A stretch of 64,000 bases of DNA, taken from NCBI GenBank assembly GCA_018902385.1, contig JABSSW010000001.1, positions 186,001 to 250,000 on the forward strand. The letters are read 5' to 3'. The translations under genes and the position numbers were made by a program. Below, one piece after another: positions 1 to 64,000 of the stretch (positions are counted from its first letter, which is position 1; the number at the start of each line of letters is the position of its first letter). The DNA comes from Physcia stellaris (Eukaryota > Ascomycota > Lecanoromycetes > Caliciales > Physciaceae). A model generated the notes under the pieces. That model had not been told where the DNA came from and did no database searches. It was given only the letters and a program-made list of their open reading frames with translations.

Positions 1-3000
1 CGATGACTACTGAGTATGACAAGCAATAAAGCAGCAGAATAAAGTATAACAATAGATCTGTTTGTTGTTAGCTGGGGAACTTTCGACGCGTGGGATATAC
101 ACACACAAGAAGGACGCCAGAATTTTTGTCCGAATCGCCCAGGGGATGTCCAGATCCGTGGTGAGGGTATTCAAGACAAGAAGCCAAGGACCCAAGAATA
201 ACACTAAGAAAGCCACTGTGAAAGCGCGGCAAGACCCTGTGTCCCTGGATACTCCTAGAAGATATGCTGATTATTCCAAATGTTATCGAACCAGGGATTG
301 CCAAAAGTGGCATGCCTAATCTTTGAAAAGGGCCGTGGTGCAAATCTCCAGAGTGCAGTCGAAAACGGTCAAAGATCATGCGGATGCAAGGTCAAGGCAG
401 GTTGAATTCCTTACGAAGACAAAGGAACCACGGGTAGGCCACTGTCATAAGACAAATTTCAAAGTACTCTTGATAGTACGAAGCGATGAGGGATCCAGAC
501 ATGGGTTAGGCTGACTAGCTTGGTTGTCGACTGTGGTCCAAACCCACAACAAGAAAGTAAATTTCGTCGCTCCAGGTTCACTATTGGAAGGATTTGAAGG
601 TAGCATCAGAGGCAATACCAAAGTCTAACAAGACAGTGGCACGCTTCATTTGAATGCATGTGCTTCAGTAAAAGGCCGCTGGCGCGGTCCAGTCCATTGC
701 TCTGCCCCAAAAACAGACTCCGCCCAGTGATGAGGTGCTCGCAGGATGAGTTCGATTCCAAGAGATGGCAGAGTAGTCCAGCTTTCATCGAGTTTACTCC
801 GGCGACCCGGGTGCCCAGCCAAGGCTCCCAGAGTGGGACCTGCTGTCCATTACAGTACTTACATTCAGCGCATGGAGCGCCAGTCCCTTGAAAGCGGTCC
901 ATTTCAAGAAGCCACGAAGCCGAGGGCACGGATATCCAGGGAAAAGAAAAGAAAGATCTAACCAAGAAAACGCATACAAAAGCGATCCAGGCAGAAAAGC
1001 AAACAAGACAACACCAGTGGCATGCTGAACAACAGAAAGGGTAATACCTCATAGTCATTTGAAGTCCAACGAGAGCGGACGCTCAATTGCGCTAGAGCTG
1101 TATGCGGCTGCAGTGACACGCTCTCTTGCTGTTCTTGATCCTTGGGTAGATGATCCTGGTAAACAGTGGAAAAACAAGCAGCAAAGCAATGGATCCAGTG
1201 GCAGGATTGCCAGATATATTATGAACCGAAGCGACAAGCAGGAAAGAGGTCGAGATCCGAGCACGATACAAACGATTGCAAAGTATAATGAGTTTGTTTG
1301 GGGAAAACCGAAGTGGGAGGGGGGAAGGAGGAAGACTTAAAGCAGATGGGGGACAGCACACGGGCGGGTCTCCCCTCGCCTGGAAAGGACCAAACAAGCA
1401 TGAGAGTTAGTGTCACCATTTCCCTTATCGCTGGTGTGATGACTTTTGCAGGAGACAGCAATAAAAGATGCGTGCAGCAACCGGGGTGCTTATTCGATCG
1501 TCAAGGGCCAGTCGCGAGAGGAAGAAGTGCAGCGGGCGTGAGCGTGCACATCGTCTTGTCTCCTTTAGGAGAAGATCGTCTGACGTGTCAATCCCGCCCA
1601 GGAGTCGTTTAGCGAACTTCGACCATCCAGGGCGTCAAAAGTTGGACAGCTTCAGACAAACACCCTCTCCGAAGCAGTCATGCGTTGACAGTGGTTGGCA
1701 GTGACTTGTCCCATCGGGTTAACCCATCATGCATTCCGTGCCGTCGTCCACATCTATCACTCGGATCCTGTGTGCTCCCCGCTGCCATCCCACGCACCCT
1801 TCCGTGAGCTGGCCTTTGCCTTTTCGAGCTGCATGCCAGACTCTCACAGGCTGTGCTTGGTTCTCGCGAGCAATTCTGACTGCCGCCGAAGCTCACAATA
1901 GAAGGGATCGTCAGGGCAAAATACTGAGATCTGGGGCATCCTACCCAGCACCGTGGACGACGAGCTCGAAAGTACAATGATGACACCGGTGGATCTGAAA
2001 CTGATATTATTCTCCGAAGCGGGAAGGATACGATCCAGTGAGAACGGGGCTCCAGAGTCAATGCTCTCACGACTCCTCCCCCCACGACTTGACAGCTCTA
2101 TTATGCCAACTGGCCGAAGCTACACCACACACGAGTACTTTCGCGTCGTCCAACTTTGTATGAGTTTCATTTAGATTGGTGATTCGGCCGCAGTATGCAT
2201 TGACAGTGCATCTGCTGGCCATAAGCTTGCTGTCGCAACCTTCTCTCATTCGAGAGCAGCTTCAATAAAGCTTCAGCTACTGCAAGTTCTATCTTCCAGC
2301 ACCATGTGTAGAGAATACGAACCCCGCGTTTTCGTGCTTTATCCTGCACGCGTGTTGCTCTTCTCCGCAGCACTGGAAGAAGGTGTCTGGCAATTTTCGC
2401 TATTGGCTGGAACTTCCGGGAATCGTGACCACCCCACGCTCCATTACCTTCATCGAGATGGACAGCATAATCAAGGCTATCATTCGATACCAATGAAGAT
2501 ACGATGGATGTACTGTGGTATCCAGTTAAGGACTAGGGATAAGACCCACGGAAAGTCATCAACGCTCATCACCGTACTGATGGTGTCCTCAATCGCTTTC
2601 TCCAAGCAAGTAGAACAGTCTCCAAGGACAAGCGCAAGATCAACAATGTACAATATTAAGCATATAATTGCAATTCTGGATATTTTCTCTAAACACGTAG
2701 GAGCTGATATTCAATCAATCCACAAACCTTATTGCGAATAGAGCGGCGGTTCCCGGCACGTTATCCCTGCTCGATTGATGCCAGAGTCAGTAGAAGTTTT
2801 TGAAGGTTTTAAACAAACGAAGACATCAGTCCATGATTAAACCAGATTCTCAGATAGGAGCGAAAGATGATTACAATTTGTTCGTTCATCCAGCCCGTGG
2901 GCCATCAGTTGAACTATGCTTTTGGTTGGATCATCAGGGAATCTGCAGCGGCGGAGGTCAGAATTTGGGGTGAAAAGGAATCGGCTGACCTGTGTCACCA

Positions 3001-3998
3001 CTCTTCTAAATCGTGTCGAGCGGTTGCAGACGTAATCCAGGAAGCTGTTGGGAAATTATATCTCGACTATCGCCCATCCTTCCATTAGTGTGGTAAGACG
3101 AATACTGGTCAGCTGTCTCGGTCGGAGTATATCTCTGGAGTGAACGGCTGATTGCAGTCCATAGCCTCAAAGCTCCCGTTAGGATGCAGTGTAACGGCTG
3201 AAGGTCGTGTTCCCTGGCTCCCTCGCTGGTAAACTTTTCCAAGCTGTCAAAAGCGCAGCTTGCAGAACTTGGAAAGAGATCTCTGATCCAGCAGCGTGGT
3301 CGGAAAATGGATCATAATGCCTGGGACGATTCCCAAAGAAGTAATGATGAGTAAGGGTGGTGTTGAAAGTCCTTTTGGACGTTTGGTGTAATTATTCAGC
3401 TTGCCAAGTGTGATACTTATCGTAGCATTACTTCACTTATGGCAGCTTGACATCAATACATTTCCGCATACGATCGAGCCTGCTTCTTTAGAGCCGTTGG
3501 TGTGGTGGAATAACCTTACCGAAGTACAAGTAATGAAATCAAGTTGGAGAGGGTGTAGTCGCACATAGGTGAATCCATTGTCGCATCACCATGATGAATC
3601 CCAAAAACAATTAACAGTTGAAAGGCGTTACGTACTTCCTGAATCCTGATGCAGACCCAGCGCTATGGTCATTGACGGCAATGTGAACTCTATCGGTAGT
3701 CTGTCAAGACAATAGCTGAAGGACAAATAATGATGACTGTGGCTTTTTTCTTGCCTCAAAATCTGGTAAAAAATTTACGCTTCGGGGTTTCAGCCCTAGA
3801 ACCATCGGGTCATCCCGTGACTTTACCGATTCAGGCTCTACAGCGACGATCCCATCCACCTCCTGTTCTGTGACGTACCTGGCTCCAGGTACCATCGCAA
3901 GGAGAATACCTCGTACCTCCTTGGCGACTGCAAGTCATCGCGCATCTCCATCCTGTTCCAGCAGGCAATCCGATGAATCGATACTGTCGGCTAAAGCC
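1..3998. other. No supported gene
   Basis: Only short overlapping ORFs (up to about 150 codons) on both strands. None has a recognisable domain, consistent coding character or splice-linked partner. I saw no tRNA or repeat structure. The right part presumably contains the promoter of the SNARE gene that starts at 3999. Confidence 0.5.
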
Positions 3999-4922
3999 AT
4001 GTCGCCAGCAGAATTCGATCCCCAGTCCCCAGAAATCACAGCCATAGATCTTGCCAGAGCACTCGACCGTCTGGAGCGCAAGATCCTATCAACGCCCCCG
4101 AGCCACGGCTTCTGTACTCTAGCTATGAGCGTACCAAGACTGCTGCTGTGAGATCTGCCCTTCCTCTACTCCAGCTTTTTATCTGCCTTCGCCCTGGGTA
4201 GTGACTCAACTCTCTGAACCCAGAACCTCGAATACGCACGCACCCTCCTCCTCCGTCTCGAACACACCTCCTCGCGCCTAAAAATCCAATCCCGCCGACA
4301 AGCCGCCCAGTCAACCCTGCTCACCCAACGCGCCCTCCTCAAACGCCTCACCGACCGCCTCCATGAAATCGACCAGCTAGACGAATCCTGGCCCTCCGAT
4401 GCCTCCCAAGAAGAAGACCTCCTCAGCGACGATGAGCCCACCTCATCACCAGCGCTCAACGAGCCAAACCCCGACCCTGCCGTATCCAATATAGAAGCCA
4501 GCCAAAGCGGCCTCCGTAACCGCTTCCGCCCGCCATCGCCCATCAAAATGGACAGCACAACGCCTTTCCCCACTTCCCCTTCTTCCCCGGACCAAAGCTC
4601 CACGACGCACCTCCTCGAAGCAGCAGACAGCACCCAAGCAGACCTGACCAGCGCTCTCACATCCATGGCATCGCAGCTGAAAGCTAACTCACTTCGCTTC
4701 TCCCAGAGCCTCGAGGCTGATAAAGCGGCTATGGAGCAAGCGAGCGAAAGCCTCGATAAGAATGCAGAGGGCATGTCCACGGCCGGGAAACGGATGGGGT
4801 TGTTGAGGCGGATGAATGAGGGGCAGGGGTGGTGGGGACGGATGATGCTATATGCGTGGATTGGGGGGCTTTGGGTGCTGGCGACGGGGTTGGTATTTGT
4901 CGGCCCGAAGTTTAGATTTTAG
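3999..4922 (+). CDS. Use1-type SNARE of the ER (Sec20/Use1 family), 276 aa
   Basis: Two exons, 3999-4130 and 4224-4922. The 93-nt GT-AG intron has an acceptor CCCAG and a branch-like GTGACTCAAC, and the join is in phase. The N-terminal half is helical and charged, including a segment starting NLEYARTLLLRLEH. A SNARE-like helix follows (LLEAADSTQADLTSALTSM and onward). The protein ends in a single hydrophobic segment of about 20 residues (LYAWIGGLWVLATGLVFVG) with a very short tail, so it is tail-anchored. This layout and length fit the Use1 family, which acts in Golgi-to-ER retrograde fusion with Sec20, Ufe1 and Sec22. The start is the Met at 3999; an upstream in-frame ATG at 3870 would add 43 residues that lack the family pattern. 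Assignment is by pattern and domain order, not alignment. Confidence 0.8.
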
Positions 4923-7206
4923 ATTTGGATGAAGGGAGTTGCAAGGCTAGAGGAGAAAGAAAGGAGGTACGTTGGTAGCTATGAATGCGATTACACTAAT
5001 ATTGGGTGGTTATGCTTGTCGATACGTTGCAGCTACCATACTTCCAGAATTAATATCCAGCCTTTCATTCTATGCCTTCCGGCCCAGGTCTGTGGTTGGT
5101 CAGACCTTGATATTCACTACTATTGACTATTGATATCGCTGTATCTTATCCCATCCATATATCAACTCAGTAATTTACCCAAGCCCTCCAACTCATATCC
5201 AATGCTCCACCAAACCCCTCTCACCCTCACCCTCACCCCTACCATCATCCAATTCCACATTTCCTACGAAAAACCCTCATAACCCAGCCCCTATCAGATG
5301 GTCAAAATGTATAGAAAAAGCACAATATCCGATCCTACCAACCAGAAGCCTCGTTTTTTGAAATATCATCTCTTTGCTTCTCTCTCTCTCTCTTGTGGAA
5401 CTATGGAGATATCGGAGTCAGTGCTGCCTCCTCTAAGCCGTGTGTCTGGGGATGTGCAACATGTCTTCTGGAGCCCACCCAAATGTTTCCTTTGCCTTAA
5501 GAACATGACTCGAACCTCATTTGACTTCACGAAAAGCGAGGAAAAGGCTCTGAAAGTGACGTACAAGTCTCATGTCCAATCTTCATCCCCACCCTAATCT
5601 TCAGCCTAATCTCCATCCTCACCATACCCTCTCAACCATCCATCCATCAACCTACCTAAAACCGTCGACAAAAGAAAAACTAAGGAAACCCCGAGATCCC
5701 TTCTCTAGATCTTCAACGATCTTCAAACCATCGATACAGTTACAACCTGAATAATAGATGATGAGAACACCCCCCTCCCTTTCAAAAAAAAAAAAAAAAA
5801 AAGAAGAACAAAAAGGAGAAGAACAAAAAAAAACAATAAAAAAAAACAAGAGAAGAAAAGCAGATTGCTATTCTCATTCCCTATCCCTCGTTTCTCGTTG
5901 CCTCGGACAGAATCTCCATTTCAATCTCCAATTTTCCCTACAAATATCAAACCCAATCCCAATCTCCCCCTCCCCTCCCTCTCCTCTCCCCTCCCCTCTC
6001 CCCCTCCCCTCCTCTCCCCCTCATCCTCATCACCATCCATCCCTCTCCTCAATCCAATCCAATCCAATCCCAAACTGAATCCCCCAACCCCCACCCCCAC
6101 TCTCAAACCCTACCCAAAACCATGAAAAGAGCAGCTCGGAAATCCTCGAATCCATCTGAAATCCATGTATTCCCCTACCTCCAAAGCGCAAGAAAGAAAA
6201 AACCCAAACATCATCAAAAGCAGGTAAAAAACCCCCTTCGAAAGTGGGACATGCAGATGACAAGCCGCAAACCCCCTGAAAAAAAAATCTTTAAACGGAT
6301 GGGAATGGGAATGGGAATGGGAATGGACGTACTTAGATTCAATTTCAATGGGCCCTGGGAGAGCTTTAAGAGAGGGAGGGAAACGAGGAGTCATCGAGAG
6401 ATTGTTCTACCTTCGCGCCTGCATCACGTTTTTCACGGGTTGGACGGGGGGGCGGGGCCTTTACTGTTATCACTGAACCTCACCTATACCACTGACCTGT
6501 AGGTATTGGTGAAGAATAATCATCAATCTTGCACGCAAAGAGCGCATCAAAAGTAAACGAAGAAGAACCTCAAACTTTTCCACAACGGTGGGGGGGAGGG
6601 GCTCTAGGGCTATCTAGCATTTCTTTGCATCTTCGCTACAAAAGACAGGAAGAACAGGGACGCCATGGTTAAGAAGTTACATTCCGCTCTGCTGGCTCGG
6701 CATTTCTCGCTCTTCTGCACTCGTATCTCCTTCGCCCGTCACTTCTCCTTACAGCTCTGCCATTGCCCCAGCTTGCGAAAAGCCCCCTATGAAGAGGAAA
6801 TCAAAGCGCTTTCTCGAAAAAAGGTGGTATCATATTAAGACTCTCTCACAGCAGGACCACACCACCCGTACAAAGGAGAGAAGACAGGGAGGAAACATCA
6901 AGGGAGCCTTTTATGCCAGCGCCTCGCAGCCACCGAATCATACATGCAGGAAGGACTCGCTAGCTAGTGAGGCCAAGGGAAAGGCGAAAAGATGGGGATA
7001 GGGGGAAGATGGCCGCCATACCGATTTCCTGGGCGACAGACTCGAAGACAAAAGCAAGCTTATCCATCCCGCTCAGGTATATTGCTCTATTCAAGGTCGA
7101 TCAACGCCTAGCAAGGGAGCCCGTAAGAAGGTTGGCTGTCAGCGAAAAAAGGCAATGGAAGTAGCCTTTTGCCGTGATCCTAGATAGACAAGGTTCGGAT
7201 AGGAGG
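4923..7206. other. Intergenic, low complexity
   Basis: Contains a CT microsatellite near 5385, an A-run of about 19 near 5787, a C/T-rich tract at 5940-6110 and four GGGAAT repeats near 6302. Several ORFs of 60-126 codons here are compositional artefacts of these tracts. The right end is the 3' flank of the G-alpha gene. Confidence 0.5.
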
Positions 7207-8581
7207 TTATAGCAGACCGCAATCTCGGAGGTTTTCTTGGATTATAATATCTGAATCCAGTCAGCAAGCATCACATCAACGAGGAGTGTAAGACGAACCG
7301 TTGACGGCGGCCATTACGAATCGGATCTGCGTTGTGTCGGTGGCACAGGTAAAATGTGTATAGATTTGCTTGGTCTCGTGCTGGTTCAATGACACAAATC
7401 GGTTCAGGATATAGTCGCATGCCGCAGCGTAATCGGGTCCACCTTTTTCAACATTAGATTTCTGATGATCCCGTCCGTTGGTTCCGTTTTGATTTAGCTT
7501 GCCTTCATAGTCCGGGAAGTAGTTCTTCATCGGGCTGACCGGTAACTTCTCCTTGAACCTGTCGATCTTGTTCAAGAACAGGATGATCGAGGTCTTCACA
7601 AACCACCGCGAGTTGCAGATCGAGTCGAATAGGGTCAAGGCCTCCTGCATCCGGTTGACGGTCTCGTCCTCGAAGAGAAGTTGGTCGTACTCGGAAATGG
7701 CAACAAGGAAGAGTATTGTTGTGACATTCTCAAAGCAGTGGATCCACTTCTTCCGCTCGGATCGTTGACCACCAACATCGAACATCCGATAGGTGAGCTC
7801 CCCAATAATAAAAGTTGTTTCCGTAATGCCGGTTGTCTTGACTCGTGATCGAAGGACGTCTTGGTCGTTGGGCAGATAGTCTGGTTGCGCTATTCTGCCG
7901 ATGGAGTCGAAGTAGCTGAGCCACGGTAAGCTATGTGATCACTTCCTACCCAATACGCTTTTGTCATAGCCATGATGTACAATGACCTTTTCCATGTTCG
8001 CATTATACCAGTAGCACTCCGTGAAAACCTGCTAAGAAAATTTAGGGTGAATAGCAAAATAGGTGACTCACTATCGGGCGGAGTCGTTAAGTTGATATTC
8101 CCTTGATCTTTTAAAACACTCCTGTACACCTGCATCTTTCCATAGATTGTCTATCGCACTTCCAACCTCTGGCGGTAAGCTTTCACCTTCAATCTGAGCG
8201 GGCTGCATGAATATTGTTTGGACATGGTACTCTGTCCGTTGATCGTCGAGAGGGAGTTCTAGTGATTCCATAGCCTCGAGAATGACGCGCATAGATTGTA
8301 CGGTGTTGCTGTAGATGATCTCTTTGAATGATTCCCGTTCCTCGGGCGAGTAGCTTCCTTCGTGGATGAGCTTCATCTGTTTCAGGATCGTTGACTTTCC
8401 AGACTCGCCAGCACCTATTCCGTTATCAGGACTTGCATCGTGGTAGCAGGCTATGGTGCCTACCGAGCAGGAGCATCTTGATCTCATTGCGCTGAGACAG
8501 CTTGTCACGCTTCAGTTGATTTTCTATCTCCTCATTCCGTTGCTTCCCCTCCTTTTCCTCTGTACTCATCCCGCAACCCAT
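7207..8581 (-). CDS. Heterotrimeric G-protein alpha subunit, fungal group I (GNA1/FadA-like), 353 aa
   Basis: Five exons read on the minus strand: 8464-8581, 8072-8414, 7503-7915, 7299-7442 and 7207-7250. They total 1062 nt, giving 353 residues, the usual family length. The N-terminus [13 protein letters not shown] has the Gly-2 myristoylation and Cys-3 palmitoylation sites. Visible GTPase motifs are the P-loop GAGESGKST, switch [14 protein letters not shown] and TCATDT. The third intron (7443-7502) is a GC-AG intron of 60 nt that is in frame and stop-free. Splicing it restores the conserved join [15 protein letters not shown]. The C-terminus reads ENLRDCGLL; the Cys at position -4 is kept, but group I fungal proteins usually end RLCGLI. 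The product transduces GPCR signals to growth, sporulation and secondary metabolism through cAMP/PKA in related fungi. Confidence 0.95.
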
Positions 8582-10169
8582 CTCGACGGTGTTTAGATTG
8601 TGCTGCTTTTTAATGTGTACTGGGCTACCCGGGTGGTTTTGGTTTCTGTATAAATAGAAGGCGGTCAGCCAAACGTCCACAAACGGCGCTGGCAAGTGAG
8701 GTGGACAGTGACGACAGCAATGATAGATCAAACTGGCTGTCGTTGGCTTGCCCGTCACCACATCCCGAATGTTGCACGGGCACCGTATGCAAGGCTTGAT
8801 TTCAAGGTGTGACGTGCATTTCGCAGAGCCGCAATATACAGCGCAAAAGGTGCCTTACCAAGTAGAGTTCCCTCAGAGTCTAGAGCTTGTACCCAGCACC
8901 TGACCGATGTTGGCTTGTCTGTGTTGATCAACACGAGGGTGTAGGGAGGAAGTTGCGGTGCGGAAAGGCTGGTGCTAGTGTAAGCAGGCGGACCAAAGAT
9001 CCAGGTTCCTGCAGTGACAAGAGGTAAGCGACAGGTAAAGAAGCGACTGGAAAGTGGCGCGCGACAGTGCAGGCCATGACTTACTTGTGCGTGAACACAA
9101 CAAGTAACGAACGACAAGGAAGAGTTGAAGGATGCAGCAATCGCGGTGAAGCGGTAGCAAAGAAAATTGGTATGGCGAAGAGGGGACAAACGCACTAAAC
9201 CAAGCCGATCTGGCCCTTGAATCTTTGCCCTTTCCCGGGTTCAGGAGACGAGCGAGTCTCTTTGATGTGCGGTCGGTGGGATGATGGATTTGGAAACAGC
9301 GATCGTCGCTGGAATCGGTCTAAATAGCACTTGACCTGTTCGGACAATTCATCACGGACGTGACAGGCTAAGCAAGCGATGATCCTATCCTGATGTTTCA
9401 GGTCTTGATGCGTCCGTCACGGTCACGGGTGATGAAAGAGAGTTGGAGGTTGATGAAGCGACGACGATGGCAGTTAGAAGAATCCACCCGGTAACCGGAC
9501 AAACCCAGTAACCGGACAGCCTAGGGTTGACAGATGCTTTTCTAGGGTTAGGGTGAGAAGTTACGTGGTCAACCCTAGGTTGTCCGGTTACTGGGTTTGT
9601 CCGGTTACCGGGTGGATCCTTCTATGATGAGGATCAGAGGCGTCAAGTCTAGAGGCCTCTCGCCTTCTTCGCAGCCAAATTACGATAATGATTCGGGGGC
9701 CACACCACCACCCTCACTAGGCCTGACCTCACCTTTCTGGCCTGAATAATTACGGGAAGTTTTGCGCGGCGCAGTATCCAATCACGTTGAAGACTCGTGA
9801 CCAGATCTGATCATCTTCATGAACCTCTTCTGTGTTCTCTACGGTGACCTACAATCATGCTTCACTAGCCTGAGGGATAGGGAAGGACAACGTGCAGCAA
9901 AGGTACAGTATGATGCAAAGGTTAAATGGGACCAGATCACGTTGATGGGGGAGTAGTAGTGAGATTAATATTAGAAATAAGAGTGAGGGAACTCGAACTC
10001 CATCTCGGTTCGCTTACGGTGCCTGGACGCTTGTGCCCGCTAGGACTAGCGTCAATTGGACAGCCGGCATCTTGATCATCTCCCGCTTCCCCGCCAATCA
10101 CAAGCCAGTCGCGTCAAGTTTTGGATAACTTCAACATCCACCGACAACCATCCAGTACGAAACGGCATC
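8582..10169. promoter_or_regulatory. Divergent intergenic region of G-alpha and the Smr gene
   Basis: About 1.6 kb between two divergently transcribed genes. It holds the 5' flanks of both and a hairpin-forming inverted-repeat element at 9477-9622, listed separately. A 146-codon ORF at 8755-9195 has no recognisable content. I could not assign a TATA box or specific operator. Confidence 0.5.
9477..9622. mobile_element. MITE-like inverted repeat, 146 bp, TA-flanked
   Basis: Two arms of 55 bp (9477-9531 and 9568-9622) are inverted copies with two mismatches, around a 36-bp loop. The outer ends are GAAGAATCC and GGATCCTTC, and both sides are flanked by TA (9475-9476 and 9623-9624), as in Tc1/mariner-type MITEs. 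Each arm also contains an internal direct repeat built on GTAACCGGACA. The element carries no ORF. The transcript would fold into a near-perfect hairpin. Confidence 0.75.
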
Positions 10170-11141
10170 ATGTCCTATGCTGCGACCACACAGCTAGGAG
10201 GCCATGGTAAGCTGCTTGAACTCGTTATCAATGCCGCTTGCTGAGCTTCACCGCGACAGCCTTCAATCACAATCAAAGCAGCAGTGCCGAGACCGAGTAT
10301 GACCGACTGAGGTCGCTCGCCAGACAGGAACAGGGCAAACGATCATCATGCATGGACAAAGTATCTATTTCTGTCCCAAGAGGGTGTGCCGTGTTGACTG
10401 ATCTAATAGGCGCACAGTGCGTATGAGCGCGGCGATGGCGCAAGCGCCCACGAACTCTCAGAGGAGGGTAAAAGACATGGCGCCATGATGGACCAATACA
10501 ACAAGCAAGCTTCCGACTTCATCTTCAGGGAGAACAATGCCGTGGGTAGGGTCGATGGAGATACCATTGATCTGCACGGACAGTTTGTCGAAGAAGCAGA
10601 GGACATACTGGAGCAGCGCATCAAGTATGCACAGTCTACCGGCCAGACTCACTTACACGTGTACGTTGCTCACGATACCGATCTTCTACGACGGTCCAGA
10701 CCTTGACAGATCTACAGCATCGTCGGCAAAGGCAACCATTCCCCCCATCACATCCAAAAGATTAAGCCCAGAGTGGAGCAAGTATGTCAAGAACTCGGCC
10801 TGCAATACTCTACAGAAGCAAACGCAGGTAGAATGTACATCAACCTCCAGGGTGGATCTGCGCAAATGCCCCAGCAATTCACCCAAGGTAATTACGGATA
10901 CCATCAAAGCTATGGGAATCAGTACAGCGGTCAGCAACATCAAGGCCAGCAACATCCGCACAATAATTATCAGCAAAACGCGCATCAGCAAGGCGGCTAC
11001 CAAGGCCAACAGCAACCACACTATCAACAGGGAAATCATGAACAGAACAATCAACAAAACGAAGAGATCGAAAAGGCCGTGAAGAAATATTTACCCAAAG
11101 TGTTAAGGCAAATCAAAAGGAGCTGCTGTACGGTCATGTAG
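10170..11141 (+). CDS. DUF1771-Smr domain protein with C-terminal CAAX box, 270 aa
   Basis: Four exons: 10170-10206, 10260-10360, 10410-10660 and 10718-11141. All GT-AG junctions are in phase. Residues about 25-90 are the DUF1771 helical extension (EYDRLRSLARQEQGKR, then HSAYERGDGASAHELS). Residues about 95-172 are the Smr domain, with DLHG near 100 and the GKGNHS loop near 133. Smr domains are nucleic-acid-binding or nuclease folds. A Gln/His/Gly/Tyr-rich linker follows (about 180-240), then a basic amphipathic segment. The protein ends SCCTVM, a CAAX-type prenylation signal with an adjacent Cys that could be palmitoylated. This predicts membrane attachment. The nuclease or RNA-binding role is from the family; the lipid anchor is inferred. 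Confidence 0.85.
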
Positions 11142-12592
11142 CGTCCGCATGCTGCGTACTGGATACGATATTGGAAATTTTGGTTTATTGATACCCCACA
11201 AGGGAAACCTTCGCATATAGATTGTTGTAATAGCCGGCGAACGCTACGCACAGGATTTTATAAACATATGAGCAGTCAAATCGCTCACCATATTTGGTAA
11301 AGTCGCAGCGTTGGACGCTCAATCTCAAAACCGAGTCGCTTTCGCCGCAGATGTGCAAGGCCAGAGGTCTCCTTTTCGAGCTTGAGTCTCGGTTCCGAAC
11401 ACTCCTGACCGCTGGTGCACGATAAGTCTTATAGATCTTCTGAGCTGCTGATTTGAATCTAGTATACGTCAAATGCGTAGTCTTTTCGACATCAAGAGTT
11501 TGTCGGTGCTCTCACGTCAAGTCTCTTTTCGGTCTCTCCATCACTCGCCCCGAACAAAAGTGAATGCCAATTTCTTCCCGATGTGACTGCTCACACCGTC
11601 ATATAAATACAATGAAAAGAGAATGAACCAATGATAGCGCAAGTCGGCAAAATCATCAAATCCAAAGGTATACTTGAATTAATCTACGAATTTATTATGC
11701 TCCGGATACCAAGGATGAGTTATTCGATTCTAATCACTAGTCCATGCCTTTCATCGGCCCTCTGCTTTATCCGGGGCGACTCGAACGCATCTTGCTGTAA
11801 TCGGGCATTTCTTATCCACCTTCTTCTTCCACAAATTCAATAATTCCTCAAGTATCAGATAAATGGCAACAAAACTGACTATCCTCTCATTCCTGATTCC
11901 CCCTTCTTCTTCCAAACCCGACATCCGGGCCTTCAATCCACTCCCCCAATCCCCCCCTCGGAAGCAGCAAAAACACGTAAGGTATTCGAAATACATTCCT
12001 AATGCATTTTGCTTCTAGATCCGACGATATTGCATCTGAAACCTCAATAGAGTTAGTGTAGCATTGGCAACTACCTTACTACTACATACTCAGAGGAACG
12101 GTATCGCCACAACAAGCGCCCTCACTCTTACTACACATCATTACTTTCGAAACAAGTCCTTGAAGCTGGCATACAGATCTTCGAATCTACTTTTATGGAA
12201 CACCCTGGGAAGGTGGAATTGAAAATTGGGACCGGTAACACGCAAAACCATAATATATTCCTAATCCATTACTATGCTCGATTCCCAACGAATTTACGGT
12301 GGAAAACCTTAGTTGGGTTTAGTGCGGCTTTGAAAATTGCGAATCATCTTGCATTTCTCAACGAAGAGGGTCTATACAAAGCTACAGATTTCAGTATCGC
12401 TTTCAACCAACAGAACATGCTAGCTAGTGTATTCCAGTTCCCAGACTTGATGCTAAACAAACAGCAGATCCATCAAACACCCAAACCCTGATCAGAAGCC
12501 AAGAAATGAGCGAGTGGAGATAAATAGCATGCGAACCCTTCTCCGTCCTCTTCCTCTCACCCCCTCTCTCCCATTCCCCTCCCTTCCCTCTA
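11142..12592. other. Intergenic, nothing recognised
   Basis: About 1.45 kb with ORFs up to 98 codons and no domain or splice-linked structure. It lies between the ends of two convergent genes, so it should contain both 3' UTRs. Confidence 0.5.
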
Positions 12593-15041
12593 CTAAAAAG
12601 TCCCAGCCTTCCTAATCTCCCTCTCCCTCCCCTCCCTCCTCCCCCTCCTCTCCCTCTTCCTCCTCTCTTTTTCCTTCTTCTCCCTCCTCCGCACCTTCTC
12701 AACAAAGCGCCGAAAATACACAAGTTCAATCTCCAGATCCGTCTCCGCGAGGTGCAGTTCCGTCTCTTGATACTCGTTTCTGAGCGCTTGGATCGTGGGG
12801 GTTGATACTTCGTGTGTGTGGGGAGGGGCTTGGGGTGGGGCTTGAGGGAGGTGAGGAGTCAAGGGCGGTGGAGATTTCGCTACTTCCTCCTTCTGCTTCT
12901 CTCCGTCTTTATGTGTGGCAGCCCCTCTCTCCTTCTGCTTCAAAGCATTGTCGGAGGGAGCAGAGCTAGACAACAACAGCGGACTCGAGAACACGCTCGG
13001 CGAAATCGGGGCTTCTTCGGAGCGGCGCCAGAATTTCTTGCGTTTTTCATCGTTGAGGATGATGCGGATGCGGATGTCAGTGTCGGTGATGGGGGGTGGG
13101 GCTCAGGGTTAGACGTAGAGGTCGAAGAAGAAAGACCGACTTCAAACGGATTCGCGCCAAAGACATTCGCCAGGTTCTTGCGGTGCGTGCGTGTGAAGTC
13201 CTCTTTCTCTTTTTCTTTCTCTTCCTCTCTCTCTCTGTCTCCTTCCATGTCATCGTGCTGTTCCCGTAGCTGATCCCGCTCCCTCTGGAAGTCATACCGC
13301 ACATCAGCGCCATACCGCCCTAGTATAGCGGCCAAACCGCGCAACTTCGCTTCCAGCTCCTGGCGTCTGAGCATTAGGTTCGTGAGGAGGAGGACGGGCG
13401 CTATGGTTTCTGGGGGTTCGGTGTGGGCGCGGGTAGGGGTCTGGGTGCGGGTCTGGGCCGGAGTTTGGGAGGCGGATCTCTGGGCGTGGGTCTCGGGAAG
13501 GGCATGCGGTTGCGGAAAAGGATAGCTCAGGGAATGGGAAACGGAAGGGCGGTCGAGTTGCAGGGCGATGGGGATGGATTCCGTGCTTTGGCGCTCGATT
13601 TCTCGGCGGCGGGCTTCTCGGGCTTGTAGTGTGCTGGGAGTGGTGGACTCTGTGCTTTGGCGCTCGATTTCTCGGCGGCGGGCTTCTCGGGCGAGGGCTT
13701 TGCTTTCTCGGTCTCTGTTTCTGCTTTCTCGTTCGCTGTGTGTTGTTTCTCGGTCTCTGTGGCTGCTTTCTCGATCTCTGTGGCTGCTTTCTCGGTCTCG
13801 TTGGGGTTGGAGTTGGAGTACGGGCTCGAGGCTGATGGGGATGGACTCCGTGCTCTGCCTCTCGATTTCTTTGCGTCGAATTTCTCGTTCGCGGGCACGG
13901 GCTCGTTCTCGTTCTAGGCTGTGTCTGCTCTGTCTGCTCCGTCGCTCGGTGTCCCTGCGTCTACTCTCTCGCTCTCGCGCTCGTCCTCTGCTTTCGTTTC
14001 CTCTTTCTTTACTCTCTCTTCCTGCACCTCTGCTCTCTCGCTCTCTTTCTTTGCTCTCTCTTCCTCGACCTCTGCTCTCTCTAGCATCTCTCCTCCCTCG
14101 ATCCAACTCTCCACCCCCAGCTCTCCTTCGCTAGCCAAAAAGACAGTATCAACAGTCTCGAAACTGTTAATCGTAGCCGTTTCTGGGTCCCAGCTTTTCA
14201 GCGTGTAATAAGACGGCACTTCCCCTCCTCCCTCTTCCCCTCCTCCTCCTCCTTCCCCTCCTCCCCCTCCTCCCCCTCCTCCACCTCCTCCGCCATACCC
14301 ACCACCACCACCACCAGGCCGAAAAGCAGGATGCGGCTCGGACCGAAACACGCCATTATCGCTCCTGCTCCTCCCCTTGCCCCTGGAAGCCGCGAAGCCC
14401 CTCGGAACAGGCAGGAGCGGGAGGGGGCGGTTCGGCGGGTTCGAGGACGGGGACCGAGGAGGTGCTGGGATGTGGGTGTGGTTTCTGGTCTTTGGGGGAT
14501 TTGGGATATGGGTGTGATTTCTGGTCTTTGGAGGGTTTGCGGGGGCTTGGTTTGCTGGCTGGGGGCAAGTGGTTCGGTTTGATTTTGGTGCGTGGGGGAG
14601 GAGGGGCGTGGGTTGGAGGGGTGGGAAATAGGGATGGTGTGGGCGTCGTTGGGGATGAGGGGGACATGCTGGATTGGAGTTGGGGCTGGGGCGTGATTTG
14701 GTTGTTGGTATGCGTATATGTATGTGTATGTGTATGAGGATGATCGTGGGTACTGTAATCGAGGTGCGGCCTGCGCTGGTAAGTATTTGGTGGGAGATTC
14801 TGTCGACTTCGGTTTCGATATTGGTTTCTTTGGTAGAAAGCTGATGGGCACGTAGGGGTGGCTGCGGCTGTGTGTGTATATGGCGGTGGAGGCGTTTCAG
14901 GTAATGGTGATGGCGATGATGATGGGGTAGGATTGGAAACGGAAACGGAAAAGGAGAAGGGGGCCTTGTAGTGGAGGTGAGGGAGGTGGATGACGGTGGG
15001 CGGGTGAATGGGTATGAGGCTGAAGATGAGGATGAGGTCAT
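12593..15041 (-). CDS. Low-complexity charged protein, function unknown; frame broken in C runs
   Basis: Three overlapping minus-strand reading frames chain across this stretch: 15041-13914, 14106-12940 and 12994-12593. Each change of frame equals one missing base. The N-terminal part is Pro/Ser/His-rich, then a Gly run, then a less repetitive segment starting SYYTLKSWDPETATINSFET. The middle is Arg/Glu-rich with repeats of the type ARRREIERQSTES. The C-terminal frame reads IRIRIILNDEKRKKFWRR, then a coiled-coil-like basic stretch. One join falls beside a run of six C near 13090. I do not recognise a family. Exons, start and exact frame joins are uncertain, and some of the open frame may simply reflect composition. 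Confidence 0.4.
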
Positions 15042-16061
15042 GATTATGGTTGCTTGTATGGGTATGACTGATATTATGGGTCAGAGTATTGGACGAGGAG
15101 TGCTGTGATGCTACGATGGATGAATGAGTGAAAGGAGAAAACGTAAACCGAAGAGAGGTGAAGCGTTCACTGTCAATGTACCCTTATATGGAGATCATGG
15201 TGCTCGATATCTGCATCAAAAGGAATGACTCTCCGGGCTGAGACAGCTCCGACTTAGTTTCGTCTACCTGGAAAGGAACAGACAACGATGATGTCCGGAT
15301 AAATCTTTCTGGGAGATGTTGGAAGTGAGACTTGTTGCAAAGCAAGCGCGAGAGGACACGACGCCGAGATCCATGATAACAGAGAGACATCATCGCCATC
15401 TTTGGGGATTCAGGGAAAATGGGGGATAATGCCTGAAGGAAAGCACAGAGAGGAGATGAACAATGTCTGTGCTGAGACATCCTTCTAGGGAGAGACACAC
15501 CTGGCTGAAACGGAGGGGATAGGTAAACAACGAGAAAGGAGATTGGTGCAGTACGGGGACAATGGTCTACTTAATCTGTTCCGAATCGATCGCGTTCAAG
15601 ATCTTGAGCATCACTGTCGAATCGCTCAAGCAATAAGCTTGCTCGAGTCTGCGTTGTCCCACTGAGAATGGGCGAGGTGTCTGGAACGAGGACTTGGACG
15701 TTAAGCGCGTTGTCGGCGAGTTGTCTGCAAACAGCGAGATGTCGGAGGGGAACCTAAGACTTGTCGCTTAGGGTAGAAATTAACACTCTCAACATGATTC
15801 CATGAGCCTACGCAACGTTTTAGCACTGATGATCCTATTACGAGGTGGAAGGAAAGAAGAAATCTTGAGGCTCGTTGAACGTAATTTACATTTGCCTCCA
15901 TTTCCCTTTCTGTGCATGTCGACCGCTCAAAGTGAAACCCTTGGACCCAAGTCAACCCTCTCAATCTCAGGTATCTGCCTCTTGACACCGTAAGCGCCTT
16001 GCCTGTGAAAGATTGTAACAAGATATAGCAGATCAACGCACGTCAATGCTTTGGCAGCGGA
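15042..16061. other. Intergenic, nothing recognised
   Basis: About 1.0 kb between the low-complexity gene's 5' end and the 3' end of the Dsn1 gene. ORFs of about 110 codons at 15701-16036 and 15184-15498 show no domain or splice partner. Confidence 0.5.
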
Positions 16062-17909
16062 TCACCGGTCAATGACACGACTGAGACCTTTCAACACATC
16101 CCTCATACCTACCTCTCCTTCGCCCTCCTCCAATCCTGCATTTTCCCGCTCTTTCTCTTTGCCTAACCTCTCCCTGTCTTCCAGTGCGGATGCGCTCATG
16201 GCGAGAATGTTGTCTGCTACATTTTCGGCCCTTTGCTGGAATTGATCCAGACTGTGGACGTTGTCCGCGAATTTGTCAACTTCGAATTCGAGATTTGATG
16301 TTATGCTTTGGATGCGCGATGAGGTTGAAGCGAAAAGGATGGAGGAAGATAATGGTTGGGCTTGGGGTTCTGGGTGGGAGTGCGTGTCTGAGGTGGGAGG
16401 GGAGTGGAACGATTGCAGTGTTGATAAAGCCCCAAGCTGGGACGGCAGGGAGAGGAGGGAGGTTGAGATCGCTGTGTGTGGGTTTTGGGGTTCGTTTGGA
16501 ACGGGAGGGAGGAGAGGCTCGGTTCGAGGCTGAAGGAGTCTTTCCCAGGTTTGGCGCTCCTCTTGTAACCTGCAAAATTACTTGATTAGTATGATCTTTA
16601 AAAACGGTAGGCTTTGAAGAGCGCGTACCGTGCTATCTTCTGCTCTAAATCCGCTATGAGACTTAGATTTGAGAGATTCTTGGGATTTGGTCTTGGGGTT
16701 CGTGGAGGTGGAGTGGTTTCGCGCTTTCGCTCTCATTAGCACCCATGTCTAGTACTCGAAAGAGCTGCTGCACTTACCCTGCTGAACCAATCCGAGAATT
16801 CCGACTTGACTGGGATGTCTTTCAGAAGCTGCTGCTGAATCTCACGCGCCGCAAGCTTGACATGGCTGTCTTCCGAAGAAAAGGGAGGTCTGTCCCCTAA
16901 AACTCGAGTCCCACTCCATGTCAGGAGCTGTCGCATTCGTCGCGGTTCGGGAAGTCCGCTTTCGATGTGCTTGTAGTATTCCCTGGTGTCGACACTTTCG
17001 TGGGGTAAAGCTGCCATTGTCAATCAACACTCTTAAGTATGAATTGGATAAAGTCACCATTGGATTTTCCGCTATCAATCAGAGAGCTTGCCCTTCGCCC
17101 TCTATTGCCAAGACTACTTCTTCTTTGTCCGCTATTAGCTCTCATCTCTTGGTTCCTCCTTATTATGGGTGTGTCGGCGAACGGTAATGCGACCTTTGTC
17201 ACCTCTTCATTCTGGATACTTGACGTCTCCGCCGGCGCTTCATGCTTTTCGTGCGACTGTTCTTCCGGCTTCGATTCAGATATTGGTGCAGGTGTTGACG
17301 GTTCTTTTGCCCTTGTTCTACGTTTCTTCACCTGCACTGCTGGTGGCTCTGGATCAACATTATCTCCACTATTCCTGGTGCTTCTTCTCCTCTTCTCCGG
17401 CTGCTCGTCTTTCGAGGCTGCTGCTGCCGCTTCGGGTGGTGGTGCTGCTGATTTCTTGCGTATTTTCTTCGCAGGCGGTGCTTTTGGTTCTTCCTCTTGT
17501 ATGGTTTCGGGAACAAGCGCGGTTTCTTTGGCAGCTGCCGCAGCTTTGGCTGTCTTCGAGCGCGTTCGGGTGTATTTGAATCCGTCGGACTCTTCTTCAT
17601 ATTCTGAGCACACAATCAATTGCTTGCACAATGGATCGAGGACTGTCGTGGGATTATGCAGTCTGCCTTCAGAGGCTCAACCTCGAAAGCCCGCAGTCTC
17701 CAATTAGACGTACCTAATTTTCTCTTTTCCCTCGTCTTTCTGCCAGTCGCAGCCGTCTCGTTCCCATTCGCCTTAGTGGGCTTCTCTGTGGCCGCCGCCT
17801 TCTCGGCGCCTTTCGTAGCTCCATGTCCGAGACCATTCGGTAAAGGCAGGTCCTCTTTCTCACGCAATCTGTCACTTGTTCGCCTTCCGCTTTTACGTGC
17901 ATCGTTCAT
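16062..17909 (-). CDS. Kinetochore protein Dsn1/Mis13 (MIND complex), 527 aa
   Basis: Five exons on the minus strand: 17714-17909, 17058-17603, 16778-17010, 16629-16729 and 16062-16569. All phases agree (1584 nt). The N-terminal third is basic and low complexity (KKIRKKSAA, EKRRRSTRNS). The conserved Mis13 core includes PFADTPIIRRNQEMR, RRSSLGNRGRRASSLIDSG and LPEPRRMRQLLTW. The C-terminal part has TSNLEFEVDKFADNVHSL, a typical Mis13 motif, then a charged tail. Dsn1 joins Mtw1/Mis12, Nnf1 and Nsl1 to link centromeric chromatin to Ndc80. The RRASS-type serines resemble the Aurora B-regulated site that controls CENP-C binding in yeast; that is inference. The start at 17909 is the last Met before conserved sequence; an upstream in-frame Met exists (17963). 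Confidence 0.9.
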
Positions 17910-18468
17910 TATATGTGGATTTGCGAGTAACGTCAATGGTGAGCGCGTCGCGTAGGCTGTCATGCTTGGGCTACAGGGTGATTTCGAGCAGGGCGCGTGT
18001 GAGGATCGATGGGTGCTCCTGGTGGTCATTCGCAGCGGCGTGGATGACACGGCCCTGGCGTAAGCATTGTAAGGATACTAGATTTGAAATGAAGTTACTC
18101 GCAGCATATGCCCCGTCGCAATGCGCAATTGAAGCTCGGTGGAGGGGAGACAAGCGAAGTGTTGCTCCTTGTTTACAAGTCTATCTTAGCGCGTGTTTAT
18201 GTCAGCCAGCCCTTTTGGGACTAGCTACTAAATCTACCTTACAGCTAAGCGAGCTAAGGTGCTTGTGATGATCATCTGAATGGAAGACGACAACATTTCA
18301 TTCCCTACCCTGCATCGCTGCAGTCAGATTTAGACTTCGGACGTGTATTCACTGAAATAGCAAGATAAACGTCGTTGCAGTGCGAGACCAGCTTTTGTTG
18401 ATTCCATTCATCAGCCACCATACACATACACAGCCGTAAAGGTGTCGTGGACATCGTCAATATCGTGC
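17910..18468. other. Promoter of Dsn1 and 3' flank of PSD2
   Basis: About 560 bp between tandem minus-strand genes. No other feature seen. Confidence 0.5.
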
Positions 18469-21400
18469 TCACTGTATGTCAGCAGATCCTGGAGCGCTTG
18501 TCACTGGTGCAAGGCTTCCCTCTATTCTCCGCTTTGCCTCTTGTCGCTCTTCAAGAGTGACATTCTCCGAGTTCTTCCGCATGTCCGGTGTGTATTGACT
18601 CTGATCTGGGTGATGGCCAATTGACATGCCAACCCGGAGCTATGACCGATCAGTTCCATTCGTCAAAGAGCATATTGAGGTTAGCTTACCAGAGTTTCCA
18701 CTGCTCCATTGGAATTCTCAATCATGTCGTCGTCAAACCTCATCACGCCTGGCTCGAAGATAAGTAACAGCGTACTTCCTCCGAACTTGAAGTATCCAAG
18801 CTCTTCTGCTCTTCCAACCTTATCCCCAGCCTTACGCGTGATGACCGTACTACCGACCATCATGGCACCAACGCAAATGACCATGACACGGCCGTGAGTG
18901 ACCGAGTCAATTGGTACAACATAGCGGATGTTTTCGCTGTATACATCCAGCGCTGATCTAATGGCCATTGGATTAACCGTGTAATATTCACCTTCTATGA
19001 GCTTAGGCTTGTCCATAACACCATCCACGGGTATGTGAAAACGGTGATAATCTTGAGGTGCCAGCCGAAAAATACCCATAGCACCACCGGTATAGCGTTT
19101 TGCGTCCTCGGGGTAAGCATTGCCGAGTAACTTTGCTACCGAGAACTCGCGACCTTTGACCCAGATCCTGGTTGCATCATCAATGCTGTTGAAGACCACC
19201 GATCGACAGTCAGCCGGTGACACTATGATCCTCGGATTGTTTGGCGCAGAGCACGGCCGTGCATTGGGCTTTAGCTCCCGGTAGAAGAACTCATTGAAAT
19301 TCTTAAATTGCTCGACGGGCTTTAGAACTTCCGACATGTCGAGTTGATGGAAGTTTATGAAGCCTTGGATCTCACGCGCTGAAGCTGGATCGTCATACTT
19401 CCTACCTTGCTTAAAGCTCAATGAGCGCAGGAGCTTCCGAACTGCGCAAGATTAGCAGCTGTATGTAGATAGGTGACATCGAGGGGCCTACTTCGCTTCT
19501 TCTCCATATCTCTGCTCTTCAAACCCTTGTACAGTAATCGGATCCCAAGCCTAACGTACACGCTCATTCTTTCTTCATTGATCTGTCCGGTAATTCTGTC
19601 TTGGACTAGTATGTTTGCCGAATTTGCCCCAAGCTTGTATCCACCATAAGAAATCTTTGTTATCACTTTCGAATACCACTTGCGCTGAGCTTGACTGGAA
19701 GTCACAAAACCGGCCATTACAATGTTATTGATTTGCCTCCAGTCTTGGCTAGCACATGTGGCAATGTGGGTTATGATGTCTGCATCCGTCTTTTTGTTTA
19801 GGCGTGGCTGATGACAGAGAGGACATTCCCTGATCTCCACGACGTGCTCTTCACCACGCTCATCAACTAGATCATCACGAGCCAAAGGGTCGCCACTTTC
19901 GCCCGGCGTGCCTAAATGATCTTGCGAAATCGCAGGTACAGCAGATCGGTCTTCTTGCTGGTTTAGCGGAAGATTGGAGTTACCCTCCATAGCCGGAAGA
20001 TCAGACGAGCTCTTACCCTTCTCGCCATTACTGACGGTAGTAAAATGACCGTGAGGCATGAATCCTTTGACTGTATCTCCCCAAGATTTTTTGTGATTCG
20101 TCTGCTGCAACTGATCCTCGAGAGCTATGACAGCTTGATCAAAACTTAAATGCATGGCTCCAATGCCATTTGTCTCGTTTTCCTTACTGAATCGGTGGAA
20201 CCAGTTGTCGATTGTTGATTCTTTCAGCGTCGATCCCAAAGTGTCTAGCATAGTAGTAATCTCTACCTTTGAGAGTTGAGCATTGTCGTCTGAATCATAT
20301 TGTTTCAGCATGGCTCGCCAGAATTGCTGACGGAGGGCCGGATATGGAAGATATTTTGCCTTGACAAATAGTTGAGGATTGTGCTTCGCTTCCCAGCGGT
20401 CCTTATTTTTCAGGGTTAATGGAAGCGTATAAAGCTTGAGATCAAGATCGTCACCGTGGGAGCAATTTTCATCAGTTGGTTCTTGACCATTGCTCATTGA
20501 AGGCGCAAGATAACCAGATTCTGATGGAACGCTGGTTGGAGCTGACGGGGTATCAGGTTGTGCGGAGCTATTGATTGAAGCTTGTGAATTTCGAGAAGTG
20601 AGGCCAGGTCTTCCGAGCTTGTTCAAGCTGGTAGCTGAAGATGATCGCGAAATGGGTAGCCCAAATCTGGATTTCTTAGTCGAAGGCAAGGCCATCGCCT
20701 CAGGTGGATCGGGTAAACGGTAAAGTCCAGTCTTGGGGTCAGCGTCGGGGGCAGCATCGGATACAGTAGGTAAGGGAAGGGACGTTGTCCCGACAAAGTC
20801 ATTGCCTGAAAGCTTGTCCCTGTCAACGATGGAGAAGTTGAGGGTGTAATTTTGTTCGTATCGAAGAACCTGGAAGACCATCTTTTCATCAAAGACCGGA
20901 TTTAGATTGTGACGAACGACTCGGGTCCGGTATGTTTTCCGGCCTAAAGACGTGACAACAAACGGATCCATGTCGAAAGATGTCCGTGTCACTTGGAACG
21001 GGTTAGATGAGTGTACTGCCGTATTAGGTATTTGGGGTCTAGGGTGCTCACTGTTTCTTTCTGGGGGAGGTCTGTGATTTTTGCAACCTCTAGGAACACC
21101 ATGCCCACGACGTCGCTTTCCCCAGTGAACTCGTACGCTCTGGCCTTTGTCTTCTTCTTCAACCTTGCCAAGCGTAATCTTCTCTTCTTTTTAGCTTCCT
21201 TACCAGTTTTTGTCAGATCATCGGTGGTCTCATCAGATGTCTCTAAATCAATATCTGCGTCATCATCATCGTCCTCGTCGTCCAGCTCATTGCTACTAAG
21301 TCTGGAGATCTCATCGTCCTCATCTCCATCCTCTTCTGCAGAGATGCGGGCCATAGCATTGAGTCGCTGCACGATATCCGGAGAAGTAGGATTTTTGGGA

Positions 21401-22058
21401 TCCGCAAGGGTGAATTGCATTTGGACTTCCCCGGATACTCCACCTCCTTTGCTTGTTCCACTGCTCCGTTTTGACTTGAGAGTGTACCATCGTGGCTGCA
21501 AAGCTTAGTCAAGAGCTTTTAGCTTTTAACTGTACGCTTACCTCCTGTACGGTTTTGCCATTGGCGAAGATCTCATCCAGGGGCAGAGCGAATTCACCCA
21601 TGTAATCTTTCCCGAACCGATCCTTGTCCCAGCAGACAGCCTCTAACAGTAGACTCTGTAAGCCGACAATGGGCAGATCAAATGACACGTTCCATTCAGG
21701 ATTGAGAGTCTTGCTGATCGCTGGCGTTGACTCGCCAGACTCGCCCAAAGTAACGACCAGGTACTACTCAAGGCTCAGTTAGCGTGTGAGGGTGAACAAT
21801 CTGAGATTGAGATAGGTACCGGGTCGCTGGTGCCGCCTTTGTCTTTTGCAGCAAGATTTCGAGCCTGCAAAACCCCATTTAGTAACCATGGCTCTGTAAA
21901 GCTGGAGATGGGCTACCCACTTTTAGAACGGTGGTTTTGAGTACAAGGCTCTTGCCATCGCCGGCAGCTCTGATCGGACTTGGGCCACGGCTGGGACTGG
22001 CATCCCCACCGTTCTTCCCATTGTGGCTCTTTAGGCGGGTGGGCAGAATGCGAACCAT
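18469..22058 (-). CDS. Phosphatidylserine decarboxylase 2 (C2-C2-EF-hand-PSD), about 1090 aa; 1-base frame error
   Basis: Seven exons on the minus strand: 21921-22058, 21820-21864, 21542-21763, 21052-21495, 19492-20991, 18690-19441 and 18469-18639. The first C2 domain spans exons 1-3. A second C2 begins after an acidic linker and continues as TRTSFDMDPFVVTSLG. An EF-hand-like loop (DSDDNAQLSKVE) follows, then the catalytic domain. GGST, in FKFGGSTLLLIFEPG, is the self-cleavage site that generates the pyruvoyl group. The protein ends in the family segment VGMSIGHHPD. The enzyme makes phosphatidylethanolamine in endomembranes. Exon 4 ends in a frame reading DLPQKET, but one extra C in the run at 21063-21067 gives the conserved DLPPERN and makes the next junction in phase. 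Without it the product would be truncated. Confidence 0.92.
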
Positions 22059-22475
22059 GGCCGTGTGAAGTGGGGCGGTGTGGTTTGCTTGTCTGGGGAT
22101 GAAATCGATCGATTTACAGTGACTTGCAAAGGTGTAGAACTAAGTAGCAAGGTAATCATTTACATAATAATCTACTAGACAGTACCGGAAAAGGCATTGT
22201 ACATGTAGATGTAGATTAGATAGCAGTGCGTAATGCAAGTGTCAACAGCCTGCTTCTTGAACCTAAGAGGTTGAGGGGTAAATGCTGGTCCAATAATGAA
22301 CGCCGCCTTCCAGTGAAAAGCTGGCGCGGTAATTCGCAATTCGCATCGTTCCAGGGGCTGCCCGCCGGGAAGCCTAAGCGAAGTCTGCGTTGTCCTTTAC
22401 CTAAGATGTCATCCGGGCGAGTACCACAAAGAGAGTAATAATCCAACACCTGATATTAATCACCCTCTGGCAGAA
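22059..22475. promoter_or_regulatory. Bidirectional promoter of PSD2 and epsilon-COP
   Basis: 417 bp separate the two divergent start codons. No specific operator is visible. Both genes serve the endomembrane system, so shared control is possible but unproven. Confidence 0.55.
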
Positions 22476-23604
22476 ATGGATCCTTTTTCAGCTGAAGGAG
22501 GTAAGTACGAAGCTATGCCACAAGGAGTGTATTTCCTTGGTCTAACCAGGTACAGAGCTACTGAATATCCGCAATGCCTTTCACCAAGGCCAATACCAAG
22601 AAGTAATCGACTTTGACACCTCCAAGCTCTCCTCGGATAATACCCTGCCCGCTCAAGTTCTCAAATGGCGTGCCCAGATCGCCAATGGCCAGGCCAAAGT
22701 CGTCCTTGATCAGCTCGCCAAAGAATCGAATAGTCCAGATAATGTCGCCGTAAAAGCATTCGCACTTCTCAATACGGGCAAATCGACACAGGCACAGGAA
22801 GAGGCTGAGGAGCTAGCTGAGACATCTGCAGAGAATGCTACTGTACAAGTCATGGCTGGTACCATCTTACAGGCTGTTGGAAAGTCCGAGGAGGCACTTA
22901 CGCTGCTGAGCAAGCACCAGGGTAACCTTGAAGCGTACGGTCAAATTCTACGTTGTCTGCTTTCTCGATCATTGCTAGGTGGCTAATACACATTGTCGCG
23001 CAGCATAGCTTTAATTGTGCAAATACATCTGCAACAAAATCGGACGGACCTCGCTTTGAAGGAGGTCACCGCTGCCAGAAAATGGGCGCAAGACAACTTG
23101 CTTGTTAATATCGCGGAATCCTGGTTAGGCTTGAGGCTGGTCAGTATCTTCTTGGAGACACAATAAACCTACAAGGAGACTGAGCACAATGTCTACAGGG
23201 CGGAGACAAATATCAGCAAGCGTTCTACGTCTTCGACGAGATGGCACAAACACCATCCACGTCAACTGCAAAGAGTCTTATCGGCCAAGCCGTTGCAGAG
23301 ATGCACTTAGGAAGATTCCCGGAGGCCGAAGCAGCTTTACAGCAAGCACTTGAAAAAGAGCCAGAAAATGCAGACGCCATTGCCAATTCGATCGTTCTCA
23401 ACGTTTTTTCTGGCAAAGAGTCATCAGAACTTAAGAGGTGACACCAAGAAACTGCCATTTCTAAGCCTAGGCTAACGTGTTGCATCAATTCCTAGTTCTC
23501 TACAATCAGCGTCACCCGAGCATGCACTCTTGACCGATATCCAGGAGAAAAGCCTGCAATTTGATCAAGCAGCAACAAAATATTCGGCTAAGGTAGCATC
23601 ATAG
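22476..23604 (+). CDS. Coatomer epsilon subunit (Sec28-like), 297 aa
   Basis: Five exons: 22476-22500, 22550-22934, 23004-23139, 23199-23437 and 23496-23604, all in phase (894 nt). The protein is a helical TPR-like repeat array throughout, starting MDPFSAEGTELLNIRNAFH, with LIGQAVAEMHLGRFPEAEA and ALEKEPENADAIANSIVL in the C-terminal half. Length and motifs match epsilon-COP, the stabilising subunit of COPI that supports alpha-COP in Golgi-to-ER transport. Introns have classical CTAAC branch points. Confidence 0.92.
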
Positions 23605-24013
23605 CCGTTGAACCAAGATACCCTTTTCATCGATGATATCATTGTCTCTGCACTCTAGGGGTATCCGTTTGCTTCTACTGATCCTTTGTTTCGTGAAGCG
23701 TTTGTGAAGGTGCTACCACGGTGTAGGTATGACTATTTTCTCACATTTTGATGGACCGAGTGCCCTTCATAGAACACAAGTGGCACGTATGATACATTAC
23801 ACCGTTCTGTCATGAAGCTAATGACTCAACTATTTCTTGATAAGACAAAGACTTTAATTGGTTCTACGCAGCTCAGCATGTAGACTTAACACCGATTTAT
23901 TGAGAATTCGAGAGCCACTTATCCTTTGGGGCAGCCCAACTCGGCTTCGCGCCCAGCTACTGTATCATCTAATTTTTCATTCCGGTCTACCATTTCATTC
24001 AAAGGCTCTCGAC
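23605..24013. promoter_or_regulatory. Intergenic, kinase promoter
   Basis: About 410 bp between two plus-strand genes. It holds the 3' UTR of epsilon-COP and the promoter of the kinase. The kinase ORF is open upstream to 23858, but the sequence before 24014 has no kinase similarity. Confidence 0.5.
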
Positions 24014-25303
24014 ATGCCCGGGGCTAAGTATACGCAGGCTGCGCTAGCGACACCACAGGGATCCTTCGGGTCTGTAGAACGATTCATGGACCAACATGGC
24101 GTTCCTGAAGGAAGGGAAAAGCTCGCTTATCAAACCCTCTTGCCAAAGTACAAAGAAATCAAGAGACTTACCAACCCCGGAGCGCTCAACGAAGGAATAT
24201 TTATAGTCCGAAAGATTGAAGGCAAGGACAAGGGTAAAAAAGCCGTGTTGAAAGTTGTTAAATTCAATGAGCGAGAGGGCCGAATCCTCCTGCGTGAGAT
24301 CGAGATACTACACATTCTCAAGCATCCTAATATCGTCGGCTTTATGGATGGATACATACCGAGAAAAGCGAAAGAAGGTATGGCTGAGCTATATCTGGAA
24401 TACTGCGATGGAGGGAGTCTTCAAGATTTGCTCGATGAATACATTCTCCACAATAAGAATTACCATTGGCCAAATCACCCTTATGAGAATGTGCCCGAGG
24501 CATTCATTTGGGAGGTCTTCCGCTCTCTTGCCAGTGCTCTAGCGTACTTGCATTTCGGCATCGAACATCACGACCGTGGAACTTCGCCGACTCCAGACAA
24601 AGATTGGCCATGGATATTGCACCGGGACCTCAAGCCAGATAATGTTCTCTTAAAAAGTAGCAGCCGAAGCTCAAAGTACCCCACGGTGGTTCTTGCAGAC
24701 TTCGTAAGCTCAAGCCCTCCGTCTTAAGCGCTGAAGGCTAATCTTTGATTTAGGGATTGGCTACCCAAGAGCATGAAATTAATGTCGACTCCAAACAAGA
24801 ACTTCGTCATGAGAACTGTGGAACCTACCAATGGCAAGGGCCAGAATTTCCCTATCACACGACAAGGGGTGAAGTCTGGACACTTGGTGCCATCATAATG
24901 TCTCTGTGCAATCAATACAGAAATGTAGGTACCTCTCAAATGATTACTACCCAAAGTGGCTTGAACAAATGGTCAGATGCGCTATCAAGTCTTGTCAATT
25001 CCGAAAAGCGCCGTTTTTCCTGCCCATCAACTTAGCTAATGGCAACACTAACCTCGCAAATTCTAGGGTCCTGTACCAGCAACGGGCGCGAAGGATAAAA
25101 ATTCCAGAGCAGGTATCCGAGATCAATCAATTGAGGGAAAGTACTACTCGGATCCGCTGAAGGAGATGATAAGATATACCCTGAGAGCTGACAAGAGCAA
25201 TCGGCCATACAGCTTCAAGCTGCTTGGTGAAATAAGGAAAGAGATTCGAAAGTTAGATCCACCTTATGAGCCTTTACCAGACTGGGCGTTGAAGAAGCGT
25301 TAG
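24014..25303 (+). CDS. Protein kinase with degenerate glycine loop, 365 aa
   Basis: Three exons: 24014-24703, 24754-24924 and 25067-25303. The second intron (142 nt) has a clear CTAAC branch point 14 nt before its acceptor. Kinase landmarks are the VAIK-like lysine in KKAVLKVVKF, the helix-C glutamate in LLREIEILHILKHPNIVGF, the catalytic loop LHRDLKPDNVLL, and DFG, split exactly by intron 1 (DF/G). Activation-segment and APE equivalents are GTYQWQGPEF and GEVWTLGAI. A standard GxGxxG loop is not visible: the equivalent region reads NPGALNEGIF. A fungal-specific NEK/other-type kinase is the best guess. Catalytic Lys, HRD and DFG are intact, so activity is plausible. Substrate unknown. Confidence 0.8.
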
Positions 25304-26565
25304 TGCAGAAGAGTTTGGGACTTTCTTCTTCGCGGCATGTTCAGGGCACATAGCGTGAGTCTTCTCAATAGTCAGCTTGCAAGCGAGGTCGTTCAGGTTG
25401 GCTGACTACATATCCAAGCCGATACACTACTCTTCACTCGCATGTAGGTAAACAATGTCGTGGGTCGTTATCTAAATTTTGTTTGCGGCCTAGATGGCTG
25501 CTTCGCATCATTGCCGTCTTCCTCTCTGTCCCAGATATTGCGACGTGTACATGCTATTCATTCCGTTCTCCTACGTTACCCGATTGCCTGGCGTGGCGTC
25601 TATTCGCTCAAGAATATCTGGCATTGTACGCGACCGCTTACTCGACCTTGACTCTCTATCACGCGTTACAGTCATCGACGACTTACTAGGCTGCTCATTA
25701 AAGTATTACGTTTCTGTCCAAGATTCAGTCCACGCTAATAGCGCTCGTCTTGTACGCTCAGAGCCGTATGACTGAAATCTTGGTTCTGCATCCCTACATG
25801 TATCTCCTCGGAAACGCTATATTAGGCCATTAATCTGGGTCTTAGCTCAACTAGCTTACTCCGGCAGTCAAAGCAACACCACAGTATGTAGAGGCGCTGG
25901 TCGCTTCGCAGACCATTGAGTGTCTACTTTCCACGAAATCACGCCCATCAGCTGGCCTTCGCTCCATTGATATTTTCATTGGTCTTTCAGAAATTCTTCG
26001 GTAAGATCTGCATGGAGTCTTCCTCTATTCTGTATAAAGCTTGGGAGAAGCGAGAGTCAATTGATGTCTAAGTAACTGCTTAACCAGGCAACCTGCAGAA
26101 CACCTGCCTGCTAGGGCTCAGCGTAGGTGGATTTCCTTGTCTGTCAAAGAATGCAGGTAAGCTAGACTAAAGACTAGGAGAGCTTACGAGAAGGTTTTGT
26201 AGTTCCTGCTACTATCTACGTAAGTGTGGGAGGGGGCACCTTTGCAGCAGACAAAGGAAAGCGAGCGGACCTACTCTAAAACTAAGGCAGAAGGCAAATA
26301 GGCATACCATGCTAGGATATAAGAGTCAGAACCCCCCAGCTACAAGTCATTGGTTTTCATCCAGCACCGTCCACTTCCAGAATCCAACGCTCTAGAACAT
26401 CAACTCTTCGGTATCCCATTTTGTCTCTCCAGGCAAGAAAACCCCGCAACATCCGCCCAATCAGAACCCCAATCTCATCAAACTATCACACACGCAAAGA
26501 CAGCGTCCTCTAACCCCCCGAAAGTTTCCTCCCGTAAAGCCCAGCGCCCACAAAAACAACGCAAG
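25304..26565. other. Intergenic, nothing recognised
   Basis: About 1.26 kb. ORFs of 60-93 codons near 25460-25775 overlap in three frames on one strand and have no domain. Confidence 0.5.
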
Positions 26566-26817
26566 ATGCACCAAGCAGCCTCCAATGGCTGGGAGATCGT
26601 CACGCTTGTGCTTGGAGTCATGTTGGCGGGAGTAGTGTTGTGGATGGGACGTGGACAACTTGGGCGGTGCTGCACTCGGTTCCAGCGGGATCGGAACCAG
26701 TATCCTCAGAACCAGCCTAATCGGAATGGGCAGCACACTCAGTCTTTCCAGCTCCAGGCCGTTCCGCCTCAACCCCCGACTATCCCGAATCTACCTTTCC
26801 AGGCTTCGACCGACTAA
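26566..26817 (+). CDS. Small single-pass membrane protein, 83 aa
   Basis: The Met at 26566 is followed at once by a hydrophobic segment (IVTLVLGVMLAGVVLWM), then GRGQLGRCCTRFQR with two adjacent Cys that could be palmitoylated, then a Gln/Asn/Pro-rich tail. The ORF is open back to 26350, but that leader is low complexity. It is the first of three similar-sized membrane ORFs in 1.7 kb. Family unknown. Confidence 0.4.
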   Translation: MHQAASNGWEIVTLVLGVMLAGVVLWMGRGQLGRCCTRFQRDRNQYPQNQPNRNGQHTQSFQLQAVPPQPPTIPNLPFQASTD

Positions 26818-27143
26818 GCACCGTTGTGGATTAATCGATAGGTCACTGAGGACTTTCTGAGGGTCTTTAGGAAAACTGATTGAGGGCGCTCATCATAAGA
26901 GGGTCGGCACGAGCAAACCATTCAGCACGGCTTCCAATTACGATATTCCCTCAGCCTACCAGCCACAAAGCAGCCGCAATCATCATAATCGTTACTGACA
27001 ATGCTCAGATCCGACCTTACATTAAATTACATCCCAAACCAACCCCCTCCCCCCTAAGCAAACGCACAAGTAAATAACCATCAAATACTCAGTCCCCAAT
27101 CTCCTACCTCCCATCGCTTCCCAAATCTCCTCGTAGCTGTAGC
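26818..27143. other. Intergenic between convergent small genes
   Basis: About 330 bp of 3' flanks. Nothing else seen. Confidence 0.5.
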
Positions 27144-27332
27144 TCAATCCCATATATTCAAATACCCCCGAACCTTGAACAACTTTCCAACCAGAGCGCC
27201 GAGCCCCACAACAACAATCATGCCCAGCATCAAGCCTACAACGATGACTCCCAGAATGACGATTAGGCTGAGAAATGCCCCGAGGGCGATGGTGGCGATT
27301 TTGTAGGTCTGGAGTTGGGATAATGGATCCAT
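27144..27332 (-). CDS. Small membrane protein, 62 aa
   Basis: The Met at 27332 gives MDPLSQLQTYK, then about 35 very hydrophobic residues with GxxxG-like spacing (enough for one long or two short helices), and a short basic tail (KLFKVRGYLNIWD). The frame is open up to 27497 with a Pro/Thr/Gln-rich leader, so a 117-residue form is possible. No family recognised. Confidence 0.4.
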   Translation of the reverse strand: MDPLSQLQTYKIATIALGAFLSLIVILGVIVVGLMLGMIVVVGLGALVGKLFKVRGYLNIWD

Positions 27333-28059
27333 GGGGGAGGTAAGGGTGGTTTTTGATGGGAAGGTGTGCTGGGGGGATGGATGGATTTGTTGGTTTTTCT
27401 GGGGGGTTAGGTGTTGACTTTGGAGGACTTTGAAGAGGGGGGGAAGATGAGTGTTTAAAGATAGAGTGGTTTGGAGGTTGGAAGGTGGGTTCTCCACTGC
27501 TTGATATATATACCTACCGCGCTTTGTTTGCCATATCTGACTTGTATATCAGTGACGTTGCTTGGATCTGTGACGACATGTTTCTCTCTGAGATCTTACA
27601 CGCGAGAGGAAGATCGTAAATTCATCGCAAGTAGGGAATGAGAAGCTCGCCAGCTCACCAATTAGTGAGGAGATGAGATGGCGATGAGTTGTGCTAGAGC
27701 TAAAGTATCCTTGTCGATAGGTGTATGAGCTGGATAGGAAGAAAAGAGAAACATCGTGAAGTATTTGAAGGTAGGAAATAAGAAGCTCGCCAGCTCATTC
27801 ACAAGTGTGAAGATGAGATGAGATGGGGGTGATGTGTGATACGTCTAAATAGAGATGAGTATCCTAGGCGACAGGTGTATGACCTGGACAGAAAAGAAAA
27901 GGCCGCAAATCTCTTCGTCCAAAGAACTGAATATCAAGCCTAGAATCCACCCCCCTTAAAATCGTTTCATCCAGTCTCATTACCTTCCTCAAAGGCTTTA
28001 CACAAGGCACTAATTCTCATCCCCTTCACATCCCTCAATCTCCCCTAAATTCAGCGAGA
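27333..28059. other. Intergenic with tandem repeat
   Basis: Between divergent small membrane genes, so it holds both promoters. It contains the two-copy tandem repeat at about 27606-27890, listed separately. Confidence 0.5.
27606..27890. repeat. Two-copy tandem repeat, unit about 141 bp
   Basis: Copy 1 starts near 27606 and copy 2 near 27747. Shared blocks include AAGAAGCTCGCCAGCTCA-type sequence, GAAGATGAGATG-type sequence and GACAGGTGTATGACCTGGA-type sequence. The copies have diverged by substitutions and small indels. There is no coding potential. It lies in the shared promoter region of two small membrane genes. Confidence 0.7.
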
Positions 28060-28263
28060 ATGCCCTTCTCTCTCACAACCATCCTCCGCTACACCCTCTC
28101 CACAGTTGCCATAATCATCACCATCGTCGTCATCGTCCTCCTGCTTCTTATGTTCTGCGTCATTCTTCAACGCCCTCTTGAAGCTATGGAGCCATTACCC
28201 CTCGGACCTCGAGGGAACGCTGACCGTCCTTACGATTTGGCTGTTTTCGATGCGCGAACATAA
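28060..28263 (+). CDS. Small single-pass membrane protein, 67 aa
   Basis: MPFSLTTILRYTLST leads into about 24 hydrophobic residues (VAIIITIVVIVLLLLMFCVI). A polar tail with Pro, Gly and Arg follows and ends FDART. The segment could be a signal anchor. It is compact, with Met, membrane segment and stop all in one exon. No family recognised. It shares the neighbourhood with two other small membrane ORFs. Confidence 0.45.
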   Translation: MPFSLTTILRYTLSTVAIIITIVVIVLLLLMFCVILQRPLEAMEPLPLGPRGNADRPYDLAVFDART

Positions 28264-28830
28264 CTGTGGGGGTTAGGGAGAGGGTCGGTGAATTGGGCGA
28301 TTGGAGGTTGTGGCTGCTTGGGAGGGGGTTTGAGCTGGATTTTATGTAAGTGGAGGGTCTAGATTGGAGTTATCTAGGTAAATATTTTGGATTAGTGGAC
28401 TTGTCCTTGTAATAGTGGCCGCCAAAGCTCATTCTGACTCTTTTGTATCTGTGATCCTCCCTCCGGTGGAAAACTGGAAGATCATCCTCAGTAATCAAAC
28501 AGTAAAAATGGCTCATCCCGACAGGCGTATTCTAGTTCTTGGGGATGTAGTCTTCTGTATGATATCAATCGACAATTAGGCTTGAGGCCTGGTGAAAGCC
28601 ATTCTGTTTTTCTTATGACTTGGAAGGAGAGGTGTTCCTTCCAGAAGCACCGGCGGTCGCAGTTGCCAACTGAGAATGTGCAGAGGTTAAGGGGCTCCTA
28701 CATCTCATTCCCTTGTTCTCCTTTGACATCTTCTTCCACCAACAAAGTATCCATATCACTATAGTTGTTTCCCAACTACCGAAGTCGTTCGTTACATTTC
28801 TCTAAATTTTGATATCTATAAATTGCAGCC
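28264..28830. other. Intergenic, promoter of the 28.8 kb gene
   Basis: About 570 bp. A TATA-like TATCTATAAATT lies near 28811, just upstream of the ATG at 28831. Nothing else seen. Confidence 0.5.
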
Positions 28831-30404
28831 ATGAGTACATCCGACATGAAGAAGCTTACCTACACCCTTCAAGACTGGAATGGCGTGATCCTTAACAAGG
28901 GCCAGCCACAGCAGCGTCCTGTCATTACCGAATTCCCACTATGTCTCAATGAAAACAAAAACAAAAAAGTACGCGTAGTCTCGGTCGATTGGATGTCCGA
29001 CAAATACATCTCCCGCGTCTTCGCAGAGTGCATTAGACAACGCCGAATCCCTCAGCTTCAAGCCAGTATCCTCGGATGCAGACTACCCTGGGTCGAATTT
29101 AGCCACAGCCGCAAATCAGAAGTGGAAACTCATGCTAGACATCTGAAATCTAATGTCACCGCATGCTGTAATCCTAGCAGTAACCTCCATTTCATGAGGA
29201 GACATATGCGTGCGCTGAACCGAATGGACTTGGAGCAAGCAGCAGCAGTCGTTCTATCTGCAATCCGCAATGATATGGGCATTTCCAATCGGAGGAGATA
29301 ATCGATACTTTGGTCCGAGAACTCGACCCCAAGGTAATCACGGAAAGCTGCATGTGGCTCGAAGAATTCCAATTGGAACCAAAAGCAACCCAAGAGGATG
29401 CCAAGCTTTTCAAAGTGCTTCATATGCTGGACCGAATGTTAAGGGAACAATCTGATGCTATCTTGAGCTCAGATGACGACGATAAGGGGTCTGTCAAAGA
29501 TTGGGGGTCCCTGCTGCCTCTTCTTCTCCGTGTACGACGCTGCAAGCCTTCTCAACAGCGCTGCCTCTTCATTCCTAGATGGATCTTCGATGCCGCCGAA
29601 ATGAAGCCGCCTCCTCAACATGCAGCTTGGGGAAAGTACGACATGCCCCTGCCTGGTCACGAGCCCGAGCTTTTGGTTGACTACAACGAGGACAATATCA
29701 TTCTCAGTCGTCACCACTTTCGCACTCTTCAACGCCGTCTTCTACGTATCCATAAATACTGGGATCCAAAAATACATTATAGACAGGCTGTCAGCGACTT
29801 TGTGATGGACGTCATCCATAGGGCCCGTTTTATCATTTCCAAGGCTTTTTCGTCCAACAATACGGTAGTCGTGGCGCACTACTTCCTTGCTCTGCAGCGA
29901 CGCTTACAGCGCAAAGCCGGCTCGTGCATGTATAGGATTGGCCCCTTCCAGGAAAACGAAGCCAGGAGACTCGTGCAGAATAACCCCGACTTTCTGACCA
30001 CTTTTGAGCAACGATTGAGTATTTTCGGCCGTCAGAAAGGTCTACCTGTCACCGAGGCTGTATTGCCACAGATCGATCGATGCTGCCTTTTGATGAGGAG
30101 ATATGTCAAAGTCTATGGAGCTGGCAGGCGTGAGAATTTGGTGTATACCCCCGGACAGAGTGCCAAGGCGTCGCGAGGCGCTGAGGACCAGTATAACTTG
30201 CTCTGCAATAGCTTGAGTAAGTTGAGCATGGCAGCGAGGAAGGAAGGTCTACCATATCCGGGAAGGGTACAAAAATTCCTGCCTATAAAAACCATGGTCG
30301 ACAATCGGTCGTTCAAGGAGGATGCCTTCTCGAATGGGAAAATCCCAGGGTGGGAGACATGGCTGGCTCAAAGAGAGGTAACGGGCATGTTACATCGGGC
30401 TTGA
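28831..30404 (+). CDS. Unrecognised protein, about 524 aa, interrupted by a frameshift
   Basis: A frame opens at 28831 and stops at about 29301. A second frame on the same strand reads from about 29278 to 30404. Inserting one base in ATGGGCATT near 29276 joins them continuously (NDMG, then FQSEEIIDTLVREL), giving one protein of about 524 residues. No intron fits the short overlap. The protein is soluble, charged and without obvious repeats. Arg/Leu-rich helices such as FRTLQRRLLRIHKYW and YFLALQRRLQRKAG recur, suggesting a helical fold. I do not recognise a family. It is either a pseudogene or affected by the same base-call problem as other genes here. Confidence 0.5.
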
Positions 30405-30802
30405 TCCGAAGTGATGTAGATCTTGATTCTTCTTTTGTGACTTAAATGGAGGAGTCTTCAGCTTCGTTGACTTGGCTATATTTCTTGGAAGATTATATCT
30501 TTCGTCTCTCCAGTTTGAATTTTGGGGTCTCAACAACAGCTTCCGTGACTCAGGAGACACAGCCAACTGATAATACACTTGCTGCATTCGGCCGTGACCT
30601 GAAGGTCTACTATTTCTGTGCAAATTGATGAATGATGTAGTCAGGGTAGCAAGGCGAAGGCGTAGGGACAGCTAAGATTTTCAGAGATAGTTGTGGGGCT
30701 GAGACATCATCATGAAGGTGGTGAGCTAGACATCTGGATCAGGCATTACTCCGTATGGCAGATATCATCTGGTACTCTCTCCGAGCTGTGCGCTAGGCCG
30801 AG
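30405..30802. other. Intergenic between convergent genes
   Basis: About 400 bp of 3' flanks. Nothing recognised. Confidence 0.5.
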
Positions 30803-32183
30803 CTATGAGATATCGGCCCAACGAGACAATTGCGAGAAGATGCTGAAACCCAGCGGATGATCCATTGCCGGCCCTTGATACTGAAACATTCGATAAGACC
30901 ATACAGGCGTAGACCAGGTAAGAAAGACAAGGAGCCACACGAATCCAACAATCTTCTGCCACGTTGGGGTATAGTGCTTCTTGCTCCGGCTTCCCGTTAT
31001 TCTGGACCATAACTCCTGCACACCATCTTCAAGCATGATTCCGAGTGCTTGAGTACAGAAAAAGTGAACGGTACCTGAGCCTCGAACGTCGTAAGTTTCT
31101 TGCGCCATGCCCGCGTGCATCAAACCCGAAATCAGGAAAGAAATCCAAATTTTCAAGTATCGGGACAGAAACTTGCCCCGAGGAATTCGTAGCAGGTCAT
31201 GAGTAATTCTATTCGATATACCATCGAAGGTTGCACGCAACTCTTGATGCCATACGGTACTGGACAACGCATCATAATTAGCTCACCATGCGGTCTGTAA
31301 TTACTACATATTTACGCTTGTCAATTGAATTACGTATCGTGATATTACCCTTCGGAGCCAGCAACAGCTTATTTTGTTAGGTAAAGTACCTTTCTCGCAG
31401 AAAAAATGGAATGTTTGATACTTACCCCCAGAGTTTCCTGATTGTATAAAGCTCGGTAGGTGATCCCATTAGTGGAGGCCATTCCTGGGGATTGCTTAAC
31501 CTGCTTCCCACCGCAACAAAAGAAGCAGCGTCTGTCACCATCATAAGCCCGAACGCAGATCTCAGCCAGAAACAGACTGTACTGGTCAATCGAAATACTG
31601 TCGCATCGATTGGGAGGCGATCGTTGCGGCTAAGCACCGGTATGGTCTCTAGAGTATATGAATTAGGATCTGGATGCACCACCTGAGTACAGAGATCCAC
31701 AATCGATATACAGCATATCATGGATACAAAACGCTGTGCCAGAAACGTTGTGCGCGACGGGACATATTGAGGGTCAGCGGAGGAAAAGGGCGGTACGCCT
31801 TTGACCTGCCATGGTCTCCCAACGCCCCGGAGATTGGCTAAGAGGTCGATTGTGTAGCTTGACCTAAACTTTGAAGATGTCCTCTGTCTTGGACGGTAAG
31901 CCTCCGGACCGCCAGCATCCAAGTTCCACTTGCTGCACAATAATCTTTCAACTGCGCTGAACGGGACGCTAGCCCAAATAGAATCTATGGCGGCACGAGT
32001 ATTCCTATCATCAATCCAACGATTGGAGCCCTTGTGGTAGGCAAAGAAGCAGGCTACATTGATCGCGATTGCTAGCAGGGACCAGAGAACTCTTAGTGGA
32101 GACTTGATACTGATGGTACTGGCTGCCCAGATAGAAAATTGTGACAAGAATGCCAGCAAGCCTAGAGCAATGGGGGCCTCCAT
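30803..32183 (-). CDS. Wax-synthase-like MBOAT acyltransferase, 404 aa
   Basis: Two exons on the minus strand, 31426-32183 and 30803-31259, with an in-phase 166-nt intron. Several hydrophobic segments span the protein. The signature EWPPLMGSPTELYTIRKLWG, then VWHQELR, followed by LISGLMHAGM with its conserved His, is that of the membrane-bound O-acyltransferases of the wax-synthase type. Fungal members are mostly acetyltransferases decorating terpenoid or other secondary metabolites (Pyr7, AusQ and AndG belong to this type). No terpene cyclase, PKS or P450 lies next to it; it sits beside transposon remnants. Substrate unknown. The family is secure; the role is inference. Confidence 0.85.
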
Positions 32184-32235
32184 TATGACTGCTTTTCGCC
32201 GGCGTAAATGCTGTATCGAACATACTCGTCGTCAA

Positions 32236-32635
32236 TAGGGGTCGTCAGAGTAACTTTTTTTCGACCTCGCAGACCTCGTAGACCTCGCAAGCAGGGGTTT
32301 GAAAAAACTCCCCCACGCTATGCTAACGAGGTTTGCAAGATCTACGAGTACTCGTAGATCTCGTTAGCTAATTGAACTCAATCGATACGATCTCGTTAAC
32401 GACCTTGTTGTTGCATTTTTGAAAATCTTTTTTCGAGAAATTTGAGATCGATTTTAGTGCGCTCAAATCAAACGACTAATTACACGAAGTTTAACGAGTT
32501 TAACATATTTAAGACTTTATTAATCATCGCAAAGAACGGGACTTTCACGATAAAATCACTTAACGAGCTTTACGAGGTCTAATAGGTCAATGAGCTAAAG
32601 GGCTTTACGAGGTTGAAAAAAAAGTTACTCTGACG
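32236..32635. mobile_element. Inverted-repeat element, copy A, about 400 bp
   Basis: The left end reads TAGGGGTCGTCAGAGTAAC and continues into a T-run and CGACCTCG. The right end, read in reverse complement, starts CGTCAGAGTAAC and has the same T-run and CAACCTCG. The terminal inverted repeat is therefore about 27 bp with one indel and one mismatch. The outermost TAGGGGT of the left end is missing on the right. The interior is AT-rich and contains a perfect 24-bp palindrome at 32338-32361. There is no ORF. Its termini match the element at 37818-38246. Confidence 0.7.
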
Positions 32636-32699
32636 AATGCAGAATAGACGTGAATTGCCGAGGATGCCACCGACGCTAAATCCTTCGCCTATTTCCGAT

Positions 32700-33014
32700 G
32701 TGCAGAACTCTTGCTAATGCTTGGCACTCGTAGATCTTTTTTGCCCCGAGTTCGTCATCAAGATTACATGTAAAATTTAACTTTGAAATCGAAATATTTC
32801 TGACATTTGACGATGTCAAATTGTCAACTCGATCAATACGTTGTTGTTGAACGTTACTTTAAGATTCCTAGCATTGTGTCGATCATATCATCACACAAAC
32901 AGGTTTAAATAATAAATTATATGATGTTGACGTTGAGTTATATCGATTGAAAACTTTGAATGTGTCGGGATAAAAAGGAATTACGAGTGCCAAGCATTAG
33001 CAAGAGTTCTGCAC
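32700..33014. mobile_element. Inverted-repeat element, 315 bp, 33-bp perfect TIRs
   Basis: The arms 32700-32732 and 32982-33014 are exact reverse complements (33 bp), starting GTGCAGAACTCTTGCTAATG. The interior is AT-rich with no ORF. I saw no convincing target-site duplication. It lies 64 bp from the neighbouring element and belongs to a different family. Confidence 0.7.
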
Positions 33015-33857
33015 GTAATCCGCAAGCTCCCCAATTTATGATACTGTGATGAACGTCCATCTTCTGTCGACTCACCATTGTTGCCTTGTTACCCACAGAT
33101 TCAGACGGAGGTACGTACACGTCTCCAAAGCATGTAAGTCTGCAGGGACTTTAGCCATACCTTCTTGCGCGCCAATCGCTCACCAGATGTCAGATGTCCG
33201 CCTCACCTTATCTCGTAAATCATTACTCGTATGCCCCGTCCCGGTCAGCCTTTCTTCTAGACGTTACAGAGCCTGCAGGCTGCATCACACCCTAGGGCTC
33301 TAGACCCGCATGCACACACGGCGTTCTCGCATGACGATATTCTCCGCATTTGGAAACTCGGGCCATCGTACTGGAGGCTATGGCTTCTTCCTTTGCGTCC
33401 CAACGCTGTGGGCGATGTTTTCGCCCACGAAGTACCGTGCATGACGTACTGCCTTTGAAGATGTAGTATTTAGAAACAGAAGGAATTGGAATTCACCCGG
33501 TGTCAACGACGACCGAAGGCCACATGACATCTTCATTGGCTTGGTGAAGGCTGGTCTTGTTTGGGCCAAGGTTGAGAAGCGACGGCGAAAAATACAACCA
33601 ATACCGGGGACGCCAGAGCGGATACAATATCGATGGCAACACATCCAAGGCGACAACATAGCCCGCTGCTATGACACGGCCATGTCGATGACCTTCTGGC
33701 CAGCACAGAGACCTACGTTTCTCTAGCTTGCCGAACGAGTAACAATGAGGAATATGTTGTTAATTGTGTTCTATATATACTGGGTTGGCTTAATTTCAAG
33801 GTTTCTCGATGGCCCGGGCCCGCTAGCCAACCAAAGATCACTTCGTACAACAACACG

Positions 33858-35247
33858 CTAAGTGTGCCGGTCATCGGCGAATGACTGCACCGATCCTCTA
33901 TAGACCTTCGGTGGCGGTAACATCTCCTCCTGACTATTGAAGGAAGGCAATGTTTCTAGTCGGTATACCTTTGCGGAACCAATCGATTTTGGGTTGAGCA
34001 TCGAGTCGTTAACGTCAAACGCGCCAGACTCGGCGTCTTTATCTGATCGCCGTAGCTTGTCCCATGAGCCGGTACTCGACGAAAATGGCCTTGTGATGCT
34101 CGAGAGAAAGATCCGCAGCTTCTTGCCCTTGACCTCGATGAATTTCGGCAGCGAGAGCGTGCAGATGACGATCAACCCGAGACCAATCTCCGCGTAGGCC
34201 CACAGACCCATCCATGCCACGTTGTAGGATATGTCGGCCGTGGCGCCAGACTGCCGTGAGACGTACAGGATAACCATTGCGTTGGCGATGCAGGCGCTGC
34301 GGTCAGAACATCAGCCTATTGATCTCGAGGTCTAATGGGGGATTCAACGAACAATAAACCGATGCCAAACACAGACACAATTGCATACTTGCGCTTTGTA
34401 GGGATTCGTAATCTCCACACAGCTCGTGATGGGAGTACAAGGATTGAGATGTCGGTGATGATGTTGAAGAGGCATGTCAGCAGGATGTTGAGCGCAAAGT
34501 CAAGACATTTGCCGTCGGTAATAAGCGTGTTCCAGAACTTCTCGACGGGCGAGCATACGAAAATGCTGACCCAGAAGCACGCGAAGTTCCACGATACGAT
34601 GAGGACTATCAAGGTCCAAGAAGCGTAGAAGAGCACTGGATCGACGGCTTTGGTTGGCGCGAAAATCCGGATGTATTGCAGAAGGATTGTTGTCTTGACA
34701 ATCGTTATGGCTGGGCTGTACAGAATCTCATTCACCCAAGCCCACTGCTACCGTGTCAGCCCGCCCTGGTAGCCGCTCATCTGAGCATGGATGTTCCGTA
34801 CAAACACGACGTCATTCGACTGCTCCAGCGTGATATTCCACTGATGCGCTCCTCCACCGGCCTTGAGACAGAAGCGGCCAAGTCCCAGCATCACCACGAG
34901 CATGATCTGGAAAAAAACATTAGCCAGCACAATGACCCCATTCGGCAATGCCAAAGTTATATTACATAGGCTAGTATCGTTAGATCTAGGCTATGTTAAC
35001 AACCGTCACAATAGACCCAGGAGAGTGGTGGTAGCGAACAGTCGGTCACATCTGTGCGCCTGAGGATGCGCACTTTGGTATAGAGGCGTAAGCAGAGCAA
35101 AGTGCCTGGCACGACCGCGACAAGGACAGAGCAGATGTAAACTCCGACTTGCTCGGGCGATCGCGTGGACATGTGTCTCTCGACCCCAGGGGGAGTGTCC
35201 AGAGCTGGGGCATGCAAGAGCCGCTCCGCGGTTGCGTTGAAGACCAT
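33858..35247 (-). CDS. Fungal-rhodopsin-domain integral membrane protein
   Basis: Minus-strand gene with clear last exons: exon ending at 34802, then 34353-34744 and 33858-34296. The 57-nt intron at 34745-34801 has a CTGAC branch point. It removes an in-frame TAG and joins VVF to WAWVNEILYSP. The Met at 35247 starts a first helix (VGVYICSVLVAVVPGTLLCL). The exact boundary of the first intron (about 34890-35020) is unresolved. Further helices are FACIANAMVILYV, LANVFFQIMLVVMLGL and ILLTCLFNIITDISILVLPS. The motif GAHQWNITLEQ and the cytosolic tail (SMLNPKSIGSAKVYRLE) are typical of the seven-helix fungal rhodopsin/SAT4-like family. Function in these proteins is mostly unknown; some affect virulence or signalling. 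Confidence 0.8.
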
Positions 35248-35969
35248 GGCGAGGCCTCCGAAAATGTCAAAAACGGCAGAAAGAATGCAGACAGCTTCAA
35301 GAAGTGAATAGGTAGATACGAAACTGGAAGAAAACGGCGGAAAAGCAATGTTGATGAGGAAGGAAGAAGATGCGAACCGTGCGTGCTTGCTTAAGTTCTT
35401 GTCTCTTGATCCTTTCAAGCAGAGGGAGGCAAGGTTCAGCATCGGAAGGAGTTTGGTAAGTCAGCTAGCCTGCAGGACGAGGGCGTGCATGCATACTCGA
35501 TTTAGTCAAGTCCACTGCTGATTGCTGCGCTACTTAGCATATATCAAGGTTTGTTTGGGGACTGCACTGGCACTGCAGAGAGCAAGATGCAACCCGTAGA
35601 ATTACCTTCTTAAGGTTCGGGCCGAACTTGCGCAATTGTTTGATCTGAAAGGAATCGTACTGTAGTGATCGTTCTACGATGCGTCAAACAAGTATCGTTC
35701 AGACCATTTCACTAATGATCACTGGTCGACACTCATAGCTGATCTGATCCAATGTCCCGGAAACGAAACAGTTTCGTGCATGTTTGGAGTCGCAAGCCAC
35801 GTGGACCTGGATAAGTGGATATGCGCGCCATATGACCGCAGAAAACTCCTCAATCCTGAGTTTCACGCTTGGTAAGCTGGCCCCCACGCTGCGGCTTTCC
35901 TTTACGCATCAAGATTTCTCCGTACTCTATAGACGTGCTGTGTGAAACTTGATAATCCGATGAACCTAG
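35248..35969. other. Intergenic up to the LTR element
   Basis: About 720 bp with the promoter of the rhodopsin-domain gene on the left. No other feature recognised. Confidence 0.5.
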
Positions 35970-36120
35970 TGTTGGAATATCATGGTTGCATCATTGTCTG
36001 GTTCGTTCTAACTAGGAGGTAGGTGCTATTTACATATGTGAGGATGTCATAATTGCAGGTCCCGGGCAACGCGCTGGTCACGTGCCAAGCATTTTAATGA
36101 GGTTTAGCGTATTTTTAACA
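35970..36120 (-). repeat. LTR (left copy)
   Basis: 151 bp, TG...CA ends, preceded by the target duplication CCTAG. Relative to gag direction (minus strand) this is the 3' LTR. It carries mostly T where the other copy has C. Confidence 0.85.
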
Positions 36121-36659
36121 CATTTTCATACGTTGAGTCTACTGTTCAACGTTCTTCAATTCGTTCAATTCTGCACTTTTTGCAAGCAGCATATCGTTTC
36201 GGGTCGTCTTTTCATCGACCAGGCACTTCGGTTTTCATTTTCGTTCGATTTTCGTGACTCGTGAGGTGCTCATTTTCATATGCGGCATTCCGACCTATCT
36301 TCAGGCCTGCAGGGTGCCCATTTTCATACGTGGCAATGGTCATACAAGGTCTTCAGGGTGTTCACCCTCATACGCGGCATTTCAGTGCAGAGTGCCCATT
36401 TTCATAGCGGCGATATTTTAGTCATTTCGGCTTTCAATGAGTGCTCATATTTTTATACAGGTCATTTGGTCGTGAGATAATCACATCTTCATACAGTGCA
36501 TTCAACACGCTTTTGTATTCATTTCGTAACAACTTCATGCTTTTATTTCATCATGAGGCCTCGAACCCCATACACTTTCTCGAGGGTCGAATCAGAACGC
36601 GATCGAGTAATTCGCATAACTGGTTTTATTCGCTTCGTTCTTGCTTTTGCTCTTGTTTT

Positions 36660-37221
36660 TATTGTTTTTTTTCTCTTTCTTCTTGAATCAATCAGGAGTC
36701 AATTCGGGATGTAGCTTTCAGCATTTATTTTCAGGATGTATGTTTCGGTCGCAATGCGGACATTTCTTCTTCTTGCTTTGCTTCGAAGTGGTGGCTCGAT
36801 AATCGTCAGATATTTCGCGATTTTGCTGACGACGTTCCTTTTTCAACAACATGTTTCTGGTTCGTTTCGACGTCAAATCCGGCAGCAAGCTTCATATTTG
36901 TATCAAATTCTCGTAACGAGAGTTCAAAGTCATCATCATACATATCAGAATCTGCTTATTTGTAGTAAAGTTCACTTCGGTAGCAGTAATTTTTTCCATG
37001 AGGATTTTGACATGAGTGAGAAACTCTGTCATGTTGTTGAAATCATCGGTTTTTAACGAGTAGAATTTTTTCATGAGTCGCATGAACTGTGCGTCTCTCA
37101 CGGGTTGTAACAATTCGTATAGTCTTTTTAGCATCAAGTAGTCATTGTTGAAGTGAAAAGCTTCGAGCATTTGCTTAATCTTCAGCGAAATTCGCGGCGT
37201 CATTTCGTCGGCTGTTTTCAT
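36660..37221 (-). pseudogene. Copia gag remnant with zinc knuckle, stops at TGA
   Basis: The frame opens MKTADEMTPRISLKIKQ and continues through a gag-like helical region (ARFMRL-like and FNNMTEFLTHVKILMEKI segments). It first stops at TGA near 36892. The same frame continues past that stop and reaches a CCHC zinc knuckle, KCPHCDRNIHPENKC, then KLHPEL, with further TGA codons directly after the knuckle and shortly downstream. The TGA after the knuckle stands where copia gags usually have Trp. So these stops can be single G-to-A changes, as RIP produces. Not functional as it stands. Confidence 0.75.
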
Positions 37222-37573
37222 GACTTTTTCTTCTCATTTTGTTTTTTCTATTTTGATTTGAGCTTTCTGTTCGTCAGTGTATTTCTTCTTGTCCTTCAGA
37301 ACAATGCTAGGTTTGAAGGCATTCTGTGTATATTTTCACAGTTTTTTTTTGCGTAGACGGGCTCGAATATTCAGAATTCACATCGATAAGTTGTTCTTAG
37401 TGAGCATTAATATGGTTTCGTCATCGGAATCGCGTTTGAAAGGCATAATGATTCGTAACACTTTTGATCGAGAACGTCAAACGTCTGTAACAGAAATCGC
37501 TAAATCAAGCTCAATAAAATGCGGCAATCACTGTCAAATGCGTAGCTTCGAAGTGCAAACCGAGTCCATGATC

Positions 37574-37724
37574 TGTTGGAATATCATGGTTGCATCATTG
37601 TTTGATTCGTTCTAACTAGGAGGTAGGTGCTATTTACATATGTGAGGATGTCATAACTGCAGGTCCCGGGCAACGCGCTGGCCACGTGCCAAGCATCCTA
37701 ATGAGGCTTAGCGTATTTCTAACA
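37574..37724 (-). repeat. LTR (right copy)
   Basis: 151 bp, TG...CA ends, followed by the target duplication CCTAG. Relative to gag direction this is the 5' LTR. Confidence 0.85.
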
Positions 37725-37817
37725 CCTAGTCCTGGTATTGTTCGTATGAGCGATCTCTGTACAGAACGCGAGTAGTGAGTACTTCTTCGTTGTAGGAGCT
37801 ATTCATTAGCGGCTTAT

Positions 37818-38246
37818 TAGGGGTCTTCAGACCTCTTTTTCGCAACCTGTTTTTTTTACATTCTAGATGTACTAGGTGTACTATATGGCCCATATGGTGT
37901 CATAGAATCGTGAGGACCCCGACAATGAGAAGTTCTGTAAACGTGTATGTGCTAGACGATTTGTAGTATAGCGACAGATATAAATATTCTTGGCGTGTTT
38001 TGAAACGAGAAGCGAGTAACAACAACGCGAGAAGAGAGGTTACGTCTTTCACGCTAGTGATTTGTGGGCCATATGAGTCTTCAGATAAATTAAACGGAAC
38101 GAATTCGTCTGATTTGTTTTATTGGTCTTGTAGGCTATATGGTACATAAATGCGACAATAACTAGCGTGGGGGAGGTGTTTCACCCCCCTGTTTGCAGGC
38201 CATATGGGTATTGTAGGAGGTCGAAAAAGAGGTCTGACGACCCCTA
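37818..38246. mobile_element. Inverted-repeat element, copy B, 429 bp
   Basis: The left end reads TAGGGGTCTTCAGACCTCTT and the right end, in reverse complement, TAGGGGTCGTCAGACCTCTT; both continue into TTTCG. The termini match those of the element at 32236. The interior contains several copies of CCATATGG-like sequence and no ORF. No clear target duplication was resolved. Confidence 0.7.
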
Positions 38247-38617
38247 TTAGCAGATACGCTATAGCAATAGCGTAAACCAAGTTTCTAGTTGCTACTTCAC
38301 ATCTATACACCTACCTACAATAGTTTCAGCTACTGCAGGTGTTTCGTTGCGACATTTCGGCTCAGGCCTCCGGGACTTTGATGTTCTCTATCTGAGCTAC
38401 CGAGAGGGTCTCCTTCGTTACAAGCACCGGACCATTAATAGGGGATCGCGAAAGGCATGAATACATTCGGACAATCAACCTGCAACTCTTCTGACACTAA
38501 ATTTCACCCAGCTGGAGATAGCCTGGAATAGGGTAGTTTGCTTTGAATCTCAGGAACTCGAAAATTGGGTTCTCGAGTAAGAAAGTAAGATCAGGAGAAA
38601 GCTAGAGGATCGACTAC
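38247..38617. promoter_or_regulatory. Promoter region of the GNAT gene
   Basis: About 370 bp between the inverted-repeat element and the ATG at 38618. Nothing specific seen. Confidence 0.5.
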
Positions 38618-39660
38618 ATGGAGGGCGACTTAGTCTTTCGAGATGCGGATCCCTCCGAGGACGACGAGCTCGCCCGCATCATGTATAATGCGTTCCTACC
38701 AATATGGCATGTACTCCCGCATTTCTTCTCTTTCTATACTCCCCTCCACTTATCTCCACTGCATTTCCTTTTTAGCATAAAGATTCGTGACAGCTTTTCA
38801 TTCCCAATCTCCCACTCTCAAATCATTCGCTTCCCAGAATCCAGCTCCACCCAAACCCCTCGACCCCCAACTCTCCACACTCCATACTCCATACTCCTTT
38901 CCACGAACGACGCTGACATCAAAAACAGGAACCACAACTGGTTTCAATGCCTCACCGCGCCACTAGATCTCATCCCGAGCACCACCTCCCCCCTAACAAC
39001 CCTCCAAGCCCGGCGCCTCGCCTTCTACCGCTCCTGGTTCGCCCTCGTCCGCGTCCACTCCGGCGTCGTCGCCCTCGCCTACACACCACCCGCCTCTTCC
39101 TCCCCGTCCTCCTCCCCCTCCTCCTCCCCCTCCTCCCCCCTCCCAAATCTTCACAACCTCCCCCTCAAACACCATCGCAGCAATCGTCCTCCTGCTCCCC
39201 CCTCACTGCCGCCCAACCTGGTTCTCCCCGCTCATAGCCTGGCGCACGAACCTCCTCCCCTCCCTCCTCGGCCTCTCCCTCCGCGGCGTCTACCGCATCG
39301 CCATAACCTTCGAAGGAAACGTGCACCGCCTTATCCACACCGGTCCCTCCTCGCGACACATCGGCGGAGGCGACGAGGGGAATCTGATTATGTGTCATGG
39401 CTGTGTGCGGAATCCGGAGTGGGAGGGGCGGGCGCCGGCGCGGAGGCTACTGGATTGGGCCATCAGGCGATGGTGGAGGGAGAGGGGGGTGGTGCCGGTG
39501 TGGTTGGATACGAGTATTGAGGAGGGGGTTAGGGCGTATCGGGAGGTGGGGTTTGAGGTGCTGGGCGATTGTGCGGTGGAGACTGGGGCTGATTATTGGG
39601 GGTTTAGGTTACGGGAGGGGGTGGGGGGGAGGAGAGGGCGAGGGCGAGGGAGAGGAGTAG
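38618..39660 (+). CDS. GNAT-family N-acetyltransferase, frame broken in a poly-C tract
   Basis: Starts MEGDLVFRDADPSEDDELAR. An intron at about 38707-38928 (222 nt, CTGAC branch near 38912) would join LPIW to NHNWFQCLTAPL; its donor would be GC rather than GT. Reading continues to SGVVALAYTPP, enters a C/T-rich tract (about 39098-39150), and resumes one base out of phase as SQIFTTSPSNTIAAIVLLL. The acetyl-CoA-binding region is there: NPEWEGRAPARRLLDWAIRRW, then VWLDTSIEEGVRAYREVGF, a typical GNAT motif A/B arrangement. The 3' end runs into G-rich repeats, so the true stop is unsure (39660 or 40025). Acetyl acceptor unknown. Confidence 0.65.
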
Positions 39661-40330
39661 GCAGTGGGTTATGGTTAGGGTGCCGAGGGGGAGGGGGAGG
39701 GGGGCTGGCGGGGGAGGAGGAGGGTAGAAAGGGGAAGGGGAGGGGGAGGGGGAGGAGGATGGTGGGAAGGGGAAGGGTAATGAGCTCGAGAAGAAAACTT
39801 AGCTGTAAGATCACCTCAACGCGTCTAGGAATGTGGAGAAATCAACGTTCGCCATATACCTACCCTTCAACTGAGATGTCGTCCAGACCAGCTTCTTATC
39901 TGACCATCCGCATTCATGACAATGAAAGAAAAAAAGGAGATCCGCAACTCGAATCCGTCCGTCCCTCCCATTCCATCGCGGATTTAGCAGCGAGCCCAAA
40001 TGCTGGAATCCCCACGGACCGATAGCATTTTAGGCTGGATTTATCCAGGGAAGGGGAATGCGTTTCTTCTTCCCCCTGAGACTGACATACTTATGTTTTG
40101 AATTCTGTTGGCTTTTGCCGATGACGAAGGGTAGAGCAGACAGGCTCGCCTTGAAACAGCTGAACTGGTATTCCGGCACCAATTGCACATAGGCAGCATC
40201 TCGACATGCGAAAAAGCGAAATCAGTGAACACAACATATCGAAGAGATTGTCATCTCCCCTCCTTATTCGAACCTGGAGAACACCAGGGTATCGAAACCC
40301 AACCCACCGAGATATATATAAGCCTACCCG
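39661..40330. other. Intergenic, 3' flanks
   Basis: A G/A-rich tract to about 39790, then unremarkable sequence. The GNAT frame stays open to 40025, but composition suggests this is not coding. Confidence 0.45.
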
Positions 40331-42117
40331 TCAATTCGACCCCGCAAACGCACTCTCAAACCACCACCCACACCTCCCCACCGCCTCCTCCTTCCCAACC
40401 GGAAACCCGCTCTCAGTCAAATTCAGCACCTCCGCCTCTTTCCTTCTCCCCACCACATCCTCCTGCCGCACCTCCCAAGCCGGAAAGCGCGGGACCTGGC
40501 GCCCATTCGGGTCCCCCTTTCGCACGAAATTCGCGATCGATCTCTGAAGCGCATGCGCCACGGTGACGTTGACGTCATGTTGGTAGCTCGCGCCGTTGTA
40601 GAATGTATACGCCAGGTCCTGGGCGTGGTAGGCGGGGGCAACGGAGAAGATGTAGTTCCACGCCCGGGGCGCGTAGGTCGCTGCGAGCAGGACGGTCCAG
40701 CAGAGGTTGTAGACGTCTGCGTCGAGGAGGGACAGTCGACCGTTTTGGGTGCTGTATGGCGTGCGGGGGTTGGGAGGGGGGTAGAGTGTGTTGTTTATAT
40801 ACCTGATCTGGGCGCGGGTTGCGGTTGGGAATTGGGATTTGAGGAAGGTGTCGAAGGCGGCGGAGGTGTTGCTGCTGGGCGGGATGAAGAGGCGGGCTTC
40901 GTTCGCGTTGTGGCCTGCCATTACTTTCAGGCCTTTGATGTACCGGCCAGAGGTGTAGAGGCGCGAGGGCAAGTCAGGGATCAGATCCCCATCGACGAAA
41001 GGGCCGAAGTAAGGCGTTGAAGCCTCGACTTCTTGATTCGCTTTCATCAAAACTTCAGTGGGTAGTTTGCGTGCTTCGTCTACGCTACTGACGTTCAGAG
41101 CTGCAAGGAAGGCATTGCCGACTTTGTGCTGATTGTTTCCTTTGCCCACCTGTGGACCGGGGCTCTGGCCGATGACTTGGTGAAAAAGACTGTTTTCCGA
41201 GGGTTTGGAGGCGCCGTAGGCTATGGCGTGGAACATGACTGAGGCACCGCCGCCGGATTCGCCGAGGATAGTTACGCGGCTTGGATCGCCGCCGAAGAGG
41301 TGAATGTGCTTCTGGATCCACTTGAGTGCGAAACGTTGATCTAGTAGGCCCGCATTGGGTGAGGTGATATTCGAGGCCGCGTTGCCAAGGCCACCAAGGA
41401 ACCCAAAGGCGGTAAGCTGTGGCTGCATCAGAGAAACAATTCAGACATGATAGGGAACTGGTAGAGGGCACAATACCCTGTAATTCATGGAGACAAATAT
41501 CATCTCGTTCTTACCAGCCGCTAGTAGCCCTTGTGGATCGTAAAGAGTGGTCTTATCACCAATGAAAAACCCACCACCATGGATATTCACAAGTACAGGG
41601 GCAAGCTGCCGCCCATGATTATGATAGACGGAAGTCGGTACCACGACATCAAGAAATAGGCAGTCTTCGCTCTCAGGCAGAGTTGAATTCCCTATGGGGA
41701 TTACCTGACCATCAGGTAGACCAGCATTGTCCCAATTCCAACTTGCAGGCGCTGCTTGTGGACAGATGGATGCATTCGTACCGTCCAATACACCATGCTC
41801 ACGATCCTGAAGAGGAGGTTCCGGATCACTGAACCTGAGTTTACCCAAGGGAGGAGCAGCGTAGCGAATGTTTGAAAAGTTGTAGTATGCCCCGGTTTGC
41901 TGGAATGGATCATTAGTCTCGCGGTATATACCAATTATTAGGCAGATGTTTGACTTGCGTTGAATTTTGTTGGCCTATAGATAGCATACCCCAAATCTAC
42001 GTGAGGAATTTGATGCCTAATGGTTGCTGATCCAGATGAAGGCAGCTCTAGCGAGAAAGCCAATGAAGAGAACAATACGGAGAAGCAGAAAGAAACAAGG
42101 AAACGTCGAAAAACCAT
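40331..42117 (-). CDS. Secreted carboxylesterase type B, about 556 aa
   Basis: Three exons on the minus strand: about 41955-42117, 41477-41899 and 40331-41416. An N-terminal signal peptide is visible (MVFRRFLVSFCFSVLFSSLAF). The fold signatures are YYNFSNIRYAAPPLGKLRF, EDCLFLDVVVP, the oxyanion loop NIHGGGF and the nucleophile elbow GESGGGAS. The elbow has Gly where most relatives have Ala. There are several N-glycosylation sequons. The second junction (AGG/CTT, MNYR-LTAFGF) is clean. The first junction is off by one base whichever GT donor is used: a 55-nt intron with an ACTAATG branch fits otherwise, so a G-run error near 41892 is likely. Substrate unknown; fungal members hydrolyse lipids, feruloyl esters or xenobiotics. 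Confidence 0.85.
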
Positions 42118-43139
42118 GATGATGTAGTTTTCCCTTCCAGCCAGCATTGAGAAAGCAGAAAAACGGAAAGTCACGCTGTATAGCAACTACTCGCCTCGAA
42201 CCAAGCAAATCGGGACCGAAAATCGTCCACTGTCACCAGCCGTTAAGCTGATAGGTATGGCATGTTGGGCGTTCTTTTGACAGAAGCATTTACAAAGTGC
42301 CATGACCTCTCCGTCTCGCTACTCTCTTAGTAACCTCCCCTCATGGACGATCGCTAGCGGAAAGGATTCAATGTTCGTCCAATCATGACAAGAGCGGATA
42401 TAGCCTTTCGCGTATCCACAGATACCCACTGGTCTCGGACAGATTCGATTGCCAACAGCGATACCTTATGTAGTACTGACGAACGGTGGCTAATAATGTA
42501 GTCATTATAACCAATTCCGAAACGATGGACGAAAGTATGATGTGAGTAGACCTTTTGATTTCATTCTCCAGTCGGGTCACGACTCATTCAGAACATTTCG
42601 CTGTTCATGATTGCAGTGGTGTTCGAGATGCGTGGCCAAATCTGCACTACATCCGTGACATTCATAGAGAAGCGCACGTCGAACAGCGATACCCAGAGTC
42701 TTGGATTGTGGCGATGCCAAGACTTAAAGTCACGCTAGGCTGTGTCGAGGTTTTATACCAATTTCTCGTAAATTCCCAGTGTTTTAATTTCTCAGAGCTG
42801 TGCAAGCTCCATGCTACATCTCGCTTACTCCTGACTCCGCTGTATTGGTAATGTCGCAAAGATTACTCTATTCAGTCATCCGGGTTATCGAATGCTTGGT
42901 CATCAATGCAACACCGCCCTAGCCTGGTGGAGAAGCATACGAAAGCAACTTTGTTGCCCACAAATCTCGTTGTTCTGACTTATTCTCAAGTATAACTGCA
43001 ATTGATCGAGGAGAACTTGGAATCATGTCGTCCAAAAGAACCACATTACCTATCAGCAGAAGTTGCTCCTTTGGTCATTCGAGGCGGATCTCAAGCAATC
43101 CCGAAGATTGTCGCCCAGCTAATCATGACCCAGCCCCGA
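42118..43139. other. Intergenic, nothing recognised
   Basis: About 1.0 kb. Short ORFs only. The left part is the promoter of the esterase gene. Confidence 0.5.
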
Positions 43140-43934
43140 TCATTCAGTGTCTTTGTCCGAGAAATGATACTTGATCTTCGTATATGGGTCCCATCCTATA
43201 GATGGTCCAGCAACGCATCCCAGGAACACGTCATCCAGAAACTCAATCACTCCGCCGCCTTCCACGAGCTCTGTGCTTTCCGAACCTTGGCTCTCATTAG
43301 GAAGTTTCCGCACAGCACGGAACTCCATGGCAATTGTGTCTCTACTCTCACTGATACCGCTATTCCATGAGTCAGAGCTGCTTGTAGCCATTGGAATGAG
43401 CTCTATATCGCCAACATCGTCGAGAGTGACAGGCAATCCTGCCGCCGCACTGGCAACATCCGTAACAGGAAGCGAAATACCGCCGGATGTCCTGCGGGTT
43501 TTCTTCAACCTATGGATTGACACACTGTCAATCTCAACAACGCCGACAACAATATAAAGCTCGCTTCTCAACGGAAGCGTGTCCAATAGCTCCTTCATAG
43601 TCTCGGGACGAGAGATGAGCTCATCCAGAATCTTCTTGGGATTTTCCAATCGTCTGAGAACGATATCTGGTATTGGCACATCTACCTCAGCGGAGCTGGT
43701 GTCGAGAAGGCGGGAGAGTCGTGAGCTCAGCCCTGAATCTCTGGTGGCCGATATCTGGAGCAAAAAATCCGATTTGATGCTGATGAGTACATTGCTAGCT
43801 AAGGATACTAGAGACGTGAGGGACGATGCTGATGGGTCCTGACAAGAATAAACAATACGGCCGAGCCAGTCTCGATGTGGGGCTAACGGGCGTTCGAAAA
43901 TGTGCTGAGTTGGGTTCCCCGCCGAAGAAATCAT
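43140..43934 (-). CDS. Unrecognised protein, 264 aa
   Basis: A single uninterrupted minus-strand ORF from the Met at 43934, well above chance length for this composition. The N-terminal half is mixed alpha-helical. The middle has ELYIVVGVVEIDSVSIHRL, followed by a Ser/Gly/Ala-rich segment (SLPVTDVASAAAGLPVTL) and an acidic C-terminal part. The IVVG-type beta strand then Gly/Ala-rich layout recalls widespread fungal proteins of unknown function that have been compared with gasdermin-like pore-formers, but I cannot support that from sequence alone. An upstream minus ORF (44040-44312) with a CxC...CxxC pattern could be an additional exon. Confidence 0.45.
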   Translation of the reverse strand: MISSAGNPTQHIFERPLAPHRDWLGRIVYSCQDPSASSLTSLVSLASNVLISIKSDFLLQISATRDSGLSSRLSRLLDTSSAEVDVPIPDIVLRRLENPKKILDELISRPETMKELLDTLPLRSELYIVVGVVEIDSVSIHRLKKTRRTSGGISLPVTDVASAAAGLPVTLDDVGDIELIPMATSSSDSWNSGISESRDTIAMEFRAVRKLPNESQGSESTELVEGGGVIEFLDDVFLGCVAGPSIGWDPYTKIKYHFSDKDTE

Positions 43935-46540
43935 GTTTGGAATGAGTCCAGAAGACTAGAATGAGGGAACGCAGCCAGAAAGTGCTATTCTTGCTCCAAG
44001 AAGTCAAGTTGCAATTGATTCCCGAGAGCTGAGGCGGATCTAGTCAACATATGGATTATCATCGGACTCCGAGAACACCAAGGGGCAATCAAAAGCAAAC
44101 AAGTCATTTGGAAGGCCGATAGACGAATATCTGGATCTTGTACCTACACCTCCAATCTTCCTGCAGGCGATGCATACAAATCTGACAGAGACTGCAGCAT
44201 CCTCGCACTCACAAGGCAGCTCCAGAGGCCAGGATGCACTCCGGGTACGCAGGGTCAATCCGCGAAGCCGAAGGGCAGTCCTTCGCTCAGCAGCAGGGCC
44301 GCTGAGCGACAATCCAGCTTCCTAGTGTGGAATATAGCTGTGGCGCAGGTCAATGCACAGCCTCATCGCCCAGAATTGCCTAATGCAGCATGATCCAGAA
44401 CGGGTCTACGGGACTTCTCGTCCAATGGATCCCATGGATTTATAATCAGACCGCCTCAGCATTATGTTGACCGTCACAAGCAGTGGGTGCGCCCTTATTC
44501 ATCGCTCGGATAATCTGCAAGATGGTGTGCAGATCATGCGATTCATCTCTTCCTTGAGTGGAGGAGCCAGCCCTGGACAAGAGCTTGAGGGGGGCCAGAT
44601 GATACCTCTCAAATAATGCGAAAGGAAGTCCTTGAGTATTCACGATCTTCCCATCCCTCGGCCTCTGCACCGAAAGGACTAGATCCTCGTCGGGCTTATT
44701 CCTCCATCTTTCCTATGCCAGATAGTAAAACAGCATCATGGGTTTCCACCCTTCCAAGTTCCGATGAGCACGGAAAACAGATAATGGAGGTGCCAGGACC
44801 ATCATTACTCCTCGAAGCAGCCCTTTTGCAGCCTCACCAACCCCTAATCGGTGTCAATCCCCCATTGGTCGATATGGCGAAAAGCCGGTCAGCATCGTGT
44901 TCCTCCTCAGCAGATCGGGCAGGAGACGTTTCCCGAGCGCACTGGCATCTCACGCATGATGTATGTCAGGATTGCTTACACCTCCTCCGCTTTGGGGATA
45001 CGAGTATTCCGCATCGGGGAATGGCCCGAGGGTAAGGCGCGGTTGATTGGCTCCATAACTCACCGTGTGACGACACGAGCCTTTATCTCTCTACTGATGA
45101 AGGTGTGTCGAAGAGTCAGCAATCCTTCTCGTCTGATACGGACGGGCATCCTCACGTACAGACCGGTTATCTTTCTGCCGCCATTCTCAAATAAACGCAC
45201 ATCCAGGAACTCGAGGATCTTTCTCTTTCTCTTTCTCTTTCGCGGCTCATAAAGATAGGTTCAATAACCCCAATTCAATCCCAGACGTTCTGTAAACCCC
45301 AAACCTAACGCAATGACGATCATCCTCGTCTTGCAGACCGTTCTATCTCCGCTGGAAACCCCCGAAAACATTCCCCATATCGTCAAGATTGAGTGATTTC
45401 CTCCCTCCTCTCATACAGGCTGACATCCTCACGCACAGACCGTTATCTCTCTTGCTGACATCCCAAAAACCGCATATCCAAGAACTCCATCTTTCGCGTC
45501 TCATATAGACAGATTCAACAACACCAATCAATCCTCAGACTTCCTGTAAACCCCAAAACCAACACAATGACCAACATCCTCGTCTTGCAAACCGTTATCT
45601 ATTCTGCTGGAACCCCAAAAATTATATCCCCATATCCCCAAGACTGAGTAACCTTCCTCCATCCACTCCCCCTTCTCACTAAATCCCCTGCCCTCCCCTC
45701 CACAACTCCCAAAAACCCAGTCCATCCCAAACCCCCCATCACCGATTCCAAACCCATCCTACAAACATCGAGTCCTGTGCCCTATCATGGACTGGATCGT
45801 GATCGTGTGTGCTATATGACAGACATTCGGTAAGCTTAGATAGATACTCAAACGTAACCCTATTATCCATAGACCATGAAGAAAGGGAAGATTTGGCCCG
45901 ATGAGAAGCTATCACCAAGACCAAAACACCGATCCATAAACAGCAACCCATCGACCCACATACAAAAACCCCTCCCCCACCCCCGAATCTCTTCCCAGCA
46001 GAGCAGAGACGCCATTCCCAATCCATTTCACAAAACGCAATCTACCTACCTTACTCCGAACCAGAACCACCCTTTCATCTACTTAGATCGAGCGAATTTA
46101 GGGGGACAGAACGAAGTAATATAGTGGTAGCGTAGGGATTTAATATACAATTTCGGGATTTGCTCTTCTTTTCTTTGGTATAGTTTGTATAGATGGTAGG
46201 GGGGGGTAGATAATATCAACAGAAGATGGAAATTATATATACCTAACCATCCTTGTCCCATCCTGATAAGCTCGTCTCAGATGGCTGTACCGGGCGCGAA
46301 TCTTCAGGTGGTAACCATACAACGGGTTAAACGCTGCCCCAGTACAAAACGCGCTGTTCCTCCCATCCAACCCCCACATACATCCTTGATCTCTTCTCCG
46401 GCACCTTTCCAGTGAATGGCCACGGGCGGGTAGACGTGTCTGCAGCCAATGTAGATGAACCTGCTACGCCCATGACCTCCGCGCCGCGTACAGAAGCCCC
46501 CTATTCCTCAACGCTTCCCCCTCCCCCCACTCCACAATCC
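43935..46540. other. Gene-poor stretch with tandem repeat
   Basis: About 2.6 kb. ORFs to 139 codons (44616-45035, plus strand) have no recognisable content. The tandem repeat at about 45131-45690 is listed separately. The right end is the 3' flank of the bZIP gene. Confidence 0.5.
45131..45690. repeat. Two-copy diverged tandem repeat, unit about 279 bp
   Basis: Copy 1 starts near 45131 and copy 2 near 45410. Shared blocks in the same order include CATCCTCACG.ACAGACCG, TTCTGTAAACCCCAAA-type, ACATCCTCGTCTTGCA and CCCCATATC..CAAGA. Copy 1 has an extra TTTCTC microsatellite near 45220. There is no coding potential. Confidence 0.75.
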
Positions 46541-48205
46541 TCACTTCGCCAGCGCAACAACCTCCTTAATCTCCTCCCTCCACCCAGCGCCCCCATTCGC
46601 ATCGCTCTTAAAGAAGCACCCCGTCTCCGCCAACATGGGAAACGCCTGCGCAAAGCTCGGTCCCAGGCTCCAATTATCCAGATCCCTGAGATGCCGCTCA
46701 AACACGGGATTCATAGCCATCTCGCCCTCCTCGCCGGCAATGAGCGTGTCCTGCGCTTCGTACGGCCAATTCAGGGATAGGGTGATGGTGTAGGGGACGA
46801 AGAAGGCCTCGAAGGGGATGTCCGGGTGCAGGTAGACCATCTTGTCGCGCATGCGCGGCCAGGGGATGTTGTCGATCCAGGCCGGGTGCGGGGTCACGTG
46901 CTGCGACGCGAGCGGGACGATCCAGTCCGGGAGGCGCTCGTAGTTTTCCGGCGTGGGGCAGATCTGCCAGCGCATGGTCAGGAACATGATGTACAGCACC
47001 GCGATCTGCTCGGGCAGGTTCTTGATGTCCGGGAAGGTTTTGATGATGTCCGTGTAGACTTTCGAGAACGGGTGCGCGAAGTGCGCGCGCTCTGGGGTTT
47101 GCAGGGCGGAGAAGGAGGGGTAGGCTGGGCCGATGAGGTCGTGGGCGCTGAGGCCGTCGGCGGCGAGTTGGCGCCTTTCGCGGAGCAGGTCGAGGAGGAT
47201 GATGTCGAGGGGGCAGGTTGGGGCGCAATGTCGGAGAGGGTTGTTGTAAGCGCGGATCGAGGAGGAAAAGTCGGCTGGGGTCTTACCGTTTTTGGTTGGT
47301 TGGGAGGTGTGAATGGGGGTTGTTGCTGGGTGTGGATAGCTTGGGGTCACTGGCGTGTGATGTCGTCCATCGTGAGCCTGTCGGCCGTCAAGGATGAAGC
47401 CTACGTCTAGCTTCTCGTGGGCCGTCCGATTATCGAGGGCCTGTGCGATGTTGGCTCGTTGCCGGTCTATAGCATAGTTTGTAACTGTGGTCGGTGTCGC
47501 AAAGCCTGAGGCATGCGTCATTGGTGGCGTGGGTTGAAGGGCTTGAGGTGAGGCGCCGTAGGTAGATGTGCTAGAAGCGCTTCGGAGTGAAGGCGTATCT
47601 GGCACCGCTGGATGGGGTGCAAGTGCTGGCATGCTTGTAACGCTGTTGGGAGGGAGCGTTGTCCTAGGATTGCAATCCAGTCGCAACCCTGGCGTATCGC
47701 GCTGGCCGGGAGCAAGTTCGACTGCAGCGAAACTTGTTAGAAAGGAGTCTAAGGATATTCAATGTCCAGAAAGAGAAATTGAGAACGTACAAACACCAGA
47801 GGTACCATTTCCGCTTAACAGTGGCTGTAGGATGTTCAATACTTGGTTCAGCTTCCGCTTGATATCCTCGTTCTCGGCCTCGACCAGCTCTTTCTGGCGT
47901 ATAACATGTTGAAGGTCTTGGTATGGCTGCTGGGAGGTCAATTCAAGAATCTTCCTCTCCAACGCCTCAATTTGCCCTTTGGTCCGCTCACGGATAGCTC
48001 GCTGAGCTTCGCGGTCATTTGCACGTTTCTTGGCCAGTTGCTCTGGAGTAAGGTTGGCTACCCCTCTAGATCCTGTAGTGGAAGCTCTCCGTTTCTTATT
48101 AGCAGGGCCGTTGGTGGTAGAGTTAGTGGGCGATGTTCCATGATTCGTCGGTGTCGGGCCAGGGGCGGGGAGTTTGGAGTTGGACGAGGTTGACTGGGTG
48201 TCCAT
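46541..48205 (-). CDS. bZIP transcription factor with DUF3425, 531 aa
   Basis: Two exons on the minus strand, 47791-48205 and 46541-47721, in phase across a 69-nt intron. The basic region is in KKRANDREAQRAIRERTK (Asn and Arg correctly placed), followed directly by a leucine-zipper heptad stretch (IEALERKILELTSQQ and onward to VLNILQPLL). The C-terminal half is the fungal DUF3425 domain, including CPLDIILLDLLRERR, FLTMRWQICPTPENYERLPDW and HVTPHPAWIDNIPWPRMRD. Proteins of this architecture are nuclear regulators of stress, conidiation or secondary metabolism. It is the only transcription factor in the window, about 2 kb from the cluster at 50.4-61.4 kb, so it is a candidate regulator; that link is inference. 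The ORF is open upstream to 48364. Confidence 0.88.
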
Positions 48206-48712
48206 TCGAAGTGCTGGCTTACTGACTCGCTGTCTGCCGACGGGAGCATAGGTACGTCGCTTGATGCACAAGTACGAGTCCAATTGGGTGACTCGGTCAA
48301 GGCCACTCCGAATCTTGATGTCGCTTGAGTCATGTCTGATGCGCTCGGAACCGCTTGACCTCAAAGTCGGGACGCGCTAGCATTGAAGATGGTGCTACCC
48401 CTTTATTCTTCTCACTCCCCAAAATCCAAGTACCGTGTCTATGCACAAGTCATGCTATTCCTACGGCATTCGATGCATCATTCAGTACGACATCTACCTA
48501 GGACGATGGTGACGACTATCTACAACTGCTTGTTCATCATTGCGATCCACATACCCATCATTCGCGTATTGCTTTTCTGTAATATGACAGCTGCACCTAC
48601 CCAGGGTGGCCTGACTGATTGATTGATCATTGGTCGTTGTCCATGAACTCCTCGCTATGCATCAAAAAGCACTAATATCGTAGATTCGCGGTGCGTATTT
48701 CGTCCGTCATGT
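48206..48712. promoter_or_regulatory. Promoter of the bZIP gene, 3' flank of RIB1
   Basis: About 510 bp between tandem minus-strand genes. A repetitive CAT-rich stretch, nothing specific. Confidence 0.5.
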
Positions 48713-49825
48713 CTACTCGATCATGTGACCCATTTTTCCTATCTAAAAAGCCGAATTAGCCAAGATAGTTTTGATCTTTCTCGTGATTGCGCCTACCTTG
48801 GTCCTCAAATAACCCTCGATCTCGTCGCTATGTATACCTTTCTTCCCTCCCGTCTTCCATGCCAGAGGAATCATCGCAACCCTCTCCTTCACGACGACCT
48901 CTCTATTCGGACCCTCAACCGCACGAACTTTGTCTGGATTGTTCGTGAGCAGTCTAATGCCCCTGTCACCGCCAAGGCCTAGGTCCATCAGCATAGCCGT
49001 AGCCATGCCATAGCTTCTCGCGTCCGCTGGGTGTCGAAGCAGCAGATTCGCCTCCACCGTGTCCGACCCAAGATCCTGTAAGTTATAGGCCTTCAATTTC
49101 TCACCAAGACCTATCCCTCGACCCTCTTGCCGTAGATATATGATCACTCCACCGCTCGAAGTGGGTAGGGACATCAGCCGTGCTGCTTCATCTAATTGTT
49201 CTCCACAGTCGCACCGCGCAGACCAAGCCGTCTCGCCTGTATAACATTCAGAATGTATTCGGACTAGTGGCGCGGTATGGATCTCGGGCTCCGTAGGCTG
49301 CGGGATCGACGATTGAGAGTCAATGCGACTTGACGTGCGTCCAGGGTGCAATCGTCCTGTGTATGCGCCTCGAGTCATCCGGTCTCTTTCTGTCTCCCCA
49401 GGCCACACTGCATGTAGCGACTTTGATCGTATATTATCTCCAAACACAATTGCCAAGTGTTCCTTCCCATCTACGTTATTTTGATAAAGATGGAGGAACA
49501 TCTCGGCTCCTGTCACGGTTGGAATTCGCGCGCGCACAATGCATTCGACTTGCGGAAGTTTTTCAAGGAGCTTGGGAGGTCTCTGCGAAGAGGTATCGAC
49601 TGGCACCGATTTGGGTTCTTTCTGATGGGAAGGAGTTGCCGAACCTGGGGTAGACGGTGGAGTGAAGGCAGGGCTGAGAAGGGTACTTGGGGGCGGAGAA
49701 CCCGATCTGCTGTCATTGAGGTCATAATCAGGGATCTTTCTACTTAGCAATGGGCTAGGAGAGTACAATGGCGACGCATGGGAGGGAAGATCTGGCATTG
49801 CGTGTCGTAGAAGGAGAGCTGGCAT
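48713..49825 (-). CDS. RIB1: GTP cyclohydrolase II (riboflavin synthesis), 352 aa
   Basis: Two exons on the minus strand, 48797-49825 and 48713-48742. The last exon encodes only IGKMGHMIE and is joined at GYLRTK by an intron with a CTAAT branch point. Catalytic signatures are the zinc site [34 protein letters not shown] and DTVEANLLL. The enzyme opens the imidazole ring of GTP to form 2,5-diamino-6-ribosylamino-4(3H)-pyrimidinone phosphate, the first committed step to riboflavin. The N-terminal 85 or so residues are Pro/Ser-rich and not conserved. Reading without the intron would end in a different tail. Confidence 0.92.
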
Positions 49826-50408
49826 GTTGTGGAGTTCTCAGCTCCGTCATCCTCGTGGGCGCTCGGAGGTTTTGTGGACGCCTTTTGGGCTCGGGCCGGA
49901 GACCGTTTCCGAAAGCCGGAGCTCGTGTCATGATGCATAAGTACAGCAAGTAAAAAGGTGGCGAGGGTAGCAGCAGCTCACGGAAAAGGAGTTGATCAAA
50001 ACTTTTCTGGATTATGTCGGTTGAATTGCCATGATATAGTTACCCCAGCCGCATCATTTGTGAATTGGTGCGACCGTACAAAGAAGAAATAACCAAACCC
50101 CCAAATCCCCACCTCCCAGATATGAAAAATCAAGAACCGATATCCCGACTTCAAAAAACAATCGACTTCAGAAAGTCCATACACATCTGTATACATGTAA
50201 TATCCCGAATCCCAAGGCGGGTAGTAACCTCTATTCTGACAAATAGTCCACATCCTCCACCGCCACTCACTCTTTCTACAGAGCGAGCAATCTACCATCA
50301 TCTTTCCAAACACGGGATCGCTGTCCTCGACGAAGTAAGGGAACAAATATACCAATGAATCACCTTCCAACCCAGCACTTCCTCCACCCACTCCCCAATC
50401 ATTAACCC
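49826..50408. promoter_or_regulatory. Promoter of GTP cyclohydrolase II, 3' flank of dehydrogenase
   Basis: About 580 bp between tandem minus-strand genes. Small ORFs only. Confidence 0.5.
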
Positions 50409-52168
50409 CTACTCGCACATCTCCAAAATCCTCAACACATCCCCTACCTCCTTCAACCTCACCGGATTCGTCTTACACCAACGATCCTTCAAACTGCCCT
50501 TTGCAAGCTCCTCCCACTTCTCCCTGCCAACCCCCACCTCCCTCAACGACCGCGGCATGCCCAGTTCGCGGAAAATTGCATCCAGTAAAGCGCCCAGATC
50601 GCAGCCCGAGCGTTTCCAGTGCGCGAAATCGAGGCTTTTTAAGTGGGGATCCTGAAGTAGGAAATTTGAATCTGGGGTGGAGTTTGGGTTCGAGGTCAAA
50701 TTTGACTTTGATTTCAGAGCTGGCTGTGGAAGTGGATTTGAATCTGAACCGGGAACCGGGTCTAAATCCCAGGGTCCGAGTGATGAGGCTTTCGCGGCAG
50801 AGTCCTCACCGACAGGATCCGAAGCACAATCCGCAAAGCCTCCCAAAACCGCCTCCACAACCAGCGCCTGAGCCGCCGCGTTAACCTCTTTATTGAAGCG
50901 ACAGACGGCCGGCAGCAGCACGCAACTGGTCTCCCCGTGGCCGACTCCCAGCGGGCCCAGCTGATGCCCGATGCCGTGGCTGGCGCCCATGCTCACGCCG
51001 CCGAGCGGGGCTTTGATGGCTTCGAGTGCGCCGAGCTGGCAGCTCAGTCTCTGCTCTCTTTGCTCTTTCTCCTTTTCCTCCTCATCCTTCGCCCATTCGT
51101 TACCATCGATTCTCCCGTCCCCATCCCCACTCCCTTTCCTAGATCCCCCACCCTCCCCCGCTCTCTTCGCCCCCAATAACCCACTCACCAACCTCCTCAA
51201 TCCCCTAACCGCGCTCCCAGTCCCAATCTCAGAAGCGTTCGCGGAGCAAATCGCCTCAACGCAATGATCGACTGCTCTCACGCCGGTGCTGAGCCACACT
51301 CGCAGGGGCGTGGTGGCAGCGAGATCGGGGTCCAGGATGACGAGACGGGGGCCGAGGGACGGGTCCTGGAAGGAGTGTTTGTGGTGCGTGCTATCGTCGG
51401 TCGCCCCCGCGATGGGAGTGTACTCGCCCGCTGAGAGCGTGGTTGGGATGCTGATTATTGGGATGGTGGCCGCGTGCCGGTGGGTGGGCGGATTCGGGGA
51501 GTCGAAGGGGAGGGTAGAGAGGGTTGTGGGGGTGAAGGTTGAGTTGGCGATGGCCTGGGTGCGGTTAGTAGGGGGGCTGCTTTGGCGGGCTTGGTCTTCT
51601 AAGGACTGAGGTGGCGAATGGAGGAGAACTTGGGGAGGGAAGGGGGGTTTTATGGTGAGTGGTAGGCTTTTGGTTTGTGTCGAGTTGTTTTTTTTTGGAA
51701 GACTTACGAACACGACCACCTTGGCAGCATCCGTCAGACTACCTCCTCCAAGCGTGACCAGACAATTGGCGTTCGTATCCCTGACTTCCTGCGCGATCTT
51801 GATGATATCGGAATAGAAAGTATGAGGTTTCACACCGCGCCAGATTCCAACCACGGTGTCTTCTCCCAGCAGTCCGTCGATGGCTGCGTGCCCCAGCCGT
51901 CCGTCGATGGCTACGTGCAAGCGGGCCAGGTCATCCGTATTCTCACTCAGGGACTTGGATACCAGTATATAGACCCGAGTGGCCCGAAACGTTTCGGCGA
52001 TGTGTTTAGCGCAGGCCTGCGGGAAGGGTAGGCCGTACGAGACGTAGGGGGAGGGGTGGGGGATGTTCCGGGTGGGAAGGCGGCAAAATAGGTTTCTTGG
52101 GGGGTGGTGCTCTCTATTGTGTTCCCGTTTATGCCGTTGGGGCTAATTATTGTCGATAGAGACTCCAC
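50409..52168 (-). CDS. Iron-containing alcohol dehydrogenase / maleylacetate-reductase-like, about 535 aa
   Basis: Two exons on the minus strand: 51708-52168 (needing one added base) and 50409-51554. The 153-nt intron is in frame and stop-free, with clear GTAAGT and CCCAG ends. Landmarks are VSYGLPFPQACAKHIAETF, the cofactor segment VTLGGGSLTDAAKV, and the metal-binding region GASHGIGHQLGPLGVGHGE. Starting at the Met at 52168, the frame is lost at a run of five C (52047-52051). One more C makes PPPYVSYGLPF continuous and brings exon 1 to 462 nt. Two low-complexity insertions are unusual: a Glu/Lys/Gly-rich one and a Ser/Pro/Asn one near the C-terminus. The family reduces maleylacetate or aldehydes with NAD(P)H. 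It may act in the neighbouring pathway. Confidence 0.85.
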
Positions 52169-54138
52169 TGGTGCCGAAGAGTGGACTTGCCCATTCGCTG
52201 CATTGCTTTTTGCCGGTCGGCTCCGCGGGTTGGTGCAAATTTGACGTGCTTTGCTTCTGGGCTTTTATTTGCTTGTGGGCTCAGGAGCCGTTCTTGACCG
52301 TGGGCTACCAGCCTGAGGAACTTTGAACTATCTCCGTTCACTGGAGCTGGGATTGACCCGGAATCTATGCCATCTGTAAGATCCTCTGTTCGGACAGCGT
52401 TACTTTCGTTACTAGTATCGGTTGGCGCTTGGACTTCGCCTTCACGTATTGCGTTTGCGGACGAAAGATCATCACTGGTCTCACGATGGCGGCTGACGGC
52501 TTCGTGTACCGATGGCTGACTGAATGGTTCTCGAATGTGGTTGAGGGCGGTATCTTCCCTTAGATCATTCAAGACGCCTTCTCTTGGCTGTGTACTGCCA
52601 TTGCGCGCCACTTCATCGCATTGCAGACCAGCCTTGTCGGCTCCTCCGGCAAGTTTGTCAACAAAATCGCTCACTCTCAACTGGAAAAAGTTTTCGACCC
52701 CCATATCAATGAAATGCTGGATCTCCCTCGACTGCTCTGGCTGAAACCGGCTTCGAAGATTGACTTCAAGCTTACGACCAACATACTCGGGGGTATCATT
52801 TCGCCAAGGATGACCGGTAGGGTATTCTACCACAACTTCCTCAAGCCGCTCATGGTGAAACAATGTTACTGATAGACCATTCGCGGCGCTTCTTTTGGTG
52901 TCCGAGTGATAGTCAGCGGTAAACTGCTTGTCCTCAACCATTTCAATTTTCTGGCGTAAGTTGTCGACACGGGGATCGGATGCCCAAGGGGAATTATCAT
53001 CATAGTCTTCGGACGTGATCATTGAACCTTTCAGTAGGACTACTGAGATCATGTATTGCATACAGTGATCGCGATCAGCTGCATTCGTGAGTTTCCCCTG
53101 CTTGTTGATAATGATCATCGCAGGTTCCTGAGTCCGCACGAGGATGTGGCTGATAGCCTCATCGAGCCCGAGGTCATAGTGACGATCTTGTAAAGTCTTT
53201 GATAAAATCAAGGCTGCTTCAACTGCCGAAGCAGCGTGTCCTTCCGCGGGATGTATCTTGAAAAACACGTTCTCAATCACCCAGCTACCAAACGGCTTGG
53301 GCAGTTCGAAGTGTCTACCACCCATGATAGTAGCATAGAAGCCCCATTTCGGATCCGTGAGAGCGGTCGGTGCACCAGGCTGCCCGCTCTTCGCCATAAG
53401 GGCTAGATGTACGGCCCGCATGCATGCATCTCCTGCAGCCCAGCCTTTACGCGGGCCGGAGTTGGGGGACTGTCGGAAAGATCGCAGCGGACCAGCATCG
53501 ATGAATGCATGTGACAATGCTGCGAGCGTCTGTTGCTCTGTACAGCCAATCATATGAGCGATCACTGCTGTGGACGCCACGCGGACAAGTATTGTATGAT
53601 CAATGCCAGACTTGTTGAACGCATTTCGGATCTGGAAACAGCCTTGGATTTCGTAGGCTTTGATGATGGCTTCAAGTACCACTCTCATCGAGACGCTTGG
53701 AGTGCCACTCGTGCGGGAGGTACGATCAAGCCAGTCGGATACAGCAAGGATGGCGCCAATGTTATCTTCTCATCAAAATCAGCATCTATTGCCTTAAGAA
53801 GACCACATCTACCGACCAGACGGATGATCCCATTCAGCGCCTGGCAATGCATCTTTATGGTCCAAATAGCGAATCAAAGATCCGAGATCAAATGCGCCTT
53901 TGACGGGGTCTACCTGAAATGTTGTCCCTGGGATTTTGAAGCCGTTGGGTACAGTTGTTCCCTCAACCACAGGTCCAATGATTGCGCGGCTCTCTGGATT
54001 CTTCTCCAGGGTCTCCAGTGCACAACCGACAGCATCGAAGAGGGCGACTTTGGCGCGCTCCCAGGCGTATTCGCTTGAGATGGTATAACCAAAGACATAA
54101 TCTTTAACATCGACAAGTATCTGATCGTATTGAGACAT
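52147..54138 (-). CDS. 2-methylcitrate-dehydratase-like enzyme (PrpD/MmgE family), 646 aa
   Basis: Two exons on the minus strand, 53817-54138 and 52147-53765, in phase across a 51-nt intron. Conserved family segments are LGSLIRYLDHKDAL, SDNIGAILAVSDW, FNKSGIDHTILVRVAS, RQSPNSGPRKGWAAGDACMR and ELPKPFGSWVIENVFFKIHP. The core ends near residue 482 (SDFVDKLAGG). It is followed by about 164 residues of polar low-complexity sequence, ending SLYRQ, that relatives lack. The last 22 bp overlap the start of the downstream dehydrogenase gene. The family dehydrates 2-methylcitrate to methylaconitate; alkylcitrate dehydratases of secondary pathways are close relatives. Next to a citrate-synthase-like gene, the latter role is attractive. 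No peroxisomal signal is visible. Confidence 0.88.
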
Positions 54139-55110
54139 TCTGACCTCGATCGGTTGTTGCAAGCTTGGCCGCCCGCCTGAAGTGTTCTGGACTTGGTTTT
54201 CTTTATTATGACAAAGCTTCCTGGTGAGAGCTCCGAGGTATTCTTGATATAGTCTTTCAATACCGAGAGTCGGCACAATTTTCAAAGTGCATGAACGGTG
54301 AGCCTACACCATGACAAAGACCAGTAAACAGCCAACGACTTCCACATCTTGACTATCTCCCAACTGACATAGCAGATCAGCCTTGACATCATCCCCATAG
54401 GTTGGGGGAATCACGTTCCCACACCTCCCCAACGAGAAATGACGAACGGATATCCAACAACCGAGGGCGACCGACACGCGATCTCAACAAGACTGGTTGA
54501 AGGCCATCGCACTCCCATGCACAGTTGTGGCACTCTTTTTACAGGTATAGATCCAGGTGAGGCTAGGCCCGAGGGAAACGCGCTAGGGATACGATCCATC
54601 AGGGGATGGATGATCGAAAGCAGGAGTCCGAGACCTTCCTTCGGTGTCGAGTGGATGAGCTCATCGGGCATATGATAAACGGAACGTGGAGGCTCGAAGC
54701 CGGCGATTCCGTAGATATGGCTTAGCAGGGGTAGAGTCAGATCTGGTACTAAAAGCTTGACCTACGCAGGCTTTCGGGCTATCAAGACTCATCTTCGCGA
54801 AAAGTTGAAGACTTCCTGTAAGTGGCAAAAGGAAGTTCGCTCTAGGGCTGTACGAGGACCACCGTACGAGATGGCCAGTGCTTGTAGAATCCCAGATAAT
54901 ATAGCTGAAATATTTTCACTAGCTATCGAAGCGTCCACTCCCGTTCCCATGCATGACTTACGCCATCGCTCAAACGAATTCGCGCACCTACGTCCACTCT
55001 ACAGATATATCGAGTCATTGCGGCTGCTTTTCGAAAATTGGAAACGATCCCCACCCTAGCGTACGAGCGGCCAACGGCACAAATATCTTATGCTTAGGAT
55101 CGAGGTATTC
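54139..55110. promoter_or_regulatory. Promoter of the PrpD gene, 3' flank of the synthase
   Basis: About 970 bp. ORFs of about 86-100 codons on both strands have no recognisable domain. Confidence 0.5.
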
Positions 55111-56598
55111 TCAATCTTTAGCGTCAAGATTCCCAGTGTAAAGCTGCTGCGGCCTCCAAAGTCGAGCCGGCTGGTTCATAGCTTCACGCCAATGTGCCAT
55201 AACACCGGGGCACCGTGAGACCATAGTCAGTGGTAGGACGATCTCTGCTGGAAAACCTCTGCAAACAGGAAAAAGGGTCAGCTTTGCTTCTTCGAGAATT
55301 CAGAGATTGGCCTTACAGCGCCATGTAAACAAAGCTCCCGTAGAGGTCGGCATTAGCTTTCAATTGACGAGAAGTGAAGTATTTATCCTGCGAAGCTATC
55401 CGATCGATTTCGAGGGCAACGCTGAGGAAGTTGCTCTGCTCCGCTCTTTTATCGGTAAACTCATCAAGCAGTCTAATGTTTCCGCTTAGGGTCAGCATGT
55501 GTCGTGGTACAGAGAGGTCACAGTATAGCCTACTTACTCTCGAATGTAGGTACTTCTAGGATCGGTAGTCTTGTAGATCCTATGGCCATATCCAAATAAT
55601 CTGAACTTTTTCGCTTTAACATCTTCGATGAGCTTCGGTACATTTGCTGGATCTCCTACACGTTCTATCGTTTTGAAAGCTGTTTCAATTGCACCTCCAT
55701 GCAATGGCCCATAAGCCGCAGAAATCGAGGCGATGGAGCAGCTGAAGGGGTCCGCAAGTGTAGAAGCGACATGCAAAAATGCGGCGGTAGAATTAGTCAA
55801 CTCGTGATCCGCGTAAAGAACCCACAATCGCTCCAGGCAATCGACATGTCTCGGATCAGGCTTGCCGTTTTCATCCACAAAACTCATCATGTTGAGCATA
55901 TTTTCGATGTATGATCCATTTGGGTCTGGGGAAGTGAAGCTACGTTCCGTGAGCCGACAGTATGACATCGCAACCACGGCGCCTAGAGCCGAAAGCACAC
56001 GAACGATCTGCGTGTCGACCTTTTCGGAATGACCTTGATAAAGGTTCTTGCCTTCAAAAGCAGGTATGACGGTGGGGTCGGCACCGCACCAGGCTGACAG
56101 GCCGGCAGTCACCATTGTCAATAGAGGTGTGTCCGGCGGGAATGATCGTAGAACATCCTGAACAATGTTGGGGGCAACCATTTCTGTAGCGAGCTGCTTC
56201 TTGTAGTCATGCCTCTCAACTGGTGAAGGGAGGTGTCCCCAGATAAGCAGAAAGGTAACATCCTCGAATTGTTTTTTCCCCACCAGATCGGATATTGAGT
56301 GATCTCTGTAATGAATCGCACCCTTTATGCCGTCTACATGTGTGATTTTTGACTCCATTACGGCGGTATTCTGGAAGCCTTGGTCAAGTACTCGAAGTCC
56401 AGCCTGATCAGAGGTTCTGATTTGCATGAAACTCGTCGCATCGACGACATTATCATGAATTGGGAGCTCATACTGGCGTGAGGTCCGCGAGTCCGTGATA
56501 TGTAGGTATCCCGTGGGCTTTGGCCCCTTTGAGACAAAAAACCTTTGAAAACGAAGAATGAGTCGGTCGATCAAAGAAAGGAGCCCGTTGAAGAGCAT
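55111..56598 (-). CDS. Citrate-synthase-like enzyme (methylcitrate / alkylcitrate synthase type), 454 aa
   Basis: Three exons on the minus strand: 55538-56598, 55317-55472 and 55111-55258. All are in phase (1365 nt). Catalytic signatures are LYADHELTNSTAAF with its His (near residue 265), SAAYGPLHGGA (His near 300) and FGYGHRIYK (His near 339), plus VALEIDRIA in exon 2. The N-terminal segment LLSLIDRLILRFQRFF is an amphipathic, Arg-containing helix that could target mitochondria. The enzyme condenses an acyl-CoA with oxaloacetate. Acceptor length cannot be read from the motifs: propionyl-CoA would give methylcitrate, longer chains alkylcitrates. The pairing with the PrpD gene argues for a dedicated pathway. 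An upstream in-frame start (56793) seems less likely. Confidence 0.9.
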
Positions 56599-57650
56599 GG
56601 TGATATCCGAACCTGAATGAAGAAATAAATGGGCGAGGTGATGGCTGGCATCTTCAGCTACAAAGCCACCACAGGCTCGACTATAAATCACTCGAGGCTC
56701 AAGGAACCTAGGAGCAAATGGAACGTGCCCGGAATAGCTCGCGTAGCCAGCATCAAGACGTCGCCCATTTCGGTCTGTGACAATGATTCGCAACGATCAG
56801 CTCATGGCCTGCTGACAATCTCTGATGGAGGGTCATCTCCCCTCAAACTATGCTTAACGAACAGTATTGGGCTCCTGTAGCCGACTGATCTGTCGTCAAG
56901 ATAGTCATCGTTTCTTCCTCCTCGCGTGAAGCTGCTGGCAGATGGCGCTCCATCGTGAAGGCATAACGACCCATCGACAGATTGGGAGGGTTTTCTCTCC
57001 ACCATATTTGATTGCTTGATGACGACAAGCTTGAATAGACTCGGATTCGCTCGGCTTAGGGATGTTCGCCCTATTGTTGTCGTAGGTAAATTGACAGAAA
57101 ACCACAACAATTGGTGATTGAGGTGTTGCTCGTCCGAACGGAGGGTGTGGACCTTACCTCGTAGTATTTATCTTTACTGATCTACCTTATTAGCGCCCCA
57201 ATAGAAATTGTCGGGACGAATGTCCTTCGACTCCTTCCTGCACTCGAAACTGAGATCATGCAGCATACTAAACGACCGCTAGTGAGCCGTAAGACTCTCT
57301 AGGCTCTAGCACTGTTTAGTCTTGTGCTAGAGTTCTGACTAGCACACAGTCTAGTACCACTAGTAGTGCTTGATATCACTAGATTCATTACACTGATTTC
57401 GACCAATAGATACGGTTAGTTTAATATAGTCACGCATAAATTTTATGAAAGTGTAGGGGTAAACAGACCGTCGATTTCGCCCCTTGCAAGCGCAATTTAG
57501 CTTCCTACATGTCGAAACTCCCCCATTATCTGAGATCGCCATCATTACGAAGTGTCTCAACTGGAAATGTCTATGATGCCAATGGCTTAATAGCCGCATG
57601 GGACACTAATGTTTGTGGAGGGAGGCATTATGTCAGATTGGAGAGTCTCG
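56599..57650. promoter_or_regulatory. Promoter of the synthase, 3' flank of the P450
   Basis: About 1.05 kb. Includes a short stretch near 57290-57370 with several repeats of CTAG (TCTAG, CTAGC, ACTAG types). Nothing else recognised. Confidence 0.5.
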
Positions 57651-59339
57651 TCACAACCACTCCGCCTCTCTGATCCGAACAGCCAGATCTGCGGGTCTAT
57701 GGACGATATTGCCAATACCCTTGACCTCTCCATCCGGGTCCTCCAGCTCCATGATGAAACTACCGACCAGCGCCGCAACCGCGCATTTTAGCTCCGATCT
57801 GGCGAAGCCCTGACCGATGCAAGCCTTTGGCCCGTCCAAGAAGGTTAGCATGTAGTTCCTATCGGCTTGAGCTTTCCGTTCGCCTAGCCATCGATCTGGA
57901 TTGAAAGCGGCGGCGTCCGGTCCCCAGACATCTGGCGCCGTGTTAACTGATTGAGGGCAGACTACAATACCCGTACCTTTGGGTATGTATTGACCCAGTA
58001 ACGTCGTGGGTCGGACCGCTTCTTTTATGGTAATGGGCGCTGGTGGGCGTACGCGAAGACTTTCGTTACAAACAGCATTCAAATAAGGCAAGCTGTCGAT
58101 AGCTGCAGCTGTGATAGGTGTATCGGAGTTTCGAGTCGGGAGGTTCGCATGGATCTCTTCTCGCAGACGTGTCTGCACAGCTGGATCCTGACAAAGAAAC
58201 AAGATGGTCCAGCTCAACGCCGCCATTGATGTTCCGTGACCAGCAGCGACGAGCACCACAGTCTGATCGATGAGTTCCGAGGTTGAAAACGCATTAGAGC
58301 GTACAGCGGCAGAGATGACATCTAGATAATCATTCTCTTTGGTCTCGAGTGTTGAGGCCTTCTCATCCAGTAGCTTTCGTGAAGTCTCCCTGACATGCTT
58401 CGAAGCATTTCTGGTCTCACGGTGTTCCCAGATGGGCCAATGATCTGCCACCCATCCAGGCAACAGGGAGTAAACTGCAAAAAGGTATTTTCTGGACGTC
58501 CCGGTTGTATCGAAGGCAAATAAGGTCCAAGCACGTGTCAATGGGTTCGTTGGATCCTTCAGCGCGTTAAACTCTTGACCTATAGCAGCTGATCCGATGA
58601 GATCCAATGCCAGACGTCGCGACCACTCCCCAAAGTCTATCACCATACTAGGAAGACCGTCGCCATTGCCTTGGACCGAGTTTGCCCTGAGCTTAGAAAG
58701 TAGAATATCGACCATTTCACAAGACGTGTCCCAGAAGATAGGATACATGTCTCGGATGTGACGGAAGCTAAAAGCCGGGGTGAGGAGCTTCCGTTGTAGC
58801 TATTTCTAGTCAATACAATTCTCTGATTGCGGTGAGAGTACAAATTTGATGACTTACTTTATGCGCATCGCCTTCCGCTGTGAGAAGTCCGTTTCCTACT
58901 TTTCTCCTTAAGGGACCAAATAGAGAAAGTGGCTTGATGAAATCATATGCCCTCTGGTTTAACAGCTCACGAAGCCCATCGTGAGAACAGACAATCAAAT
59001 GTTCCTGATTGAATCCACCCAGGTATCGTATCATACCATCGTTAGGTATCGTAGATGACCAGTGTTCGACTAGCTCTTTGAGACGACCTGGAGTTGACAC
59101 ATATCCCTGGTTGCCCATGAAAAGGCTTGCATCCTGTAGCAGACGGTTAAGAAGCGTGGAGGAAGCAGCCTGGCAGACATCAAGTCACTTACTGGTGGAT
59201 GAGGCAGATGTTTGAGAGGACTCAAGAAATGTGGATAAAGCACCACTCTCCATGCGGCTATGGCAAACAAACAGCCCAAACCAACCTGGATCATGGTGGA
59301 AGTATTCAAAATCGACAATATGACGCTATGTAAAGCCAT
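57651..59339 (-). CDS. Cytochrome P450 monooxygenase, 523 aa
   Basis: Three exons on the minus strand: 59193-59339, 58858-59133 and 57651-58799. All phases are 0. An N-terminal membrane anchor (IQVGLGCLFAIAAWRVVLY) targets it to the ER. Landmarks are the I-helix AAGHGTS (about 326-332), the ExxR motif ESLR (387-390), the PERF-like FNPDRW, and the heme loop FLDGPKACIG (about 461-470, Cys near 468). These suggest a microsomal class II enzyme of the CYP4-like clan. It sits between the citrate-synthase-like gene and the divergent exporter, so it probably oxidises the pathway product. Substrate unknown. Confidence 0.92.
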
Positions 59340-59846
59340 CTTTGCGGATGAAATTAACAGTACTATGCCGTCAATAGCTTGAAGACCCTGTTATGAGAGC
59401 TGTGGGAAGGGACATGATAAGGTAATTAAAAAGCGTCGATGAGCAAGACCCCTTTCACAGGCTTATCAAGAAGGCTCGTTGTCTGACGACATGGATGGGC
59501 CCACACTTCGGCTCAAGTTCTTCTGAGCTCGGGTTTGGTCGGGGCTGTCGATCGCATGACATCTGGTCTAATTGAACTGCGTGAGTATTGATATGATATC
59601 ACTAGCGTCTTTTACATCCCATCCTACCTCTAGACTTTTTCCAAATCACGTAGCGGATTGCCCCGGCTGCTCCACTTCGTTTCCAAATCGATCAAACAGA
59701 AACTCTTGGTGGATATGACGTAGTAGAAGCAAAAGTGAAAGAAGCCGAACGAGCTTGGAATTCCAGCTAGAACAGTAGAGAAGTTAAGGGAGTTCGATAC
59801 TGACGAGACACATATTGCAGTCAGATCCCGTTCAGTGTTCGATAGC
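59340..59846. promoter_or_regulatory. Bidirectional promoter of P450 and MFS exporter
   Basis: 507 bp between divergent start codons. This arrangement commonly co-regulates an oxidase and its exporter in fungal clusters. I see no defined binding site. Confidence 0.55.
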
Positions 59847-61439
59847 ATGAGCGCTCATCCCCGAACCACCACAAGCGGCCCTCAGGACTTGCCCAATCCT
59901 CGGGATTGGCCCAAGTGGAAGAAGTGGATGGTTGTCTCAATTGTCAGCGCTCAAGCGACCGTCTCACCAGCTTCCTCCACCTTTCTCGCTGTAGGAGATC
60001 TTGCTGTAGTCGCCGACTTTCAAACCACGGATGCCTACCTACCTTCGCTGCCTGTAGCCTTCTTCGTCCTGGGTCTCGGAACGGGACCCCTCTATCTCGC
60101 CCCCTGCTCCGAGCTGTACGGCCGCCGCAAAGTCTATCTCGCCTCCGCCGTACTGTTTACTGCTCTTAATGCCGGCTCCGCTCTTTCCCCAAACATGACC
60201 TGTCTGGTGTTACTGCGCTTTTTCTGTGGCTTGGCTGGCTCGGCAGGACCAGGTCTTGGGGCGGGGACTGTGCGGGACGTCTTTGCACCAAGTGAGAGAA
60301 GTAAAGCGCAAGCAATATACGGGCTGGGACCGCAAGGTGGCCCCGTAATTGGTGGCGTGATTGGTGGGGCTCTTCTTAAAGCCCTTGGATGGCGTTGGTT
60401 GTTGTGGATAGTGACTATCACGTCGGGAATGATCACGATGGTCACCGCCATCTGGCTGCCGGAAACTTACGGGCCTTATCTGCTGAAAAAGAAGCTGGCA
60501 TTGCAACGGAAGGAAGAAAGAAACGTTGCCAATGAACCAAAAACAGAAGGTACCGGCATGGAATCTAGACATGTGTTCCTCAAAGCCATGACAAGACCTC
60601 TTCGCATTCTTGTCACCGCACCAATTTGTACGGTCCCGAGCCTATATATGTCTCTGTAAGTTTGCAGCTGACAATACCCTTGCTTGGGGCAATACCGTAG
60701 AGCTATCGACTGACCAATCACTTCTGTTAGAGTTACTGGGATCTATTTCATCCAACTCACCACCCTTCCCCTCCTCTTCGGTCCGGCCAATGCCTACGGT
60801 CTTTTCTCCTACAACTGGAACGAGACATCGATGGGTCTTTCCTACCTCAGTGGCGGGGTAGGCCTCGTGCTTGCCACTGCTATTATGGGACTCCTGTCTG
60901 GGCGCATAGATAGATATATGATGACCAGATACGGTCAGGGACAGTCTCGGCCGGAGTTTCGTCTCCCATTACTGCAAGCAGGGATGTTTGTGAACATTGC
61001 AGGATTAATAATCCACGGCTGGACGGCGCAAGCGCGATCGCACTGGATTTTGCCCCTACTGGGCCAGGCCGTCTTTTCCACTGGCAGTCAAATGGCGTAC
61101 GTATCAATCCAAGTTTACCTGACTGATGTTTTTGAAGCATATGCGGCAAGTGCACTGGCGGGTGCGGCGGTGGCGAGAGGATTAGTCGGCTGCGTTTTGA
61201 CCGTGTTTGGCTTCAAACTCTATGTGAAATTAGGCTACGGATGGTACGTTCATCAATCTGCGCTCACATGTCCAGGGCCTTTTACAGCTAGAGCAAAACT
61301 TTCTCGGAATCCTAACAGATGCTGACTCTCTTCAAGGGGCAGCACGTTGCTGGCGCTTCTGTGCGCAGTGTCATTGCCGTTACCAGGCTTGCTGTACTTT
61401 TACGGACCAAAGTTAAGAGAGAGGGAGGTACGAATGTAA
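59847..61439 (+). CDS. MFS transporter, DHA1 drug:H+ antiporter type, 474 aa
   Basis: Three exons: 59847-60655, 60731-61243 and 61337-61439, in phase (1425 nt). Twelve hydrophobic segments are consistent with the family. Signatures are DWPKWKKW before helix 1, the motif-A loop SELYGRRKVYLASAVLF, and motif C (GLGPQGGPVIGGVIGGAL) in helix 5, typical of exporters. A central loop is Lys/Glu-rich. Divergent from the P450, it is likely the efflux pump of this cluster; that is context. The start used is the ATG at 59847. Confidence 0.92.
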
Positions 61440-61788
61440 AACATAGATGATAGAAAGAGATCAGCAAGACACGGTACACTTGGTGGTCATGGTGGTTGTA
61501 TCTTGATGATATTCGACAGGTTTTGCAGCCGGATCTCGCAAACTGGATCTCGGCTATTTTTGTGCACCATGCCTGTTTGGGCAGATGGTTTTGGTTAAGC
61601 GCCAACCTGACGGACACGTGATGAGCAAAACCCTACCTATGCCAAAGGCACATTATTTAGATCTGGGGGAAGGTCTTTGAACCAAGGAGCGTTGGGATTT
61701 GCAGGTACCGTACCGGAAAAGCCTTCATTATCCAGAGCAGTTTGAGAGAGGCTAGTCGTCTTATTTGTTGTCCTCATCGCTGTCTTCC
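61440..61788. other. Intergenic between convergent genes
   Basis: About 350 bp of 3' flanks. Nothing recognised. Confidence 0.5.
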
Positions 61789-63014
61789 TCATCCATCTTC
61801 TTCATCCGACGGTGCATCAGGGAGGTTCTCAGGCCGCCAGAGGCACTTGGTCAAATGCGCAGTATTTCCCTCTTTCCTTATCTTCTGATAATCAGCCAAA
61901 CACCCCCAGCAGTACTGATATTCACAGATATCGCCTGAGAATATGTCAATTTCAGAATTGATCATTTAGAGTGGGCTGGAAGAAATAGTTGCAAACTTAC
62001 AAATGATGTGATCGCACCCAGACTCCTTTTTCCCGGGAGACTGGCACTTGGGACAGATTTTGCATTCTTCCTTAATGAAGGCTTCCGATGCCTCGATTTG
62101 CGCGTCTCTCGCCTCACGAGAGGCGTTGATCTTCTCGCAGGTTGAGCCGGAGTGCCAAGGCATGTCACATTTGACGCAAGTCCGGCGGCTGCATGCAACA
62201 CAGATAATGTAACTGTCCTCTTCGGTGTCACAAAATTGGCCTGAAGAGCATCCTTCGTGGCGGCATTGTTGAAATTGACTGCTAGCATCCAGACAAGCTT
62301 GCAGTGATAGGCGATCATACCTATTCATGTTATTATGAATTATCAAGTGCAAGGAGGAAGAGATGATTCATTGTCTTTGACTGACTTTTCAAAGGTAGCA
62401 CTATCAGCGAATTCCTTCACGTCGAAGAACTCTAAGCGCTCAGGGCATACAGGACAATCGATCTGGTCCCAGATTTTCTGGTCCATCTGCTGTGCAAGGG
62501 AATTTGCCAGGCATGCGGAGCAAACGTTTGCAGCGTGGTCACAATTCGAGGTTGTCGCACGCTGTGGGAAGCTGGAGCACGGTTGGGTTTCGTAGCAGAT
62601 CTGACACAACCTTTCATCTCCAGCGTCGACATCCAGAGTGGTCGGTAAAGGTCCTACGTCTTTATGGTCTCTTTCTGCGTCCGAATCTCTGATCAAGAAC
62701 CCTGCGAGACCGCTTCCGGAGTCTTGATCCAAGGCGATAGGCACGATTTCAACATCTTCTTCATCAATGTTTGGAGATGAGATTGTTGGCAGGTCTTCTT
62801 CGATCTCATTTTCGAGTGCTATTATACTCTCTGACCTAGCACGTAGGCCGGGATTTGAGGATGCTGAAAGTGACTCCATAGCCCTGTCATTTGGTATATC
62901 AAGTGTTTGGGGGGTTTCAACGCCGTTGGGGTTACTGGAGGTACTGGTGATATTCTCTGGGTCAGACTGCTGGGCTTCTTCTTTCTGTTCCATGGCGTTG
63001 CTGGCTAAAGTCAT
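61789..63014 (-). CDS. RBR (RING-IBR-RING) E3 ubiquitin ligase, about 364 aa
   Basis: Three exons on the minus strand: 62386-63014, 62001-62320 and 61789-61934, all in phase. The N-terminal part is acidic and Ser-rich. RING1 follows (CQICYETQPCS, then CDHAANVCSACL, ending CPVC). The IBR contains CRHEGCSSGQFC and CVACSRRTCVKCDMPWH. RING2 reads CPKCQSPGKKESGCDHIIC, then CEYQYCWGC. The putative catalytic Cys of RING2, in the ESGCDHIIC segment, is present. RBR ligases form a thioester with ubiquitin before transfer. Target unknown. An additional 5' exon upstream of 63014 is possible. Confidence 0.88.
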
Positions 63015-63383
63015 GTTAAACTGACCGGGATGTAGGGATCGATTCAAGTAGATGAGTAGGTGATAGCTAGGCTCTTAACATTGGAAGTTCGGTGTTGAGC
63101 GTGAGATACTCACCGTTGATGACCTAGAGTCAGAAAGATGTTCAGAGACTCCTTATCAAAGCCTAGATGGGCCACAATATCACTTGTCTGGCTTCTAAAA
63201 TCAACACTGACCGATGTTCAGTCAAATGTTGTGTTGTCGATTCTGACAGTTGCACATTCAAGATAGACCTAACACATCAGACTGTGATGCTGCTTTATGT
63301 CAGCTCCTTAGACACTTGCCGATCATAACACTGAAGCATGTTGGGAAGGTTGTAGCCATTACGACTGCGATCCTAGAGCATTT
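63015..63383. other. Intergenic
   Basis: About 370 bp between tandem minus-strand genes. It holds the RBR promoter and possible 5' exon; nothing else recognised. Confidence 0.45.
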
Positions 63384-64000
63384 CTATAAACTAGAGAGGT
63401 GTCTGGCCTGCTGACAATAGATCTTATCAATCCCAAATTTGGTAACCAGCGATATGTGCAGCATCTCGACCTAAAGATGGGACATCTTGAAGAGGATACG
63501 ACTTACACGCCGTGGCTTCGCGTGTGCAATAACCCGTCCACCGATCTCGTTCATCCCCAGAACTGCCACCGCCTTCGCAACCTCCGGGTTAGTTTGGCCT
63601 GCGAATCTGTCCGCCCAGGTCATACTCGGACTGCCCAGCTCTTGCTCTTTCCCCTTACCCTTGTTCTTGTACGGTGAGAAGATAAGTTGAGAGAATGCTT
63701 TTCTGGAGCTGCGGGCGCTGTACGGCATCAGCGGTCCTGGTGTCAAGGGTCCTGGCTTCTCCTCGTTGCCGCCACCATAATGTCCGATGATTTCACTCTT
63801 CCTCTGTTCCCAGTCCTCATCGCTGTTTTGATGCCTATCAGTTACGATATCGTTAAATGGATGATGCATGTCAAAGCCAGGCATGGTCGAGTCGCGAACC
63901 AGTTGCCGGATTACCTCCGCGTCGCTGTCGGGTTCCTCCGGTTCTCGGGGAAGCTTGTCTTCATCCACAGGCCAGCTGAATCGAGGGTTGGTGGCGCTGG
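63384..64000 (-). CDS. Unrecognised protein, C-terminal part only (gene runs off the window)
   Basis: Minus-strand coding sequence enters from beyond 64000 and reads continuously to 63507, with SATNPRFSWPVDEDK at its upstream edge. A GTAAGT donor at 63506 and an acceptor at 63471 define a short 36-nt intron. Splicing would add VEMLHISLVTKFGIDK, ending at 63384. Without splicing the frame ends at 63471. The protein is acidic N-terminally, then polar, with SPSMTWADRFAGQTNPEVA and NEIGGRVIAHAKPRR. No family recognised. The 36-nt intron is shorter than others here, so this end is tentative. Confidence 0.45.

Follow-up and report, generated by a model that had tools for sequence, protein, structure and literature searches.

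Background

Several fungal gene clusters combine a citrate-synthase-like enzyme with a 2-methylcitrate-dehydratase-like enzyme. In the available text of the source papers, this pair is found in the akc cluster of Aspergillus niger and in the sporothriolide and oryzine clusters, and the akc region also contains a transporter (PMC7338620, PMC8403587). The A. niger cluster yields mainly hexylaconitic acids, and no iron-type dehydrogenase (Fe-ADH) is among the genes listed there (PMC7338620). The maleidride clusters, those of byssochlamic acid and its kin, are described as having an alkylcitrate synthase and an alkylcitrate dehydratase at their core (PMC8851701).

The locus analysed here has the same enzyme pair and also a transporter, but it differs in two respects from what the available text of these papers describes. 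The alkylcitrate clusters carry their own chain makers, dedicated FAS genes in akc, sporothriolide and oryzine and an hrPKS in the maleidride clusters, whereas our locus has neither a FAS nor a PKS linked to it. In addition, it contains an Fe-ADH of the maleylacetate-reductase type (MAR), whereas no Fe-ADH is among the genes described for akc, sporothriolide or oryzine. The hydrolase, dimerising cyclase and PEBP-like core genes reported for maleidrides are not among its five genes, and a maleidride cluster was rejected because a PKS is not linked. From sequence comparisons, we read the locus as a putative small alkylcitrate-type secondary-metabolite cluster that would receive its acyl-CoA from outside and would include a reduction by the MAR enzyme if this is expressed, a reading that we hold to be about evenly balanced between right and wrong.

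Organization of the locus

The window, that is, the whole 64-kb stretch of DNA analysed, corresponds to C1:186001-250000 in a genome of 44 Mb in 147 contigs. Its genes point to a fungus, probably a filamentous ascomycete. Searches of the genome for group I introns (26 of 1208 candidates scored) and for a 5.8S pattern gave no match. Six-frame reading and Pfam searches found all five genes of the compact cluster proposed by the initial annotation, each in its proposed place and above the Pfam cut-offs. From left to right, the MAR-type Fe-ADH, the PrpD-type dehydratase (PrpD), the citrate synthase (CS) and the P450 genes lie on the minus strand and are followed by a divergent MFS gene on the plus strand. 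The spliced models of the last four were drawn by eye from GT..AG introns:

50409..52142, minus strand, maleylacetate-reductase-type (MAR) Fe-ADH open reading frame (ORF), intron 51707-51555
52147..54138, minus strand, putative PrpD-type (alkyl)citrate dehydratase, exons 54138-53817 and 53765-52147, 646 aa
55111..56598, minus strand, alkylcitrate-synthase-like citrate synthase (CS), exons 56598-55538, 55472-55317 and 55258-55111, 454 aa
57651..59339, minus strand, cytochrome P450, exons 59339-59193, 59133-58858 and 58799-57651, 523 aa
59847..61439, plus strand, MFS transporter, exons 59847-60655, 60731-61243 and 61337-61439, 474 aa

The Pfam scores were 71.6 bits (Fe-ADH) and 57.1 bits (ADH_Fe_C) for MAR, 150.8 and 71.9 bits (MmgE_PrpD_N, on two exons) and 136.7 bits (MmgE_PrpD_C) for PrpD, 245.3 bits (Citrate_synt) for CS, 207 bits (p450) for the P450 and 95.3 bits (MFS_1) for the MFS protein. 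The CS, PrpD, P450 and MFS models are open over their full length, and TpA/ApT in the five genes is 0.51-0.86, which we take to be not RIP-like. The expected number of CS/PrpD/Fe-ADH trios this tight by chance is 1.4e-6 (with 2 CS) to 2.9e-6 (with 4 CS). The estimate takes 2 to 4 CS genes, 3 PrpD genes including one fragment, and 3 Fe-ADH genes, and all of these counts are lower bounds. A fifth CS-family match, on C22 (27.1 bits, cut-off 27), presumably an ATP-citrate lyase, is omitted from this estimate. A cluster joining CS, PrpD and Fe-ADH was not found in a literature search that most subscription papers lay outside.

The P450 and MFS genes diverge across a common promoter region of 507 bp. 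Promoter words in common (ten 7-mers against 7.22 expected, and one 8-mer against 0.5) gave no motif beyond chance. The family matches of these two proteins give no substrate. To the left, Pfam identified a GTP cyclohydrolase II gene and then a DUF3425 gene (46541-47758), which is a possible cluster regulator, with the GTP cyclohydrolase II gene intervening. A basic-zipper-like stretch was seen by eye with the DUF3425 gene (46541-48376), 2 kb past the cluster edge, and the adjoining 47762-48376 has no Pfam match. On the right, the neighbouring ORF shows, by eye, RING-like motifs rich in cysteine, and its part at 62346-63074 has no Pfam match.

Other copies in the genome

Other CS, PrpD and isocitrate-lyase-family (ICL) genes were found on C5, C3 and C1. 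C5 carries an mcsA-type CS at 391-392 kb, an ICL-family gene at 396-398 kb and an intact PrpD gene at 347 kb, and a CIT1-type gene, represented by a fragment in the CS tree, lies on C1 at 1547-1548 kb. Judging from sequence features and neighbourhood, we take the C5 CS to be mcsA, the C5 ICL-family gene to be the methylisocitrate lyase and the C1 gene to be CIT1. At least 11 ICL-family matches are distributed over C3, C5, C49 and C18, and none is with the cluster. By the initial annotation, its reading would fail if the synthase and PrpD genes were the sole copies in the genome and grouped with primary enzymes; neither is the case, as there are other copies on C5, C3 and C1, and the window CS and PrpD stand apart from them.

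Elsewhere, a broken PrpD-family fragment, IRG1-like by eye, was seen at C65:158677-159003 (L053 3678-4004), 92 kb from a further CS gene on C65. A stretch of 22-27% GC beside it, from L053:4501 on, looks transposon-derived.

The citrate synthase groups apart from the presumed mcsA and CIT1

In a tree of 31 rows, for which 25 of the 27 loci were used (all except L168 and L169), the window CS has the C65 CS as its sister (100/100), and this pair lies in a set that also contains bacterial type-I and plant peroxisomal-type CS (97/91), 'type I' being a label coined in this analysis. The presumed mcsA and CIT1 of the same genome fall in a separate group with one bacterial row (100/100). Support for placing the pair directly next to the plant enzymes is weak (81/44). 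The eukaryotic CS model TIGR01793 scores 44.2 bits on the window CS against a cut-off of 619.75, and none of its 21 NCBIfam matches reaches the cut-off.

The window CS keeps His265, His300, His339, Arg348, Asp396, Arg421 and Arg441, which we take to be the catalytic or oxaloacetate residues. At the 52 columns where at least 23 of 24 CS sequences from bacteria and plants agree (24 of the 27 bacterial and PDB rows, all except L165, L166 and L167), the window CS differs at 17 and the C65 CS at 18. At the 119 columns invariant in the ten type-I rows, the corresponding numbers are 53 and 50. These changes could also stem from relaxed constraint. The C65 CS has lost the oxaloacetate His, the counterpart of window His265.

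The available text of two papers bears on this placement. One alkylcitrate synthase was modelled on the CS of Acetobacter aceti (PMC9890510), and in a published tree the alkylcitrate synthases (ACSs) are nearer to bacterial than to fungal methylcitrate synthases (PMC8851701); the position of the window CS agrees with both. The published ACSs lie near bacterial methylcitrate synthases, whereas the window CS groups with type I in our tree, which was built without ACS references, and the CS genes near bacterial prpD fall in a second bacterial group, apart from the window CS. We regard the window CS as probably alkylcitrate-synthase-like and, on indirect grounds, as a candidate member of the ACS clade.

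The N-terminal start of the CS model is a guess, and an ORF upstream of that start, at 56802-57167, contains a Met and might represent an additional first exon. The C65 CS, at L052 3661-5221 (C65:65.7-67.2 kb; also L059), adjoins an MFS gene. About 4.5-7.5 kb away from it are ORFs showing an AMP-binding C-terminal domain (PF23562) and, by eye, a resemblance to thiolases.

The dehydratase is PrpD-related and diverged

All four PDB matches of the window PrpD (E up to 0.001) carry the name 2-methylcitrate dehydratase or PrpD, with 473 bits to 1szq, and the protein passes TIGR02330 (525.3 against 458 bits) and narrowly misses NF006943 (565.2 against 575). The PDB matches together with TIGR02330 support that the enzyme is PrpD-related and not of the citrate dehydratase/IRG1 type. 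On the itaconate option of the initial annotation, the matches are to 2-methylcitrate dehydratases and not to a cis-aconitate decarboxylase.

The C5 copy shares 43.5% identity with the window PrpD over 471 columns. At 149 columns that are at least 97% invariant in bacteria (the reference being the best 80 of at least 528 confirmed relatives), the window PrpD differs at 34 and the C5 copy at 6. Eight of the 34 changes are in residues 91-104, around Asp93 and adjoining His105; the search patterns for the relatives partly covered these residues with letters taken from both queries, and any bias from this would be towards window-like sequences. The candidate catalytic residues Asp93, His105 and His164 are kept, and we read the two histidines as the putative equivalents of IRG1 His103 and His159, two residues named in the available text of PMC7347537. 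The altered columns fit a changed substrate, and they also fit relaxed constraint.

Residues 482-646 (about 52644-52150) form an extra tail of 165 aa past the conserved domain, and the chance of 165 stop-free codons is about 0.001. The tail is of low complexity yet coding-like in codon scores, and the C5 paralogue is without it. Near the bacterial PrpD loci, an Fe-ADH was present in 0 of 80 and a CS in 60 of 80.

The MAR-type reading frame

The motif TGVRAVDH of the MAR ORF has an Arg at the position of the metal-ligand Asp of most Fe-ADHs. In the available text of PMC5125639, this Asp is replaced by Asn or Arg in the maleylacetate reductase subfamily (cd08177). Alignments placed Arg at the same position in 9ph0 MAR1, Asn in the MAR 3hl0 and Asp in the methanol dehydrogenase 8zrl. 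The top PDB match of the ORF is also 9ph0 MAR1 (76 bits), and none of its 12 NCBIfam matches reaches the cut-off. Both the Arg and the best PDB match bear out the maleylacetate-reductase-type dehydrogenase proposed by the initial annotation. At least three Fe-ADH genes are present in the genome.

Catalytic motifs are present in the ORF, and its codon scores are coding-like over much of its length, failing at about 51275-51230, below about 50555 and at about 51680, the last inside the intron. This intron (51707-51555) is 153 bases long, its 5' site is canonical and it contains a match to the branch site. The frame is without a start codon, the first Met being only at residue 385. A beta-strand-like stretch, which we take to be typical of the N-terminus of fungal MAR relatives, sits in another frame just upstream of the ORF, and the frame may switch within a C-rich tract near 52050-52070; the frame problem would be either an assembly error or a damaged gene. 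Two long hydrophilic inserts relative to its relatives are apparent by eye in the translation (50409-52142).

The first conserved MAR residues are about 100 bases from the PrpD stop, and a PrpD-MAR fusion was considered and stayed unproven. The 14 best of 31 candidate introns are all without a branch-site match. Their top score is 4, compared with 4.5 to 7.5 in five introns from neighbouring genes, and their lengths are 199-388 bases, compared with 51-65; the other 17 score 2 or less. With no start codon in the ORF and no convincing intron linking it to an exon upstream, the pathway may lack the reduction step.

No FAS or PKS is linked to the locus

The initial annotation had seen no FAS or PKS within the 64 kb, and this holds and extends further along C1. 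Among the matches listed, C1 has no KS match from 11.8 kb to 659.7 kb; the nearest one on the left, a fragment of 150 bases and 25 bits at 11.7 kb, is 225 kb away, and the nearest one on the right, a gene at 659.7 kb, is 412 kb away. The ORF lists contain no frame above 664 aa in the 10 kb to the left and the 30 kb to the right of the window, where Pfam was applied to five ORFs of the right flank. FAS, PKS and CoA ligase are all absent from the five cluster genes. Genome-wide, there are at least 57 KS matches and at least one FAS-beta match, on C29 at 251 kb, and a KS match 7 kb from the latter falls within an open frame of 1686 aa that is taken for FAS-alpha. The genome profile searches score the best candidates, and the counts are therefore lower bounds.

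Proposed pathway and alternatives

Inferred from the enzyme families, the CS-like enzyme would condense an acyl-CoA with oxaloacetate to an alkylcitrate, which the PrpD-like enzyme would dehydrate to an alkylaconitate. The MAR-type Fe-ADH, if expressed, may then reduce the C=C bond to give an alkyltricarballylate, the P450 would hydroxylate either the chain or the acid head, and the product would presumably be exported by the MFS protein. The acyl-CoA would come from outside the cluster, from primary fatty acid metabolism or from an unlinked PKS. An alkylcitrate-derived locus had been one option of the initial annotation, and it is supported by the CS and PrpD genes, both of them additional, divergent copies that stand apart from the genome's remaining CS and PrpD genes. 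The MAR frame, which has no start codon, speaks against it.

A two-enzyme alkylcitrate/alkylaconitate pathway with a P450 and an exporter, in which MAR is unrelated or decayed and the double bond is kept (a product of alkylaconitic or maleic anhydride type), is possible, though we think it rather unlikely. Such a pathway would suit the MAR ORF as found, which seems to need a frame switch, and, in the available text of the two papers, fungal MAR enzymes serve also in aromatic catabolism (PMC5125639) and the hexylaconitic acid cluster of A. niger is listed without an Fe-ADH (PMC7338620). However, the coding-like scores over much of the ORF, the intron with its canonical 5' site and branch-site match, the catalytic motifs, the start of conserved MAR residues so near the PrpD stop and the small number of Fe-ADH genes found in the genome (at least three) all speak against this alternative. 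An overflow of cytosolic citrate or aconitate, in which CS acts on acetyl-CoA, PrpD forms aconitate and a simple tricarboxylic acid is exported through the MFS protein, seems quite improbable. It agrees with the lack of a linked chain-making gene, and in the available text of PMC4965889 engineered A. niger made more itaconate when citB, a putative cytosolic CS from a secondary-metabolite pathway, was overexpressed; but the P450 would find little substrate, and citrate or methylcitrate would seem not to require the strongly altered PrpD columns round the candidate active-site residues.

The initial annotation had also offered a propionate detoxification unit. A second methylcitrate-cycle unit of this kind was rejected and is very improbable, because a methylcitrate-type set exists on C5, the five genes include no lyase or CoA synthetase by Pfam, the CS is far from mcsA, and the PrpD, despite its scores with TIGR02330 and NF006943, has left the invariant pattern. 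That the cluster is decaying and silent, without a present product, is likewise very improbable: the missing MAR start codon and, elsewhere, the lost His of the C65 CS and the broken PrpD-family fragment would fit decay, but the four fully open gene models and the base composition of the five genes do not.

Comparison with known systems

Returning to the alkylcitrate-type cluster with a reduction step, its MAR enzyme can be compared with FUM7 of fumonisin biosynthesis. In the available text of PMC5125639, FUM7 is a protein of the MAR subfamily suggested to reduce an alkene intermediate, and FUM7 deletion mutants produce alkene-bearing analogues. The likeness to the window MAR is one of family, and FUM7 belongs to a PKS cluster for which the available text names no CS or PrpD.

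The fungal methylcitrate cycle (mcsA, mcdA, mclA) uses the same two types of reaction, but its genes are read on C5 and the cluster copies are diverged from them. Norcaperatic, norrangiformic and agaricic acids of lichens and mushrooms have long-chain alkylcitrate or alkyltricarballylate skeletons, and no gene cluster for these or for free alkyltricarballylic acids was found in our literature search. A further and unlikely idea is that CS, PrpD and MAR make up a portable module that forms free alkyltricarballylates from primary acyl-CoA, would be a chain-maker-free branch of the alkylcitrate family and is a possible basis of norrangiformic-type lichen acids. If the proposed pathway is true, the locus would show that chains from another source can receive a citrate-like head group, and gene sets of this kind would easily be overlooked by mining for FAS or PKS core genes. 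It would also offer a candidate route to free alkyltricarballylic acids, and we infer that its enzyme set could make the skeletons of norcaperatic, norrangiformic and agaricic acids from primary acyl-CoA.
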